Shown: piece by piece, positions 1 to 64,000 of the stretch
Layout: every line of letters begins with the position of its first letter
Position numbering within the stretch: position 1 is the first letter of the stretch
Notes under the pieces: generated by a model
Seen by the model: the letters and a program-made list of their open reading frames with translations, nothing else
Databases searched by the model: none
What the model was told of the DNA's origin: nothing
Program-made: the position numbers and the translations under genes
Source: Candidatus Thiodictyon syntrophicum
Lineage (GTDB): Bacteria > Pseudomonadota > Gammaproteobacteria > Chromatiales > Chromatiaceae
Direction of reading: 5' to 3'
Assembly: GCF_002813775.1 (NCBI RefSeq)
Contig: NZ_CP020370.1
Span: 6,225,501 to 6,289,500 of the forward strand
DNA length: 64,000 nucleotides

Positions 1-206
1 TGGACACCGACTCGAAGGTCGCCCAGCGTTATCATATGAAGGGCCTGCCGACCACCTACGTCATCGACCCCGCGGGCCGTCTGGCCTATCGCGCCTCGGG
101 CAGCCGGGAGTGGGACGACCCCAAGCTGCTGGAGCAGGTGCGCGCCCTGAAGCAGCCGCCCGCCGCGCCGCCAACCCTCAGCACCGCGAATCCCGCGACC
201 CCGTAG
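1..206 (+). CDS. TlpA-like thioredoxin-fold protein, C-terminal part
   Basis: The frame is open from the left edge (first full codon at base 3) and stops at 204-206, so only the last 67 residues are visible. They contain KGLPTTYVIDPAGR, the cis-proline loop and strand typical of TlpA/ResA-type periplasmic thiol-disulfide oxidoreductases, followed by a short proline- and alanine-rich tail. The CxxC active site and any signal peptide lie outside the window. The family usually reduces cytochrome c or other envelope cysteines; which substrate applies here cannot be seen. Confidence 0.75.
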   Translation, partial: DTDSKVAQRYHMKGLPTTYVIDPAGRLAYRASGSREWDDPKLLEQVRALKQPPAAPPTLSTANPATP

Positions 207-238
207 GGTCCGCTGTGCGGACCGCGTTCCCTCCGACT

Positions 239-290
239 GGAGTCCAAGGCTTCAGCCTTGGCGCGCTCCAAGGCTGAAGCCTTGGACTCC
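239..290. repeat. Perfect 23-bp inverted repeat
   Basis: Arms 239-261 and 268-290 are exactly complementary with a 6-base loop. Each arm is itself nearly palindromic (CCAAGGCTTCAGCCTTGG). There is no T-run after it, so it is better read as a REP-type element than as an intrinsic terminator. A related motif (GGAGGTCGAGGCTTCAGCC) occurs near 36836 and 48530. Confidence 0.75.
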
Positions 291-439
291 AGGCAGAGGC
301 GACGCGGTCGGCGAGTGCGCCTTAACTTAATGGCAGTGACGCAGGAGCGTGGGAACGAGACGCCCGCGCCGGACCGCCTCGCGCTTGACTTAACGGCATT
401 GGCTTCTCTCGCACCACAAATGGCATCGCTTCTTCGAGT

Positions 440-473
<34 letters not shown>

Positions 474-516
474 TTGTGCTGTACCTGACTTGGTCTCGAC
501 TGGCAACTAAACAGCT

Positions 517-1239
517 ATGCCCTTCACCTTCTCCCCCATCGGCATCATCCGCTCGCCCTACAGCGACAAGTTCGGGATCCCCCGCCAGCCGGGGTTGGTC
601 ACCGCTGGCTCGGCGTATCTGGAACTGCTGCCGGACTTTGCCCGGGAGGAGGCGTTCAAGGGGATCGAGGGGTTTTCCCATGTCTGGCTGATCTTCGTCT
701 TCCACGACGCCTGCCTCACCGCCGGCTGGCGACCCACGGTGCGCCCGCCGCGCCTGGGCGGGCGGGAGCGGGTGGGCGTGTTCGCCAGCCGCGCGCCCTA
801 TCGACCCAACCCGATCGGGATCTCCGCCGTGGAGCACCTGGGGCTTGAGCGCAATCCGACCGGGCTGCGGTTGCGGCTGCGCGGGGTGGACCTGTTGGAC
901 GGCACCCCGGTGCTGGATCTGAAGCCCTATGTCCCCTATGCCGACGCCCCGCCCGGGGTGCGCTCGGGCTTCGCGGTGGACGGGGCGGCGGCGCACGACT
1001 GGGCGGTGGCCTTCAGCCCGGCGGCGGCGGCGGGGGTGGCCGCCGCCGATCCGGACGGCCGCCGCCAACTGCGCCTGCTGATCGAACAGGTCCTGGCCCA
1101 GGACCCGCGCCCCGGCTATATGGATCGCTACCCGGGGCGCGCGGGCTTCGCGCTGCGCCTCTATGACCTGCGTGTGCACTGGCAGGTGCAGGGCCGCACG
1201 GCGCTGGTGACCGCGGTGGGGCCCGATGCTGCTTGGTAA
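517..1239 (+). CDS. trmO: tRNA (m6t6A37) methyltransferase TrmO (TsaA/YaeB family)
   Basis: 240 residues, the usual length for the TrmO/TsaA family, which uses S-adenosylmethionine to N6-methylate t6A37 in some threonine tRNAs. The N-terminal FSPIGIIRSPY, the signature GVFASRAPYRPNPIG (residues 87-101) and DLKPYVPY (134-141) are the conserved beta-barrel motifs. The ATG at 517 fits the family start exactly. The gene stands alone between repeats and the convergent phasin gene, with a 37-base gap at the 3' end, so it is probably monocistronic. Confidence 0.9.
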   Translation: MPFTFSPIGIIRSPYSDKFGIPRQPGLVTAGSAYLELLPDFAREEAFKGIEGFSHVWLIFVFHDACLTAGWRPTVRPPRLGGRERVGVFASRAPYRPNPIGISAVEHLGLERNPTGLRLRLRGVDLLDGTPVLDLKPYVPYADAPPGVRSGFAVDGAAAHDWAVAFSPAAAAGVAAADPDGRRQLRLLIEQVLAQDPRPGYMDRYPGRAGFALRLYDLRVHWQVQGRTALVTAVGPDAAW

Positions 1240-1276
1240 CGAGTCAGAAAAAGGCGTCCGACCGGGCCGCACCGTG

Positions 1277-1747
1277 CTACTGCGGCACCTTCAGCACGTC
1301 CTTGATCTCCTCCAGGCTCTCGGGGATGCGTCTGGCGATGACCTCGGCGGCCTCCTGGTTTGCCTCGGTGACGATCTGCGCGAGTTCCCGCATCTGCCTG
1401 AGCGCGGTCTCGAAGGACTTCCTGGCCAACTCGGTTTCGGCCGCGACCAACTCCTGCGGCGATTTGACGGCGGCGAGCCCGGCGATGGCGGCGGTCAGCC
1501 GCTGCATCGTCTCTTGCAGGATTTTCATCTGGTACTCGGCAACTGCCTGGTAGCCTGCCACTGCCGCCTGGTTGGCGGCGCTCAGCGCCTGGAGGTTCTC
1601 ACGCTGACTCGCCACCAGCGCATCCATATTGACACCCGGCACCTGGAGTCCGGCCACGAATCCCAGCAGTTCTTCGGTTCCCTTGGTCAGGTCCAGACTG
1701 GTCATCGTCTTGCCCCAATCGCCGAATACGTTGAATGTATCGCTCAT
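1277..1747 (-). CDS. Phasin family protein
   Basis: A 156-residue, mostly helical, alanine- and glutamine-rich protein of the phasin family, which coats polyhydroxyalkanoate granules. Heptad-like stretches from about residue 50 to 145 fit the amphipathic helices of PhaP. The start chosen is MSDTFNVFGDW at 1747; an upstream in-frame ATG at 1789 would add 14 residues lacking family character. It lies about 95 bases downstream of the PHB depolymerase gene on the same strand. Together the two make a storage-polymer locus, though no PHB synthase is in the window. Confidence 0.8.
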   Translation of the reverse strand: MSDTFNVFGDWGKTMTSLDLTKGTEELLGFVAGLQVPGVNMDALVASQRENLQALSAANQAAVAGYQAVAEYQMKILQETMQRLTAAIAGLAAVKSPQELVAAETELARKSFETALRQMRELAQIVTEANQEAAEVIARRIPESLEEIKDVLKVPQ

Positions 1748-1841
1748 TGCGTTCTGCCCTGGTTGACTGTGATGGAAACGCCGACCCAAGTGCTCTTCAG
1801 GAAGACGCTGATGGTCTTCCCGCCAACTTGCGGCTTAGCGT

Positions 1842-3206
1842 TCATTCAGGTGGTATGTCGAGCAACTTCGGCTCGCCGGTGAGAATGTTGATCATCTGCG
1901 CCACGGCCCTGATCTGCTTGCCGCGCTGGGTGTGGTAACCCTCGTGGGTGTATTCCTGACCCCACCAGTCCCAGCAGCCCCGAGGATTCATCGGGGTCGG
2001 ACTGCTGGGCTCGACCTGGGGATAGAGAACGATGATGTCGTTGGCTTGTGCCCATTCGTTGTAGCCCGCCAACTGGGAAAAGAGATTTCCCGCGCGGCCC
2101 ACCTTGCGGCCCGTCAGTCCGCCCTGCTGACAACCATGGAAGGCCACATGCAGCCGGCATGACCGACCGTCGCGGCAGTGCTTGGGGATAAAGATGTAGC
2201 CCTCCTTGGCCATCGCTGCGTTCAGTCGGGCATTGAAGGGATGATAAGCGATCTTGTCGAACACCTTCTTCTGGTCGAACGCCTGCACCTGACTACCCGG
2301 TACGGGTACGCGTCCAGCCGTGAGCACCTGCGCACCGTAGATGCGCGTCAGGATTGCGCCCGCGAGATCGACGTCGCGCAGGTCCCGGCACAGGGCCTGC
2401 TTGTCGCTCGGCGGGCAGGGCTCTGCGGTGGCTGTTCCGGACTCTGACGGGACTGCACAAATGCAACTGCTCTGCGCCTGCTGCTGCCGGGCGATGGACT
2501 CACAATCGTCGATAAAGGTGCTCTTGCTGAGCGACTTGGAGCCCGCCGGCGCGCAGGTTCCCACCGCACTGCCCGCGGGCTTGTTAAAGCTATCCCTCAC
2601 CATCGTGTGCGGCGCGGGAAAGGTCCAGCTGTAATGGATGTTGTCCGGCGCCAGGCCCGCCTTGTCGGCATCGGTGTAGAAATGGAAGAGGGCATCCATC
2701 ACCCCCTGCGGAACCAGGCTGTCATAGGCACCGCTGAACAGGTAGACCTGGTCGTTCTTAAGGTTCTCCAGCTTGCTGATGTTCCCGCGTGCCTCCTGCC
2801 GCCTGGCCTCGTCGAACGAGCCGGCGGCCGCCTGCTCGATCTCGCCCGCGGTCTTCGGGGCCAAGTCGGCCGTGCCGCACCAGGCGTCGTTGATACCGAG
2901 CTTCTTGCATTCGAGCATGACGAACTGGCTGCATTTGGTAACGGCGGCTGCGATGCTCCCTTCAGCGCAGTAATAGGGCCCCCCCGCTACGATCCCCGCG
3001 CCCATGACGTGCGCGGAGTGCGCGACATGAAACTGGTGCGCCATGAACCCGCCCGACGAAATGCCGGAGACCGAGATCTGACCGACATCGGCCTTCGCGC
3101 CCGCACTCACCTGCTCCAGTGGCGGGGCCGCTCCCGCAGACCCGGCAAAGACCACCGCGCACGCGACCGCCAACGCCAGCCGCTGGTTGGTGTTTCGTCT
3201 TGACAT
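1842..3206 (-). CDS. Extracellular/periplasmic PHB depolymerase, type 2 catalytic domain
   Basis: 454 residues. A signal peptide is clear: a basic start (MSRRNTNQR), then a hydrophobic stretch ending AGSAGAA near residue 27. The lipase box GISSG (residues 48-52, nucleophile Ser50) comes very early, as in type 2 short-chain-length PHA depolymerases, where it precedes the other catalytic residues. The conserved HGCQQG motif and several cysteines follow in the C-terminal half. It should hydrolyse poly(3-hydroxybutyrate) or its oligomers outside the cytoplasm. The start at 3206 has a good Shine-Dalgarno (AGGGAG). The frame stays open further upstream into the kinase gene, but without coding character. 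Confidence 0.85.
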   Translation of the reverse strand: MSRRNTNQRLALAVACAVVFAGSAGAAPPLEQVSAGAKADVGQISVSGISSGGFMAHQFHVAHSAHVMGAGIVAGGPYYCAEGSIAAAVTKCSQFVMLECKKLGINDAWCGTADLAPKTAGEIEQAAAGSFDEARRQEARGNISKLENLKNDQVYLFSGAYDSLVPQGVMDALFHFYTDADKAGLAPDNIHYSWTFPAPHTMVRDSFNKPAGSAVGTCAPAGSKSLSKSTFIDDCESIARQQQAQSSCICAVPSESGTATAEPCPPSDKQALCRDLRDVDLAGAILTRIYGAQVLTAGRVPVPGSQVQAFDQKKVFDKIAYHPFNARLNAAMAKEGYIFIPKHCRDGRSCRLHVAFHGCQQGGLTGRKVGRAGNLFSQLAGYNEWAQANDIIVLYPQVEPSSPTPMNPRGCWDWWGQEYTHEGYHTQRGKQIRAVAQMINILTGEPKLLDIPPE

Positions 3207-3280
3207 GATGGTTCTCCCTATTGATGAATAAGGACACGATCGTGCAGTGCAGCATAAGAGTATCCGGCGCCAAGCGGAAG

Positions 3281-5800
<2,520 letters not shown>

Positions 5801-5924
5801 GACCGGCCCCGCGGGGTGCGCCCGGCCAGGGCCGGCGCCGGCCTCCCGATGACTGCGGCCGGCGCCCGGCCGACGGTGCTTAGCTTAGCGTTCATTAGAT
5901 GACTGATCCTGATGGTTCACGCTC

Positions 5925-5957
5925 AAGTGGTATCGGGAATTCCGCTTCACGGTACCT
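5925..5957. repeat. Short dispersed repeat (GGTATCGGGAAT...CTTCACGGTA)
   Basis: The string GGTATCGGGAAT followed by GCTTCACGGTAC lies between the histidine kinase and the Aas-like gene. A near-identical copy occurs around 40010-40033 next to the composite repeats. A further motif of the gap, TTAGCGTTCATT, recurs near 1834. The function is unknown. Confidence 0.55.
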
Positions 5958-8900
5958 TTAGGGTGCCGACGCCAGGCGCCGCGCCCCGCCGAAGTCGGTC
6001 TTGCCGCTGCCGAGCTTGGGGATAGCGTCCACGCGGCGCACCTGCGACGGGATACTCAAGGGGTTCACCCCGGCCGCGAGCAGGGCGCGGCGCAACGCGT
6101 CCAGGTCCAGATCCGCCGCCGCCAGGAGCAGGATGCGCTCGCCCTTCTTCTCGTCGGGCAGGTTGACGGCCGCCAGTTCCAAGTCGGGCTGCCCCAGGAC
6201 GCGGCGCACCTGCTCCTCCACCGCGCCCAGGCTGATCATCTCACCGCCGACCTTGGCGAAGCGCGAGTAGCGGTCGACGATGGTCAGGAAGCCGTCCTCA
6301 TCCAGATGCCCCTTGTCGCCGGTCTTGTACCAACGCCTGCCGTCCAGTTCAGTGACCGCGGCGGCGGTCTTGTCCGGGGCCTTGAGGTACCCCTTCATGA
6401 CCTGCACGCCGCCGATCAGGATCAGCCCGTCGGTCCCGGGGGCCAGGGTCGCGAGCGTCAGCGGGTCCACCACCCGGAAGCTGGTGCCCGGCAGCGGCAT
6501 ACCGACGGTGCCGGGGCGCGAGCCGAGCTGGACCTTCCAGTTGTCGAGATCCAGGGTGTCCGGCACATTCACACTCGCCACCGGAGTGGTCTCGGTCGCC
6601 CCGTAGCCCTCGAAGATGGGTCGCTGGAACTTGAGCACGAAGGCCTCGCGCACGTCCTGCGCCAGCCGCTCGGCCCCGGCCACCACCACCCGCAGCGACT
6701 CGAGCATCAGCGGATGGACCTTGCGGTTCCTGGTATAGAGTCCCAGGAAGGTCGAGGTGCTGCACAGCACCGTGGCGCGGTAGCGGGCGATGGCCTTGGC
6801 CGTGCCGAAAGCGTCCGTGGGGTCCGGGTGACACACGATCGGGATGCCCTCGACCAGCGGCAGGAAGGTGGTCACGGTGAGTCCGAAGGCGTGGAAGGGC
6901 GGCAGGTTGGCCATCATCACGTCGGCGGCCTCGGTGTTGAGCATGTCCGAGATCTGCCGCAGGTTGGCCATGATGTTGCGATGGGTCAGTTCCACGCCCT
7001 TGGGCGCCCCCTCGCTGCCGCTGGAAAAGAGGATGGCGGCGGTGTCCTGCGGACGGCTGCGGCTCGCAAACAGCGTGAGCAGGGCCCGCGCCGGGAGCGC
7101 CGCGGCCAGGAGCAGCGCCCACAGCCCCGCGAGCCTGCCGATGCCGGCACGCAGGTCCTCCATGGGGTGCAGGGTGACCTCCCCGAAGGCCGCACCGAGA
7201 TCGATACCGCGCGCCGCGAGCCGTTTCAGGAACAGGTCCGCGGTGAGCACATGGCGGATGCCGGCGGCGGCGATGGCGGCGCGCAGCGCCTCGGGGCTGG
7301 CGGTGTAGTTGAGGTTCACCACTTGCTTGCCGGCCATGAGCCCGGCCAGGTTGGCGATGGCGCAGGCACCACTGGCCGGCAGCAGGATGCCGAGCGCCGG
7401 TTCCGGGGCCAGCCGCCGGACCCGCCCGGTGAAGAGCAGGACGGCGGCGATGAGCCGCCGGTTGGTGAGTGTGGTCCCGCTCGACTCGATCACCGACACC
7501 CGGCCGGGCGCGCGTTTGGCGTTGTGCAGCCAGGCCACCGGCAGGGTCGGCAGGCGCAGCACATAGTCCTCCCAGGACACCACCGACAGTTCGAAGACGG
7601 ACTGTTTGACCTGTTCCGCACCCGCCGCCAGCGGCAGGGGGGCACCGAAGGCGACCACCACGTCCCGTACCTGCCCCTCCCCGCGATTCTCCCGCAGCTT
7701 GGCGCTGGCATAGGAGAAACGGCTGCCCCAGAGGCCGCGCAGGTAAAAGGGCACGATGACGGCCGCGGTCCCCGCCGCGACCTGACGGGCCGACAGCTCG
7801 TAGCCGCGCTTGAACTCGGAGAGTTGCCCGTTCTTGCTGATGGTCCCCTCCGGGAAGATGCACACCAGTTCCCCCTGTTCGATCAGTTCGGCGACGCTGG
7901 CGATGGCGTGGCGGCTGCTGCCGCGCGAGATCGGCACCACCCCGAAGAAGTCCAGGAACCACTTCAGGTACCAACGCTCATAGATCTCGCGCTCCATGAC
8001 GAAGCGCACCGGTCGCGGGCAGGCCATCTGCACCATGGCCCAGTCCACCCAACTGATGTGATTGCCGAGCAACAGCACCCCACCCTGGGCCGGCAGCCGG
8101 TCGAGCCCGATGACCCGCAGCCGGAAGCGGGTGGCCACGATACGCAGGATGACGAAGCGCACCAGCGACTGCGGGAGCTGATAGACCGTGTAGAGCGCCC
8201 CCGCCAGGGCCACCAGCGCGAGCGCGATCATCAGGGCAAACCCGCTCACCTGGGCGTAGGCGGCGCCCACGACCAACCCCAGGAAGGCCAGCATCCAGAG
8301 GTTCTGGACGAAATTGCTGGCGGCCAGCACCCGGCCCAGGCCCTGCTCCCCGGCGTTGAACTGGATCAGGGCATTGAGCGGCACCAGGAAGAGACCGCCC
8401 AGGAAACCGATCAAGAGAAAATTGATCCCGTGGGCCAGGGTCGAGTGCAACTCCGGGAGCAGGAACAGGGCCACGCTGATCCCGATCGCCCCCACCGGGA
8501 TCAGGGCGGTCTCGATGTGGTCGCGCGAGACCCGCCCGGCGACGATGGAGCCGATGATGATGCCGAGCCCGGAGCAGGCCAGCAGGCCCTGGACCACCAC
8601 CACGTTGGTCTCCCCCAGCGTCTCCTTGGCGAAGGCCGGGAAGACCGCCAGGATGACCTGCGAGATGGACCAGAAGACCCCGAGTCCGATGATCGAGAGC
8701 CAGATGACCCGATTGTCCCAGGCGGCCTTGAGATTGTCATGCAGATAGCGCCCGCGGGCGTACTGGGCCCAGTCGAAGGGCATCTGTCCCGCGGGCTCGG
8801 TCTGGGGCAGGCGATAGGACAGTCCCGCCTCGATCAGGGAGCCCAGCACCAGCAGCCAGCCGAGCGGGGCGACCAGGTGCATGACCTCGCCAGGGGTGCT

Positions 8901-9413
8901 GTAGGCCAGCCCTGCCAGGTGGCCCTCGAACAGCACCGAAAACACGAAGATCCCGCCCAGGATCGCGGTCGTGGTGGTCGCCTGGACCCAGCCGTTGGCC
9001 GCCGCCAGAGACTCCTTGCCGACCAACTCCTTGATGTAGCCGTACTTGGCCGGCGAGTAGATGGCGGATTGGAGCGCCAACACGAAGGTCAGCCAAAAGG
9101 CCAGCCAGAACAGCCCCAGGTAGTAGCAGGCGGTGATCCCGAGCGTGATCGCTACCGCCGCCCAGGCGGAAACCCGCATCACCCGCGGCTTGGGGAAGCG
9201 GTCCGCCAGATAGCCCGCGGGCGAGAAGAGCAGGACGAAGGGCAGCAGGATCAGGGCATTGACGATGGCGGTGAAGAGGATCTGCGCCTCACCGTCGAAG
9301 GTCTTGAAGAGCGTGTTCTGGATGACGATCTTGTGGCCCAAGTCCACGAATGCATTGAGGAACATCATCCCGATAAAGGACAGGAAACCGCTGATGCGAA
9401 ACAGACGCGCCAT
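5958..9413 (-). CDS. LplT-PlsC-acyl-ACP synthetase fusion (lysophospholipid recycling)
   Basis: 1151 residues in three parts. Residues 1-415 are an MFS transporter like LplT, the lysophospholipid flippase. Residues 430-620 are a PlsC acyltransferase with the HX4D motif NHISWVD (His452, Asp457) and FPEGT (520-524). Residues 640-1151 are an AMP-forming acyl-CoA/acyl-ACP synthetase with SSGSEGAPKG (797-806). In E. coli the last two domains form Aas and LplT is a separate neighbour; here one polypeptide would import and re-acylate lysophospholipids such as lyso-PE. The order of domains is as in other fused homologues. The start MARLFRISGF leads straight into the first membrane helix. Confidence 0.9.
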   Translation of the reverse strand: MARLFRISGFLSFIGMMFLNAFVDLGHKIVIQNTLFKTFDGEAQILFTAIVNALILLPFVLLFSPAGYLADRFPKPRVMRVSAWAAVAITLGITACYYLGLFWLAFWLTFVLALQSAIYSPAKYGYIKELVGKESLAAANGWVQATTTTAILGGIFVFSVLFEGHLAGLAYSTPGEVMHLVAPLGWLLVLGSLIEAGLSYRLPQTEPAGQMPFDWAQYARGRYLHDNLKAAWDNRVIWLSIIGLGVFWSISQVILAVFPAFAKETLGETNVVVVQGLLACSGLGIIIGSIVAGRVSRDHIETALIPVGAIGISVALFLLPELHSTLAHGINFLLIGFLGGLFLVPLNALIQFNAGEQGLGRVLAASNFVQNLWMLAFLGLVVGAAYAQVSGFALMIALALVALAGALYTVYQLPQSLVRFVILRIVATRFRLRVIGLDRLPAQGGVLLLGNHISWVDWAMVQMACPRPVRFVMEREIYERWYLKWFLDFFGVVPISRGSSRHAIASVAELIEQGELVCIFPEGTISKNGQLSEFKRGYELSARQVAAGTAAVIVPFYLRGLWGSRFSYASAKLRENRGEGQVRDVVVAFGAPLPLAAGAEQVKQSVFELSVVSWEDYVLRLPTLPVAWLHNAKRAPGRVSVIESSGTTLTNRRLIAAVLLFTGRVRRLAPEPALGILLPASGACAIANLAGLMAGKQVVNLNYTASPEALRAAIAAAGIRHVLTADLFLKRLAARGIDLGAAFGEVTLHPMEDLRAGIGRLAGLWALLLAAALPARALLTLFASRSRPQDTAAILFSSGSEGAPKGVELTHRNIMANLRQISDMLNTEAADVMMANLPPFHAFGLTVTTFLPLVEGIPIVCHPDPTDAFGTAKAIARYRATVLCSTSTFLGLYTRNRKVHPLMLESLRVVVAGAERLAQDVREAFVLKFQRPIFEGYGATETTPVASVNVPDTLDLDNWKVQLGSRPGTVGMPLPGTSFRVVDPLTLATLAPGTDGLILIGGVQVMKGYLKAPDKTAAAVTELDGRRWYKTGDKGHLDEDGFLTIVDRYSRFAKVGGEMISLGAVEEQVRRVLGQPDLELAAVNLPDEKKGERILLLAAADLDLDALRRALLAAGVNPLSIPSQVRRVDAIPKLGSGKTDFGGARRLASAP

Positions 9414-10094
9414 GGACTTTGCCGCTCCTCTCGTGCGCGGTGCCCCCGGGCCGGGCCGGCGGGACCGCAGATGACTGTTTGATCGTCACCCCGACGGGTG
9501 ATCGGCCGCGTCCCCCGACCGCAGATCCGGCAGGTGACGGAAGGTCCCGACGTGGCGTCCGCCAAGCCGCCTGAGGGCGCGGGCGTCCCCCGGAACGCTG
9601 TCCCGGGTCGACGGCGTCCGTCCATCCCGAAACCCTGCCCATGCTAACGCGAATTGGCCCCGCTCAGGCACCCCGGACGCGACTGTTTGCAGCGCCCGGT
9701 CGCGAGCGGTCTGCGGCCGCGCTGCTCTCGATCGGCGTTGCGGCTGGAGAGGCCGGAGGGTGCGCAGCGCGCAACCGTGCGATCGCGATGCCGTTGCGTC
9801 CCTGCGCAAGGTGCGCGCGGCGCACCCTACGGCGATTACCGGTCGCGGCCGGAACCTGATCCAGGCCGCCGCGCTGGGGTCTCGCAGCACCGTAGGGTGG
9901 ACAAGCGCAGTCCACCAACAGCAGCGCGGGCTGCGGTTCGGCACCAACTGAGGGGCATTCCGGTCGAAAAGGGAACGAATGCAAGCCAATCGGGTGGTCA
10001 GGCCTCTGGTCGGCTAAGCTATACCAGCCGGGCGGCCCCTGGGACCACCCGCCGGAGCGCGCAGCCCTTCCCCCTACACCCTCAGGTACACCCG
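9414..10094. other. Intergenic region with degenerate palindromic repeats
   Basis: 681 bases without a believable gene. It contains an inverted pair GGAGGGTGCGCAGCGCGC / GTGCGCGCGGCGCACCCTAC (9755-9830) and a GTAGGGTGGACAAGCGCAG half-element at 9892. Both belong to the GTAGGGTGCGCC type of dispersed repeat. Open frames across it are low-complexity, arginine-rich shadows. Confidence 0.55.
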
Positions 10095-10559
10095 ATGGCC
10101 GCTTTCCTCACCTGGCTCACCAAGTGGCAGACCGGCGTCACCTGGGTCGACGCGGACCACCGGGAGATCACGGCGATGCTCAACCGGATCGTGGACGTGA
10201 ACCGGCGCGCGCCCACCCAGGACCCGGCCACCGCCGGGCGCGAGGTGCTCGTGGTCCTGGATGCCCTGATCGAACGCACCCGCCGACATATCCACGCCGA
10301 GGAGGCCTTTCTGCGCGAGGTCCGCCCGCCCGGCTACGACGCGCACCGCTGCGAGCACGCGCTGCAACTCGCCGAGTTCACGGACCTGCGCCGCGCCTTG
10401 GAGGAGGACGGCGCCCCCGACCTGAATCCGGAGACCCTGCAGGCGTTCAAACGCTGGTTCTTCAACCATGTGATCGTCGAGGACCGGGACTACGCGGAGT
10501 ACCGCGACGATGAGCCGGAAGCCGCACCGACAGCCCCGTCACCCGACTGGGCAGACTAA
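10095..10559 (+). CDS. Bacteriohemerythrin
   Basis: 154 residues with the full hemerythrin ligand set: His22 in WVDADH, His65 and Glu69 in HIHAEE, His84 and His88, then His125 and Asp130 in HVIVED. This di-iron four-helix protein binds oxygen reversibly and in microaerophiles or anoxygenic phototrophs serves oxygen sensing, storage or delivery. No signal peptide or fused domain is seen, so it is a free cytoplasmic protein. The ATG at 10095 gives the normal N-terminus; the longer open frame upstream is repeat sequence. Confidence 0.9.
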   Translation: MAAFLTWLTKWQTGVTWVDADHREITAMLNRIVDVNRRAPTQDPATAGREVLVVLDALIERTRRHIHAEEAFLREVRPPGYDAHRCEHALQLAEFTDLRRALEEDGAPDLNPETLQAFKRWFFNHVIVEDRDYAEYRDDEPEAAPTAPSPDWAD

Positions 10560-10667
10560 CGGCCATGACGGTTCGTCCGCTACCCCGGAACATGAAAGTT
10601 CCTTGTGGAAGCGGCCTGCGGCCGCGATGCGGCGAACTCCCATGCCGCGTTCCCGGCACGGCCTCGT

Positions 10668-11057
10668 CTAAGTCTTCTCGACGAACCCTTCAACCCGGGC
10701 AACGAGCGCCCCGACGTCCGCTTCAATGGATGACCGATCCAGTGGCGGGCAGTTCTCGAACTCGTCGTAGCGCAACTGTACGGCGAACGGCGTGAGATCG
10801 GTCAGCGGCCACAGTGTCGCGATGTCCTGGCCAGCCGCCGCAAGGGCTGCCAACAGTTCTCCCAGATCATGGCGCAGTGGATAGTCATAGCCCAGGCAGG
10901 CGAGCCATGCCTTGAGGGACTTCTCGACTGCTTGCTGTGCATGGAAGCCATAGATGTTGTCGTCGAAGCTATCCGGGTCCCCCATGTGGCGTAACGCCTT
11001 GAGGTCCGCACAGGCGCGCCGCAATAGTCGCTCGGCATCGTCAAGCGCCGCGTTCAT
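10668..11057 (-). CDS. HEPN-domain protein (toxin half of a HEPN/MNT pair)
   Basis: 129 residues. The segment GFHAQQAVEKSLKAWL and the later LRHDLGELL are typical of HEPN proteins paired with minimal nucleotidyltransferases. In characterised pairs the HEPN protein is an RNase whose activity is blocked when its MNT partner adenylylates it. It overlaps the upstream MNT gene by 17 bases on the same strand, so the two are translationally linked. The canonical RX4-6H motif is not plainly present, so catalytic activity is uncertain. Confidence 0.8.
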   Translation of the reverse strand: MNAALDDAERLLRRACADLKALRHMGDPDSFDDNIYGFHAQQAVEKSLKAWLACLGYDYPLRHDLGELLAALAAAGQDIATLWPLTDLTPFAVQLRYDEFENCPPLDRSSIEADVGALVARVEGFVEKT

Positions 11058-11379
11058 AGAGCCATCTCCCTTCCCTCAAGGCGCGGGCCACCAAGTGATT
11101 CGGGCTACCCGCGAAGCGGCTAACCTCGTCTTTGCTGTAGAGCACCAGGTCCTTTGCAACCCCGAAGCCCGCCAGCTTACGATACAGCCAGCCGGCTACC
11201 AAACGGCGGCTGCGCTGCATAGAAAAATCCCCCTTATCGATGACCAAAAGATCCACGTCCGAGTCGGGCCCGGCCTCACCCCGCGCGCGGGAGCCGAACA
11301 GGATGACGGCATCCGGGTCGACTTCCCGGACGATCACCTCGACCATGCGCCCCAGCAGGTTATCCTCATCGACATTCAT
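11041..11379 (-). CDS. Minimal nucleotidyltransferase (MNT antitoxin)
   Basis: 112 residues with the polymerase-beta-type motif GSRARGEAGPDSDVDLLV, giving the Gly-Ser and paired Asp metal ligands. MNT proteins act as antitoxins that AMPylate a HEPN partner. The Shine-Dalgarno GAGG lies about nine bases before the ATG at 11379. The gene is first in a two-gene operon. Its sequence is clearly different from the second MNT in this window (47098), so the pairs are not recent duplicates. Confidence 0.85.
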   Translation of the reverse strand: MNVDEDNLLGRMVEVIVREVDPDAVILFGSRARGEAGPDSDVDLLVIDKGDFSMQRSRRLVAGWLYRKLAGFGVAKDLVLYSKDEVSRFAGSPNHLVARALREGRWLYERGA

Positions 11380-11417
11380 CTATCAATCCTCATCGTTTCC
11401 TAGTCCGCGCGCGTCGA

Positions 11418-14400
11418 TCAAGCACTGACGGCGGCCGGCACCGTGCGATTGCGGCCCTGTGCCTTGGCGCGGTACAGGGCCTCATCGGCCAGTCGCAGCA
11501 AGCGCTGCGGCGACGACTCATCCTGGGGAATCACCACGGCGACACCGGCACTCACCGTGACATGCCCGATCACCGATTCGGCATGGGGTATCGCGCAAGC
11601 TTCCAACCCGGTGCGGACGCCCTCGGCCAGGTGCAACATGCCCGTGAGGTCAATGCCCGCGGCAATGAAGGCGAACTCCTCCCCCCCATAGCGGGCCGCC
11701 AGATCGCCAGCCCTGCGGGCCTGGCTGCCGAGCACCCCGGCGAGCGTGCGCAGACACTCGTCGCCGGCCTGATGGCCATAGCAATCATTATAATTCTTGA
11801 ACCAATCCACGTCGAACATCGCCAGGGCGAGCGGCGCGCCGGAGCGGGCGGCGCGCCGCCATTCAGCCAGCAGGGTCTCATCGAAGCAGCGGCGATTGGC
11901 AATTCCCGTCAGGCCGTCACGGACGCTCAACGTCTCCAACAGGCAATTGGCCGCTTCCAATTCGCGGGTGCGGTCGGCGACCTTCTGTTCCAGGGACTCG
12001 TAGAGCCTCACATTCTCGATTGAAATGGCCAACTGATCGCAGAGCACGGACACCGTCTCGATCCCCTGGGCCGTGAATGCCGCGCGAAACAACCGATTTT
12101 CCAGGACCAGACAGGCCCTGATCCGTCCTTGCACGAAGATCGGCAGGGCCAGCAGTGAACACAGCGGCAGGCCGGCGAAGTGGGGGTCGCCGGCGAAACG
12201 GCTGTCGATTACCGCGTCCTCGGACACCACTGGCTGCAAGGTCGTCAGGACCAGTCGCCGCCCGGCGGATGAGACCAGCCCACGTTCTTCCGCCTCCGAC
12301 ACCGGCATCCGCTCCAGCCGCTCCACCCCCCGCAACCCGCCTTCCAGGTACCAGCGCCCAGCCTCATCCAGCATGAAGAAGCGCACGTCGGTGGCGCCGG
12401 TCAGTTGGCCCACCAATTCAGTCACCCGCGCCACCAATTGAGCGAGCCTGGTTTCCGACGCCAGGGCCTGCATGCCGCGCAGCAGGGCCTGGTGGTTCAA
12501 TGCCTCACCCTGGATGTCAGTGGTATCGACCTGATCGCGGGCGTCCAGAAAGGGCAGGCGCGCGCACATCGCCCGCACCTTGCCGTGAGCGCCCCACTGC
12601 CGATAGAGCGCCTGCGCCCGCCTCAGGAGCGGACGGCCGGCCTGTTCCAACCCGCGCCGCAGATAGAACTGTCCGGCCCGCTCGGTGGCCAAGCCATGAT
12701 GCCAGGGGCGCTGGTGGGCCTGCGCCTGACACATGGCCCGTTCAAATGCCGACTGGGCCTCCCAGGGCCGCTCCAGGGCGTCCAGCCGCTGCGCCTCCAC
12801 CAGTTCCCAGAGGTGGCTGAAGTTCATCGGGGCATCGGCCGCGCGGGCCGCGAGCCAGGCCTGGTTGGCGGCCACCTTCTCCAGCAATGGCGGGTGCTCG
12901 GTCGCGGGCGTCGCATGGATCCTCTCAATCAGCACCAATGAGTGCAGCAGATTGCCCAAGGCGATCAGGTAATAACCGGGAATACCCGACAGGAGGCCCT
13001 GGGCCGCCTCCGCATGGCATGCCAGTGCCTCCCGATCGTCAAACAGGCAGGCCGCCAGGCCCCGGTAAATGTGAAAAGTAACCAGCGCGGCGGAGTTGCC
13101 CTGGATCGCCGCCTGATGCGTCTGCTCATTGAAGTCGGCATCGTCGAAGCTTCCCGGTCGCTGCGTCTTGCCTTCCAGTGCGCGCACCAGTTGTCTGAAC
13201 GGAAGACTCGTCTCTTCCCCGAGGCGGTGCGCGTGCTTGCGGCAGAAACCGAGCGCGGCCGTGCACGCCGCGCCCATTTGCGCGAGATCGCCGCAGACCT
13301 CGATGGTGGCCCGCAGCGTCGTGCAGAATGAGTAACCAACCAGTTCCAGGTCGCCCGCCCGCAGGGCCGCGTCGATCGTAGCGCGGGAGTGGCGGAGGTC
13401 CTCCTCTACCGGCCGAAACCAGTGGCTGGAAAAGAGGGCAAGCACATGCCGGACGCGGGCGGTTTCAGCACCCCCTTCACGGGCCATTCCGGTCGCCAAT
13501 GCCATGCAGGCCAGGTGGTAACCGGTGGCGTAGTCACCGCGAAACACGATGGCCGGCAAGCAGGTCATCGCCAATGCCACAAGAAATAGATCGCTGTAAC
13601 CGTGCTCGAGCCACCAACGGCTAAGCCGCAGCAGGATCCAGATGGCCGGCAGCGGTTGCTTGAAAAAAGCCGTGAACAGCATGCGGTTCATGATCCTGGC
13701 GGCACCAAGAAGCACCTCGTCGGCCAGCGCGGGACTCGTTGGCAGTCGCTCCAACGCGCCCTGGTCGATATGCCGATACAACAGGTCGAGTTCCTCTTCC
13801 AGGAGGTGCGGCAGGTCATCCGTCGGCACCGTCACGCCGAGTGAATCCAATCGCCTGCAGCCGAGCGCGAAGGCATCCAGATAGCGCACGCGAGCGGTCA
13901 AACTCATGATCTGTATGCACGTCGGCCCCACCAGTTGCAGGGGCACCGCAGCCCGGAGCCCGAGTAACTCAAAGACCTCGTCCGCCTCACAATGATGTGA
14001 TTGGCTGTAGAGCACCAAGTGCAACTCGGCATAGAGTGCAAAGGTGTCCTCCTGTTCGTTCTGCCAGGCGTCCGCCGGCAACAGGTCGGCGGCTATCCGC
14101 AGGAAGCGCTCCGCGGTCGCGAAGGAACCGGCCTGGCGCGCCCGCAAGGCCGCACCGATGAACAAAGGACGTGCGGTGGCCCGCTCGGCACGGTCGCGGA
14201 TCAGCGGGGCGGCGGCGGCATAGTGCTCCGCGGCGGCGAATTGATGCACCGATGCGGCCCCCGCCTGGACGAAACGCCGGGCCATGGCCAAGTGCAACCG
14301 GCCCCGTGAGGCGTCGTCCCGGAGCTGGTAGACCGCCTGCGCCATCCGGTCGTGACAGAACCGCAGCCGGGCAGTCGGATCAGCCCGGCCGAACGCAACC

Positions 14401-16376
14401 GCGCTCGGCGTGACGAGGATCCCCAGTTCCAAGGCCGGCGCGAGCCGCTCGACGAGGGTCGCCGGGGTGTCGCCCGTGGCCAGTGTCAGGGTGCCCAAGT
14501 CACAGGCGGTGCCCACGCAGGCGACGGCGACCAGGAGGTCGGCGGTCGCCGTCGGCAGGCGGGCCAGCCGCCCGGCGAGAAAGTCCACCACATTGGCGCT
14601 GGCCGGGTGTAGTGCGATGGCAGCGGCGTCCCACCGCCACTGCCCGCATTCCGGGTCGGGCAACAACTGGCCTTCCCGGTGCAGGGTGTTGACGAACTCG
14701 ACCGCAAAAAAGGGGTTACCGCCGGTCTTGTCGTTCACGAGCGCAGCCAATGGCGACAGGGTGGCGGCAGGCTGGTGCAGCATGTCCCCCAGCAGCCCGA
14801 CCAGGTCTTCACACATCAGATTCGACAAGGTAATGACCAATGCCGGCGGCCCGGTGGCGGACCGCTGGCACAGCAACCGCGCCACCGGATGGGCATTATC
14901 GACCTCGTTATCGCGCCAGGCACCGACCAGCAGGAGGCCCGCCAGGTCGGTCTCATCCAGCAGGGCACGAATGAAGTCCAGCGATGGCTGGTCGGCCCAT
15001 TGCAGGTCGTCGAGAAAGAGCACCAGAGAGCGCGCGGGCGCTGCCACCTGGCGCAGCAGCGCGACAAGCAGGGTGCGCAGGCGCACCTGTGACTCGAGCG
15101 GTCCGAGCACCGGCGCGGGGGCCCGCGGGCCCAGCACGGCCTCCAGTTCGGGCAGGACCTCGAACAATGCACCGGCATCCGGACCAAGCCCCGCCAGCAA
15201 CCGCTCGCGCCACTGGGCGAGCGCCGCCGCGGGTTCGGCCAGCAGCCAGTGGCACAATTGGCGCAGACATTGCGTCGGCGCCAGGAACGGCCGGTCGCGC
15301 CGGTACTGGTCGCACTTGCCCGTGATGAACAGCCCCCCCGCGAGGGTCACGGGCCGGTGGAGTTCATTGATCAGCGCCGTCTTGCCGACCCCCGCATATC
15401 CGGCTACGAACAGCCCCCGGGGACCGTCTCCCGGCCGGTCCCGGGTCAGGTTCCTAAAGGCCGCCAGCAGCGTCTGCAACTCCTGCTCGCGACCATACAG
15501 ACGGCGCGGCGGGCGCGGCGACAGGGGCAGGTCGTGTTCTCTGAGTTGCCATTGCCCGGCCGGCTCGGTGACGGCCAGGGCCCGGCGCAGGCGCCGCAGG
15601 TCGTGGGCCAGGCCCGCGGCGCTTTGATAGCGGTCGTCCGGTTCCTTGGCCAGCAGGGTCAGGATCAGGTCGGACAGGCGCGGCGGCAACCAGGGCGCCC
15701 GGGTCACGGGCGGGACCGGCACCGCGGCGAGGTGGGCATGGACCAGCGCCAGGGTGTCGGTCCCCTCAAACGGTGGGGCGCCCGTCGCCAGGGCATAGAG
15801 GGTGGCCCCCAAGGAGTAGAGGTCGGCGCGGTAATCGACCGGTCGATTCATCCGTCCAGTCTGTTCGGGGGAGCTATAGGCCAGGGTACCGAGGATGCGA
15901 CTCGGGTGCTCGAATGGCGGATTTTCCTCGGTACAGACCGTGGCGAGATCAAAGTCGGTGAGTTGCACCTGCAACTCGTCCGGTCCGCCATGATCCGACC
16001 CGCGGGGCCGGATCAGTATCCCCCCGGGATGGATGTTCCGGTGAATGACCCCGCGCGCATGAATGGCGGCCAGGAGGTGCGCCAATGCTTCGGACAGGGC
16101 GAGCAACGGCGCAAGTTCCCCCTGGCACCCCGCCGGGCTGAGCCTGATGCCGCCAAAGTCCTCGATGGTCAGTTCCCGGGCGGCCGGGTCGAACCGCACC
16201 AGACGCGGACAACCCGCCACCCCCTGCAGGCGTTCAAGGATACGTTGCTCGTTACGCAGGGCGGCCAGGGAAGCGCCATCATCGAGCGCCTGTTTGACCA
16301 GTAGTGCAGACCCATCGACCGGGTCGGTGGTGCGATACTCGCGAAACGCCTGGCCGACGCGCAATACGGTCATCAT
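11418..16376 (-). CDS. Ser/Thr kinase-like, AAA/TPR, GAF and GGDEF signalling protein
   Basis: 1652 residues. Domains in order: a protein-kinase fold (about 1-265) with HRNIHPGG (112-119) and DFD (141-143); a STAND-type ATPase with Walker A GYAGVGKT (326-333) and Walker B LVLFLDDLQWAD; a long helical TPR-like region; a GAF domain (about 1310-1460); and a C-terminal GGDEF domain with GGEEF (1564-1568). An RAGD inhibitory site lies five residues before GGEEF. The output is predicted to be cyclic-di-GMP synthesis. In the kinase the catalytic HRD aspartate is Asn114 and DFG is DFD, so phosphotransfer is doubtful. AGGAG lies just before the start at 16376. Confidence 0.9.
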   Translation of the reverse strand: MMTVLRVGQAFREYRTTDPVDGSALLVKQALDDGASLAALRNEQRILERLQGVAGCPRLVRFDPAARELTIEDFGGIRLSPAGCQGELAPLLALSEALAHLLAAIHARGVIHRNIHPGGILIRPRGSDHGGPDELQVQLTDFDLATVCTEENPPFEHPSRILGTLAYSSPEQTGRMNRPVDYRADLYSLGATLYALATGAPPFEGTDTLALVHAHLAAVPVPPVTRAPWLPPRLSDLILTLLAKEPDDRYQSAAGLAHDLRRLRRALAVTEPAGQWQLREHDLPLSPRPPRRLYGREQELQTLLAAFRNLTRDRPGDGPRGLFVAGYAGVGKTALINELHRPVTLAGGLFITGKCDQYRRDRPFLAPTQCLRQLCHWLLAEPAAALAQWRERLLAGLGPDAGALFEVLPELEAVLGPRAPAPVLGPLESQVRLRTLLVALLRQVAAPARSLVLFLDDLQWADQPSLDFIRALLDETDLAGLLLVGAWRDNEVDNAHPVARLLCQRSATGPPALVITLSNLMCEDLVGLLGDMLHQPAATLSPLAALVNDKTGGNPFFAVEFVNTLHREGQLLPDPECGQWRWDAAAIALHPASANVVDFLAGRLARLPTATADLLVAVACVGTACDLGTLTLATGDTPATLVERLAPALELGILVTPSAVAFGRADPTARLRFCHDRMAQAVYQLRDDASRGRLHLAMARRFVQAGAASVHQFAAAEHYAAAAPLIRDRAERATARPLFIGAALRARQAGSFATAERFLRIAADLLPADAWQNEQEDTFALYAELHLVLYSQSHHCEADEVFELLGLRAAVPLQLVGPTCIQIMSLTARVRYLDAFALGCRRLDSLGVTVPTDDLPHLLEEELDLLYRHIDQGALERLPTSPALADEVLLGAARIMNRMLFTAFFKQPLPAIWILLRLSRWWLEHGYSDLFLVALAMTCLPAIVFRGDYATGYHLACMALATGMAREGGAETARVRHVLALFSSHWFRPVEEDLRHSRATIDAALRAGDLELVGYSFCTTLRATIEVCGDLAQMGAACTAALGFCRKHAHRLGEETSLPFRQLVRALEGKTQRPGSFDDADFNEQTHQAAIQGNSAALVTFHIYRGLAACLFDDREALACHAEAAQGLLSGIPGYYLIALGNLLHSLVLIERIHATPATEHPPLLEKVAANQAWLAARAADAPMNFSHLWELVEAQRLDALERPWEAQSAFERAMCQAQAHQRPWHHGLATERAGQFYLRRGLEQAGRPLLRRAQALYRQWGAHGKVRAMCARLPFLDARDQVDTTDIQGEALNHQALLRGMQALASETRLAQLVARVTELVGQLTGATDVRFFMLDEAGRWYLEGGLRGVERLERMPVSEAEERGLVSSAGRRLVLTTLQPVVSEDAVIDSRFAGDPHFAGLPLCSLLALPIFVQGRIRACLVLENRLFRAAFTAQGIETVSVLCDQLAISIENVRLYESLEQKVADRTRELEAANCLLETLSVRDGLTGIANRRCFDETLLAEWRRAARSGAPLALAMFDVDWFKNYNDCYGHQAGDECLRTLAGVLGSQARRAGDLAARYGGEEFAFIAAGIDLTGMLHLAEGVRTGLEACAIPHAESVIGHVTVSAGVAVVIPQDESSPQRLLRLADEALYRAKAQGRNRTVPAAVSA

Positions 16377-16424
16377 CGGGTCTCCTTTCGATCTGCATGG
16401 GTCAGGCGCCGCGGCTGGACTCTG

Positions 16425-17618
16425 CTATTGGAGCGCATCCCCGGGCACGCGCACCCAGCCCTCCATCAACACCCGGGCGCTGCGGCTCATGATGGCCTTG
16501 GTCACGACCCATTCGCCGTCGACCTGGTTGGCCTCGGCACCGACCCGCAGGGTCCCCGAGGGATGACCGAAGCGCACTGCGGTGCGCGCACCGCCGCCGG
16601 CGGCGAGGTTCACCAGCGTGCCCGGGATCGCCGCCGCGGTGCCGATGGCAACCGCGGCCGTGCCCATCATGGCGTGATGCAGCTTGCCCATCGAGAGTGC
16701 CCGCACCAGCACGTCCATGTCGGCGACCGCGACCTGCTTACCACTCGATGATACATAGGCCGCCGGCTTGGCGACAAAGGCGACCTTGGGGGTGTGCTGG
16801 CGTTTGGCAGCCTCATCGATGTGTTTGATGAGCCCCATACGCACGGCGCCATAGGCACGAATGGTCTCGAACATGGCCAGGGCCTTGGCATCGCCGTTGA
16901 TGGCGTCCTGCAGCTCGGTGCCCGTATAGCCGATGGCATCCGCATTCACGAAAATGGTCGGGATGCCGGCATTGATCATGGTGACCGTGAGCGTGCCGAC
17001 CCCAGGGACCTCGAGCGTATCCACCAGGTTGCCGGTGGGGAACATGGCGCCCCCCGCGCCCTCTTCCTCGGCCGCCGGGTCCATGAATTCGAGCTGCACC
17101 TCCGCGGCGGGGAAGGTCACGCCGTCGAGCTCGAAGTCACCGGTTTCCTGCACCGCACCGTTGGTGATGGGCACGTGCGCGATGATGGTCTTGGCGATGT
17201 TTGCCTGCCAGATGCGCACGATCGCCACGCCGTCGCGCGGAATACGGGCGGCATCGACCAGCCCGCTGCTGATCGCAAAGGAGCCGACCGCGGCGGAGAG
17301 ATTGCCGCAGTTGCCGCTCCAGTCGACGAAGGCCGTGTCGATGGACACCTGCCCGAACAGATAATCGCAGTCGTGATCGGGCCTGCTGCTCTTGGACAGA
17401 ATGACCGTCTTGCTGGTGCTGGAGGTCGCCCCGCCCATGCCGTCGATCTGTTTACCGTAGGGGTCGGGGCTGCCGATGACCCGCAGCAATAGCGCGTCAC
17501 GCGCCGCGCCCGGCACCTGCGCGCTTGCGGGAAGGTCCTGCAGGCGGAAGAACACGCCTTTGCTGGTGCCGCCGCGCATGTAGGTGGCGGGAATCTTGAT
17601 CTGGGGTATGTGAGACAT
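16425..17618 (-). CDS. prpF: 2-methylaconitate cis-trans isomerase PrpF
   Basis: 397 residues, normal for PrpF. The N-terminal PATYMRGGTSKGVFF, the TSSTSK motif (Lys70) and SGNCGN (Cys104) match the active-site positions of the family. PrpF isomerises the 2-methylaconitate made by AcnD so that an ordinary aconitase can finish the 2-methylcitrate cycle of propionate oxidation. It lies 118 bases downstream of acnD on the same strand, the usual pairing. The other prp genes (prpB, prpC) are not in the window. Confidence 0.93.
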   Translation of the reverse strand: MSHIPQIKIPATYMRGGTSKGVFFRLQDLPASAQVPGAARDALLLRVIGSPDPYGKQIDGMGGATSSTSKTVILSKSSRPDHDCDYLFGQVSIDTAFVDWSGNCGNLSAAVGSFAISSGLVDAARIPRDGVAIVRIWQANIAKTIIAHVPITNGAVQETGDFELDGVTFPAAEVQLEFMDPAAEEEGAGGAMFPTGNLVDTLEVPGVGTLTVTMINAGIPTIFVNADAIGYTGTELQDAINGDAKALAMFETIRAYGAVRMGLIKHIDEAAKRQHTPKVAFVAKPAAYVSSSGKQVAVADMDVLVRALSMGKLHHAMMGTAAVAIGTAAAIPGTLVNLAAGGGARTAVRFGHPSGTLRVGAEANQVDGEWVVTKAIMSRSARVLMEGWVRVPGDALQ

Positions 17619-17660
17619 AAGGAATGTTTTCCGGGCGTTGCTAAGGCGATGTCAGGAGGA

Positions 17661-17742
17661 CCTAGCGCTAAAGGAGCGGGGGCGTCCCGCCCCCGCATGG
17701 CAGGGTGTCGGGGCGGGACGCCCCGACTCCTTTGGGCTAGGC
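17661..17742. repeat. Palindromic element between acnD and prpF
   Basis: The outer arms CCTAGCGCTAAAGGAG and the complement of CTCCTTTGGGCTAGG frame inner arms GGGGCGTCCCGCCCC and GGGGCGGGACGCCCC. The right end contains the acnD stop codon (17737-17739). The element could be a transcript-stabilising hairpin or an attenuator between the two cistrons. Confidence 0.7.
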
Positions 17743-20331
17743 CGCTTTTGACGACTCGAGGAAGTCCTGCGCGAAGCGCTGCAATACCCCGCCGGCATCA
17801 TAGATCAAGACCTCTTCGGCGGTATCGAGACGACAGGTCACCGGCACCTCCACACGCTCGCCGTTCCTGCGGTTGATCACCAGGGTGAGATCCGCGCGCG
17901 GCTTGCGCTCGCCGAGCACGTCGAAGGTCTCGGTGCCGTCTATACCTAAGGTCTTGCGGTTCACTCCCGGTTTGAACTCCAGCGGCAGCACACCCATGCC
18001 GACCAGATTGGTCCGGTGGATCCGCTCGAAGCCTTCGGCCGCGATGGCCTCCACACCGGCCAGGCGCACGCCCTTGGCGGCCCAGTCACGCGAGGACCCC
18101 TGACCATAGTCGGCCCCGGCGATGATGATCAGCGGCTGCTTGCGCTCCATATAGGTCTCGATGGCCTCCCACATCCGGGTGACCTTGCCTTCCGGCTCGA
18201 TCCGGGCGAGCGATCCCTTCTTGACCTGCCCGTCGACCACGGCCATCTCGTTCACCAACTGCGGATTGGCGAAGGTGGCGCGCTGGGCGGTCAGGTGGTC
18301 TCCGCGGTGGGTGGCATACGAATTGAAGTCCTCTTCCGGCAGGCCCATCTTGGCCAGGTACTCACCGGATGCGCTATTCGCCATGATGGCATTGGACGGC
18401 GACAGATGGTCGGTGGTGATGTTGTCCGGCAGGACGGCCAGCGCACGCATACCCTTCAGCGTGCGCGCCCCCGCCAGCGCACCTTCCCAGTACGGCGGAC
18501 GGCGGATGTAGGTGGACATCGGACGCCAATCGTACAGCGGGGTGACCTTGACGCCATCGTCCTGCGCGACGGCGAACATCGGGATATATATTTGGCGGTA
18601 CTGTTCCGGCTTCACGCTGGCGGCGACGATGGCGTCGATCTCTTCATCGGACGGCCAGATGTCCTTCAAGGTGATCGGCTTGCCGGCGGCGTCCAAACCC
18701 AGCGCGTCTTTCTCGATATCGAAGCGGATGGTACCGGCAATGGCGTAGGCCACCACCAGCGGCGGCGAGGCCAGGAAGGCCTGCTTGGCATAGGGGTGGA
18801 TACGGCCGTCGAAATTGCGGTTCCCGGACAAGACGGCCGTGGTGTAAAGGTCGCGGTCGATGATCTCCTGCTGGATCGCCGGGTCCAGGGCACCGGACAT
18901 CCCGTTGCAGGTGGTGCAGGCATAGCCGACGATGCCGAAACCAAGCTTCTCCAGTTCGGTCAGCAGTCCGGCCTCTTCCAGATACAGTTTGGCCACCTTG
19001 GAGCCCGGCGCGAAGGAGGACTTGACCCAGGGCTTGCGCACCAGACTAAGCTGATTGGCCTTGCGCGCCAGCAGGGCCGCCGCCACCACGTTGCGCGGAT
19101 TGCTGGTATTGGTGCAACTGGTGATGGCCGCGATGATCACGGCGCCATCGGGCATTTCGCCCTTCTTCTCTTCCCAGGCACCGGCGATGCCGCGCGCGGC
19201 CAGGTCGGACGTCGGCAGACGCCGGTGCGGATTGGAGGGGCCGGCCATGTTGCGCACCACGGACGACAGATCGAACTCCAGCACCCGCGGGTATTCGGCG
19301 TCGACCAGGCTGTCGGCCCATAGACCGGCAGTCTTGGCGTAGTTCTCGACCAGCGCGACCTGCTCCGGCTCGCGACCGGTCAGCTTGAGATAGTCGATGG
19401 TCTGCCGGTCGATATAAAAGAGGCCGGCGGTGGCGCCGAATTCCGGTGTCATATTGGAGATGGTGGCGCGGTCACCGATGGTCAGGTCGGCGGCACCTTC
19501 ACCGAAGAACTCGAGATAGGCGCCCACCACCCGCTCCTTGCGCAGGAACTCGGTCAGGGCCAGCACGATGTCGGTGGCGGTGATGCCCGGCTGGCGCCGG
19601 CCGGTCAGCTTCACCCCGATGATATCGGGCAGACGCATCATGGACGCACGACCCAGCATCACGGTCTCCGCCTCCAGCCCGCCGACGCCGATCGCGATCA
19701 CCCCCAGTGCATCGACATGCGGGGTATGGCTGTCGGTACCGACACAGGTATCCGGGAAGGCCACGCCGTCACGGACCTGGACCACCGGCGACATCTTCTC
19801 CAGATTGATCTGGTGCATGATGCCGTTGCCGGCCGGTATCACATCGACGTTCTTGAACGCCTTCTTGGTCCAATTGATGAAGTCGAAGCGGTCCTCATTG
19901 CGCCGGTCCTCAATGGCGCGGTTTTTGGCGAAGGCGTCCGGATCGAAGCCGCCGCACTCCACGGCCAGCGAGTGGTCGACGATCAATTGGGTCGGCACGA
20001 CCGGGTTCACCTGGGCGGGATCACCGCCCATCCCGGCGATGGCGTCGCGCAGGCCGGCGAGGTCGACCAGTGCGGTCTGGCCGAGGATATCGTGGCACAC
20101 GACCCGGGCCGGGAACCAGGGGAAATCCAACTCCTGCCTGCGCTCGATGAGCTGCGCAAGCGAGTCGGTCAGCGTGTCGGGGTCGCAACGGCGCACCAGG
20201 TTTTCGGCCAGCACGCGCGAGGTATAGGGCAGCCCGGCATAGGCGCCGGGCTTGATCGCATCGACTGCGGCACGCGCGTCGAAGTAGCTCAGGTCGGTGC
20301 CGGGCAGGGGTTTGCGGTTGGTGGTATTCAT
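17737..20331 (-). CDS. acnD: Fe/S-dependent 2-methylcitrate dehydratase AcnD
   Basis: 864 residues, the full AcnD length. The cluster cysteines are visible as Cys406 in ITSCTNTSN and Cys472/Cys475 in ACTTCNG. The protein is aconitase-like but is identified as AcnD by its neighbour prpF and by the N-terminal motif PGTDLSYFDARAAVDAI. It dehydrates 2-methylcitrate to 2-methylaconitate, which PrpF then isomerises. In a PHB-storing bacterium the pathway would clear propionyl-CoA. The stop codon sits within a palindromic repeat. Confidence 0.93.
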   Translation of the reverse strand: MNTTNRKPLPGTDLSYFDARAAVDAIKPGAYAGLPYTSRVLAENLVRRCDPDTLTDSLAQLIERRQELDFPWFPARVVCHDILGQTALVDLAGLRDAIAGMGGDPAQVNPVVPTQLIVDHSLAVECGGFDPDAFAKNRAIEDRRNEDRFDFINWTKKAFKNVDVIPAGNGIMHQINLEKMSPVVQVRDGVAFPDTCVGTDSHTPHVDALGVIAIGVGGLEAETVMLGRASMMRLPDIIGVKLTGRRQPGITATDIVLALTEFLRKERVVGAYLEFFGEGAADLTIGDRATISNMTPEFGATAGLFYIDRQTIDYLKLTGREPEQVALVENYAKTAGLWADSLVDAEYPRVLEFDLSSVVRNMAGPSNPHRRLPTSDLAARGIAGAWEEKKGEMPDGAVIIAAITSCTNTSNPRNVVAAALLARKANQLSLVRKPWVKSSFAPGSKVAKLYLEEAGLLTELEKLGFGIVGYACTTCNGMSGALDPAIQQEIIDRDLYTTAVLSGNRNFDGRIHPYAKQAFLASPPLVVAYAIAGTIRFDIEKDALGLDAAGKPITLKDIWPSDEEIDAIVAASVKPEQYRQIYIPMFAVAQDDGVKVTPLYDWRPMSTYIRRPPYWEGALAGARTLKGMRALAVLPDNITTDHLSPSNAIMANSASGEYLAKMGLPEEDFNSYATHRGDHLTAQRATFANPQLVNEMAVVDGQVKKGSLARIEPEGKVTRMWEAIETYMERKQPLIIIAGADYGQGSSRDWAAKGVRLAGVEAIAAEGFERIHRTNLVGMGVLPLEFKPGVNRKTLGIDGTETFDVLGERKPRADLTLVINRRNGERVEVPVTCRLDTAEEVLIYDAGGVLQRFAQDFLESSKAA

Positions 20332-20692
20332 GGGGCTATACTTCTTGGGCGTTAGGGTGCGTCGCGATGGACGGTGAGAACAGGGTCATTGCCGTGTCGG
20401 CACGCCGCGAGGGCCTCGCACCGATGCGCAATTTTCAGAAAGTTAAACCCCCCGATTTTAGCCACCCGCAGGGAGCCGGGCAAGGGCCGCCGACCGCGGC
20501 GCACGCGCCAGCCGTAGGATGGGCAAAGCGAGAGCGATGCCCATCATCGAGGATCGCGCCGACAGATGGGCATCGCTGCGTTCTGCCCATCCTACAGGCG
20601 TCGCCGACCACATCAGGATCAGCCTGCGACACCCGGCGCTACCGCCGGGCCCGGCTGCCGGGCCGGCGGGACGGACTGCCGCGGCCTGTACC
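20332..20692. other. Intergenic region upstream of acnD and the FitAB-type pair
   Basis: About 360 bases with no gene. It must carry the acnD promoter on the minus strand, but no clear -35/-10 pair was found there. The middle is taken up by the palindromic repeat at 20514-20595. Confidence 0.5.
20514..20595. repeat. GTAGGATGGGCAAAGCG palindromic element
   Basis: The ends GTAGGATGGGCAAAGCG and GCGTTCTGCCCATCCTAC are inverted copies, with inner complementary parts GCGATGCCCATC and GATGGGCATCGC. This is a REP-like hairpin of 82 bases. It has the same architecture as the GTAGGGTGCGCC family but a different sequence. Confidence 0.75.
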
Positions 20693-20728
20693 TTGCCCAA
20701 GCCGCAGACAATGACTACAATGCTATCA
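20693..20728 (+). promoter_or_regulatory. Sigma-70 type promoter and possible FitA half-site
   Basis: TTGCCC (20693-20698), a 17-base spacer and TACAAT (20716-20721) form a good promoter 34 bases before the antitoxin start. The octamer TGCTATCA (20721-20728), starting on the last base of the -10, resembles the half-site described for Neisseria FitA (recalled, not checked). No good second half-site was found. Confidence 0.5.
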
Positions 20729-20754
20729 ATGCAAGCATCCCCGAGGACTCGCCC

Positions 20755-21012
20755 ATGGCGGCGATCACGATCCGAAATATCGACGACTCACTCAAGACCC
20801 GCCTGCGGATCAGCGCGGCGCAACGCGGCTGTTCGATGGAAGAAGAGGCACGGCGGATCCTGCGCGAGGCCCTGGGAGCACCCGCCGCCGAGACCTGTCT
20901 CGGTACCCGCCTGCACCAGCGCGTGCTGGAGGTCTCGGGGGGTGCCGAGCTTGCACTCCCGACCCGTTCCCAGCCCCGTGCGGCCCCTGCATTCGGCGAC
21001 GACGAGCCGTGA
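20755..21012 (+). CDS. FitA-like ribbon-helix-helix antitoxin
   Basis: 85 residues. MAAITIRNIDDSLKTRLRISAAQRG followed by a helix with EEEARRILREAL is the Arc/FitA-type ribbon-helix-helix fold, which binds operator DNA; the C-terminal tail normally wraps the PIN toxin. It overlaps the toxin gene by four bases (GTGA), the usual arrangement for antitoxin first, toxin second. It is expected to repress its own promoter together with the toxin. Confidence 0.85.
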   Translation: MAAITIRNIDDSLKTRLRISAAQRGCSMEEEARRILREALGAPAAETCLGTRLHQRVLEVSGGAELALPTRSQPRAAPAFGDDEP

Positions 21013-21434
21013 TCCTGCTCGACACCAACGTCGTTTCCGAGTGGATGAAGCGGGAGCCGGAACCGGCCGTCATTGCCTGGCTCGACGGCCAGCTCGCCAG
21101 CCGTTTATTCATATCCGCAGTGACGCGAGCAGAGATTGAAGTCGGCATCGGGATTCTGCCCGAGGGCCGGCGCAAGACCGCCCTCACGGCCGCCGCGCAG
21201 GTCGTGCTGCGGGACTTCGAGCAACGGTGCCTGGCATTCGACTGCGCCTGCGCGACGCGGTACGCATCCATCCTGGCCGAATCCCGGCGCCTGGGGCGGC
21301 CGATCTCGGTCGAGGACGCCCAGATTGCCGCCATCGCCTTGCACCATCAGGGACAATTGGCTACGCGCAATATCGCGGATTTCGATTTTCTCGCCGACCT
21401 GCAACTCGTCAATCCCTGGACCCGGCAACCATAG
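21009..21434 (+). CDS. PIN-domain toxin, FitB/VapC family
   Basis: 141 residues from a GTG start that overlaps the antitoxin stop. The PIN signature is complete: MILLDTNVVSEWM (Asp5), TRAEIEVGI with the conserved Glu, and VEDAQIAAIA with the second Asp, then TRNIADFDFL. PIN toxins are magnesium-dependent RNases that cleave tRNA or rRNA. The pair with the RHH antitoxin upstream makes a complete FitAB-type module. The downstream decayed SGNH gene begins only a few codons after the stop. Confidence 0.88.
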   Translation: MILLDTNVVSEWMKREPEPAVIAWLDGQLASRLFISAVTRAEIEVGIGILPEGRRKTALTAAAQVVLRDFEQRCLAFDCACATRYASILAESRRLGRPISVEDAQIAAIALHHQGQLATRNIADFDFLADLQLVNPWTRQP

Positions 21435-21459
21435 GTAGCTCGACCACATACGCAGAGAC

Positions 21460-22152
21460 CTGCTTCGACTCCTACTCAGCGTCGTCGCTACCCTGGGCCT
21501 GGCCCTCACGCTGATTCGCTGGTTCGCCCCCGGACTCCTTGGTATCCCCGTCGACCTGCAACTCGTCGCCCTCGGCAAAGAGTCTCCGCCCAAGGTTGTG
21601 GTTGTCGCCATTTATTCCGGTAACGATCCGCTGGGCGCCTTCCTGCCGGCCTATGGCAACCCACTGTGGGCCGATGACCGTTCCAACCCCGGACTGACGG
21701 CGAGCGCTGCCCCGGCAGTCGCTTTTCCGGCGCCTCCCGGGCAGCAATGGCAGGCGCAGTTTGGCAATGGCGAACGGATGATCTTCACCCCGGAACTGCG
21801 CCACTCCAACAGCCGCGATCAGCCCGCAGTCAATGCCCGCTGGAAAATCATGGAGAAGGCCGCACGCCGTCTCGCGGAGTATATGGTCGGGACACAATCG
21901 GGTCTACGCGCCGAGCTACGCCTGATCACCCGGGAGGGGTGGTGGACCTTCGCGGACGACGCGCTGATCCTGGCCAACGGCTGGGGCACGCGAGACGCCG
22001 GCGGCGAGACGTCCCTGCAAGCCGAGCGTTCGGACGGGCGGGTCTTTTCCACTTGGCCTTATCTCGGCCGCATCGCGACCATAGAGCCACACCGCTTCGG
22101 GCCCATGGCGCACGCGCCCGCCGCCCCTGGACCAGGGCCGGCAGGTAACTGA
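21460..22152 (+). pseudogene. Probable SGNH/GDSL-hydrolase remnant with internal deletion
   Basis: The frame has no ATG near its start; it is open from 21439, with a possible CTG start at 21460. It encodes a membrane anchor (LLRLLLSVVATLGLALTLIRW), then VVVVAIYSGNDP, which fits the GxND block of SGNH hydrolases found as membrane-tethered acyl-ester hydrolases. The block with the nucleophile (GDS) that should lie between these two parts is absent, so about 100-150 residues seem to be missing in frame. The C-terminal 90 residues are not recognised. A GTG at 21598 could start a shorter product without the anchor. The assignment is from memory of family motifs. Confidence 0.4.
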
Positions 22153-22558
22153 GGAGCGGAACCGTGCCGATCCTGTAACGCCGCTCACAGTTCTGAGAAT
22201 GACAACGACTTACAGCACCCGCAAACGACACCCTGGCCCTGAGACACGCCCACTGCTACCGGCGAAATCGCCCCAATCACGTCAGAAAGTGACAATTCTC
22301 GTCACCTTTTGCAGGATTTTGGCGCATCTCCCAAGGGCGCCAGGCCCGATGAACGGGTAGTGAACCGCGGCGCGCCTTTACTATCCTTTACATCACAGAT
22401 GCTTGGCAGGAAGATCAGGGGCCCGGCAGGGCGGCCCAAGGCGCTGGCCCGGAACATGCTTGGGCCGATAGCGGGAGACAAGCAGGGCGCGGCTGCACGG
22501 CAACCGCGGCAGCCTCCCGGCTCAGCCGGTTCCACCCATTCACCCAGAGAGAATAGCC
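22153..22558. other. Upstream region of pilA
   Basis: 406 bases with no gene. Apart from the sigma-54-like site at 22445-22460 nothing else is recognised. The long leader expected between that promoter and the start codon (about 88 bases) is plausible for a pilin gene. Confidence 0.5.
22445..22460 (+). promoter_or_regulatory. Candidate sigma-54 promoter for pilA
   Basis: TGGCCCGGAACATGCT has GG and GC spaced by ten bases, as in the -24/-12 consensus TGGCACGNNNNTTGCW, with two mismatches. Pilin genes of Pseudomonas and relatives depend on RpoN with PilR, which supports the reading. No upstream activator site was identified. Confidence 0.45.
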
Positions 22559-22978
22559 ATGAAAAAGTACCAACAAGGCTTCACCTTGATAGAACTGATG
22601 ATCGTCGTCGCGATCATCGGCATTCTGGCGGCCATCGCCATCCCGTCCTACCAAGATTTCACCACACGCAGCAAGGTGGCGGAAGGACTCAACCTCGCTG
22701 GCTCGCCGAAAGCTTCGGCGGCCGAATTTGCGCTCAATAATGGCCATTGGCCGGCAAGTGGTGTCGGGAGTCTCGGCTACCAGTCCCCGACGACCAAATA
22801 TGTTCGGAGTATCGCCGTCGCCGGAAGCCACATCACGATCACGTATGCGGGCACCGCGGGCGTAGTGGCTGGCAGCAACATCATCATCGCCGGCTCGCTG
22901 AACGCAGGCGGCGCCAAGTGGGTGTGCACCGGCGGCAACGTTAACATCAGATATCGGCCGTCCAACTGCCGGCCATAG
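22559..22978 (+). CDS. pilA: Type IV major pilin
   Basis: 139 residues. MKKYQQG is the prepilin leader with Gly7 before Phe8; the mature protein begins FTLIE with the conserved Glu at its fifth position, followed by the hydrophobic N-terminal helix. Cys123 and Cys137 would form the C-terminal disulfide loop. It should polymerise into type IV pili for twitching, adhesion or DNA uptake. A terminator follows at 23053. The large membrane protein downstream could modify the pilin. Confidence 0.93.
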
Positions 22979-23052
22979 GCACTAATATGACTGCGTCGCA
23001 GTGGTTTTTCGCCTGATAGTAACCTGCACGCCGGCGATCAGATACTGCCTCA

Positions 23053-23080
23053 AGCCCCGGGGGACAATCCGGGGCTTTTT
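23053..23080 (+). terminator. Rho-independent terminator of pilA
   Basis: AGCCCCGG (23053-23060), an 8-base loop and CCGGGGCT (23069-23076) followed by TTTT. It ends pilA transcription and so separates pilA from the glycosyltransferase-like gene. Confidence 0.85.
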
Positions 23081-23157
23081 GGTTTTTCGAGCACACCCGC
23101 GGGGCCCACCAGGACTCCGACCCATGCCGAGGCCCATTAATCCGGAAAGAGCAGTTG

Positions 23158-23284
23158 TCCACAGATGAACACAGATTAATGGCTTGTGATTGGCCGTTGG
23201 CTCAGCTTGCCGGTGAATGTGACATCAGCGACAAGCATAGACAATGCTAAAGAATATCTGTGTTCATCTGTGTTCATCTGTGGA
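23158..23284. repeat. Inverted-repeat element with TCCACAGATGAACACAG ends, copy 1
   Basis: The left end TCCACAGATGAACACAG and the right end with TCTGTGTTCATCTGTGGA are inverted copies around a non-coding centre, 127 bases in all. The right end carries the TGTTCATC unit twice, the left end once. A second copy of 141 bases lies at 46197-46337. It looks like a non-autonomous MITE-type element; no transposase is in the window. Confidence 0.8.
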
Positions 23285-23301
23285 TTTAGGGTTAACTATT
23301 C

Positions 23302-25302
23302 ATGATGAAACTGCACACCTCCTTGCGCAACCCGGCCCTGATCGCGCTCACGCTATCACTGATCCTCGGCCTCGGCTGGTTCGCGTTTGCGCCCGGCTTG
23401 TCCGGCCCCTTTTTCTTCGACGACCAGATTCACCTGCCCAAACTCGCCGGTTCGGGTAACGGCATCCACACCCCGGATGAGGTGATGCGGTTGATACTGC
23501 CGGACGATGGGGGTTCCGGGCGTTCTCTATCCTACCTGTCGCTCTTGGTGGACGACAACGGCTGGCCCACCTCACCCCAGGCATTCAAGCGCACCAATCT
23601 CCTGCTCCATCTCTTGAATGGCGTCTTGGTATTCGTCTTTTTACGCGGGCTCACCCGCCTACTCCAGCCCGCAGGTGCCACCACTCACCACGCCGACTGG
23701 GTCGCATTGGCAGGGGCCGCCCTCTGGTTGCTGCACCCGCTGCACCTGTCGCCGATCATGATGGTGATACAGCGGATGACCCTGCTTGGGGGTACCTTCT
23801 CGCTGCTGGCGCTCATCGCCTATCTCCACGGTCGCGGGATAGCCGCGGAACGCCCCTGGACGGCCCTGTTTTGGCTGGGGCCGGTCTTCGGGGCCTGTCT
23901 GGTGCTGGGTATTCTTAGCAAGGAGACGGCCTTTATGACCCTGGCCTATGTGGCAACCCTGGAACTGACGGTGCTCGGGGCAAACCGACCGCCCCGCCCC
24001 GCCTGGTGGCGCGCCTGGTCTGCCGTCTTCCTGATCCTGCCCCTGATCCTGCTGGGGCTCTACTTCGCAACGGTCTTCAGCACCATGGCGGATGCATACC
24101 AGGCACGCGCCTTCAATCTCAGCGAGCGCCTGATGACCGAGGGCCGGGTCCTGATGCAGTACTTGCGGGTCATTCTGCTGCCCTCACTCAGCGAGTCCAC
24201 GCCCTTTCGGGACGATTTCGCGATCTCGCGCGGGCTCCTCGACCCACCCCAGACACTGGCGGCCTTGGGGGCAATCGCCCTGCTGCTCGCCCTGGCGATC
24301 CTTAAGCGGCGCGCCTGGCCACTGTTCGCCTTGGCAATCCTTTGGTTCTTTCTTGGGCACCTGCTCGAAGGGACAGTCCTGCCACTCGAGATCTATTTCG
24401 AGCACCGCAACTACCTCCCGATGCTCGGTCCTATTTTCGCCCTTTGCTACGCGGTATTCGCGGTCCCCCTGGCCTATCGACACCTGCTCACCGCCGGTCT
24501 GCTGGGTATGATCGCGCTGGTCGGGGCCATTACCTGGAGTTCCGCGCGGGTCTGGGGCAATGCCAGGTCGATCGCCATCCTGTGGTCCGCCGAACGTCCG
24601 GCCTCCCACCGTGCCCAGGTCGTCGCGATCAACTACTGGGCCAACCAGGGGGATTGGGGACGGCTACGGACCCAACTCGACCAAGCCACGGCGGCGCAGC
24701 CGACCAATGCCAACTTACCGCTCTTTCGCTATGCCTTGGAGCACTGCACAGACGCGCGCCTGCCAAGCCTCGGCGCCGACGTCGAGGAGATCGCGCGGGT
24801 GGCGCAAACGGCCCCCTTGGACTTTGGGAGCCTGGAGGGCCTGAAATGGATCATCGACCGGGACCGAGACGGACATTGCCGGATCGACCCCAAGGAGATA
24901 CAGCGGATCTTCGACATTTACCTGGCAAGTCCCAAATTCACCGCCAGCCCCATGCCCCACCGCCAGTTGGCGACCCTGCTCGCCTCCTACCGGCAGCAAC
25001 AGGGTGACCTGGACGGGACCATCCGGGCACTTGACCGCGCCTATGCGGCTTCACCGTCTTTTACCACGGCCCTGGATCAAGCCTATTTTCTGATGAGCGC
25101 GGGGCTTCTGGACGATGCCAGGCATTATGTGGATATCGCTGTCGCGACTCCACCACGAAATCTGTTTCAATGGCTGGAACGCGATCGTCGGCTTGCTGCC
25201 TATCAGGACTTCCTTCGCGACAAGGGGGCGCAGAATGCCGCCCAGGCGCATGATGCCAAAGCTGCTTTGGAGGGCGAAGCGCAGACGCCTCGGGGGCACT
25301 GA
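23302..25302 (+). CDS. GT-C-type membrane protein with C-terminal TPR-like region
   Basis: 666 residues. About eleven to thirteen membrane helices fill residues 15-440, and a soluble TPR-like helical region follows. After the first helix comes FFFDDQIHL (Asp40-Asp41), the acidic pair in the first outer loop that is the usual catalytic signature of GT-C glycosyltransferases using lipid-linked donors. The position just after pilA suggests pilin O-glycosylation, but a terminator and a repeat lie between, so this is inference. An alternative is a role in surface-polymer assembly with the sugar cluster downstream. Confidence 0.6.
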   Translation: MMKLHTSLRNPALIALTLSLILGLGWFAFAPGLSGPFFFDDQIHLPKLAGSGNGIHTPDEVMRLILPDDGGSGRSLSYLSLLVDDNGWPTSPQAFKRTNLLLHLLNGVLVFVFLRGLTRLLQPAGATTHHADWVALAGAALWLLHPLHLSPIMMVIQRMTLLGGTFSLLALIAYLHGRGIAAERPWTALFWLGPVFGACLVLGILSKETAFMTLAYVATLELTVLGANRPPRPAWWRAWSAVFLILPLILLGLYFATVFSTMADAYQARAFNLSERLMTEGRVLMQYLRVILLPSLSESTPFRDDFAISRGLLDPPQTLAALGAIALLLALAILKRRAWPLFALAILWFFLGHLLEGTVLPLEIYFEHRNYLPMLGPIFALCYAVFAVPLAYRHLLTAGLLGMIALVGAITWSSARVWGNARSIAILWSAERPASHRAQVVAINYWANQGDWGRLRTQLDQATAAQPTNANLPLFRYALEHCTDARLPSLGADVEEIARVAQTAPLDFGSLEGLKWIIDRDRDGHCRIDPKEIQRIFDIYLASPKFTASPMPHRQLATLLASYRQQQGDLDGTIRALDRAYAASPSFTTALDQAYFLMSAGLLDDARHYVDIAVATPPRNLFQWLERDRRLAAYQDFLRDKGAQNAAQAHDAKAALEGEAQTPRGH

Positions 25303-25405
25303 AACGCCGGCAGACAAGACGCCCGCGCGGCACCTGGACGTCCGACAGCTACCGGGACTGCGCCCGACCCGGCGTCAGGTCCGCCAACCCACACCGGAGC
25401 AACCC

Positions 25406-25543
25406 ATGCAAACCTACGAAGTCGATGTCGGGGCCCGGGCCAACGAGCAGGCGCGCCTGCCAGGTACCCGACGCTTCGCGCGGTTGCACAGCGAGCACAT
25501 CGCCGAGCAGATCGAGGACGCCGGCAACGGTGTTCGGGGATGA
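25406..25543 (+). pseudogene. DUF29-like N-terminal remnant
   Basis: ATG at 25406 opens a 45-residue frame. YEVDVGARANEQARL and FARLHSEHIAEQIEDAG resemble the N-terminal helix pair of DUF29 proteins, which are normally about 140-150 residues. The rest of the domain is missing and the frame runs into the next gene, whose start overlaps its stop. It is probably a decayed fragment. The match is by eye only. Confidence 0.35.
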
Positions 25544-26406
25544 CCCCGCAGATCTTGAGAATGAAGCCTAAACCTCTGGTCACTATCGGTATGCCCGTCT
25601 ACAACGAGGCGGGGTTTATCCGGGCAGCATTGGAATCGCTGGTGAACCAGGACTACCACCATCGCGAGCTCATCATTTCAGATAACGCATCCACGGACGA
25701 TACGGGTGAGATTGCCCGCGCTTTCGTCGCGCGTTACCCCTGGATGCGCTATCACCGCTTCGCTGAGAACCGCGGGCCGGGTGACAATTTTGCATTTGTC
25801 CGAGACCAGGCACAGGGAGACTACTTCATCTGGGCGGCCGGACACGACAGCTGGTCGGAGAACTACCTGTCGGCATGCATTTGCCTGCTGCAATCCCACC
25901 CCCAGGCGGCCCTGGCGTTCGGCAGTACGACCTGGATCGATGCCAACGGGCACCCCATGACACGGGAAACGGGGTGGACCGACACCCGGGGAATGGATAA
26001 CGCGGCACGCTACTTCAGCGTGCTATGGGGAAACATGAATCCCATCCTTGGCGTCATCCGCACGGATTACCTGAGGGACTGCCCGATCATCAATACGGTG
26101 GGAAGCGACCTTATTATCTTGTCCTATCTGGCTCTGCGCGGCGATTTCCTCCATGCGCTGGATGCTCGTTGGCAACGTCGTGAATTCCGCCAGGAGCGGC
26201 GTTACGCGGACAAATTGGCGCGCTACCGCACCCGGGAATTCGGACTTGCCAGGGGTTTCTTCAATCGCGCCTTTCCACTGGTACGCCTGCCCTATGAACT
26301 CATGCGGGGTGTCTGGCGATCATCCCACCCGCTTACGCGACGACTGTCCATTGCCGGGCTGCTGATTCCAACCATGTTCGTACGTTACCTGTCGGGACGA
26401 CAGTGA
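25540..26406 (+). CDS. Family 2 glycosyltransferase
   Basis: 288 residues of GT-A fold: VTIGMPVYNEAGFIRAALESL at the N-terminus and a DNASTD nucleotide-binding loop. It should transfer an activated sugar to a lipid-linked or surface glycan acceptor. Either ATG 25540 or ATG 25561 (MKPKPLVTIG) may be the start; the second fits the family better. The stop overlaps the next gene's GTG start, so it is the first gene of a tightly packed sugar operon. Confidence 0.85.
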   Translation: MTPQILRMKPKPLVTIGMPVYNEAGFIRAALESLVNQDYHHRELIISDNASTDDTGEIARAFVARYPWMRYHRFAENRGPGDNFAFVRDQAQGDYFIWAAGHDSWSENYLSACICLLQSHPQAALAFGSTTWIDANGHPMTRETGWTDTRGMDNAARYFSVLWGNMNPILGVIRTDYLRDCPIINTVGSDLIILSYLALRGDFLHALDARWQRREFRQERRYADKLARYRTREFGLARGFFNRAFPLVRLPYELMRGVWRSSHPLTRRLSIAGLLIPTMFVRYLSGRQ

Positions 26407-27374
26407 AGACCTACCTGGCGGGTGCGCGGCTGAGAAATCTCGCGGAGCGTGCGCGGCCGGCGCGACGCCTGGCGTCCCGACTTTTCACCCCTCTGGCGCT
26501 CATCGCCCTGCTCTGGGCGATCTGGCACGGACGCCAGACGCTGGCGACGCTCGTTGTGGATGCGCGGCTCGACCTGCTGGCGGCCTCACTGTCGATTTGG
26601 CTAGGCCTGCATCTCGTGTCACCACTCTTTACGCTGCGCACGCTCCGCGGCTGGGGCCAGCCGCTGCGGTATCGCGACGCCTTATGCATTCACGTCGTCC
26701 GACTCCCGGCCAAGTACCTGCCGGGCGGAATCTGGCACAGTGTCGCCCGCGCCGCCGACTATCGACGCCTCGCCGTCAACCACCGGGTCATTGCCGCCTA
26801 CCTTCTGATCGAGACCCTCACACTGGCCGGGGTCACGTTGTTTCTGGGTGGTGCGGGGGTATTCGCCACCGGCGTGGTGACTGGCGCCTGGGCGATCGCG
26901 ACCGGGCTATGCGCCGTCCTTGGCGTCTGCGTGCTGTTGGCGGCGCCATGGGTGTCACAGACGTTATTCATAACCATTGAACCAAAGCTGTCTCTTCGTC
27001 AATATCTCATCAACGCGGCTGTGCTGGCTGTCTATTGGGGCTGGGCCGGTATGGCTTTCGCCCTGTTCCTGAATGCGTTTCCAGCGCTGAGACTGGCGGC
27101 GTCGAACGTTGAAGCCGCTGTTATCTATGTCTTTTCCTGGGGTATCGGATTTGTCACCCTGTTCGCCCCCCAGGGAATCGGCGTCTCGGAGTTGGTCGCA
27201 TCCCATCTCCTGGGGGAACGCGACAGCGTGGTTACCTTGGCGGCCCTGCTGGCCGGCTTTCGGGTCGTCATCCTCGCCGCGGATGTCGCGGCCTGGCTGC
27301 TGGCGACGCTGCCACACACTTGCGGTCGCCCAGCGTCCGGCGTCGCGTCGCAGCCCCCCCCTCGCGAATCCTGA
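26403..27374 (+). CDS. LPG-synthase-type membrane protein (possible flippase)
   Basis: 323 residues with about eight hydrophobic helices and the motif RLPAKYLPGGIWH, characteristic of the lysylphosphatidylglycerol synthase transmembrane superfamily (PF03706, UPF0104). The soluble aminoacyl-transfer domain of MprF is absent. Such stand-alone members often lie in glycan clusters and are suspected to flip or modify lipid-linked intermediates. The start is the GTG at 26403 that overlaps the glycosyltransferase stop. The role is inferred from context. Confidence 0.65.
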   Translation: MKTYLAGARLRNLAERARPARRLASRLFTPLALIALLWAIWHGRQTLATLVVDARLDLLAASLSIWLGLHLVSPLFTLRTLRGWGQPLRYRDALCIHVVRLPAKYLPGGIWHSVARAADYRRLAVNHRVIAAYLLIETLTLAGVTLFLGGAGVFATGVVTGAWAIATGLCAVLGVCVLLAAPWVSQTLFITIEPKLSLRQYLINAAVLAVYWGWAGMAFALFLNAFPALRLAASNVEAAVIYVFSWGIGFVTLFAPQGIGVSELVASHLLGERDSVVTLAALLAGFRVVILAADVAAWLLATLPHTCGRPASGVASQPPPRES

Positions 27375-27385
27375 GGACTCTAACC

Positions 27386-28159
27386 ATGAAAGCAGTCATT
27401 CTTGCGGGCGGCCTTGGAACCCGGATCTCCGAAGAGACCTACCTCAGGCCCAAGCCGATGATCGAGATCGGCGGCAAACCGATCCTGTGGCACATCATGA
27501 AGCTCTATGCTGCCCATGGGGTGAATGACTTCGTGATCTGCTGCGGCTATAAGGGCTATCTGATCAAAGAGTATTTCGCCAATTATTTTCTGCACATGTC
27601 GGACGTGACTTTCGACATGCGGAACAATACCATGCAAGTACATGAGCATCATGCCGAACCCTGGCATGTGACGCTGGTGGATACCGGCGAGGACACGCTG
27701 ACGGGCGGCCGACTCAAACGCGTGGCCCCCTATGTGCAGGACGAGGACGCCTTCTGCTTCACTTACGGAGATGGCGTGGCTGACGTCGATATCACGCGCG
27801 AAATCGCCTTCCATCGGGGACACGGTAGATTGGCGACAGTGACCGCCGTGCTGCCTCCTGGACGCTACGGTGCCCTGCAACTGGCAGGGGATCAGGTGAC
27901 TGGATTCATGGAAAAGCCGCGTGGTGATGGTGGACTGATCAACGGCGGGTTTTTTGTGCTCGCCCCGCGGTGTCTGACACTCATCGAGAATGACCAATCG
28001 AGCTGGGAGGGCGAACCTCTGACGGAGCTGGCACGGCAGGGCCAGCTCATGGCCTTTGTGCATCATGGCTTCTGGCAACCGATGGACACCCTGCGCGACA
28101 AGAATCAGCTCGAGGCCCTGTGGGATTCAGGCCAGGCACCTTGGCGGGTTTGGTGTTAG
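27386..28159 (+). CDS. rfbF: Glucose-1-phosphate cytidylyltransferase
   Basis: 257 residues. MKAVILAGGLGTRISEETYLRPKPM is the nucleotidyltransferase start. The whole sequence follows RfbF, including ICCGYKGYLIKEYF and YGDGVADVDI. It makes CDP-glucose from CTP and glucose-1-phosphate, the first step to CDP-linked deoxysugars. TGAGGA precedes the ATG at 27386. The dehydratase gene follows after 224 bases, in which nothing is recognised. Confidence 0.93.
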   Translation: MKAVILAGGLGTRISEETYLRPKPMIEIGGKPILWHIMKLYAAHGVNDFVICCGYKGYLIKEYFANYFLHMSDVTFDMRNNTMQVHEHHAEPWHVTLVDTGEDTLTGGRLKRVAPYVQDEDAFCFTYGDGVADVDITREIAFHRGHGRLATVTAVLPPGRYGALQLAGDQVTGFMEKPRGDGGLINGGFFVLAPRCLTLIENDQSSWEGEPLTELARQGQLMAFVHHGFWQPMDTLRDKNQLEALWDSGQAPWRVWC

Positions 28160-28383
28160 CGGATGATGAGAATCGGTATGGTTAGGCTTCGCACGCAAGT
28201 GTACATCAGACCTGATTTCGGCTACCCTGACCGTGACAAGGCACAACCCTGAATTCAGGAAAGCACAGGGGGATATCCGCCATGCTGATCACCCTCCACA
28301 CGACGAAGCAACGCTATACTTCAGGTGCGTGATGGGGACCGGACACCCAGCATCCGACTCCGACCTGCAAGTACCCAGGAAAA

Positions 28384-29454
28384 ATGATCTGGACCAACAA
28401 GAGCGTGCTGATCACCGGCCACACCGGTTTCAAAGGCGGCTGGTTGGCTTTGTGGTTGAATCGGCTCGGGGCCGAAGTGCATGGCTATAGCCTCGCCCCC
28501 CCAACCGAACCCAACCTGTTCGGGGTCGCACGGGTGGGTGCGGCGCTGGCATCGGACATCCGTGGTGATTTGGCCGATCTGGCCCGGCTCAAGACGGCGT
28601 TCAGCAACGCAGCCCCGCAGGTCGTCTTTCACTTGGCCGCTCAGCCGCTGGTCCGGGAAAGCTATCGCGACCCGCTGGGCACCCTGGTTACCAATGTCCT
28701 GGGTACGGCCCGTGTGCTCGAGGCCGTTCGAGGATGTGAGTCGGTGCGTGCCGTGGTATTGATTACCACCGACAAGGTCTACCAGAATCGCGAGTGGGCC
28801 TACCCCTATCGGGAGGTTGACGCGCTCGGCGGACACGACCCCTACAGTGCCAGCAAGGCGGCGGCGGAGGTGGTGGCTGCCAGTTACCGGGCAAGTTTCT
28901 TTTCAGAGACCGCCGGGCATCCGGCGCGGATCGCTACCGCCCGCGCCGGCAACGTCATCGGTGGGGGCGACTGGGCTTCCGACCGACTGGTGCCGGACTG
29001 TGTTCGCGCCTTTGCAGAGGGGGAGCCGGCCCGCTTGCGTTTCCCAGGCTCGGTGCGTCCCTGGCAGCATGTGCTGGAGCCGCTGGCCGGCTACCTGCGA
29101 CTGGCCGAGCAACTGGTCCAACCAGCCGGCGGTCCCTTGGCCCGGGCCTGGAATTTCGGACCCGACGCCGGCAGCGATGCGACCGCGGGTGAGGTGGCCA
29201 TGGCGCTGGCCCGGCTGTGGGGCGCGGGTGCCCGGGCGGAGGCGGGTCCAGACGTGGAGCAACCCCATGAAGCGGGCCTGCTTCGACTTGATAGTACCCT
29301 GGCCCGCTCGGTGCTGGGCTGGGCGCCGCGCTGGACCTTGGCGTTAGCCCTGGCGCAGACCGCCAGCTGGTATCGGGCATGGCTGCGGGGCGCGGACATG
29401 ACGGCCTTTTGTCTCAGCCAGATTGACGACTATGAAGCGGCAGCCTCACCGTGA
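28384..29454 (+). CDS. rfbG: CDP-glucose 4,6-dehydratase
   Basis: 356 residues of the extended SDR family. The Rossmann motif is TGHTGFKGGW (11-20); the catalytic residues are Thr129-Asp130 and Tyr154-SAS-Lys158. The FKGGWLALWL motif is diagnostic of RfbG. It forms CDP-4-keto-6-deoxyglucose. The next gene begins with a GTG overlapping its stop, so the two are coupled. The C-3 dehydrase RfbH, which would lead to 3,6-dideoxyhexoses, is absent. Confidence 0.92.
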   Translation: MIWTNKSVLITGHTGFKGGWLALWLNRLGAEVHGYSLAPPTEPNLFGVARVGAALASDIRGDLADLARLKTAFSNAAPQVVFHLAAQPLVRESYRDPLGTLVTNVLGTARVLEAVRGCESVRAVVLITTDKVYQNREWAYPYREVDALGGHDPYSASKAAAEVVAASYRASFFSETAGHPARIATARAGNVIGGGDWASDRLVPDCVRAFAEGEPARLRFPGSVRPWQHVLEPLAGYLRLAEQLVQPAGGPLARAWNFGPDAGSDATAGEVAMALARLWGAGARAEAGPDVEQPHEAGLLRLDSTLARSVLGWAPRWTLALALAQTASWYRAWLRGADMTAFCLSQIDDYEAAASP

Positions 29455-30020
29455 CGACGACCTCCCGTTTTGAGATCCTGAACACGCCGATCAGTGGATT
29501 GCACCTGATCCGGCGTCGCCCCTTGGGTGACCGGCGGGGCTATCTGGAGCGCCTGTTCTGCGCGGAGGAACTGCGGGGGCTTATCCCTGGGCGAGGTATC
29601 GCGCAGGTCAATCATTCATTCACTAACCGGCGCGGCACGGTGCGCGGAATGCACTTTCAGTATCCACCCCATACCGAGACCAAGTTTGTCAGTTGCCTGC
29701 GCGGCGCGGTGTTCGATGTCGCGGTGGATCTGCGCAGAGGCTCCACCACCTTCCTGCGCTGGCACGCCGCCATCCTGAGCGCCGACAATCATCAGACCAT
29801 TCTGATCCCGGAGGGCTGCGCCCACGGTTTTCAAACCCTGACTGACGATTGTGAGCTGCTGTATTTACATACCGCAGCCTATCAACCCAGCGCCGAAGGG
29901 GGCCTGAACCCGCGGGACCCCCGACTCGGCATCCACTGGCCCGAGGTCCTGACTGAGGTATCTTCCCGCGACACCGCACACCCCCTATTGACCGAAGCTT
30001 TCGGCGGGTTGGAGGTATGA
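29451..30020 (+). CDS. RmlC-like sugar 3,5-epimerase
   Basis: 189 residues with a cupin fold. RRGYLERLFCAEEL, the QVNHSFTNRRGTVRGMHFQ segment with its catalytic His, and IPEGCAHGFQTL are the RmlC signature. Here the likely substrate is the CDP-4-keto-6-deoxyhexose from RfbG and not dTDP-sugar, judging by neighbours. Start at GTG 29451, overlapping rfbG by four bases; the stop overlaps the methyltransferase ATG. Position-specific epimerisation (C3, C5 or both) cannot be told from the sequence. Confidence 0.87.
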   Translation: MTTTSRFEILNTPISGLHLIRRRPLGDRRGYLERLFCAEELRGLIPGRGIAQVNHSFTNRRGTVRGMHFQYPPHTETKFVSCLRGAVFDVAVDLRRGSTTFLRWHAAILSADNHQTILIPEGCAHGFQTLTDDCELLYLHTAAYQPSAEGGLNPRDPRLGIHWPEVLTEVSSRDTAHPLLTEAFGGLEV

Positions 30021-31243
30021 AATGCCGACACTGCGGCGCTGACCTGAAACTGCCGCTGGTGGATTTGGGCAGTGCACCGCCGTCCAATGCCTATCTCACC
30101 GAATCCACGCTGCGGGCACCGGAGCGATGGTTTCCGTTGCGGGTACTCGTGTGCGAGGACTGCTGGCTGGCGCAGACCGAAGACTTCACCCAGGCGCACG
30201 AGCTATTCTCTACCGACTATGCCTATTTCAGCGGCTTTTCCCGGACCTGGTTGGCACACTGCGAGCGCTACGTAAACGACATGGTGATGCGCCTGCAGTT
30301 GACCGCCGCCAGTCAGGTAGTCGAGATTGCGGCCAATGATGGCTCCCTGCTGCAATACGTGCTCGCCCGCGGGATCCCCTGTACCGGGGTCGAGCCCACT
30401 GCCGACACCGCCGCCGCGGCGCGCGCCAAGGGCATCCCGATCGTGGCAGAGTTCTTCGGGGTACGCCTTGCGCAAGACCTGGCCGCCCAGGGTCTTCAGG
30501 CGGATCTCGCGGTTGCGAACAACGTGTTGGCCCACGTACCGGACATCAACGATTTCGTCGCCGGCGTTGCGCTCCTCCTCAAACCGGGCGGGGTCGCCAC
30601 CTTCGAGTTCCCCCATCTGCTGCGGCTTATCGCCGAGAACCAGTTCGATACCATCTACCACGAGCACTTTTCTTACTTGTCTCTAACAGCGGTTCGGCGC
30701 ATCTTTGCCGCCAACGGGTTGGCGGTCTTCGACGTCGAAGCGCACCCCACCCACGGCGGCAGCCTGCGTGTGTTTGCCCAGCGCGCGGCGACCGGCCGGC
30801 AACCATGCAGCCCGCGGGTGGCGGCCTTACTGCATCAGGAAGTCGCGGTCGGGATGACGAGTGCCTCGTATTACAGGGGTTTTCAGACCCGCACCGACCG
30901 GGTCAAGGATGATTTCCTGGCCTTTCTCCTGGACGCCAAACGGCGGGGGAAGACGGTTGCCGGCTACGGCGCCGCGGCCAAGGGCAACACGCTGCTAAAC
31001 TACGCCGGGGTGCGGCCGGATCTGCTGCCGTTCGTGGTCGACCGCAATCCGGCGAAGCAGGGCAAATACCTGCCGGGCAGCCGGATCCCGATCACCGGCG
31101 AGGAGCGCCTGCGTCGCACCCGGCCTGACGTGATCCTTGTATTGCCATGGAATTTGAAGACCGAGGTCATGCAACAGCTCGCCTACGCACGTACCTGGGG
31201 TGCGCGGTTCGTGACGGCGGTTCCGACGTTGGAGAACGTATGA
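30017..31243 (+). CDS. Sugar C-methyltransferase (NDP-hexose, SAM-dependent)
   Basis: 408 residues in three parts: an N-terminal zinc-binding domain (MKCRHCGADL and VCEDCWLAQ), a SAM-binding Rossmann core (VVEIAANDGSLLQYV) and a C-terminal domain with GYGAAAKGNTLLNY. This is the architecture of TylCIII-type C-3 methyltransferases acting on NDP-4-keto-deoxysugars. With RfbFG and an RmlC-like epimerase it predicts a 3-C-methyl-6-deoxyhexose. It overlaps both neighbours by four bases. Confidence 0.87.
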   Translation: MKCRHCGADLKLPLVDLGSAPPSNAYLTESTLRAPERWFPLRVLVCEDCWLAQTEDFTQAHELFSTDYAYFSGFSRTWLAHCERYVNDMVMRLQLTAASQVVEIAANDGSLLQYVLARGIPCTGVEPTADTAAAARAKGIPIVAEFFGVRLAQDLAAQGLQADLAVANNVLAHVPDINDFVAGVALLLKPGGVATFEFPHLLRLIAENQFDTIYHEHFSYLSLTAVRRIFAANGLAVFDVEAHPTHGGSLRVFAQRAATGRQPCSPRVAALLHQEVAVGMTSASYYRGFQTRTDRVKDDFLAFLLDAKRRGKTVAGYGAAAKGNTLLNYAGVRPDLLPFVVDRNPAKQGKYLPGSRIPITGEERLRRTRPDVILVLPWNLKTEVMQQLAYARTWGARFVTAVPTLENV

Positions 31244-32349
31244 AGCCTCGCATCTACTATACTAAGCCCTCGATCACCGATTTGGAGATTCGGTACGCGA
31301 CGGATGCCGCCGCCAACGGTTGGGGTGATCACTGCTATGAATACATTGCCCGCTTTGAAGACGGGTTCAAGACCCACCTCGGGGTTGATTACGCCATCGC
31401 GACCTCCAGTTGCACCGGCGCCCTGCATATGGGCATGGCCGCGCTTGGTATCGGCCCAGGCGACGAAATCATCCTTGCCGACAGCAACTGGATCGCTACG
31501 GCTGCCCCGATTGTGCATCTCGGTGCCACGCCCGTGTTCATCGATATTCTGCCCGACAGTTGGTGTATCGACCCACAACTTGCCGAGGCGGCTATTACCT
31601 CCCGCACGAAAGCAATCGTTGCCGTCCACCTATATGGCAACCTCTGCGACATGGACCGTCTGTTGGCGATCGGCGAGAAGCACGGGATTGCGATTATCGA
31701 GGATGCCGCCGAGGCGATTGGGTCCGTGTATCACGGCAGGCGCGCAGGTAGCATGGGTCGTTTCGGCGCTTTCTCGTTCCATGGGACCAAGACAGTGACA
31801 ACGGGCGAGGGGGGCATGTTTGTTACCAACGACGCCGCCCTCTACGAACGCGTCCTTACCCTGAGTAATCATGGGCGCGCGCGCGGCCAGACAAAACAGT
31901 TCTGGCCCGACATGGTTGGCTTCAAATACAAGATATCCAATATCCAGGCCGCTATCGGGTGTGCGCAGATGGAGCGGATCGAGGAACTGATCGCGCGGAA
32001 ACGCCAAATACTCGCCTATTATCGTGAGCGTATGAAAAACCTGCCGGGCCATCACATGAATCCGGAGCCTGCGGGAACGATAAATGGGGCATGGATGCCG
32101 ACCGTTGTATTCGATGAAGAGACCGGCATTGGACGTGAAAGGATACAGGCTGCGTTCGCCAAGGACAATATCGATGCCCGCGTCTTTTTTCAGCCACTAT
32201 CAAGTTTGCCGTTTTTTCAGGAGCAGCCGCGAAATTACTTCGCCTTTGCTGTTCCCGCACGCGCCATCAACCTCCCAAGCTTCCATGATATGAGCGAGTC
32301 AGAGCAGGAGCGGGTGATCGTGGTGTTACAGCAGATTTGTGATGCTTGA
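31240..32349 (+). CDS. DegT/DnrJ/EryC1/StrS-type sugar aminotransferase
   Basis: 369 residues. The PLP lysine is Lys184 in FSFHGTKTVTTGEGG, with IIEDAAEAIG (152-161) holding the cofactor aspartate. The presence of lysine rules out RfbH, which has histidine there. The closest motif match is to perosamine-synthase-like enzymes that aminate 4-keto sugars using glutamate. The ATG at 31240 overlaps the methyltransferase stop. Whether it acts on the same sugar as the C-methyltransferase or on another is open. Confidence 0.87.
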   Translation: MKPRIYYTKPSITDLEIRYATDAAANGWGDHCYEYIARFEDGFKTHLGVDYAIATSSCTGALHMGMAALGIGPGDEIILADSNWIATAAPIVHLGATPVFIDILPDSWCIDPQLAEAAITSRTKAIVAVHLYGNLCDMDRLLAIGEKHGIAIIEDAAEAIGSVYHGRRAGSMGRFGAFSFHGTKTVTTGEGGMFVTNDAALYERVLTLSNHGRARGQTKQFWPDMVGFKYKISNIQAAIGCAQMERIEELIARKRQILAYYRERMKNLPGHHMNPEPAGTINGAWMPTVVFDEETGIGRERIQAAFAKDNIDARVFFQPLSSLPFFQEQPRNYFAFAVPARAINLPSFHDMSESEQERVIVVLQQICDA

Positions 32350-33013
32350 GATCACTCGCTATGTGTTATGGGGTAGCGCCGGACATGCGAAGGTGCTTGC
32401 TTCTTTAATAAATCTGCGAGGTGGAATCGTAGTCGCCCTGTTCGATAACGACCCTCAGGCCGAACCGGCCTTGTCCGGTGTGCCATTATATTTCGGTCTT
32501 GAAGGACTGAAACGCTGGGCCGATGATCAAGCGACCCCTCATTCGTTTCGCGGCATTGCGGCAATCGGCGGCGCACGAGGGAGAGAGCGGGTGGTCATAC
32601 ATCAACATTTTCGAGATCACGGAATCCAGGTCACCTCCCTGATACATCCGAGTGCTTCGGTGTGTGGAACAGCATCGATTGGTCACGGTACTCAGGTTCT
32701 CGCGCACGCATTGGTCGCAGCGGATGCTTGCGTCGGCGAGGCTTGTATTCTCAACCATCGCGCTGCCGCGGACCATGAATGCGTCCTCGGCAACGGGGTA
32801 CATTTGGCGCCGGCATCAACTCTTTGTGGCTGCGTGGAAGTTGGCGACAACGTCTTGGTCGGAGCGGGGGCAGTCGTATTGCCGCGACTGGTAATCGGTA
32901 AGGATACGATCATTGGTGCCGGCGCGGTTGTGACCCGCAATATCCCCGAGGGAGTCGTCGTCGCCGGCAATCCTGCGCGGATGGTAAGAATCAACGTAAG
33001 CAAAAGTCCCTGA
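32342..33013 (+). CDS. NeuD-family sugar O/N-acetyltransferase
   Basis: 223 residues. An N-terminal Rossmann-like part (YVLWGSAGHAKVLA) is followed by a left-handed beta helix with hexapeptide repeats from about residue 105 (VCGTASIGHGTQVLAHALV onward) ending VVAGNPARMV. Such proteins acetylate amino-sugars, for example after the DegT-type transamination next door. The ATG at 32342 lies within the end of the aminotransferase gene, so translation is coupled. Confidence 0.85.
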   Translation: MLEITRYVLWGSAGHAKVLASLINLRGGIVVALFDNDPQAEPALSGVPLYFGLEGLKRWADDQATPHSFRGIAAIGGARGRERVVIHQHFRDHGIQVTSLIHPSASVCGTASIGHGTQVLAHALVAADACVGEACILNHRAAADHECVLGNGVHLAPASTLCGCVEVGDNVLVGAGAVVLPRLVIGKDTIIGAGAVVTRNIPEGVVVAGNPARMVRINVSKSP

Positions 33014-33025
33014 GGTGTTGAAAAA

Positions 33026-33823
33026 ATGTCCCCGTACGAAAACTTCAAGATTGAATGCCGGGATGAAATTACTCGCCAAGGAGCCGATAGCCGCCTCTTA
33101 CAGGCTTCGAGCACATGGTTTATATTAGCGAACGGGGGGAAATACTCCTATCACTTCGCGTGGCTTGGCCGGCCCATTATCCAATACCCCCAAGACATCC
33201 TCGCCATCCAGGAACTCATCTGGCAGGTCAAGCCCGATCTCATCATCGAGACCGGCATCGCCCACGGCGGCTCGCTGGTCCTCAGCGCCTCCCTGCTCGC
33301 CTTGCTGGACTATGGCGATGCGGCAGCAACCGGGACCCTGCTCGATCCGACGAAACCCAGGCGCACCGTGCTTGGCATCGACATCGACATCCGCGCCCAT
33401 AACCGCGCAGCCATCCAGGCACATCCGCTGGCCAGCCGGATCGACATGATGCAGGGCTCGTCCGTCGACCCCGACATCATCGCCCAAGTCCACGCAAAGG
33501 CTGCCGGGAAGGAGCGCATCCTCGTCTGCCTGGACTCCAATCATACCCACGCTCATGTACTGGCGGAGTTGGAAGCCTACGCCCCCCTGACCACGGTGGG
33601 CAGCTACTGCGTCGTCTTCGACACCATCATCGAGGACCTGCCTGCCGACATGTTCCCCGACCGCCCCTGGGGACCCGGCGACAACCCCAAGACCGCAGTG
33701 TGGGCGTATCTCAAAACCCACCCGGAGTTTCAGATCGACAAAGCGATCGACCACAAGCTCCTCATCAGCGTCGCTCCGGATGGGTATTTGAAGCGGGTGG
33801 GCTGTCAGCCGGCCGATACATGA
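33026..33823 (+). CDS. CmcI-family (cephalosporin hydroxylase-like) methyltransferase
   Basis: 265 residues. IIETGIAHGGSLVLSASLLA is the SAM-binding loop of the CmcI/rhamnosyl O-methyltransferase family, followed by VLGIDIDIR and VCLDSNHTHAHVLAELEAYAPL, the latter with the metal-binding region. Despite the family name, members in glycan clusters are probable sugar O-methyltransferases. It ends the cluster and runs 59 bases into the convergent GT2 gene. Confidence 0.85.
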   Translation: MSPYENFKIECRDEITRQGADSRLLQASSTWFILANGGKYSYHFAWLGRPIIQYPQDILAIQELIWQVKPDLIIETGIAHGGSLVLSASLLALLDYGDAAATGTLLDPTKPRRTVLGIDIDIRAHNRAAIQAHPLASRIDMMQGSSVDPDIIAQVHAKAAGKERILVCLDSNHTHAHVLAELEAYAPLTTVGSYCVVFDTIIEDLPADMFPDRPWGPGDNPKTAVWAYLKTHPEFQIDKAIDHKLLISVAPDGYLKRVGCQPADT

Positions 33824-34658
33824 GCTGGGTGATCTGCTCCGATACCAACCCGATCAAAAATACGACCACGGCCGTGGTGAGCATGAAGACGGTCATGATG
33901 GAGAGACGTGCCGAGAGGCTGTAGGTGTAGGCCCAATAACCGCTGCCGAGCAGGAAGAACAGGATGGAGACCGGCAGAAAAAGCTTGAGCGGGGAATACA
34001 GAGTGCCGATCTTGAAGATAATAAGGAGAAAGCGCAGGCCGTCCTGCAGGGGCCGCAGGTGGCTCTTGCCGATGCGTTTGGCGGCGGTGATCGGGACGTA
34101 AGTCACATGATACCCGGCGCGGAAGAAGGCCATGGTGATGGTCGTCGGGTAGGAAAAGTGGTTGGGCAGCAGGTAGATGAATTCCCGGAACAGATCGGCG
34201 CGGGCGATGCGCAAGCCGGAGGTTAGGTCCTCGATCCGCTGGCCGGTCATGTAAGAGGCGAGTCGGTTATAGAGGCGGTTGGCGAGGCCGCGTGCGAGGC
34301 TGGCCTGGGACCCCGCGCGGCGGGCCCCGACGACCATGTCGAAGCCTTGCCGGTAACGCTCCAGCAGGCGCGGGAGGTCCGCCGGGTCGTGCTGGGCGTC
34401 GGCGTCCATGAAGATCAGGGTCTCGCCGCTGGCCGCCCGGGCGCCGGTCTTGATGGCGGCGCCGTTGCCCTTTTGGTAGGGGTGGCGGATACAGCGTGCA
34501 CCCTGGGCGGCGGCGATCTGCGCGGACCCGTCGGTGGAGGCATCATCCACCACCAGCACCTCCGCCTCCGGGAGGACCTGACGGATAAGCGGGAGCAGGG
34601 CCTGCAGGGCGGCGGCCTCGTTGCGGCACGGGAGGATGATGCTGATCTGGGGGGGCAC
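33765..34658 (-). CDS. Family 2 glycosyltransferase with membrane anchor (DPM1/GtrB-like)
   Basis: 297 residues. The GT-A start is ISIILPCRNEAAALQALL, followed by VVDDASTDGS and MDADAQHDP (the DxD metal site). The C-terminal 70 residues hold two hydrophobic helices. Such enzymes link a sugar to polyprenyl phosphate for later use by GT-C transferases. One GT-C-like protein lies at 23302. The gene is convergent with, and overlaps, the CmcI-like gene by 59 bases. Confidence 0.87.
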   Translation of the reverse strand: MPPQISIILPCRNEAAALQALLPLIRQVLPEAEVLVVDDASTDGSAQIAAAQGARCIRHPYQKGNGAAIKTGARAASGETLIFMDADAQHDPADLPRLLERYRQGFDMVVGARRAGSQASLARGLANRLYNRLASYMTGQRIEDLTSGLRIARADLFREFIYLLPNHFSYPTTITMAFFRAGYHVTYVPITAAKRIGKSHLRPLQDGLRFLLIIFKIGTLYSPLKLFLPVSILFFLLGSGYWAYTYSLSARLSIMTVFMLTTAVVVFLIGLVSEQITQLMYRPADSPPASNTHPERR

Positions 34659-35303
34659 GGCTGATTGAGATCTTGGGCCTGGGGTTTGGGACCGGGTTCG
34701 TCGGGGCGGTGCCGCTCTGGGTGGCGCGCCACGATGAGGAGTTTGGCAGATTTTCGGCTGGTTTGCTGTGCCGCGTTTCGCGGTGTGCAGGCGTTGGAGG
34801 CCGGCTGCAACGGCGTCGGCGGCCCGATCGCCGAGTTGGTGCTACTGCCCTTCGCAGAGCAGGCGGTCGAAGTGGCTAGTGGTCCTGGTGAGCCCTTGCC
34901 AAGCGGTATCCGGGGTTCCCGGTCCAGATCCCCGCCACCAAGGGCAGCCGGCTCGGCGAAGACAACCCGACCCCGTCGCGCGCGCGTAAGGCCATTTTCG
35001 CGCAGACCCTCGCCGCCCCGGGGGCACTCCAGCGATACTCACGAGGCGACTGCGGTGCCTGGCGCCGCGAGGTCGGCGACCAGGACCATATTTATGATGC
35101 AGGGCGTGGACGTGGTTGAGCGACTGGCAAACGATCGGCAGGAACCGTCCCTGAACCAGCCCGACCGGGTGAACCGGCGCTGCAACCTGAGCCCCTATCC
35201 CGAGTTGCGTTAAAATGTTGTTTCCCCTCCCCTTGTGGAAAACGGCGGGACCGGGGGTCTGAACGGTCATGTCTCGCGCCAGGCGCCCGACGATGATCGA
35301 ACC
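34659..35303. other. Gene-free, apparently decayed region
   Basis: About 645 bases before the Phd promoter without a convincing gene. Codon bias persists in parts: a frame from about 34910 to 35120 reads ATKGSRLGEDN and DQDHIYDAG but has no start and ends in a stop. It may be the residue of a lost gene; no family was recognised. Confidence 0.4.
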
Positions 35304-35347
35304 TTGCACCCACCGTATCGATGCCCTATCCATGACCACATGGTCAT
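35304..35347 (+). promoter_or_regulatory. Promoter and operator of the Phd/VapC operon
   Basis: TTGCAC (35304-35309), a 17-base spacer and TATCCA (35327-35332) form a promoter. The inverted repeat ATGACCA-CA-TGGTCAT (35332-35347) begins at the last base of the -10. It lies 15 bases upstream of the antitoxin ATG, the expected position for autorepression by the Phd-VapC complex. Confidence 0.6.
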
Positions 35348-35362
35348 TCTTGGGAATTTATC

Positions 35363-35593
35363 ATGCGCAGCGTACAAGTCGTAGAAGCAAAAGCAAAATT
35401 TTCTGCCCTTTTGGCGGCGGTCGAAGCCGGCGAAACGGTCGCGATCATGCGGCGCGGCCGGGTCGTCGCGCAGCTTGTCCCGGATTCCCCACGCATGGCC
35501 GCCGACCCATTCAGGCCCCTCTGGGCCGAGCAAGACGACATCGACCTGGTCCGGCCGGCGGATCTGGCCGCCGAACCCGTCACGCCGATCTAG
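35363..35593 (+). CDS. Phd/YefM-family antitoxin
   Basis: 76 residues. MRSVQVVEAKAKFSALLAAVEAGETVAIMRRGRVVAQL is the Phd/YefM N-terminal DNA-binding fold, and the acidic C-terminal part would cover the toxin. The VapC gene starts one base after its stop. A palindrome lies directly upstream and is a plausible operator. Unlike the RHH antitoxin at 20755 this is a Phd-type partner, so the two PIN toxins are regulated by different antitoxin folds. Confidence 0.88.
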   Translation: MRSVQVVEAKAKFSALLAAVEAGETVAIMRRGRVVAQLVPDSPRMAADPFRPLWAEQDDIDLVRPADLAAEPVTPI

Positions 35594-35594
35594 A

Positions 35595-36002
35595 ATGCGC
35601 TACCTGATGGACACCAACACCTTCATCGCCGCCATGAAAGGCGTCGCAGCTGTGCGCGACAAACTTGAGCACACCCCGCTGAGCGACCTGGTGCTTTCTC
35701 CCGTGGTGCTTGGCGAACTCGAACTCGGTATCGAAAAGAGTGCGCATCGCGAAAAGAATGCCGCCCGTTTGGCCGGCGTCGTGGCAAGGATCGAGTTGCT
35801 GCCGCTCGATGCCAGGGTTAGCCGGCATTACGCCACCATCCGCGCCGACTTGGAGCGTAAGGGCACTCCGATCGGCGCCAACGATTACTGGATCGCTGCG
35901 CAGGGTCTCGCCTTTGGCGCAGTGGTCGTTACAGACAATGAAGCCGAATTCACCCGCGTCCCGGGTCTGGCGGTCGAGAACTGGCTCCGCGCCGCGCCTT
36001 GA
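35595..36002 (+). CDS. VapC-type PIN-domain toxin
   Basis: 135 residues. MRYLMDTNTFIAAMKG (Asp6), VVLGELELGIEKS with the conserved Glu, ANDYWIAAQ with the third acidic residue and TDNEAEF complete the PIN site. It is expected to be a tRNA-cleaving RNase held in check by the upstream Phd-type antitoxin. The ATG at 35595 follows the antitoxin stop by one base. Confidence 0.88.
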   Translation: MRYLMDTNTFIAAMKGVAAVRDKLEHTPLSDLVLSPVVLGELELGIEKSAHREKNAARLAGVVARIELLPLDARVSRHYATIRADLERKGTPIGANDYWIAAQGLAFGAVVVTDNEAEFTRVPGLAVENWLRAAP

Positions 36003-36143
36003 GTCGGAATGATCAGGACAACGGCTCCCAACAACGCAGCAGCGAGAGCCCCGAAGGGGCGTGACATCAGGCCGCACCGACATCGCCGGATGTTGCGACG
36101 CTGATCACCTGCGCTAAGATTCATGTCCACCGGAGAGACGATC

Positions 36144-36809
36144 ATGACCACCGAATCCCTGAAAGACACCTTCCGACGCGAACTGCCCGACTGGTTACGC
36201 CAAGACCCCGACCTTCGCGCTTATATTCTGGACCTCACGCGGCAAGAATACGCCAACCGCAAGGACACCCAAGACCAGTTCTACGAATTGCTGACCGAGT
36301 TGCGCCGTGACCGCGACGATCAGAACCGTAAATGGGATAATAACCAGGCAGCGATGAGCAAAGAATTCAAGCAACTCTACGATGCGCTCAAAGCCCAGGC
36401 CGCCAAGCAGGAACGCGGTATCGGCGCCCTCGGTTCCCGCTGGGGCCTGCAATCGGAGAAGGCCTTCCGCGACGCCTTGGCGGGGATTCTGGAGCAGAGT
36501 TTCGGCATCGAGGTCATCAATGTCAATGAATACGATGATGAGGGCGTCGTGTTCGGCCGCCCCGATCAGGTCGAACTCGATGTGATCATCAAGAACGGCC
36601 TCCTGATCATCTGTGAACTGAAATCGTTCATCGACAAGGCCGGGATGTACAGCTTCGAGCGCAAGGCGCGCTTCTACGAGCAACGCCACGAACGTCAGGC
36701 GAGTCGCCTGATCGTCATTTCACCGATGATCGACGCCCGCGCCCGCCCGGTCGCCGAACGCCTGGGGATCGAGACCTATGGCGACTCGATCGATGTGGAG
36801 GCACTTTGA
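36144..36809 (+). CDS. DUF3782-like protein with PD-(D/E)XK nuclease-type fold
   Basis: 221 residues. The N-terminal half is a charged coiled coil (about 35-90). The C-terminal half has GRPDQVELDVIIKNGLLI and ICELKSFI, which place an Asp and a Glu-x-Lys as in PD-(D/E)XK nucleases. Proteins of this type are common in Chromatiaceae and cyanobacteria and their role is unknown. GGAG lies nine bases before the ATG at 36144; an ATG at 36123 would add seven residues. Confidence 0.7.
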   Translation: MTTESLKDTFRRELPDWLRQDPDLRAYILDLTRQEYANRKDTQDQFYELLTELRRDRDDQNRKWDNNQAAMSKEFKQLYDALKAQAAKQERGIGALGSRWGLQSEKAFRDALAGILEQSFGIEVINVNEYDDEGVVFGRPDQVELDVIIKNGLLIICELKSFIDKAGMYSFERKARFYEQRHERQASRLIVISPMIDARARPVAERLGIETYGDSIDVEAL

Positions 36810-36835
36810 CGCCCTGCATCGTCAGTCCCGACAAT

Positions 36836-36957
36836 GGAGGTCGAGGCTTTAGCCGGCCCGGGTCTTGATCATAAGTCCGGCCAAGCGCCCTTGCGGCAAC
36901 CCGTCGCGGCCGGGGGGCCGCTCCTACGGCGTAGGAGCGGCCCCCCGGCCGCGACGG
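36836..36957. repeat. Half REP element plus perfect 27-bp palindrome
   Basis: GGAGGTCGAGGCTTTAGCCGG (36836-36856) is one arm of the element type seen complete at 48530. It is followed by arms 36901-36927 and 36931-36957, which are exactly complementary across a 3-base loop, GC-rich and centred on CTCCTACGGCGTAGGAG. The palindrome abuts the truncated PIN gene. Confidence 0.8.
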
Positions 36958-37196
36958 ATATCGCTGAGGAATTCGCGGCGTTCTGCAGCAGCACGGGGTT
37001 GCGGCTCGTACCGGTGAGTCGCGGTGCCTTCGCGCAGGCCGCGCGCCTGGCACGGACGGCAGGCAGCGGACTGCGAGCCGGCGATTCACTCCATCTGGCG
37101 GTGGCGATCGACATCGGGGCCGGCAGTCTCGCCGCGGCCGACGGCAACCTGGAGGCGAACATGCGGCGCCAGGGTTTGGCAACCGTCATATTTTAG
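36957..37196 (+). pseudogene. Truncated VapC-type PIN protein (3' part)
   Basis: 79 codons encode the C-terminal two thirds of a PIN domain: LVPVSRGAFAQAARLAR, then LRAGDSLHLAVAIDIG with the conserved acidic residue and LAAADGNL. The N-terminal strand with the first catalytic Asp is missing, and in its place lies a perfect palindromic repeat whose last base begins the coding remnant. The frame stays open through the repeat, so an artefactual longer protein can be read. No antitoxin gene remains. Confidence 0.65.
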
Positions 37197-37732
37197 GCGA
37201 TTTCCGCGAGATCGTCGGCGAGCCATTAACCTGCTCAAGACGTCCCGCGGCTTGAGCGCCGACCGGGCGGCGCGGCGGCGGCGGCGGCCCTGTCGGGTTT
37301 TTGTGCACAGGGTCAGGGGCTTGACAAACGGCCTCAGGGGCTTGGGACCCGGGACCCGAACGGCGCCTGGCGACAAAATGCAAGCCACTGAACAACAATG
37401 ATAAATCGTAGTCGGTCAATTTCCGGCCAATCTGTTCCAGCGGCAGTGAGGACGCGCCCTTAGCGACCCTGCCCAAAGGTTGCACACAGACTTATCCACA
37501 GGACCTGTTGGCAGTTCGCGCAAAGTCTTACGGCACACCGTCTTACCGCAGGCTCCGGGGTCGCAACGGCTGCGGTTGCGGCGGGCGACGCGACCGTGCG
37601 CCGCCGGACGGTCGGACTTGGACCGGCACTTGCGCTTATACTGGCGGGCTAACCAACCCTGGACCCCCGGGCAGCGCCGCGACCACCCACCTCCTGGCCC
37701 ACCCCCCCGCCCATCCCGTCGGAGCATCCCCC
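37197..37732. other. Leader region of typA
   Basis: 536 bases with no gene. TTATACT at about 37637 could be part of a -10 element, but no matching -35 was found. A single perfect DnaA-box sequence TTATCCACA lies at 37492-37500; alone it does not indicate an origin. Confidence 0.45.
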
Positions 37733-39556
37733 GTGATCGAAAACCTTCGCAATATCGCCATCATCGCCCATGTCGACCATGGCAAGACCACGCTGGTGGA
37801 CAAGCTGCTGCAGCAGTCGGGCACCCTGGGGGAGCGCTTCGGACCGGTCGAGCGGGTGATGGACAGCAACGATCTGGAAAAGGAGCGGGGCATCACCATC
37901 ACGTCCAAGAACACGGCCCTGCGCTGGAAGGACTACCGGATCAACATCGTCGACACCCCCGGGCACGCGGACTTCGGCGGCGAGGTGGAGCGGGTGCTGT
38001 CCATGGTGGACTCGGTGCTGCTGCTGGTGGACGCCCAGGAGGGGCCCATGCCGCAGACCCGCTTCGTCACCAGCAAGGCCTTCCAGCACGGGCTGCGCCC
38101 GATCGTGGTGATCAACAAGATCGACCGGCCGGGCGCCCGGCCCGACTGGGTGATCGACCAGGTCTTCGAGCTGTTCGACCGGCTCGGGGCCACCGATGAG
38201 CAGCTCGACTTCCCCATCGTCTATGCCTCCGCCATCAATGGCTACGCCGGCCTGACCGACGACGTGCACGAGGGGGACATGACCCCGATCTTCGAGGCGA
38301 TCATCCAACATTGCCCGCGGCCCCCGGTGGACCCGGACTCGCCCTTCCAGATGCAGATCTCCACGCTCGACTACTCCAGCTTCGTCGGTGCCATCGCGCT
38401 CGGGCGCATCCGCCACGGCAGCGTGAAGCCCAACCAGCAGGTGGTGGTGGTGAAGCCCGACGGCGTGCGCTACAAGGCCAAGATCGGCCTGGTCTACGGC
38501 TACCTGGGGCTGGAGCGCTACGAGGTACCCTCGGCCTCCGCCGGGGATATCGTGGCCCTGACCGGCATCGAGGCGCCCAACGTCTCCGACACCCTGTGCG
38601 ACCCGGACCATGTGGAGGCCATGCCGCAACTCACGGTGGACGAGCCGACGGTCACCATGACCTTCCAGGTCAACACCTCCCCCTTCGCCGGGCGTGAGGG
38701 CAAGTACCTGACCTCCCGCCAGCTCAAGGAGCGGTTGGAGCGCGAACTGATCCACAACGTGGCCCTGCGGGTCGAGGAAGGCACGGACCCGGAAAAGTTC
38801 CGCGTCTCCGGGCGCGGCGAGTTGCACCTGTCGATCCTGCTGGAGACCATGCGCCGCGAGGGCTATGAGTTGGCCGTGTCGCGCCCGGAGGTCATCTTCC
38901 GCGAGCTCGACGGCATCATCTGCGAGCCCTACGAGCAACTCACGGTCGATGTGGACGATCAGTACCAGGGGGCCATCATGCAGGCCCTGGGGGAGCGCAA
39001 GGGTGAATTGAAGGACATGGTCCCGGACGGCCAGGGCCGGGTGCGCCTGGATTATGAGATCCCCTCGCGCGGCCTGATCGGCTTTCAGACCGAGTTCATG
39101 ACGCTATCCTCCGGCAGCGGGCTGAAGTATCACAACTTCGACCACTACGGACCGGCCAACCAGGGCGGCATCGCGCCGCGGCGCAACGGTGCCCTGATCG
39201 CCAACGGCCAGGGCAAGGTGCTGGGCTACTCGCTCTTCAACCTGCAGGACCGCGGCCGCCTGCTGGTCTCCCCGGGGATGGAGGTCTACGAGGGCCAGGT
39301 CATCGGTATCCACTCGCGCGACAACGACCTGGTAGTGAATCCGCTCAAGGGCAAGCAGTTGACCAACATCCGCGCCTCGGGGACGGATGAGAACATCATC
39401 CTCACCCCGGCCATCCGCTTCACGCTCGAGCAGGCGCTGGAGTTCATCGAGGACGACGAACTGGTCGAGATCACCCCCGGGGCCATCCGTATCCGCAAGC
39501 GCTTCCTTACTGAGATCGAGCGCAAGCGCCATGCGCGCGCGCCGCGGGCCGAATGA
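37733..39556 (+). CDS. typA: Ribosome-associated GTPase TypA/BipA
   Basis: 607 residues, the standard length. G1 AHVDHGKT (12-19), G2 RGITIT (from 52), G3 DTPGH (74-78) and G4 NKID (128-131) are followed by EF-G-like domains and the TypA-specific C-terminal domain ([12 protein letters not shown]). It is a translational GTPase involved in 50S assembly and stress adaptation. The start is the GTG at 37733 with GGAG upstream; the frame is open for another 75 codons upstream but that part is not conserved. A composite repeat lies directly downstream. Confidence 0.93.
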
Positions 39557-39604
39557 GCCGGGCCGCCTCGGCAACCCCGGCACACCGTTGGGAAAGTCGG
39601 GGAT

Positions 39605-39777
39605 CCAGTAGCACCTGACGCAATTGCTCGGACCATTGGCGTAGGGTGCGCCGTGCGCACCGTGAGAGGCTGCGGTTGATCGCGGCGGCCAGGGTTTCGG
39701 TCGGCGCCACGGCGCACCCTACAAACGCGGTGCGGTCAATAGCCCGAGCATTTTCATCATGCGGTACTGGTGTTTCA
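39605..39777. repeat. Dispersed palindromic element B, copy 1
   Basis: The core GTAGGGTGCGCCGTGCGCACC ... GGCGCACCCTAC (39641-39722) is flanked by GCACCTGACGCAATTGCTCGG on the left and GCGGTCAATAGCCCGAGCA on the right. The other copies (44327, 58096) carry the same flanks in inverted order. It is joined to element A downstream. Confidence 0.75.
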
Positions 39778-39792
39778 GCTGATCTTGCCTAT

Positions 39793-39982
39793 CGACCCCA
39801 ACGGGGTCGAACATACCAGCCCAGGGCAACGCCCTGGGTATGGGGTATCGCAGAGCCCAGCCCTGAAAGGGCGTGACATAACGGCGCGGCGCCTTATGTC
39901 ACGCCCTTTCAGGGCTAAGCGGAATAAATAACGCTATCCCAGGGCGGTGCCCTGGGCTGGTATAACGCGCCCCTGCGGGGCT
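39793..39982. repeat. Structured palindromic element A, copy 1
   Basis: Nested inverted arms: GACCCCAACGGGGTC, CATACCAGCCCAGGGCAACG, GCCCTGAAAGGGC (39860-39872) facing GCCCTTTCAGGGC (39903-39915), then CCCAGGGCGGTGCCCTGGGC and a final GCGGGGC hairpin. It lies between typA and the end of the GAF genes, where it could end or stabilise both transcripts. Confidence 0.8.
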
Positions 39983-40004
39983 TGCGCAGGCGCAAGAATA
40001 GACT

Positions 40005-40035
40005 GGTATCGGGAATCGCGCTTCACGGTACTGGT
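40005..40035. repeat. Short dispersed repeat (GGTATCGGGAATCGCGCTTCACGG)
   Basis: A near-copy of the sequence at 5925-5957, here next to element A and just before the end of the first GAF gene. Confidence 0.5.
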
Positions 40036-40043
40036 GTGTAACC

Positions 40044-41048
40044 CTACCGAACCCGCGCCCCGATCCCACCGGAGCCCCTGGAGTCGCGGAAGGAATCCCA
40101 GGGGCCAAACCCGGAGTCATCGTCGCCCCAGGGGTCCGACCGCTGGTCGGCGGCCGCAACGCTGCCGTCGACTACCCGCTGCAGCCGCTCGAGCACATCC
40201 GCGGCGAGGCGGGCATTACCCTTACTTTCGTGATAGTGGGCGATCTCCATCAGCTTGGAAACGGCGACCTGCGCCTGCTCGGTCCCGGATTCCTGTTCCA
40301 CAACCTTCAGGTACAGGCCGGCCGCCAGGTGCAGCCGACCCTCACCGTGGCGCTGCTGCGCCATGCGCAGCATCAGGTCGCTGCTGGTGCGATCCAGGTC
40401 CCCGCGGCCGGTGCCGACGGCGGGCCCGGCGACCCGGGCGGGAGGGACGGGCGGGAGGGACCGGACGGACGGGGAACAGGAGGCCCGGGAACCCTCGCTC
40501 ATAGGGCAAACCCAGGGCTCGGATTGACCCGAGGCGCACAGGACCGGGGCGATGAGGCTCCCGATGATCTCCATCAAGGCGAGATCGGACTGGGGGGAGC
40601 ACTCCTCATCGTAGCGGCGCAGTGCGGCCAAGACCCCGATCGGCAACTGCTCACGCACGATGGGCACGGCAAGAAAGGCGATCGGCTCGGGCGGGATTGC
40701 GTCCCGGTCTTCGACGCGGGCCAGAAAGCCGGGGTCCTGATGCACGTCGGCGACCAACACGGCCACGCCGGTTTCAAAGACCCGCCCCGTCACCCCCTCC
40801 CCGACGCGGTAGCGGCCGCGACCCACCTCTACCGGGGTCAGCCCGTGGGCGTAGCGGACGTAGATCTCCCGCGCGTCGGGGTCCGCGATCAGTACCCGTC
40901 CGCGCACCAGCCGGTGGGACACAGCCAGATAGCGCAGGATGTCCTGGATACGGGACTCGGCATCATCCCCACGGCTGACGATGCGGGAGATTTGCAGCAG
41001 TGCCAGCAAATCGGCCCCGGGAGGGGTGTGGCTCAAGGGTGTATCCAT
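40044..41048 (-). CDS. NifA-like GAF-domain protein with TPR-like tail (copy 1)
   Basis: 334 residues. The N-terminal GAF domain (about 12-180) closely follows the sensory domain of NifA: RIQDILRYLAV, YAHGLTPVEVGRGRYRVGEG, GVAVLVADVHQDPGF. There is no AAA+ or DNA-binding domain. The C-terminal 110 residues are helical and TPR-like (QRHGEGRLHLAAGLYLKVV). A partner-binding adaptor that responds to a small molecule or redox state is likely. Good Shine-Dalgarno (CCGGAG) before the ATG at 41048. A perfect 18-bp palindrome lies about 70 bases upstream. Confidence 0.75.
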   Translation of the reverse strand: MDTPLSHTPPGADLLALLQISRIVSRGDDAESRIQDILRYLAVSHRLVRGRVLIADPDAREIYVRYAHGLTPVEVGRGRYRVGEGVTGRVFETGVAVLVADVHQDPGFLARVEDRDAIPPEPIAFLAVPIVREQLPIGVLAALRRYDEECSPQSDLALMEIIGSLIAPVLCASGQSEPWVCPMSEGSRASCSPSVRSLPPVPPARVAGPAVGTGRGDLDRTSSDLMLRMAQQRHGEGRLHLAAGLYLKVVEQESGTEQAQVAVSKLMEIAHYHESKGNARLAADVLERLQRVVDGSVAAADQRSDPWGDDDSGFGPWDSFRDSRGSGGIGARVR

Positions 41049-41113
41049 GAAGAACTCCGGTTGACAGGATCATCTTCATAGTTATGCCGACCGCCCGTCG
41101 CAAGCCAGTAAAT

Positions 41114-41131
41114 ATGCGTAAATTTACGCAT
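41114..41131. promoter_or_regulatory. Perfect 18-bp palindrome ATGCGTAAATTTACGCAT
   Basis: It lies in the 125-base gap between the two GAF genes, 66-83 bases upstream of the start of copy 1. Its size and symmetry are those of a dimeric regulator site. The cognate regulator is unknown. Confidence 0.6.
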
Positions 41132-41173
41132 TCTTAACCAATTGATCCAAGCGCGACGGGCCGGGGACCCGCG

Positions 41174-42133
41174 TTACCGAAGCCGCGCCGCAATGCCGCC
41201 GGAGCCTCCGGAGTCGCCGAAGGAGTCCCGGTCGGTGGTCGCGCCACCCCGGTCGCCCCAGGAATCGAGCCCCCGACCACCGTCCGCACGGCCGCCGCCC
41301 TCGTCGAGCGCCCGCTGCAGCCGATCCAGCACATCGGCGGCCAGCCGGGTAGCGCCCCGACCCTCGTAATACCCGGCGATCTCCAGCAGCTTGGACTTGG
41401 CGAGCAGGGCCTGCTCGCTCCCGTGATACTGCCCCGCGACCTTGAGGTAAAGGTCCGCCGCCTGGTGCAGCCGCCCTTGCGCGTGCCGCTGCGCGGCCAT
41501 CCGCGCCATCAGGTCGCGGCTGGCGCTGTCCGGGTCCGCGGCACCCGGACTGACCAGGGAGCGCGCCGACCGCGGCTCCTGCGGCATCGGCGCGGCCCAG
41601 GGCCGGGCCTGCGGATCGGTGCACAGGATCTGGGCGATCAGGGTCGCGATGACCTCCATCAGTGCAAGATCGCACTGGGCGGAGCGCTCGTGGTTGCGCA
41701 GCCGGTGGGCGGCCAGGACCCCGACCGGCAGGTGGTCGCGCACGATCGGCACGGCAAGAAAGGCGATCTGCTCGGGCGGCAGCGCGCCCCGGGTCACGGC
41801 GCGGGCCAGATAGCCGGGTTCGTCGTGCACATTGGCGACCAGCGCGGCCTCCCCGGTCTGGAAGACCCGCCCGGACACGCCTTCACCGATACGGTAACGG
41901 CCGCGCTCCAGTTCGGCCGGGGTCAGGCCGTGGGCGTAACGGATATAGATCTCGCCCGCGGCGGGGTCCGCCAGCATGACGCGGCCGCGCACCAGCCCGG
42001 GGGAACCGGCCAGGTGGCGCAGGATGTCCTGGATACGTGACTCGGCGTCGTCCCCGCGGGAGACGACGCGGGCAATTTGCTGGAGCGCCAGCAACTCGGC
42101 GCCGGGGGCGGTGTCGATTTCGGTGGTGTCCAT
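41174..42133 (-). CDS. NifA-like GAF-domain protein with TPR-like tail (copy 2)
   Basis: 319 residues from the ATG at 42133; a start 14 codons upstream (42175) would lie beyond a CRP-like site and is less likely. It is colinear with copy 1 over its whole length (RIQDILRHLAGS, YAHGLTPAELERGRYRIGEG, QRHAQGRLHQAADLYLKVA, and the same GGSGGIAARLR end), so the pair arose by tandem duplication. Divergence is large enough to suggest distinct ligands or roles. No output domain is present. Confidence 0.75.
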   Translation of the reverse strand: MDTTEIDTAPGAELLALQQIARVVSRGDDAESRIQDILRHLAGSPGLVRGRVMLADPAAGEIYIRYAHGLTPAELERGRYRIGEGVSGRVFQTGEAALVANVHDEPGYLARAVTRGALPPEQIAFLAVPIVRDHLPVGVLAAHRLRNHERSAQCDLALMEVIATLIAQILCTDPQARPWAAPMPQEPRSARSLVSPGAADPDSASRDLMARMAAQRHAQGRLHQAADLYLKVAGQYHGSEQALLAKSKLLEIAGYYEGRGATRLAADVLDRLQRALDEGGGRADGGRGLDSWGDRGGATTDRDSFGDSGGSGGIAARLR

Positions 42134-42151
42134 GGGATTTCCGATTGAAAG

Positions 42152-42167
42152 TGTGACTTGAGTCACA
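42152..42167. promoter_or_regulatory. CRP/FNR-family-type site TGTGACTTGAGTCACA
   Basis: TGTGA-N6-TCACA matches the CRP consensus in both half-sites. It lies 18-34 bases upstream of the ATG of GAF copy 2 and just downstream of a possible extended -10 (TGCATAAT on the minus strand). Its position would suit repression more than activation. Confidence 0.6.
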
Positions 42168-42720
42168 TTATGCAATCATTGGACCAGGCGCCGCCGGACT
42201 TGCCTGAAATCCGGCACCGAGGCCCCGGCGAAAAGCCCGTCGCGAACACAATAAATATTTCTTATCATTGGCTTACGCACCATTGCCGGATCTCCGCCCG
42301 GGACCCGCGCCGAGCCTCGTCAAGCCTTGGCGATTGTTCGCGTTCCTCCACGGACTCAGGCGCCTTCCAGGACCATGCGCGGCTGAGTGTGCATTTTCGG
42401 ACGCTTCCTGCCGCGGCATTGCCCCAAGCCGACGGCGTTTGGTCAGGCGGCGTTGGAAAGCTAACATGGACCCCCCTGCCCAGGCCGGCTACCGCTGCCG
42501 CTAAGTCAAGCGCCGACGGCCAACCCTCTCGTTCCCACGCTCCCGCGTGGGAATGCCGTGCGGGCGCTCCGCGTCCGGTCTTGGCACTGGACGCAAAGCG
42601 CCCGCACTTAGCTCCCACGCAGGAGCGTGGGAGCCAGAAGGGCCTAGCTTAGCGGCAGTGAGGCCGAGGTCCTTAGTGATCGGCGACGGGTCATGCCCCC
42701 CACTCTTCCAAGGTGCCCAG
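42168..42720. other. Intergenic region with REP-like element
   Basis: About 550 bases without a gene. From 42495 to 42660 there is an element with ends GCCGCTAAGTCAAGC and GCTTAGCGGCAGTG. Within it are hairpins CTCGTTCCCACGC / GCGTGGGA, GCGGGCGCTCCGCGTCC and CTCCCACGCAGGAGCGTGGGAG. Related motifs occur near 325-410. Confidence 0.55.
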
Positions 42721-44316
42721 ATGTCTTTACCGCGCTCCCTATCGTTACCCTCCTGGCCCCTGCTCGCGTCGCTCATCGCGCCCCAGGCCGGGGCGGTCTG
42801 CCCGCCCGGCGGGGGTCTCACCCTGCTGCATTTCAACGATTTCCACGGTCAACTGGAGTCCTACACGGACCCCCGGGAGCAGGTCGAACGCGGCGGCATC
42901 GCCCACCTCGCCGGCACCATCGCCGACCTTCGGGCGCAGGTCCAGGCCGGTCACCCGGGCCGCCCGGTGCTGCTGCTGTTCGGCGGCGACCTGCTGCAAG
43001 GCACCCTGACCTCCAGCCTCTTTCTGGGCGTGCCGGACCTCGCGCTCTTCGGGCGCATGGGGGTGGACGCCGCGGTGATGGGCAATCACGAACTGGACTA
43101 TGGGCAGGACACCTTTCGCCGCCTGGCCGCGCTTGCCCCCTTCCCGATCCTGACCGCCAACGTTGAATCCAACCCGGAGCCGCTGCCGGTGCGGCCCCAG
43201 GTGCTCATCGAGCGGCCGGTCGCACCGGGAACGGGCGCGGTGCGCGTGGCGGTCCTGGGACTCACCGCCCCGGAACTGTCCACCGCCACCCACCCGCGCA
43301 ACATGATCGGTCTGAGCGTGGAAGAGCCGGTGGCCGTCGCGGGGCGCCTGGTGCCCGACCTGCGTGAGGGGGCCGACCTGATGGTCGTGCTGTCGCACAT
43401 GGGGATCGCGCAGGACCGCCGCCTCGCCCGCACCGTCCCCGGGATCGACCTGATCGTGGGCGGCCACAACCACAATCTCTATACCGAGCCGGTGCTGGAG
43501 GGCGAGACGGCCATCGTCCAGGTCGGCGAGCGGGGCGGCTGGCTGGGACGCATGGACTTCGACTGCCGGGACGGACACCTGGCCCGCACCGGTTACCAGG
43601 TCCTACCGATTACCGCCGCGAGCCCCGAGGACGCGCCGATGGCGGCCGAGGTCCGGCGCATCGCCGCGCAGGCGAACCTGGAACTCGACCAGCAGGTCGG
43701 CACCAGTACCCGGGGACTGAGCGCCCAGCGTGAGCTGATCCGCCGGGGCGAGGCCCCCTTCGGCGACTTCGTCGCCGACCTGGCGCGCGAGATCACCCTG
43801 ACCGAGGTCGCCCTGTTCAACGGCGGCGGCTTTCGCGCGAGCATCCCGGCGGGTCCGGTCACCCTCAAGGCAATCTACCTGGCCATGCCCTTCCGCAATG
43901 AACTGGTCGTCGGCAATCTGAGCGGTGAGCAGCTCCAGGCCGCCCTGGAGCGCAGCGCCGCGCTGGACCCGCTGGACAACCCCGGGGGCTTCCTGCAGGT
44001 CTCCGGGCTGCGCTATGTCATCGCCGGGGGACACCTGGCCTCCGCCACCCTGGCCGGTGCACCCATCGACCCGGCGCGGCGCTATCGCGTCGTCACCTCG
44101 GACTACCTGGCCGCCGGCGGCGACGGATACACCATGCTCAAGGCCATGGACAATCAGGTGATGACGGGGCGCCTGATCTCCGACATGGTGATCGAGGCCT
44201 TCCGCACCGCCAGCCCCATCGACCCGCAACCGGACGGGCGCATTCAGATTCAGGATTTACGCGCAGAGCAATCCGCGATCCCGGACGCCCGGAGGCGCGT
44301 AAATCCTGAAAAATAA
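42721..44316 (+). CDS. 5'-nucleotidase/2',3'-cyclic phosphodiesterase family protein
   Basis: 531 residues of the UshA-type family. A signal peptide (SLSLPSWPLLASLIAPQAGA) is followed by metal-site motifs HFNDFHG (37-43), GGDLLQGT (from 88), GNHELDYG (from 121) and GGHNHNLY. The C-terminal substrate domain carries NGGGFRASIP and the late YTMLKAMDN. It should hydrolyse extracytoplasmic nucleotides to nucleosides and phosphate. The ATG at 42721 gives the signal peptide directly. The 3' end lies inside a 16-bp inverted repeat (44249-44310). Confidence 0.88.
   Translation: MSLPRSLSLPSWPLLASLIAPQAGAVCPPGGGLTLLHFNDFHGQLESYTDPREQVERGGIAHLAGTIADLRAQVQAGHPGRPVLLLFGGDLLQGTLTSSLFLGVPDLALFGRMGVDAAVMGNHELDYGQDTFRRLAALAPFPILTANVESNPEPLPVRPQVLIERPVAPGTGAVRVAVLGLTAPELSTATHPRNMIGLSVEEPVAVAGRLVPDLREGADLMVVLSHMGIAQDRRLARTVPGIDLIVGGHNHNLYTEPVLEGETAIVQVGERGGWLGRMDFDCRDGHLARTGYQVLPITAASPEDAPMAAEVRRIAAQANLELDQQVGTSTRGLSAQRELIRRGEAPFGDFVADLAREITLTEVALFNGGGFRASIPAGPVTLKAIYLAMPFRNELVVGNLSGEQLQAALERSAALDPLDNPGGFLQVSGLRYVIAGGHLASATLAGAPIDPARRYRVVTSDYLAAGGDGYTMLKAMDNQVMTGRLISDMVIEAFRTASPIDPQPDGRIQIQDLRAEQSAIPDARRRVNPEK
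44249..44310. repeat. Perfect 16-bp inverted repeat at the 3' end of the nucleotidase gene
   Basis: TTCAGGATTTACGCGC (44249-44264) and GCGCGTAAATCCTGAA (44295-44310) are exact complements. The stop codon follows within six bases. No T-run follows on either strand, so it is not a standard intrinsic terminator. Confidence 0.75.
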
Positions 44317-44326
44317 GGGATGGAAA

Positions 44327-44477
44327 TGCTCGGACCATTGACCGCTCCGCAATCGTAGGGTGCGCCGTGCGCACCACGGCGCCGACCGAAACCCTGGCCG
44401 CGGCGATCAACCGCAGTCCCTCAAGGTGCACACGACGCACCCTACGCCAATGGTCCGGGTAAGTGCGTCGGGTGATA
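44327..44477. repeat. Dispersed palindromic element B, copy 2
   Basis: AAATGCTCGGACCATTGACCGC on the left, the core GTAGGGTGCGCC ... ACGCACCCTAC (about 44356-44442) and GCCAATGGTCCGGGTAAG on the right. It fills the gap between the convergent nucleotidase and plsC genes, without an element A next to it. Confidence 0.72.
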
Positions 44478-44485
44478 CCAGACTC

Positions 44486-45301
44486 TCAGCCCGGACGCGC
44501 CGCTCGCGGCCGCCCGCGCCGCCCCGCCGTCTCCGGCAGGCCCAATGCGGACAGGATCGCCAACCTGGCCTGGCCGGACAGGGAGCGCGGTCCGGCCTCC
44601 GGTCCCGGGTGGATCGGGGTGAGGAACTGCACCCTGGCGGCCAGGCCCGGGTGGCGCAGGACGCCCCAGAGGTTGGCGGCCAGGGTCTGATCGCCCACAT
44701 AGGCGATACTGCGATCGGGCGGGGGCGCGTCGGTGCAGCGGTAGCAGAGTGCGACCGGCTGGACCCCCAGGCCCGGTTGCAGGGCGATGGCGAAGAGGGG
44801 GGGATAGAAGCGGGCCACCCCGTCCCCGTCGGTGGTGGTGCCCTCGGGGAAGATCACGAGCGAGCCGCCGCGGGCGATGCGCGCACCGATCTCCGTGGTG
44901 ACCGCGCCGACCTGGTTGGCACCGCGCGCGATGAAGAGGGTCCCGACCACGGCCGACATCCAGCCGATCACGGGCCAGTGACGGACCTCGGACTTGGACA
45001 GGAAGCCCAGTTGCCCCTGGGCGCCCAGCACCAGCACGTCCAGCCAGGTAATGTGATTGCAGACCAGGAGACAGCGCTCCGCGATCGTGCCCGTCACCTC
45101 CACCCGCACCCCCAGTGCCCGGCAGGCCCGCCGGTACCACCACTGCACGAGCGCGGGCAACCAGGCGGGGCGCGCCTCGGCCCGGGAGACCAGGCGGACC
45201 CAGCCGAGGATCAGTATCCCGGTCGTCACATGCTCGAAGTAGCGCAGGCCGCGCCAGAGGGTGGTCAAGGCCGCGGCGCGTCTTGGTCCGGAGTTGGACA
45301 T
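44486..45301 (-). CDS. 1-acyl-sn-glycerol-3-phosphate acyltransferase (PlsC family)
   Basis: 271 residues. One N-terminal membrane helix, then NHITWLD (HX4D catalytic motif) and VIFPEGTTTDG. It should form phosphatidic acid from lysophosphatidic acid at the inner membrane, or be a related lyso-lipid acyltransferase. The ATG at 45301 lies four bases after the dsbB stop, so it is the last gene of a crcB-DUF190-dsbB-plsC run. It differs from the PlsC domain in the fused protein at 5958. Confidence 0.88.
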   Translation of the reverse strand: MSNSGPRRAAALTTLWRGLRYFEHVTTGILILGWVRLVSRAEARPAWLPALVQWWYRRACRALGVRVEVTGTIAERCLLVCNHITWLDVLVLGAQGQLGFLSKSEVRHWPVIGWMSAVVGTLFIARGANQVGAVTTEIGARIARGGSLVIFPEGTTTDGDGVARFYPPLFAIALQPGLGVQPVALCYRCTDAPPPDRSIAYVGDQTLAANLWGVLRHPGLAARVQFLTPIHPGPEAGPRSLSGQARLAILSALGLPETAGRRGRPRAARPG

Positions 45302-45305
45302 CGGC

Positions 45306-45818
45306 TCAGGCACCCAGTCCGGGGATACGCCGGCGCGCGGCGATGGCCCAGAGGGCGCCGACCACACAGGCACTGAAGCCGACCAGGGCCCACTGCGCCA
45401 GGCCGAGCCCGAGGATCGGCGGCCCGGCCTCGTCACAGAACCCGGTGGCCAGAAACAGCGTCGGCAGGCGTTCACCCAACCAGTCGACCAGCGGGTCGAT
45501 GAAGCCCAGGGGCCCGCCGCCGCAGGAGGCGCTGTCCGGCGGTTGGAGTTGCAGCCACACCTGGTAGGCGCTGATCCCGACCCCGGCCAGCGCGCAGGAC
45601 AGCACGAGCAGCCCCGGGACCAGGGCCGCCCGACGCGGCCCGAGCCCGGCCGCCGCCAGGGCGAGCAGGCCCAGGACGATGAACAGCAGGCGCTGGAAGA
45701 TGCACAGCGCGCAGGGGCGCAGATCCAGCCAGACGGTGAGGATCAGGCTGCCGACCACGAGCGCCAGACAGCCGGCACCCAGCACCGACCAGAGCAGGCG
45801 CGCGCTCGGACGGATCAT
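45306..45818 (-). CDS. dsbB: Disulfide bond formation protein DsbB
   Basis: 170 residues with four membrane helices. The first periplasmic loop has RPCALCIFQR (Cys36, Cys39); the second loop has Cys99 and Cys128. This is the full DsbB set that passes electrons from DsbA to quinone. The start ATG at 45818 overlaps the DUF190 stop by four bases. The frame is open further upstream through DUF190 but in the wrong sense for a DsbB N-terminus. dsbA is not in the window. Confidence 0.9.
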   Translation of the reverse strand: MIRPSARLLWSVLGAGCLALVVGSLILTVWLDLRPCALCIFQRLLFIVLGLLALAAAGLGPRRAALVPGLLVLSCALAGVGISAYQVWLQLQPPDSASCGGGPLGFIDPLVDWLGERLPTLFLATGFCDEAGPPILGLGLAQWALVGFSACVVGALWAIAARRRIPGLGA

Positions 45819-46141
45819 GACGCCACCCCATCGGTGAAGCCAAAGTCCACCGGCACCCGCAGATAAAAGAGGTTCAGACCCTGCGCCACGATGTGGGCGA
45901 GAAAGCGGTCCGCCTCGTCCGCCGTGACGACAAATCCCACCTCCACCGGCAGGTCCCCGGCCAGCTCGAAGAACTGCTCCTCGTGCAGCCGCCCGTGGCG
46001 CCCGTAGCCGGCCAGGGCGCGGAAGGCCGAGCCGCCGTTCAGGCCGAGCGTCTTCGCCTCCTCCAGCAGCCACTCATAGGCGAGACGATGGCGGTGGCGG
46101 CGCTTCTCCGCCACATAGAATTTGAGAAAGCAGCCGTTCAT
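45815..46141 (-). CDS. DUF190 family protein
   Basis: 108 residues. LKFYVAEKRRHRHRLAYEWLLEEAKTLGLNGGSAFRALAGYGRHG is the DUF190 (COG1993) signature, a PII-like small fold. Such genes are commonly next to crcB, and they may regulate or assist fluoride export. Here crcB lies upstream on the same strand, but an inverted-repeat element of 141 bases (46197-46337) sits between. The stop overlaps the dsbB start. Confidence 0.85.
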   Translation of the reverse strand: MNGCFLKFYVAEKRRHRHRLAYEWLLEEAKTLGLNGGSAFRALAGYGRHGRLHEEQFFELAGDLPVEVGFVVTADEADRFLAHIVAQGLNLFYLRVPVDFGFTDGVAS

Positions 46142-46196
46142 GATGGGTTTCCTATCGGTTCGTCAGGGTCCGCGGCGGCCGATACCATAGCAATCA

Positions 46197-46337
46197 TCCA
46201 CAGATGAACACAGATGAACACAGATTATTCATTGGCTTAGGCTTAGTCGTGGGCTCACCTTGCGGGTGACGCCGGCAGGAGCGATAAGCGCATGACGATT
46301 CAAAGAAAATCTGTGTTCATCTGTGTTCATCTGTGGA
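46197..46337. repeat. Inverted-repeat element with TCCACAGATGAACACAG ends, copy 2
   Basis: The ends TCCACAGATGAACACAGATG and TTCATCTGTGTTCATCTGTGGA are inverted, with both ends carrying the doubled ACAGATGAAC unit. The centre resembles copy 1 (23158) only loosely. It sits within the predicted crcB-DUF190 transcript. Confidence 0.8.
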
Positions 46338-46358
46338 TTTTTTGGTTAAGGGCAAGCG

Positions 46359-46742
46359 TCAGGACCGTAGCATGATCAGGTTGGCCAGGGCCATCCCGAG
46401 CGCCGTCAGCGCGAATGAGCCGGCCAGGTGCGAGCCCGCGGCAGCAAGGCCCCAGCCATATTCGCCCCGGGCCAACAGGGAAACCACCTCCGCCGAAAAG
46501 GTCGAAAAGGTGGTGAGGCCACCGAGAAAGCCGGTGATGAAGAAGAGCCGCAGCTCCGGCGGCAGGCCCGGATGACGGCCGAGCCAGGCCACCGCGAAGC
46601 CGACCAGCAGGCCGCCCAGCAGGTTGGCCGCCAGGGTCCCCAAGGGCAAGGTGGGAAAGACGCCATTGAGCCGCAGACCCAGGCCCCAACGCAGCAAGGC
46701 GCCCAGACCGGCGCCGGTGAAGACGGCAAAGACAGCAATCAA
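46359..46742 (-). CDS. crcB: Fluoride ion transporter CrcB/Fluc
   Basis: 127 residues with four membrane helices. [25 protein letters not shown] and [16 protein letters not shown] are the Fluc signatures, including the Phe and Thr/Ser of the fluoride pore. It works as a dual-topology dimer that exports fluoride. No ATG lies at the N-terminus; TTG at 46742 (LIAVFAVF) with GGGGA upstream is the best start. No fluoride riboswitch was recognised upstream. Confidence 0.88.
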
Positions 46743-47097
46743 GTTCTCAGGTCCCCTGGAGGAAAGGCCGACCGGATCAGCGGGCGGCGCGGCCGGGATG
46801 GCGCCGACCCCGAGGGTCCGGTCCGGCGTACAGGGACGGGGGCATCCGCCGGCGCACCGGCACCTGGCGCGCACTGCCGTCCTCTGGCCCCACATGCTAA
46901 CCCGCTCGGCCGGGGATCGCCACCGGGGGACCGCGGATCGGCAGCCTCATCACCGTAACGCTTGAGTCTGACCCCGCCGAACCACGAACGGGCGACCACG
47001 GCCGTCAGACAGTCCCGCTGCGGACACCGGTCTGTCGTAGAATCGCCGGGAAACCCGACCCACCCGCAACCGGCCTTGTCGGCAGAATCCACCCCTG
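46743..47097. other. Divergent intergenic region (crcB / MNT)
   Basis: 355 bases with no gene recognised. It should contain promoters for crcB (minus strand) and for the MNT/HEPN pair (plus strand), but no clear pair of boxes was seen, nor a fluoride riboswitch. Confidence 0.45.
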
Positions 47098-47418
47098 ATG
47101 AATGACCTGAGCACCAAGCTGCGTCTTGACCTGCGAAGCGGACTGGCGGCGATCTATGGCCCCAGACTCAAAGGACTTTTTCTGTTCGGCTCCTACGCCC
47201 GCGGCCAGGCACAGTCCGAATCCGACCTGGACGTCCTCGTCGTCCTGGATCGGATCGACCACTACGGCGCCGAGATCGACCGCACCGGTCATCTGGCCTC
47301 GCGGCTGTCGCTGGAGCATGGGGTTACGATTAGCAGGGTCTTTGTCTCTCAGGCCGACTGGAAGGAGCGCCGAACCGCCTTCCTGGTCAATGCGCGTGCA
47401 GAGGCCGTGGCGGCGTGA
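47098..47418 (+). CDS. Minimal nucleotidyltransferase (MNT antitoxin), second pair
   Basis: 106 residues. LFLFGSYARGQAQSESDLDV contains the GSxxRG and DxD-type elements of MNT proteins. The GTG start of the HEPN gene overlaps the stop by four bases. In contrast to the pair at 10668-11379 the MNT gene is on the plus strand and the partner belongs to a different HEPN subfamily. Confidence 0.85.
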   Translation: MNDLSTKLRLDLRSGLAAIYGPRLKGLFLFGSYARGQAQSESDLDVLVVLDRIDHYGAEIDRTGHLASRLSLEHGVTISRVFVSQADWKERRTAFLVNARAEAVAA

Positions 47419-47804
47419 CCAAAGAGGCCGATCAGCTGTTGGAAAAGGCCGGCCGGGCCATCCGGGCCGCGACCGCGTTGTTGGCGGACGACGATGCGGA
47501 CTTTGCCGCCAGCCGGGCCTATTACGCAATGTTCTACTGTGTGCAGGCATTGCTGATCGAAAAAGGACTGCGTTTCTCAAAACACAGCGGGGCTATCGGG
47601 GCCTTCGGCGCGCATTTCGCCAAGACCGGCGACCTCGACCCGCGCTACCACCGCTGGCTGCTGGACGCCTTCGATAAGCGCCAAATCGGGGATTACGGCA
47701 TTGATGCCGTGCTGACGCAGGATGAAGTGCGGGAGATGATCGAGCGAGCCGACATACTCCTGGCGGAGACGGCAAGATATTTGACGGCGCCTGAAGGCGA
47801 CTGA
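47415..47804 (+). CDS. HEPN-domain protein (toxin half of second pair)
   Basis: 129 residues from GTG 47415. FAASRAYYAMFYCVQALLIEKGL and FSKHSGAIGAFGAHFAKTG are the hallmark blocks of the HEPN subfamily found with MNT antitoxins of the MntA/HepT type. Expected to be an RNase silenced by the adjacent MNT. Coupled translation by a GTGA overlap. Confidence 0.83.
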   Translation: MTKEADQLLEKAGRAIRAATALLADDDADFAASRAYYAMFYCVQALLIEKGLRFSKHSGAIGAFGAHFAKTGDLDPRYHRWLLDAFDKRQIGDYGIDAVLTQDEVREMIERADILLAETARYLTAPEGD

Positions 47805-47811
47805 TGCTCCC

Positions 47812-48093
47812 TCAGGTGGACGCCAACCGGGAGCAAAAGGCGAGCAAGTTAACCGGCGACAGGTCACGTTTCAAGACGTCTGCCTGCAGCGCTTCGATCT
47901 CGGCATCTGCCTCGGCCGGGGTCGCGAAAGGCTCAGGCGCGACGATGCACCGCAAGGCTTCCTCGACCAACAGGCACAGGGGAACGCCGCGCGCCTTGGC
48001 GACCGCCTGGACGTGCCGTCGCAGATGGCCGGCATTCGCCCTTGACCCTGCACCGCTCCAACCGAGGTGCCCAAGGCGCGTCCACCCAAACAC
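47812..48093 (-). CDS. Small hypothetical protein, possibly a gene remnant
   Basis: About 93 residues. The first 20 look like repeat-derived sequence; from GHLRRHVQAVAKARGVPL to EADAEIEALQADVLKRDLSPVNLLAF it has good codon use and a believable helical pattern. It overlaps the region just upstream of the tautomerase start on the other strand. No family is recognised; a small antitoxin-like helical protein or a fragment are both possible. Confidence 0.3.
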   Translation of the reverse strand: MFGWTRLGHLGWSGAGSRANAGHLRRHVQAVAKARGVPLCLLVEEALRCIVAPEPFATPAEADAEIEALQADVLKRDLSPVNLLAFCSRLAST

Positions 48094-48104
48094 AGAGTGC
48101 TGCT

Positions 48105-48470
48105 ATGCCCCTGGTTACCATTTCCATACTGAAAGGAAAATCCCCCGACTATATCAAAGCGGTCGGGGATGCCGTCAATGCCGCCGTCATCGCGACGATG
48201 GACTTCCCCTGGGATGACCGTTACCAGATCATCCACCAACTCGAACCGCAGTGCCTGCAGTTGCAGGAGCGTGCGGGCGACCGGGTGATGATGCATCTGG
48301 TCATGCGCGCCGGGCGTTCAAACAAGGCCAAACAGGCATTCTACCAACAGGTTGTGGCAAACCTGGCCGCCAATCCCGGCATACCGCCCGCCAATGTGCT
48401 GATTACCATTACTGAGAACCACGATATCGACTGGTCATTCGGCGAAGGAGTGGCGCAGTTTGTGGTTTGA
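48105..48470 (+). CDS. Tautomerase family protein (4-OT/MIF superfamily)
   Basis: 121 residues from the ATG at 48105. MPLVTISILKGKSPDYIKAVGDAV has the catalytic Pro2 exposed after removal of the initiator Met, as in 4-oxalocrotonate tautomerases. The later ENHDIDWSFGEGVAQF is typical of the longer members of the tautomerase family. The natural substrate is unknown. Confidence 0.8.
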   Translation: MPLVTISILKGKSPDYIKAVGDAVNAAVIATMDFPWDDRYQIIHQLEPQCLQLQERAGDRVMMHLVMRAGRSNKAKQAFYQQVVANLAANPGIPPANVLITITENHDIDWSFGEGVAQFVV

Positions 48471-48497
48471 CCTCTCGTCTTGATCATTCGCTTCACG

Positions 48498-48641
48498 GCC
48501 TTGATCATCGTTCCAGCCGCAGGGAGACAGGAGGTCGAGGCTTCAGCCGGTCGACATCGCAGATCAGCAATCCTGGTCCGGCTAAAGCCTCGACCTCCGG
48601 TGCGAAATGCCTGGGCGGCGGCCGGAACGACGATCAAGGCT
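48498..48641. repeat. Large palindromic element (GGAGGTCGAGGCTTCAGCC family)
   Basis: Inner arms 48530-48550 (GGAGGTCGAGGCTTCAGCCGG) and 48578-48598 (CCGGCTAAAGCCTCGACCTCC), outer arms GGCCTTGATCATCGTTCCAG and CCGGAACGACGATCAAGGC. It fills the gap between the tautomerase and YjdF-like genes. One arm alone recurs at 36836 and a degenerate one at 50353. Confidence 0.75.
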
Positions 48642-48705
48642 CGCTGCCCTGCGGCTGCGGCGCCCCTACTCCGTTCATCGCAGATCATGAGGTTGCACAA
48701 CAGCC

Positions 48706-49041
48706 ATGCCCCCTGACCGCACCAAGCCGCTGCTGATTGCCTTGACCGTTCTGCTTGGCCTGCTGGCTTGGTCAGGCGCCCACCCCTACGACCGCCTGAC
48801 CTGGGTTATGGAGGTCTTTCCCATCGTCCTGGCGATCAGCGCCGCTTACGAGCTCATCGAGTGGGGTGCCGCCCTGGCGCTGGGCACCGGTGCCGACGAG
48901 TTCCTGGGCACCCAGGGCGATCCCTGGGACACGCAGTCTGACATGTTCTTCGCACTCATCGGGGCGGTCACCTCGCTGCTCCTGCTGTCGAAGCTCCACG
49001 ACCATCAACTCGAGCGACTGGAAGGTGCCGACGCGGCCTGA
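48706..49041 (+). CDS. YjdF/DUF2238-like membrane protein, internally shortened
   Basis: 111 residues. The N-terminal LLAWSGAHPYDRLTWVMEVFPIV and the C-terminal AYELIEWGAALALG, GTQGDPWDTQSDMFFALIG both match DUF2238 (YjdF) proteins, which are about 200 residues with six helices. The middle, including the conserved His/Tyr-rich part, is missing in frame. The reading frame is otherwise intact with a good 3' end, so the shortened protein may be made, but its original activity is unlikely. The recognition is from memory of the family. Confidence 0.6.
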   Translation: MPPDRTKPLLIALTVLLGLLAWSGAHPYDRLTWVMEVFPIVLAISAAYELIEWGAALALGTGADEFLGTQGDPWDTQSDMFFALIGAVTSLLLLSKLHDHQLERLEGADAA

Positions 49042-49187
49042 TGCGACAACTGCCTTGACATCGACCGTTCTGGTCGCGCCCGGTAACGGACTACCCGTCG
49101 CGCCGACGCGACACCAGGAGTAAAAATCGGCGCCTATAACTCACGGTTCTCCCATTTCTTGAGCGATAAACGCACCCGCTATGCCTC

Positions 49188-50408
49188 ATGCGCTGGAACT
49201 GGCAACAACCCGACTGGCCTGCCTTCACGTTTGACCCGGCGCCGCTGGCGGCCCTGGAGGCGCGTCTGCTGCATGAGTCCGGGCGCCTTTTCGGGGCCTT
49301 TGCCCACCTTGACGAGACCGAGCAGCGCCGACTGACCATCGACTGCATCGGCGACGAGGCCCTGATGACCGCCCGGATCGAGGGTGAGTATCTGGACCGC
49401 GACAGTCTTCAGTCCTCGCTCTTGTGTCAGTTCGGTCTGGCCTATGACGAGCGGCGTGTCCCCCCGGCCGAGGCGGGAATGGCAGAGCTGATGGTGGACC
49501 TCTATCGCCGGTTCCAGGCACCCCTGTCGCATGACACCCTCCGGGCCTGGCAGGCCATGCTGATGCGGGGACGCTCGGACCTGGATGAGGTCGGGTGCTA
49601 TCGCCGTCGGGCGGAGCCGATGCAGGTCGTGTCCGGCGCCGTCTATGCACCGCGGGTTCATTTCGAGGCGCCGCCCGCGGCGCTGGTACCCGCCGAGATG
49701 GAACGCTTTCTCGCCTGGTTCGAGCATACCGCCCCGGCCGGTGCCGGCGCCCTGCCCCCCTTGACGCGCGCTGGTCTTGCCCATCTGTATTTCGTCAGCA
49801 TTCACCCTTTTGAGGACGGCAATGGCCGTATTGCCCGGGCCATCGCCGAAAAGGCCTTGGCGCAGGGCCTTGGGCAACCCACCCTGGCGGCCCTCTCCCA
49901 TTGCATCGAGCGGCACAAGAAGGCCTATTATGCGGCATTGCAAAGGGCCAACAAGGGGGATCCGGTCGACGACTGGTTGAATTACTTCGCCCGCACCACG
50001 CTGGACGCCCTCGACTACTCCCGGGCACGGGTCGGCTTACTCATCGTCAAGGCCAGGCTGTACGATCGGCTCAAGGGCCAATTGAACCCGCGCCAGGAGA
50101 AAGTGCTCGCGCGTCTGTTCGCGGCCGGACCCGAGGGTTTCCGCGGGGGCTTGAGCGCGGAGAACTATATCGCGCTGACGCGCACCTCGCGCGCCACCGC
50201 CACCCGCGACCTCCAGGACCTGGTGGCCAAGGGCGCGCTCACCCGCAGCGGGGAGCGCAAGCATACCCGCTATGCCTTGCAGGTCCCGGCGACGCCGGGA
50301 CAGGGTTCGGATTCAATGGCTTTATTCTCATATCGGCGTATCGCACCGCATGGAGACAGGAGATCGAGGCTTACCGTGAAAGTGCGTAGTCAGGCCATCC
50401 TGGCCTGA
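49188..50408 (+). CDS. Fic family protein with class II inhibitory motif
   Basis: 406 residues. A DUF4172-like N-terminal part is followed by the Fic core with HPFEDGNGRIAR (catalytic His206), and a winged-helix-like C-terminal region (about 310-375). TARIEG (61-66) matches the (S/T)xxxE(G/N) inhibitory helix of class II Fic proteins, so AMP transfer should be self-inhibited. The last 20 or so residues (RRSRLTVKVRSQAILA) are encoded by a palindromic repeat that also supplies the stop codon, which suggests a lengthened or altered C-terminus. Confidence 0.88.
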   Translation: MRWNWQQPDWPAFTFDPAPLAALEARLLHESGRLFGAFAHLDETEQRRLTIDCIGDEALMTARIEGEYLDRDSLQSSLLCQFGLAYDERRVPPAEAGMAELMVDLYRRFQAPLSHDTLRAWQAMLMRGRSDLDEVGCYRRRAEPMQVVSGAVYAPRVHFEAPPAALVPAEMERFLAWFEHTAPAGAGALPPLTRAGLAHLYFVSIHPFEDGNGRIARAIAEKALAQGLGQPTLAALSHCIERHKKAYYAALQRANKGDPVDDWLNYFARTTLDALDYSRARVGLLIVKARLYDRLKGQLNPRQEKVLARLFAAGPEGFRGGLSAENYIALTRTSRATATRDLQDLVAKGALTRSGERKHTRYALQVPATPGQGSDSMALFSYRRIAPHGDRRSRLTVKVRSQAILA

Positions 50409-50453
50409 CGGTGTCGGGGCTGGAACAGTCAGGGCTGGAAGCCCTGACTACGC
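50384..50453. repeat. Double-hairpin repeat at the 3' end of the Fic gene
   Basis: Outer arms GCGTAGTCAGG and CCTGACTACGC enclose the hairpins TCAGGCCATCCTGGCCTGA and GTCAGGGCTGGAAGCCCTGAC. The Fic stop codon (50406-50408) is inside the first hairpin. Confidence 0.75.
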
Positions 50454-50497
50454 CGCCCCGCACGCTGGCCATCGAGCTAGCGGTCGCTGCGCGACGT

Positions 50498-51448
50498 TCA
50501 CGGCGGGGGCTGAGGGACCGCGGGCGCGGGGTGAACGCTTGGTCGCGCGCCCCAGCGGACCGGCTGCTCGGCGGGCTCCGGCTGGAATGTGACGTGCTCG
50601 ATCCCCAGGGCCCGGGCGGCGCGGCATAGGCCCTCCAGCGTCGCGGGCCAGTCCAGCAGGTCCGGGACCCGCACATGGGCGGACAGGGCGACGCGCCGCG
50701 ACGACAGGGACCAGATGTGCAGGTCGTGGACCTCGGCGACACCGGACACCCGGGCCAGGGCCATCCCGACCGTCTCCAGGGGCAGGGCGCCGGGCACGCC
50801 GTCCAGCAGGGTATGCAGTGATTCGCTGAGCAGCGACAGGCTGGCGGAGAGGATCAGGCCGCAGATGAGAAGCGACAGCAGGGGGTCGATGGGCGTCCAA
50901 CCGGTGGTCCAGATCACCAGGCCGGAGACGATGGCGGCCACGGACCCCAGGGCGTCTCCCATGACGTGCAGCAGGGCGCCGCGCACATTCAAATCCGGCT
51001 CGCCGCGGGCCAGCACCCAGGCGACCACCAGGTTGATCGCCAGACCCACCACCGCCACACCACTCACCGTCAGGCCGTCGATGGCCCGCGGCGTCTGCAA
51101 GCGGCCCCAGGCGGCGGCGGCGATCAGGACCACTACCGCCAGCATGGCCGCGGCGTTGATCAGCGCCGCCAGTGACTCGGCGCGCCCCAGGCCGTAGCTA
51201 TGGCGGGGCGAGGGCGGGCGGGCCGTCAGCCAGGCGGCCAGCCCCGCCAGCCCCAGGGCGGCGGCATCCGTGACCATGTGGCCGGCGTCCGCGAGCAGGG
51301 CCAGTGAGCCGGACCACCAACCGGCGGCGGCCTCGACCAAGGCATAGCCCAGGGTGAGGATCAGGGCCAGGCGCAGGGCGGGCAGTGACGCCGTGTGATC
51401 CTGGCCCTGGGCCTGATGCTCGGCGTGATGGTGGTGGGCGTGACTCAT
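50498..51448 (-). CDS. Cation diffusion facilitator (zinc exporter, ZitB/CzcD type)
   Basis: 316 residues. A His-rich N-terminus (SHAHHHHAEH) is followed by six helices with the CDF metal site pairs ADAGHMVTD and HVMGDALGS, and a cytoplasmic domain ending in a proline-rich tail. It should export zinc, or cadmium/cobalt, against protons. The ATG at 51448 has GGAG upstream; a start 16 codons further upstream lacks the His-rich start. It is divergent from rseC-rnf. Confidence 0.88.
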   Translation of the reverse strand: MSHAHHHHAEHQAQGQDHTASLPALRLALILTLGYALVEAAAGWWSGSLALLADAGHMVTDAAALGLAGLAAWLTARPPSPRHSYGLGRAESLAALINAAAMLAVVVLIAAAAWGRLQTPRAIDGLTVSGVAVVGLAINLVVAWVLARGEPDLNVRGALLHVMGDALGSVAAIVSGLVIWTTGWTPIDPLLSLLICGLILSASLSLLSESLHTLLDGVPGALPLETVGMALARVSGVAEVHDLHIWSLSSRRVALSAHVRVPDLLDWPATLEGLCRAARALGIEHVTFQPEPAEQPVRWGARPSVHPAPAVPQPPP

Positions 51449-51792
51449 CGCTGCTCCAATCGGGACTTCGGCACTTGTTCGGGACCATTGTCGCACCGCA
51501 CCCGCCCCCGCCGGGCGGCCGAAGAAATGGCGCGCCGTTTGCTTGATATCATCGAAATGTGACCGGCGGGTGTCTGCCGGGGGCCTTTTGCGAAATTAAT
51601 GATATCGATAAATTGCCTGTCGGCGTCCTTTGTCGTAAATTCGGCGTTGTGCGATGCAGCATTGTCGCAAACACGCTATTTTTGTAGGTTTTCCCGAGGT
51701 TACCGACGTGTCAGTCTCCCCTGCCGGCCCCCGTTTTCCGAGTCGCAATGCCGCTCCCGGCGAGGCTCGCAGTGCATTCGGGCCGACGGCCG
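51449..51792. other. Divergent intergenic region (zinc exporter / rseC-rnf)
   Basis: 344 bases with no gene. It contains the sigma-54-like site at 51528-51543 and the repeated motif GATATC near 51545 and 51600. No clear NifA upstream sequence (TGT-N10-ACA) was found. Confidence 0.5.
51528..51543 (+). promoter_or_regulatory. Candidate sigma-54 promoter of rseC-rnf
   Basis: TGGCGCGCCGTTTGCT differs from the consensus TGGCACGNNNNTTGCW at a single position, with GG and GC correctly spaced by ten bases. It lies about 250 bases before rseC. In Rhodobacter capsulatus rnf expression is linked to nitrogen fixation, which supports RpoN control. The distance to the coding region is long. Confidence 0.55.
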
Positions 51793-52296
51793 ATGCCTGA
51801 GACGATGCACACCCTGGATCTCGGCCCCCCCGATTTCGTCGAAGGCACCGCCCGCGTGGTGGAAGTCGTGGGGTCGACTGCCTGGCTGGAGCCGGAGCAG
51901 ACCACCAGTTGCGGTCATTGTGCGGCCTCCGCCGCCTGCGGCGCCAAGGGTCTGGGCACGATCGCCAACCGCATCGCGGCGCGGCGCTTTGCCTTGACCG
52001 ATCACCCGGGGCTGCGCGTCGGCGAGCGGGTGGTGGTGGGGATCCGCTCCGACGCACTGGTCAAGGCGGCCCTCACCGCCTACGCCATCCCGCTGTGCAC
52101 CCTCTTTCTGGGCGGCGGTCTGGCGCAGTGGGCCTGGGGCCAGGATGGTACGACCATCGTGGGCGCCGTGACCGGTCTGTTCCTGGGCCTGGGCGCCGCC
52201 CGGCTGGGGGCCGCCCGACTGTTCGCGGGCGGCACCAGCGCGCCGCGGTTCCTGCGCCGGGCGGGGCCCGCGGACTGTCAACCGGCCCTCAAATAG
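51793..52296 (+). CDS. rseC: RseC (SoxR-reducing system/Rnf-associated membrane protein)
   Basis: 167 residues. The N-terminal soluble domain has TTSCGHCAASAACG, the cysteine cluster of RseC, and two membrane helices follow (ALTAYAIPLCTLFLGGG, then VGAVTGLFLGLGAARLG). RseC acts with Rsx/Rnf to keep SoxR reduced in E. coli; its own biochemistry is not settled. It lies directly before rnfA. ATG 51793 is preferred over one at 51748, whose extra residues are not conserved; a start at 51805 is also possible. Confidence 0.85.
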   Translation: MPETMHTLDLGPPDFVEGTARVVEVVGSTAWLEPEQTTSCGHCAASAACGAKGLGTIANRIAARRFALTDHPGLRVGERVVVGIRSDALVKAALTAYAIPLCTLFLGGGLAQWAWGQDGTTIVGAVTGLFLGLGAARLGAARLFAGGTSAPRFLRRAGPADCQPALK

Positions 52297-52338
52297 AAAC
52301 GGTCAACCGGCCATTAAAATCAGCATAAGGTACAGGTA

Positions 52339-52920
52339 ATGCAGGAATATCTCCTTCTGATGGTAGGCGCGATCCTGGTCAACAACGTGATCCTGGCGCG
52401 CTTCCTGGGGCTGTGCTCCTTCATGGGCGTGACCACCCGCGTGGATACGGCCATGGGCATGGGGCTCGCGACCACCTTCGTCATCACCGTGTCGTCGATG
52501 CTCAACTGGGCCGCGCAGGCCTACCTGCTCGAACCCTTCGGCCTGGGCTATCTGCGCACCGTGGTGTTCATCCTGGTGATCGCCGGCGCCGTACAGTTCA
52601 CCGAGATGACGGTGCGCAAGGTCTCCCCGCCTCTGTTCCAGATGCTGGGCATCTACCTGCCGCTGATCACCACCAACTGCGCGGTGCTGGGTGTGGCCCT
52701 GCTGCTGATCGAGGGCCGCATGAGCTTCATCGAGAGCACCGTCTTCGCCTTCGCCTCATCGATAGGCTACAGCCTGGTGATGGTGATTTTCGCCGGACTG
52801 CGCGAGCGCCTCGCGCTGGCCGAGATCCCGCGGCTGTTCGCCGGCCCGCCCATCGGCTTCATCACGGCCGGGCTGCTCGCCCTGGCCTTCATGGGCTTCT
52901 CTGGCATCAGCACGGTCTAG
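52339..52920 (+). CDS. rnfA: Rnf complex subunit RnfA
   Basis: 193 residues, six membrane helices, with the conserved [18 protein letters not shown] and [15 protein letters not shown] motifs; the two cysteine regions on opposite helices hold the membrane iron-sulfur cluster shared with RnfE. It is a core subunit of the sodium- or proton-coupled NADH:ferredoxin oxidoreductase. First of the order A-B-C-D-G-E-H. Confidence 0.95.
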
Positions 52921-52982
52921 CCACCGGGGCGCTGCCTCTCCTGATTTTCTTTAAGGGTCTGCGATGAGATTGGAGGTCAACC

Positions 52983-53519
52983 ATGTTCTTGTTGCTCGCG
53001 GTCGGTAGTCTCACCATCATCGGTGTTGTCTTGGGCGGTATCCTGGGTACCGCGGCCCGCCTTCTCGCGGTCAAGGTCGATCCGCTCGAGGCCGATCTGC
53101 AGGCCCTGCTGCCGGGCTCCCAATGCGGTCAATGCGGCTACGTGGGCTGCGCCCAGGCCGCCAAGGCGCTCGCCGCCGGGGATGCGGCGCCCACCGTCTG
53201 TCCCCCGGGGGGCAAGGCGACGGCCGAGGCCCTGGCCAAGCGCCTGGGGGTGTCGATCGATCTCTCCGACCATGTCGAGCGGGGACCCGAGTACGCCGCG
53301 ATCGACGAAGAACTGTGCATCGGCTGCACCCGCTGTCTCAAGGAGTGTTCGGTGGACGGCATCTTCGGCGCTACCAAACAGATGCATACGATCCTCGCCG
53401 AGTCCTGCCACGCCTGCGGCAAGTGCATCCCGGTGTGCCCCACCGAGGCCATCACGATGCGCCCGATCCCGGTCACCCTGGGCACCTGGCACTGGCCCAA
53501 GCCGGTCACGGCGCATTAG
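52983..53519 (+). CDS. rnfB: Rnf complex subunit RnfB
   Basis: 178 residues. A membrane anchor (1-25) is followed by a Cys cluster (Cys48, Cys51, Cys56, Cys73 in GSQCGQCGYVGC and CPPGG), then a two-cluster ferredoxin domain (CIGCTRCLKECSVDG and CHACGKCIPVCPTEA). It brings electrons between soluble ferredoxin and the complex. GGAGG precedes the ATG. Confidence 0.95.
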   Translation: MFLLLAVGSLTIIGVVLGGILGTAARLLAVKVDPLEADLQALLPGSQCGQCGYVGCAQAAKALAAGDAAPTVCPPGGKATAEALAKRLGVSIDLSDHVERGPEYAAIDEELCIGCTRCLKECSVDGIFGATKQMHTILAESCHACGKCIPVCPTEAITMRPIPVTLGTWHWPKPVTAH

Positions 53520-53537
53520 CATTCTGGAGTGCGAGCG

Positions 53538-55022
53538 ATGAAACTGTTTGCGATCCGCGGCGGCATCCATCCCGAATACCGCAAAGAACTGGCGAGCGAC
53601 AAGGCGATCACCGCCCTGCCGATGCCGCAACGGCTGCGCATCCTGCTGCACCAGCACATCGGGGCCCCAGCCCGGCTGCTGGTCGCCGCCGGCGAGCGGG
53701 TCCTGAAGGGTCAGATGATCGCCCAGGGCCAGGGGCCGGTCTCGGCCCCCGCCCATGCCCCCACCTCCGGGTACATCGAGTCGGTCAGCGAGGTCACGGC
53801 CCCGCACGCCTCCGGCCTGGCGCAGACCGCCGTCGTCCTGGTGCCTGACGGCAAGGAGGAATGGGCGCCCCTGCCCACCCCGCTCGCCGACCCCCTGACG
53901 GCCGAACCGCAACTGATCCGCGACCTGGTGGCGCAGGCGGGCATCGTGGGTATGGGCGGCGCGGCCTTCCCGTCGGTGGTGAAGTTGCACCTGGGCACCC
54001 AGCGCAAGCTGGAGATGCTGGTCTTGAACGGCGCCGAGTGCGAGCCCTACCTCACCTGCGACGACCGGGTGATGCGCGAGCACCCCGACGAGGTGATCGA
54101 CGGCGCCCGTATCATGGCGCACGCCCTGGGCGCACCGCTGGTGATCATCGGCATCGAAGACAACAAGCCGGAGGCCCTGGAGGCCATGACCCGGGAGGCC
54201 GCCGCCTTCCCCGAGGTGCAGGTGCGCCCGGTCCCGGTCCAGTATCCCATGGGGTCGGAGCGCCACCTGGTGCAGGCCCTGACCGGCCGCGAGACCCCGG
54301 CCGCCAAGCTCACCGCCGACATCGGCGCCGTGGTGCACAATGTCGCCACCGCCCAGGCCATCCATCACGCGGTGCGCTTCGGGCGCCCCCTGATCGAGCG
54401 CGTCGTCACCGTGAGCGGGCGTGCCGTGCGCGAGCCGCGCAACATCCTCGCCCCCATCGGCGCCCCCGTCACCGCCCTGATCGACTTCTGCGGCGGCCTG
54501 GTGGGCGTGCCCGCGCGCCTGGTGCAGGGCGGCCCCATGATGGGCCAGCCGTTGCCGAGCCTGGACGTGCCGGTGATCAAGGGGACCTCCGGCATCCTGG
54601 CACTCAACGCCGAGGAGACCGGCGAGGCCGAGGCAGGCCCCTGCATCCGCTGCGGCACCTGCGTGGCCATCTGCCCCTGTGGTCTGGTGCCCCTGGAGAT
54701 GGCCGCCTTCATCCGCACGGACAACCTGGACGGCGCCAACAACCTGGGCGTGACCGAGTGTCTGTCCTGCGGGAGCTGCTCCTGGGCCTGTCCGTCCCAT
54801 ATCCCGCTGGTGCAGTATTTCAACTACGCCAAGGGGATGCTGAAAACCAAGGAGCGCGACCGGACCAAGCACGAGCGCACCAAGACCCTGACCGAGGCCC
54901 ATCGGGACCGGCTTGAGCGGGCCGCTGCCGCCAAGGCGGCGGCCGCGGCGGCCAAGGCCACCACCAAAGGAACCCCGCCGGCCGCCCGTCAGCCGCGGGC
55001 AGAGGAGCCGGCAGAGGCATGA
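53538..55022 (+). CDS. rnfC: Rnf complex subunit RnfC
   Basis: 494 residues. GMGGAAFPSVVK is part of the NADH/FMN-binding domain. Two ferredoxin clusters follow: CIRCGTCVAICPC and CLSCGSCSWACP. The C-terminal extension is short and alanine-rich, unlike the long tail of E. coli RsxC. The start is ATG 53538 with GGAG upstream; a GTG nine bases earlier is less likely. The stop overlaps rnfD. Confidence 0.94.
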   Translation: MKLFAIRGGIHPEYRKELASDKAITALPMPQRLRILLHQHIGAPARLLVAAGERVLKGQMIAQGQGPVSAPAHAPTSGYIESVSEVTAPHASGLAQTAVVLVPDGKEEWAPLPTPLADPLTAEPQLIRDLVAQAGIVGMGGAAFPSVVKLHLGTQRKLEMLVLNGAECEPYLTCDDRVMREHPDEVIDGARIMAHALGAPLVIIGIEDNKPEALEAMTREAAAFPEVQVRPVPVQYPMGSERHLVQALTGRETPAAKLTADIGAVVHNVATAQAIHHAVRFGRPLIERVVTVSGRAVREPRNILAPIGAPVTALIDFCGGLVGVPARLVQGGPMMGQPLPSLDVPVIKGTSGILALNAEETGEAEAGPCIRCGTCVAICPCGLVPLEMAAFIRTDNLDGANNLGVTECLSCGSCSWACPSHIPLVQYFNYAKGMLKTKERDRTKHERTKTLTEAHRDRLERAAAAKAAAAAAKATTKGTPPAARQPRAEEPAEA

Positions 55023-56095
55023 TGATCGAGACCGCGACTACCAGCGCGCCCTATACCCATTCGGCGGCCAGCGTTCAGAAGACCATGACCACGGTGATCC
55101 TGGCCCTGGTGCCGGCCACCGCCTTCAACCTTTATCTCTTCGGCTGGCCCGCCGTCTTCCTGTTCGCCGTCACCGTCGGCGCCTGCGCGGCCATGGAGGG
55201 CCTCGCCCTGCTGATCAGCGGGCGCCGCCTGATGCCCACCCTGGGCGACGGCTCGGCCGTGCTGACCGGTTGGCTGTTGGCCATGACGCTGCCGCCCTGG
55301 GCGCCCTGGTGGACCGGGCTCCTGGGGGCGGTCTTCGCGATCCTGCTGGGCAAGCAGATCTTCGGCGGGCTGGGCCAGAACCTGTTCAACCCGGCCATGG
55401 TGGCGCGCGTCGCGCTGCTCGTCTCCTTCCCGGTGGCCATGACCTCCTGGGTCGCCCCCCATCCGCTGTTCTGGACCGGCACCCCCGGGTTCCTGGAGGC
55501 CCTGGCGATCACCTTCGGCGGTCAGATACCGGACGGCTACAGTGCCGCGACCGCCCTGGGACTGGTGAAGACCGGACTCTCGATGGGCCAGACGGTATCC
55601 CAGTCCGTGGGGCAGTTGCCGGACCTGATGGACATGGGCCTGGGGCTGCGCGCCGGCAGCCTGGGTGAGACCTCCGCGCTCCTGATCCTGGCCGGCGGGC
55701 TCTTCCTGATCTGGAAAAAGGTCATTACCTGGCACGTCCCCGCGGCGATGCTGGGGACCCTGTTCGTGGCCGCGACCCTGGGGCACCTCGCCAACCCGGA
55801 GCGCTTCACCGACGGGACCTTTCAAATCCTGTCGGGGGCGGCCTTCCTCGGCGCCTTCTTCATCGCCACCGACTATGTCACCTCGCCGGTCTCGAAGACC
55901 GGACAGCTCATCTTCGGCTTCGGGGTCGGGCTGCTCACCTGGATCATCCGCAGCTTCGCCGGCTACCCGGAGGGGGTGGCCTTCGCGGTCCTGCTGATGA
56001 ATTCGCTGACCCCCATCATCGACCAGTACACCCGGCCGCGCCGGTTCGGACGGACCCGCCGGGGCGAGCCGCTGGCCCCCCAGGGGGACAAATGA
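55019..56095 (+). CDS. rnfD: Rnf complex subunit RnfD
   Basis: 358 residues with about nine helices. DGYSAATAL carries the FMN-attachment threonine (Thr178) in the SxAT motif; NLFNPAMVARVALL is also conserved. It is a membrane flavoprotein of the ion-translocating core. The ATG overlaps the rnfC stop, and the stop overlaps rnfG. Confidence 0.94.
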   Translation: MMIETATTSAPYTHSAASVQKTMTTVILALVPATAFNLYLFGWPAVFLFAVTVGACAAMEGLALLISGRRLMPTLGDGSAVLTGWLLAMTLPPWAPWWTGLLGAVFAILLGKQIFGGLGQNLFNPAMVARVALLVSFPVAMTSWVAPHPLFWTGTPGFLEALAITFGGQIPDGYSAATALGLVKTGLSMGQTVSQSVGQLPDLMDMGLGLRAGSLGETSALLILAGGLFLIWKKVITWHVPAAMLGTLFVAATLGHLANPERFTDGTFQILSGAAFLGAFFIATDYVTSPVSKTGQLIFGFGVGLLTWIIRSFAGYPEGVAFAVLLMNSLTPIIDQYTRPRRFGRTRRGEPLAPQGDK

Positions 56096-56721
56096 ACAAG
56101 AACAGTTCTCTCTATCACGGTCTGGTCCTGGGGGCCTTCTGTCTGGGCTTCGGGCTGCTGCTCGCCGTCACCGACGCCCTGACCGCCAAGGACATCGCCG
56201 CGCGGGCCATGGAAGACCGGCAGAACTCGCTGGCCGCGGTGATCCCCGACGCCATCCATGACAACAACCCGGTCGTGGACACCATCCTCCTCGACGTCGC
56301 CAAGGACGAGGGGCTGACGGTCTACCTCGCCAAGAAGGACGGCTTGGTAACCGGTGTGGCCTACGAGGTCAGCGGCATCGGCTACGCGGGTCGGATCAAA
56401 CTGATGCTGGGGGTCGGCGCCGACGGACGCGTCCTGGGTGTACGGGCCCTGGCCCACAAGGAGACCCCCGGACTCGGTGACAAGATCGAGATCAAGAAAG
56501 GCGACTGGATCGAGCGCTTCACGGGCCTGAGCCTGGGCCATCCGCCGATCGAGAAGTGGAAGGTCAAGAAGGACGGCGGCCAGTTCGACCAGTTCAGCGG
56601 GGCCACCATCACCCCCCGCGGCGTGGTCGGGGCCATCCGCGAGGGCCTGGTCTTCTTCGACGCCCGCAAACAGGAGCTGACCCAGCCGCAGCCCCCCCAG
56701 AAAGTGAACGAGGTACGCTGA
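56092..56721 (+). CDS. rnfG: Rnf complex subunit RnfG
   Basis: 209 residues: one N-terminal helix, then a periplasmic FMN domain with SGATITP, whose Thr172 binds FMN covalently through phosphate. Together with RnfD it provides the flavin relay. Start ATG overlaps the rnfD stop by four bases. Confidence 0.94.
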   Translation: MNKNSSLYHGLVLGAFCLGFGLLLAVTDALTAKDIAARAMEDRQNSLAAVIPDAIHDNNPVVDTILLDVAKDEGLTVYLAKKDGLVTGVAYEVSGIGYAGRIKLMLGVGADGRVLGVRALAHKETPGLGDKIEIKKGDWIERFTGLSLGHPPIEKWKVKKDGGQFDQFSGATITPRGVVGAIREGLVFFDARKQELTQPQPPQKVNEVR

Positions 56722-56722
56722 G

Positions 56723-57394
56723 ATGGCAACCGGATACGGCAGAATCGCCCGCGACGGACTCTGGGACAACAACGGGGTCCTGGCCATGCTGCTCGGCATG
56801 TGCCCGACCATGGCCATGACCACCAGCGCGACCAACGGCCTGGGCATGGGGCTGGCCACGGCGGTCGTCATGGCCGCCTCCGGGGGTCTGGTCGCCACCT
56901 TCCGCGACTACATTACCCAAGAGGTGCGGATCCCGGTCTATATCCTGATCGTCGCCTCCATGGTGACCTTGGTGGACCTGACGATGAACGCCTACATGCA
57001 CGACCTCTACAAGGTGCTCGGGCTCTTCATCCCGCTGATCGTCTCCAACTGCCTGCCGCTGGCGCGGCTGGAGTCCTTCGCCTCCAAGGAGCCGGTGCTG
57101 CCGTCGCTGGCGGACGGGGTCTTCATGGGCCTGGGCTTCACGCTCGCCTTGACCGCCATCGGCGCGGTGCGCGAGATCCTCGGTGCCGGCACCCTGTTCG
57201 CGGACGCCTCGCTACTGCTCGGCCCCGCGTTCAGCTTCATGGAGGTGCGGGTCATGCCGGAGACGATGGGGACCCTCATGATGATCCTGCCCCCGGGCGG
57301 ATTCCTGGTCACCGGGTTCCTGGTCGTCGGCAAGCGCATGATCGATGTGGCCGGCGGTAAAGCCATCCAAATGGGCGGCGCCCACGCCGTCTGA
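56723..57394 (+). CDS. rnfE: Rnf complex subunit RnfE
   Basis: 223 residues, six helices, homologous to RnfA, with GMCPTMAMTTSATNGLGMG and FIPLIVSNCLPLAR, the cysteine regions that pair with those of RnfA. Follows rnfG by one base. Confidence 0.94.
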   Translation: MATGYGRIARDGLWDNNGVLAMLLGMCPTMAMTTSATNGLGMGLATAVVMAASGGLVATFRDYITQEVRIPVYILIVASMVTLVDLTMNAYMHDLYKVLGLFIPLIVSNCLPLARLESFASKEPVLPSLADGVFMGLGFTLALTAIGAVREILGAGTLFADASLLLGPAFSFMEVRVMPETMGTLMMILPPGGFLVTGFLVVGKRMIDVAGGKAIQMGGAHAV

Positions 57395-57417
57395 CGCCTC
57401 CCCAAGGGATCGATGCG

Positions 57418-57696
57418 ATGAAGGTTCAACTCGTTTACGCCAACCCGGCGCGCCAGTTCTGGGTCTATGTGGAGGTGCCGGACGGCGCCACGGTGAGAGA
57501 CGTCGTGCTGCGCTCAGACGTACTGCGGCAGTTTCCGGAGATCGATCTGGAGCAGCAGAAGCTGGGGATTTTCGGCAAGCTCACCCCCTTGGATGCACCG
57601 GTAGCGGACGGTGACCGGATCGAGATCTATCGCCCGCTGGTCGCCGACCCCAAGCTGGTGAAACAGCGCGGCAAGGCGGGCAGCGAGGCGACTTAA
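57418..57696 (+). CDS. rnfH: RnfH family protein
   Basis: 92 residues of the RnfH (UPF0125) ubiquitin-like fold: MKVQLVYANPARQFWVYVEV, then LGIFGKLTPLDAPVADGDRIEIYRPL. It often ends rnf operons and appears to assist Rnf maturation or stability. It is the last gene of the operon; composite repeats follow. Confidence 0.9.
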   Translation: MKVQLVYANPARQFWVYVEVPDGATVRDVVLRSDVLRQFPEIDLEQQKLGIFGKLTPLDAPVADGDRIEIYRPLVADPKLVKQRGKAGSEAT

Positions 57697-57879
57697 GACG
57701 CGGCGGTGCCCCTAAGCCCGCCCGCCACGATGACCGTAAGACGCGCATTTGGCGGCGCCTTCATTACTCCGGCCACCCTGTTGGACGGGAGCTCGCTGGC
57801 CCGCACAGCGGACCCTACGGGCTTAGTAAATCCTGGGGGCCTTGATCCCAATCTCCAATGCCACGTCATCTTGCGTCAC
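57697..57879. other. Spacer after rnfH
   Basis: About 180 bases with no gene, before the composite repeats at 57880-58270. The whole gene-free stretch is 574 bases. Confidence 0.5.
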
Positions 57880-58067
57880 GACCCCAACGGGGTCGTACAT
57901 ACCAGCCCAGGGCAACGCCCTGGGGATGGCGTTATATTGCTCAGGCAGCCCTGTAAGGGCGTGACATAGATGCCGTCTGGATGTCACGCCCTTACAGGGC
58001 TGAACTCAACTGCACCTCGAACCCAGGGCGTTGCCCTGGGCTGGTATGTCGCGCCCCTTCGGGGCTT
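57880..58067. repeat. Structured palindromic element A, copy 2
   Basis: Same architecture as copy 1. The centre is GCCCTGTAAGGGC (57948-57960) facing GCCCTTACAGGGC (57988-58000). Both sides of this stem differ from copy 1 in a compensating way. It lies between rnfH and the DUF499 gene, which converge. Confidence 0.82.
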
Positions 58068-58095
58068 GAATCGGCGGCGAGATTAGCCGAAATGC

Positions 58096-58270
58096 CGTAC
58101 CAGTACCGCACGATGCAAATCCTCGGACTATTGACCGCACCGCGACCGTAGGGTGCGCCGTGCGCACCATGGCGCCGACCGAGACCCTGGCCGCAGCGAT
58201 CAACCGCAGCCTCTCAAGGTGCGCACGGCGCACCCTACGCCAATGGCCCGAGCAATTGCGTCAGGTGGTA
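58096..58270. repeat. Dispersed palindromic element B, copy 3
   Basis: GTACCAGTACCGCACGATGC at the left, core GTAGGGTGCGCC ... GGCGCACCCTAC (about 58149-58236), GCAATTGCGTCAGGTGG at the right. Its right end touches the stop codon of the DUF499 gene (58271). It is joined to element A copy 2 in the mirror order to that at 39605-39982. Confidence 0.75.
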
Positions 58271-61216
58271 CTAGCCATCGACGGTCGAGGCGAGACCAAG
58301 CTCGCTCAATGCCGCCTTGAACTCCTCGATCTGCTGCGCGGAGAGCCCCCCCGGCGGGCTGACAGCGACATTCACCCGCACGGTCAAGGCACCCGAGTTG
58401 ACGAACTTTGCCAGGACCTTGGTGTAAAAATTCATCCACTTCTGCGGCGGCACCTGGCCCGACCAGTTGATCCCCGGGTTTGCTGGGGGCACCTTGCGCC
58501 GGTCGACCGGGTCCGTCTCCTGGCGCTTGACCCCAATCCGGACCGTCGCCCTGGTCATGCCGCAGGCCGCGGACACCGTGTAATCGCCCTCCTCGTCGCC
58601 CGCGCGGAACACGCCGGCCTCAGTCATCTCGCCACCGGTCGCCGACCAGTTCAAGGCCCCCAGCGGGTACTCCTGGCCGTGCTGATCCAGCCCCTTGAAG
58701 GTGAAGGCCAGGCTCTTGCCTGGCTCGACGCTTGCGTGATCGGGGTGCACCTCCAGATATTTCAGCGTCGGCGGCTCGATGCGCTTTTTCGCCTCCAGGG
58801 CAGTGACGATGAATAGATCGTCGCTGAACTCGATCTCGGCCGCGTCGAGGTCCTGCGCAAAGACGAAGGGGTCATAGCGCCCATCCGGGGTCTTACCGGC
58901 ATAGGCGATCAGGCCGCTCGCCACCCCGCGGGCGATGGTGTCCTTGAGCTTGTCGATGACCAGCAGCCGCGGGAACCGGGGCGAGGCGAAGAAGGCGTCC
59001 CTGACGGACTTGGTGCTCCATTCGGTCAGGGCCGGCGGCCAATTGCGGACCAGGAAATTCGCATTCACAGCGTCCACGGCCTCGTCGTCCTGACGCAAGC
59101 GCCCGAGGATGAGCCCGGCCAGACTGTCCGCCGCGCTGGAATGCACCAGACCGAGGTCGATCGTGCGGATCTGATTGTCGCGCCCCAAGAGGCCGATCGT
59201 CTTGTAGGTACGCCAGACGGCCTCCCGCAGGTCCCGCTCGGATTTCTTCAGGCTTTGGGCCAGTTGCAGCCTTTGGGCATCGTCCAGGCGGTCGGATTCT
59301 TCCTCGTCGATGTCCTGCCAGGCCAGGAGCTTACGCGCCTCCTCCAAGAGACCCGCGGCCGCCTCGGGGATGGACCAGATCAAGGCGCTCTTGTAGGTGC
59401 GGCCCGAGTTCCCGTAGTCACGCGTGACCTGCTCAATGAAGGGCAGCGTCTGCGCATCGCCCAACCCCTGATCCGGCGCCAGGACCACGATGGCGATGAC
59501 GGGCCGGTCCGGGACCTGGTTGCTGCGCTCCGGAAAATAGACCCGCTCGACGCCCGCCTGACTGGCGAAGACCTTCTGGACTTCGGCCCTTACCCGCTCC
59601 TCGATGCGCGGCGGCTTGATGTTGGCCCGGCGGTCGGACAGGAGCTTGTTGAGGTTCGGCGTCAGGCTGAAGCGATACCGGTTGTTATGGCTGGTGAGGA
59701 AATAGCAGTTGGTTTGGAGTTCCTCCAGCACCGTCTCGACGTTGCCGATCTCAAGACCAGGCTCGGCGACCGCCAGGCGAATCTCCGCCAGGCTCGCCTC
59801 CTTGTGCTGCTGCCCCCCGCTCGACTCGAAGAAGATGCTGGTGGCGACCTTGCGGTGCAGGCGCGCCTTCTTGATGGTGTCGACCGCGGTGCTGTCCAGG
59901 CGTATCGCGAATGAGTCCGGCTTGCCGATGATGTCGGTGGTGATCGCGCCCTCAAGGCGATCCTCGCCCAATTGCTCGAACATGGCGCGGCGAAACAGCG
60001 GGTCATCGAGCGGGGCCGTGCCCAGACCGATCAGACCGTCCCGATGGGCACCCTTGAATCCGCTCAGATAGGCGTTCGACACCCATTGCGCCAGCAGCCG
60101 CAACATGCCGCGGGTCTGCTGAAAGCGGGGGAGCGTTTGCCACTTGCGCTCGAAGACCGAGAGCACGACCGGATGGAAGGGATAGGTGGCGGCGAACTGG
60201 CGGCGCCCATCATCGACGGGGAACTCGGCGGGGATCGATTGGCGATGCTCCAGCAGCCAGTCCGCATAGTCATTGCAAGTGGCCAGCGCATCCTTCGTGA
60301 GCAGCACCCGCCCGTCCTGGCCGACGGCCCGCAGGTCCCACTCGAAGAGTCGGCGCCGGATGATCTCCGAGGTCTCGGCCTCGGCCGACATCACCACCGG
60401 CTTACCCAAGCGGTCCAACATCTTCTTGAAGCGGTCGTAATCGGACTGGTCCTCCGCCGTCATCTCCAACTCGGAGGCCGGAATGGACACTACCAGGACG
60501 CAATTGCGCTGCCCACGCGCCGTTTCTGACAGGTTGTGCAGGAAGTCATAAAGCTGAGCCGATAAGCCGCTCTTGCGGCTGCGGCTCACATAGTTCATCA
60601 ATTCGTCCATGAGGATGAGTGCGGGTCTATCCTTGGGCAGGAAGTCGCGGATGACATCACCCGCCGGGGCCGTACCCTCCTGGTCGTGGCGTGCGACCGT
60701 CTCAAAGGCCGCCGCGCCGCCCAGTTGGAATGCGATCTCGCCCCAGGGCGTCAGGCGTTTCGGGGTGCCGTCGTCCCCACCACGCCCCCGGATGGAATCG
60801 AATTCGGTGCCGACGAAAACGGCGGTGGCCGCCGCAGGCACAGCACTGACTCCCGCCGCCAGAAGCAGCGTTTGTACACCCGTCCATCTGGATGCCAGAG
60901 GGCCGTGTTTGGCCAGGTGATAGACCAGGGTCTCCGCATGGGTCTTGCCGCCGCCGAACTGGGTCGCCATGTTGAACACGGCCGAGGTCTCGGTGACCTC
61001 GCCCGCGAGGCGCCGGATGACCTGAGAGGCCAACAGGATCAGACTCTTGGTGAGATAGGTCCGCTCAAAGAACCGCTCCGGGTCCTGGTAGTCCACCGCG
61101 GCGCGGCCGTCCCGGACATGATCGAGATGGACGGCAAATTCAGCGGCATCAAGCGGCCGGCCCTCGCGCAGGTCCTCGCGCGGCGTTGCGACCTTGTACC
61201 AGGGTTTGATGGCCAT
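58271..61216 (-). CDS. DUF499 ATPase of a methylase-associated defence island
   Basis: 981 residues. A P-loop FGGGKTH (87-93) and a Walker B LILMDE (Asp204-Glu205) mark an AAA-type ATPase of the DUF499 family (COG1483). Downstream, an Ig-like beta domain (about 805-890: VHPDHASVEPGKSLAF, YTVSAACGMTRATVRIGV) is joined to a C-terminal helical-strand module. DUF499 genes are usually paired with DUF1156 methylases, as here, in islands predicted to protect from phage. The start ATG at 61216 is followed by the family N-terminus MAIKPWYKVA. Mechanism unknown. Confidence 0.8.
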   Translation of the reverse strand: MAIKPWYKVATPREDLREGRPLDAAEFAVHLDHVRDGRAAVDYQDPERFFERTYLTKSLILLASQVIRRLAGEVTETSAVFNMATQFGGGKTHAETLVYHLAKHGPLASRWTGVQTLLLAAGVSAVPAAATAVFVGTEFDSIRGRGGDDGTPKRLTPWGEIAFQLGGAAAFETVARHDQEGTAPAGDVIRDFLPKDRPALILMDELMNYVSRSRKSGLSAQLYDFLHNLSETARGQRNCVLVVSIPASELEMTAEDQSDYDRFKKMLDRLGKPVVMSAEAETSEIIRRRLFEWDLRAVGQDGRVLLTKDALATCNDYADWLLEHRQSIPAEFPVDDGRRQFAATYPFHPVVLSVFERKWQTLPRFQQTRGMLRLLAQWVSNAYLSGFKGAHRDGLIGLGTAPLDDPLFRRAMFEQLGEDRLEGAITTDIIGKPDSFAIRLDSTAVDTIKKARLHRKVATSIFFESSGGQQHKEASLAEIRLAVAEPGLEIGNVETVLEELQTNCYFLTSHNNRYRFSLTPNLNKLLSDRRANIKPPRIEERVRAEVQKVFASQAGVERVYFPERSNQVPDRPVIAIVVLAPDQGLGDAQTLPFIEQVTRDYGNSGRTYKSALIWSIPEAAAGLLEEARKLLAWQDIDEEESDRLDDAQRLQLAQSLKKSERDLREAVWRTYKTIGLLGRDNQIRTIDLGLVHSSAADSLAGLILGRLRQDDEAVDAVNANFLVRNWPPALTEWSTKSVRDAFFASPRFPRLLVIDKLKDTIARGVASGLIAYAGKTPDGRYDPFVFAQDLDAAEIEFSDDLFIVTALEAKKRIEPPTLKYLEVHPDHASVEPGKSLAFTFKGLDQHGQEYPLGALNWSATGGEMTEAGVFRAGDEEGDYTVSAACGMTRATVRIGVKRQETDPVDRRKVPPANPGINWSGQVPPQKWMNFYTKVLAKFVNSGALTVRVNVAVSPPGGLSAQQIEEFKAALSELGLASTVDG

Positions 61217-61542
61217 CAGCTTCTCCCAGCCTCAGTTTTCGGAATGACCCCAACGGGGTCACGCATACTAGCCCAGGGCAACGCCCTGGGTTGGCAGTTC
61301 AATCAAGTCCAGCCCTGAAAGGGCGTGACATAGAGAATCGCCGCCTGTAACGAACATCTATGTAACGCCCCTTCAGGGCTGATCGGTTGCGTGGCGCGAG
61401 CCCCAGGGCGTTGCCCTGGGCTGGTATGTCACGCCCCTTCGGGGCTAACAATGTTCCCAACATCTTCAATTTGCTGGCCGAACCGACGCGCGATCCGAAT
61501 GTCCCGAGCGCACCGCCGCAAACTCAGGTGTCGAGCAGAGTC
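61217..61542. other. Spacer between DUF499 and DUF433 genes
   Basis: 326 bases almost filled by element A copy 3 (61246-61446); no gene seen. Confidence 0.6.
61246..61446. repeat. Structured palindromic element A, copy 3
   Basis: Same nested arms as copies 1 and 2 but without a B element beside it. The central stem has GCCCTGAAAGGGC facing GCCCCTTCAGGGC, a single mispair relative to copy 1. It lies between the ATPase and the antitoxin-like genes inside the island. Confidence 0.8.
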
Positions 61543-61794
61543 TCATGCCCCCCCGCTGACGATCAGAGGCTCGACCCGCTCAGTCTCGACCATCCGATGG
61601 GCGTAGGCTAGACAAGCGAGTATGTCCTCTCGTTCAAGCCAGGCGTAGCCCGCCAGAAGGGTGTCAGGGTCGTCGCCGGCCGCAAGCATTCCCAAGACAT
61701 GCTCCACGGCCAGCCGACGACCACGAATGATCGGCTTGCCGCCGAAGATCGCCGGATTGATGGTGATGCGCTGTAACAGTGGATCTTGGTTCAT
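61543..61794 (-). CDS. DUF433 family protein (antitoxin-type)
   Basis: 83 residues from MNQDPLLQ. RITINPAIFGGKPIIRGRRLAVEHVLGMLAAGDD is the DUF433 signature, a winged-helix family that is usually the antitoxin of DUF5615 PIN-like toxins. No such toxin gene adjoins it. It lies seven bases after UPF0175 on the same strand, within the defence island. Confidence 0.85.
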   Translation of the reverse strand: MNQDPLLQRITINPAIFGGKPIIRGRRLAVEHVLGMLAAGDDPDTLLAGYAWLEREDILACLAYAHRMVETERVEPLIVSGGA

Positions 61795-61801
61795 TCGCTT
61801 A

Positions 61802-62071
61802 TCACCGTGCTTCACCAATCTCCGCACGGTGCATTTCCTCCATCACCTCCTCAAAGGTCACCTGGACCACCTGAATCCGCCGACGCGCAAGCTCATCAAT
61901 GAACTCCGCCCGCGAGAGACCGGCGATCTCCGCCCCCTTCTCTTGGGAGACCCGTTGCTGGTCATACCACTGGGCCGCCGCTTCGATACGCATCTCTTGA
62001 AGAAACTCATTCGGTGCCCGGCGCAACGCGGGGAACACGTCTTCCGGCAGGTCGATGGTCAGCGTCGTCAT
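61802..62071 (-). CDS. UPF0175 family protein (antitoxin-type)
   Basis: 89 residues. MTTLTIDLPEDVFPALRRAP, and then EKGAEIAGLSRAEFIDELARRRI with its helix-turn-helix, match UPF0175 (COG2886), generally the antitoxin of a PIN-domain toxin. There is no PIN gene beside it. It starts 10 bases after the methylase stop, so it is likely cotranscribed with the methylase. Confidence 0.83.
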   Translation of the reverse strand: MTTLTIDLPEDVFPALRRAPNEFLQEMRIEAAAQWYDQQRVSQEKGAEIAGLSRAEFIDELARRRIQVVQVTFEEVMEEMHRAEIGEAR

Positions 62072-62081
62072 GTGGACATCC

Positions 62082-64000
62082 TCAAAAGCCGAGCGATTTT
62101 TTGCGCGCCAGGACCCCATCGACCCAGCGCTTCTCTTCGGTATGGGCAGGGTAGAGCGCGGAGAGTGCCTGGGCAAGCCCCCAGAAGCGCTGATCGCGAC
62201 CCGCGCCGTCTTCGACCAGGAAGCGCTTGAGCGCCTCGCCGCGGCCGGCGGCGAACAGGATCATGCCCTGGTGGATGCGGTCCAGGGCCGTCTCGCCGGC
62301 CTTGGGTGCGCCGGTAACGCCCCAGCCGACCTCCTCCTCGAGGTCCTTGAGATCGGCGAACAGGTCGCCCTGAACCGGCTTCTTGTGGCCGCGACCGCGC
62401 ATCGGGGTCTGTGCCTCGTCCTTGCCGAAGAGGTGTTTGGTGCGCTCGCAGACCGGCAGCAGTCGGGCCTGATCGCCCTTGATCTCGACCAGGTGCGGCA
62501 GTTCTTCCAGGTGGGCGCCGAGACCCTGGGCGATCTTGCGGGCGGCGTCGTATTCCAGCGTGAAGCCGCCCTTCAACTTGCCCTTGGCCACGGGTTCATC
62601 GTCGTCCGGCGCCGCGCTGAACAGATCGTCCGGACCCGCTGGCGGGTCGGCATTCGCGCCCGCGTTCAGCGTCCACAGCCACATGGCGGTGAGCCGGGCA
62701 TCCGGCTCGAAACCCGCGGTATCGGCCCCGGCGAAGACCAGCGACAGGGCCTCCTTGGCGACCGCCGCCCAGACCTGCTCCAGGTACTCCTTGAGCGTGA
62801 CGGTCTCGCCGCTGGCCTTCTCCACCCGGGCATAGCGCGAGAAGATCTCCAGGGCCGGACCGAGACAGGCGAAGATGGCGTCCGCGCCGACGACGCCCTC
62901 CTCGGCCAGGCGGGGCATCCAGTCGTGGATGCGCACCGGCAACTCGGCCAGCACGTCGCGCCAAGCACCGATGTCATCGGTGCGGACTGAGCCGTCGGGG
63001 TGTTCGCGCGGGCGGCAGACGAGATGGACGGAGGAGGCGAGGCGCGATTGGCCTTGGGCCGCAATCCGCGCTTCCCTCTCTGTGTCAATAGGCCAAGATC
63101 CGGTAATGATCCAACCGGCATCGACCACGGCCTTCAGAATCGCCTCCCAACTGGCCGTCGTCTTGCTGGCAAATACGATAGTTCCGATGGCGTCCGGTTT
63201 GGCGATTCGTCGGCCTTCCGCAAAGGCCTTGGTCAATTCGCTTTCGTAAAACTCGATGTCGTGCGTGGTAACGCTGAGTTCATGCGTCCGGTCGACGACG
63301 ATCTCAGCATCCTTTGGGACCGCAGGCCCCTTGAATAAATCCGGGTGAACGTGACCAACGCTGCGCCGCAGCCAGACATAAAAAAAATCGGAGAGATAGG
63401 CGTAAGGTACCGCATCATAATAGGGCGGGTCAGTGACGAAGGCGTCCGCGCAATCGCTCGGTAAGGTATGCGCCGCGGCCGATGCCGCCTGCGCCACCCC
63501 CACTGTGGAAATGACCGCTTGGCGCTGGATAAACTCCAGCATCGTTTCAAGTGTCACGGAATAGTTCCCGGCCGCGTCGGCAAAGACCTGTGGCTCGGCG
63601 AAATCCCAGACCATTGGCACCGCTTGCCGGCCGAATAGGTTATGAACCTGGGTCTTCGTCGCCTCCCAGCGACAAAGTGAATTACAGATGTCGGTCCAAC
63701 GGCTGATGGCCAGCCCCAGTATCGTCTGAACCGCCGCTGACATTCCGTCCGCAGGACGTTGCTCGGCAGCCGCCTTCACCAGTGAAATATAGGTAGTGAG
63801 CGCCAACAATTGGCGGGGAGAGAACAAATCTCCCCACACCGTCATTCCATAGATAGGAACACTGATTCGCCTGATTCCGTTGAGAGAGATTTCTTCGCTT
63901 GGAGACAGGCTCAGACTGCCACCGTGGGCCATTTTCCTACGCTTCAGCTCATCATCAGCCTTCTGAGCCGCCATCAGGTCAGCCGGAGTGGGCAACCGAA
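62082..64000 (-). CDS. DUF1156-type adenine-specific DNA methyltransferase, partial
   Basis: The frame is open to the right edge; about 639 residues are visible, the C-terminal part of a protein of roughly 900-1000. The amino-methylase motif DPPYYDAVPYAYLSDFFYVW (63375-63431 region) is present; the N-terminal SAM-binding part is beyond the window. DUF1156 methylases (COG1743) with DUF499 ATPases form a predicted restriction-like or phage-defence unit. The visible C-terminal half has no nuclease motif, so the effector is probably elsewhere upstream. Confidence 0.78.
   Translation of the reverse strand, partial: RLPTPADLMAAQKADDELKRRKMAHGGSLSLSPSEEISLNGIRRISVPIYGMTVWGDLFSPRQLLALTTYISLVKAAAEQRPADGMSAAVQTILGLAISRWTDICNSLCRWEATKTQVHNLFGRQAVPMVWDFAEPQVFADAAGNYSVTLETMLEFIQRQAVISTVGVAQAASAAAHTLPSDCADAFVTDPPYYDAVPYAYLSDFFYVWLRRSVGHVHPDLFKGPAVPKDAEIVVDRTHELSVTTHDIEFYESELTKAFAEGRRIAKPDAIGTIVFASKTTASWEAILKAVVDAGWIITGSWPIDTEREARIAAQGQSRLASSVHLVCRPREHPDGSVRTDDIGAWRDVLAELPVRIHDWMPRLAEEGVVGADAIFACLGPALEIFSRYARVEKASGETVTLKEYLEQVWAAVAKEALSLVFAGADTAGFEPDARLTAMWLWTLNAGANADPPAGPDDLFSAAPDDDEPVAKGKLKGGFTLEYDAARKIAQGLGAHLEELPHLVEIKGDQARLLPVCERTKHLFGKDEAQTPMRGRGHKKPVQGDLFADLKDLEEEVGWGVTGAPKAGETALDRIHQGMILFAAGRGEALKRFLVEDGAGRDQRFWGLAQALSALYPAHTEEKRWVDGVLARKKSLGF

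Follow-up and report, generated by a model that had tools for sequence, protein, structure and literature searches.

The two colinear genes analyzed here, gene 1 and gene 2 of Candidatus Thiodictyon syntrophicum, encode members of a protein family that seems, from sequence searches, to be confined to the genus Thiodictyon. Each protein possesses an N-terminal GAF domain of the NifA type followed by a TPR-like tail. The family probably consists of sensor-adaptors derived from a decapitated sigma-54 activator, in which the promoter and the sensor were kept and a TPR output was gained, and its members would then be ligand-gated adaptors; we favor this reading with modest confidence. The window, i.e., the whole stretch of DNA that was analyzed (64,000 nucleotides), covers positions 6225501–6289500 of a 7.74-Mb genome assembled in three contigs. 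Its features are as follows.

41174–42133, minus strand: GAF-TPR gene 1 (P0001, 319 aa), from ORF call, Pfam, NCBIfam, structure model, orthologues and selection
40044–41048, minus strand: GAF-TPR gene 2 (P0002, 334 aa), from ORF call, Pfam, NCBIfam, alignment and tree
41618–42106, minus strand: NifA-type GAF domain of gene 1 (residues 10–172), from Pfam above cut-off, model and PDB matches
41297–41533, minus strand: TPR-like tail of gene 1 (residues 201–279, four helices), from the model and weakly from TPR_14; genus-limited in the order sample
42171–42186, minus strand: sigma-54 type −24/−12 element TGGTCCAATGATTGCA, 53 bases before the start of gene 1; in 3 of 3 orthologues and two further relatives
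42152–42167, minus strand: CRP-type dyad, read on the minus strand as TGTGACTCAAGTCACA, over the expected +1; conserved in all 4 orthologous promoters
41114–41131, no strand assigned: perfect palindrome ATGCGTAAATTTACGCAT in the intergenic gap of the gene pair; core with no second genomic copy

The proteins of gene 1 and gene 2 were 62% identical. A third paralogue was found on the same contig (6171243–6172208, 63% identical), and the closest named relatives of the protein were from uncultured Thiodictyon (94% identical). Above the Pfam cut-off, both proteins matched GAF families only, with PF01590 scores of 39.9 and 43.5 bits versus a cut-off of 22.4. GAF matches numbered 33 in the genome, and the window also contains a minus-strand ORF of 1652 aa with a GAF domain (11418–16376; 51 bits). 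Similar to NifA and the NifA-type sigma-54 activators, the two proteins carry the same kind of GAF domain at the N-terminus, and gene 1 has a sigma-54 linked promoter. Different from these activators, however, they lack the AAA+ and HTH parts and have the TPR-like tail instead. Only the first ~155 positions of the NCBIfam nifA model TIGR01817 were matched, at 67.2 and 67.6 bits versus a whole-protein cut-off of 528.85, and both proteins thus failed NifA membership by this model. Moreover, neither the AAA+ sigma-54 interaction domain PF00158 nor a C-terminal Fis-type HTH was matched by P0001 or P0002 in the Pfam search; the parent-type activator described below possesses PF00158 as well as the HTH domain PF02954. 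The first-pass annotation had described two colinear genes with a NifA-type GAF domain and a TPR-like tail but without AAA+ or DNA-binding parts, and this description was borne out by the ORFs, Pfam, NCBIfam and the model. Its suggestion of a redox role, however, was not sustained: none of the cysteine residues was invariant in the alignment of the 11 family members, which also ruled out a redox/Fe-S cysteine reading.

An AlphaFold2 model of the gene 1 protein was built from a 55-row alignment, an earlier 11-row model having been poor (pLDDT 47). It contained a GAF fold with block means mostly at pLDDT 79–95 and four helices at residues 201–279 in TPR spacing with pLDDT 82–94, while the linker and the C-terminal end were disordered. 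The structures nearest to the GAF model were the GAF domains of Aquifex Nlh2 and Nlh1, and the NifA GAF was in the same list (Z of 23.0, 21.9, and 18.9, respectively). The matches, which included PDB 4g3k, 4g3w, 4g3v, and 8jrc, concern the GAF part, as the structure-alignment (VIA-align) rows span residues 6–178 only. The Aquifex and NifA domains share this sensor-domain fold but are parts of full activators. By sequence, the assignment of the tail as TPR is weak: TPR_14 gave weak matches to the tails of 5 of 8 family members with a best E of 6e-4, and gene 1 reached E 0.49 and 11.7 bits versus a cut-off of 23.5. Across 8 aligned rows, the new tail had 19 invariant positions. Further comparison was made with the free-standing GAF protein NreA, which has a role with NreB. 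Similar to NreA, the family has a GAF domain without an output domain; NreA, however, has no TPR tail, and its profile was matched weakly at 13–16 bits, far below the NCBIfam cut-off of 175.

Whole-protein matches at E 1e-15 were found in 19 of 195 genomes of the order. Matches reaching the tail were found in 7 of the 8 sampled Thiodictyon genomes, of which 6 contained a total of 11 intact GAF+TPR genes. The family copies in the 3.0-Mb Thiodictyon genome G053 were broken and a genome search found no family member in the Thiodictyon genome G150, suggesting that the family is dispensable there. The tail profile at E 1e-5 matched none of the 187 order genomes outside the genus; among 398 genomes of the phylum, it matched the own genome and gave one weak match (E 2e-5) within a 3781-aa frame. 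In addition, a class search gave matches in 32 of 369 genomes, and those outside the own genome were all confined to approximately profile positions 1–197 of 324, i.e., to the GAF part only. Downstream of the GAF domain, a GAFTGA-type loop was kept at 27 of 29 class loci and in all 8 nearest order relatives, and these 8 were all full activators. Among the class loci, L103 possessed a Walker A motif without the loop by the pattern used, L115 was a GAF-only frame of 191 aa, and L099 broke off shortly beyond the loop. That the homologues might lie mostly within full activators, an outcome that the first-pass annotation had set against its own reading, is what was found outside the genus; inside the genus, the intact GAF+TPR genes were found instead. 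Among the papers listed in a literature search, none was found to describe sigma-54 activator derivatives with a GAF+TPR architecture. Likewise, a term search found no "GAF" in the main text of the papers on the Cad16 genome, mixotrophy and bioconvection.

A tree computed from 55 GAF domains united all 11 members of the family in one group with a support of 100/99, in which gene 2 was grouped with the copy at G158:C327. The family group was placed within a Chromatiaceae activator group (95/85) and next to four of its eight activators (97/74), and the own NifA was placed far from it. The GAF domain of gene 1 was 32% identical to that of the own NifA and about 46–52% identical to those of the parent-type activators (L019–L026), which are unnamed GAF-AAA+-HTH proteins of Chromatiaceae. 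The first-pass description of GAF adaptors without an output domain is anatomically correct; the label "NifA-like" has to be revised, given that the tree nests the domain among non-NifA activators and rules out a NifA origin. Similar to gene 1, the L019–L026 genes have a −24/−12 element equally far from the start and a dyad over +1; different from gene 1, they encode full activators, have a TTGTCGACAA-type dyad and lie in a gene cluster of their own. The 11 parent-clade rows shared 68 invariant GAF positions, 19 of which were also invariant in all 11 family members. The uniform changes of the family relative to the parent clade included Y68 to H, V142 to A, and Q160 to E.

At most loci read, the neighbors of the parent activator were a three-gene ABC transporter and OsmC, acyl-CoA-dehydrogenase-like, DUF302 and rubredoxin-reductase genes; the NitT/TauT look of this transporter was judged from the sequences. 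The parent-type cluster of other Chromatiaceae (L056–L063, e.g., L061:5961–14555) was sigma-54 linked, and its activator had a −24/−12 element of its own as well as a TTGTCGACAA-type dyad covering +1. A literature search gave no paper on this cluster. The parent-type activator was not found in the 8 Thiodictyon genomes, whose best matches were of the NifA type and 37–41% identical over the whole length. The acyl-CoA-dehydrogenase-like marker of the cluster was found in 0 of 8 Thiodictyon genomes in a search without positive control. From the tree and the promoters, we infer a single origin of the family from the 5′ portion of an activator gene of Chromatiaceae, comprising promoter and GAF coding region, followed by multiplication. 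The AAA+ and HTH parts of the parent gene would have been lost, with the tail in their place.

Sigma-54 promoters follow the consensus GG-N10-GC around −24/−12, and CRP-type sites follow TGTGA-N6-TCACA. The CRP-type box at 42152–42167, which reads TGTGACTTGAGTCACA on the plus strand, and the perfect palindrome at 41114–41131 were both located exactly where the first-pass annotation had placed them. In gene 1 and its orthologues from three further genomes (G061, G125, and G023), the −24/−12 element lies 53–55 bases before the start and is followed by the CRP-type dyad, although the surrounding DNA has diverged. The dyad was exact in three of these four promoters and had one change in that of G023; its retention in all four places it beyond chance. 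Scored with a hand-written consensus matrix, the −24/−12 elements of gene 1 and five relatives reached 9.7–17.0 and agreed with the sigma-54 promoter pattern. Scores of at least 9.5 within −75 to −45 were found for 6 of 11 family genes, which belong to two clades and cannot be counted as independent cases, versus all 7 scored parent genes, whose elements were at −50 to −57 with scores of 10.7–17.0. Of the remaining 298 genes at these loci, only 10 reached 9.5, all of them transporter (C2), OsmC (C7) or C18 genes of parent clusters. The 5 family genes without a good element included gene 2 (score 5.1) and the third paralogue of the own genome. In the relatives from G158 and G107, the element was at −66, with AAGTCAC 12 bases past its GC. 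This heptamer is the right half of the dyad and was also present in P0001, G125, and G023; G061 has ACGTCAC.

Allowing up to one mismatch, the TTGTCGACAA-type dyad directly followed the −12 element in 7 of 11 parent-clade genes and occurred in 0 of 11 family promoters; by chance, such a match occurred in 225 of 20,000 random 60-base stretches. Dyad enumeration across the parent promoters gave low counts only. Since the parents and the gene 1 group share the −24/−12 element and the position of the dyad, promoter and sensor seem to have been inherited as a pair, the sequence of the dyad itself being new in gene 1 and its orthologues. NtrC-type sites were absent from the 400 bases upstream of the 11 family genes, and the NifA-site pattern TGT-N10-ACA was seen upstream of these genes only inside the dyad over +1. 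The CRP-type letters also fit this pattern in 3 of 4 promoters, so that a CRP-family protein is a candidate binder of the dyad and not the sole one. The composite of −24/−12 element and dyad was exact only at gene 1 and its three orthologues in 8 genomes, with two one-mismatch matches elsewhere, which ruled it out as the mark of a regulon. The palindrome was also ruled out as a regulon site: a genome search that allowed 1 mismatch gave no other copy of its core, and hence no palindrome regulon is visible. With about 0.24 perfect 18-mers expected per window (4^-9 × 64000, even composition), the palindrome could be due to chance.

As a sensor-adaptor, the GAF domain would dimerize and bind a small ligand as in the activators. 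Without an AAA+ ring to gate, the ligand state would determine whether a partner protein is bound by the TPR tail, which would make the protein a ligand-gated adaptor. Gene 1 would be expressed under sigma-54 control through another of the cell's activators, and binding of a CRP-family protein at the start point would probably lower or tune this expression. As the neighbors of the paralogues differ, a regulator or an enzyme encoded elsewhere is a likelier partner than a neighbor. A ligand-dependent partner role is our best guess. Work on Azotobacter offers two working models, namely mixed complexes of the paralogous activators VnfA1 and VnfA3, and an accessory gating protein, VnfZ (PMC9542535). 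Similar to the proteins of this study, VnfZ has no DNA-binding part, and it gates the NifA-type activator VnfA3; different from them, it is homologous to a substrate-binding protein of transporters and not to a GAF domain.

The first of these models corresponds to a role as dominant-negative or co-regulatory subunits, in which mixed GAF dimers with a full sigma-54 activator (NifA or another of the NifA type) would damp or tune that activator and the sigma-54 promoter of gene 1 would close a feedback loop. Such a role is conceivable, given that VnfA1, VnfA2, and VnfA3 are described as interacting with one another, with VnfZ gating one of them (PMC9542535). Moreover, the long N- and C-terminal GAF helices, taken as dimer helices, are kept in the model, and gene 1 has a promoter of the sigma-54 type. 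We nevertheless consider it rather unlikely. The low identity to the GAF domain of the own NifA and the lack of a near parent among the genomes of the genus that were searched both speak against mixed dimers, and NifA already has a partner in NifL, which it adjoins in the genome (TIGR01817, 704.8 bits; TIGR02938, 526.2 bits). In addition, titration alone needs no conserved TPR tail.

The family is under purifying selection. In four close pairs compared by the Nei-Gojobori method, dN/dS was 0.17–0.24 for the whole protein, 0.13–0.21 for the GAF part, and 0.10–0.33 for the TPR part. The linker and the C-terminus were looser, with a C-terminal dN/dS of 1.34 between P0001 and G125. This pattern suggests that the family genes are functional rather than remnants. 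That they are truncated activator genes drifting to loss without present function is improbable: the broken copies of G053, the failure to find any in G150 and the fast-evolving linker and C-terminus would fit such decay, but the constrained GAF and TPR parts, the invariant positions of the shared new tail and a promoter conserved amid diverged surroundings would not.

Gene 1 is divergent from a 5′-nucleotidase gene in 4 of 4 orthologous loci (window 42133–42721), and an acyltransferase/DsbB/DUF190/CrcB block is near the orthologous gene 1 loci. Other family members adjoin trp genes or TRAP-transporter genes. A shared functional neighbor was ruled out, as the neighbors of the paralogues are unrelated. 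A broken family remnant lies ~2 kb from a TypA gene at G053:C226:4201–4677, and gene 2 is likewise beside TypA in the window. Inverted-repeat elements flank the gene pair at window 39860–39920 and 42530–42640, with arms such as agccctgaaagggcgtgac and cccacgctcccgcgtggg.

The first-pass annotation had also connected the gene pair to an rnf operon 10 kb away. The rnf genes are real, with rnfC at 53529–55019 in the window about 11 kb from the pair, and in G125 about 12 kb separate the GAF gene from rnfC. In G061, the closest relative, however, the GAF gene is on C93 (22 kb), which contains no rnfC match, and rnfC is on C429; the GAF contig of G023 is just 13.9 kb, too short to show linkage either way. 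The genome contains two rnf clusters, one beside nifLA at 5.80 Mb (G000:C1:5800413–5805979) and the other at window 53529–57394. As the rnf cluster of the window is thus the second copy and its linkage is not seen in G061, no link to nitrogen fixation follows. Adaptors of nitrogen fixation or redox metabolism tied to this operon are therefore very improbable, the proximity in two genomes being outweighed by the different contigs in G061, the separate rnf copy at nifLA, the lack of an invariant cysteine and the trp and TRAP-transporter genes beside other family members.

Thus, the frame of a NifA partner near rnf appears to be replaced by a genus-restricted family derived from the sensor half of a different activator. 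In a broader and more tentative reading of the sensor-adaptor family, which we regard as a serious possibility, an activator may have been converted within one genus to a non-DNA-binding signaling protein: the 5′ part with promoter and sensor would have been kept, the AAA+-HTH part would have given way to a TPR adaptor, and the operator over +1 would have changed from the TTGTCGACAA-type to the CRP-type in the gene 1 group. An activator that perhaps once regulated itself would thereby have become a ligand-gated adaptor under other regulators, in up to three copies. The sensors of sigma-54 activators usually control an AAA+ ring located on the same polypeptide. A sensor, and apparently also its promoter, that persists without the ring would provide a natural test of the functions that such a GAF domain can perform by itself. 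The family may therefore represent a fairly well resolved case of a regulator changing its kind, for which full-length living relatives are available for comparison.
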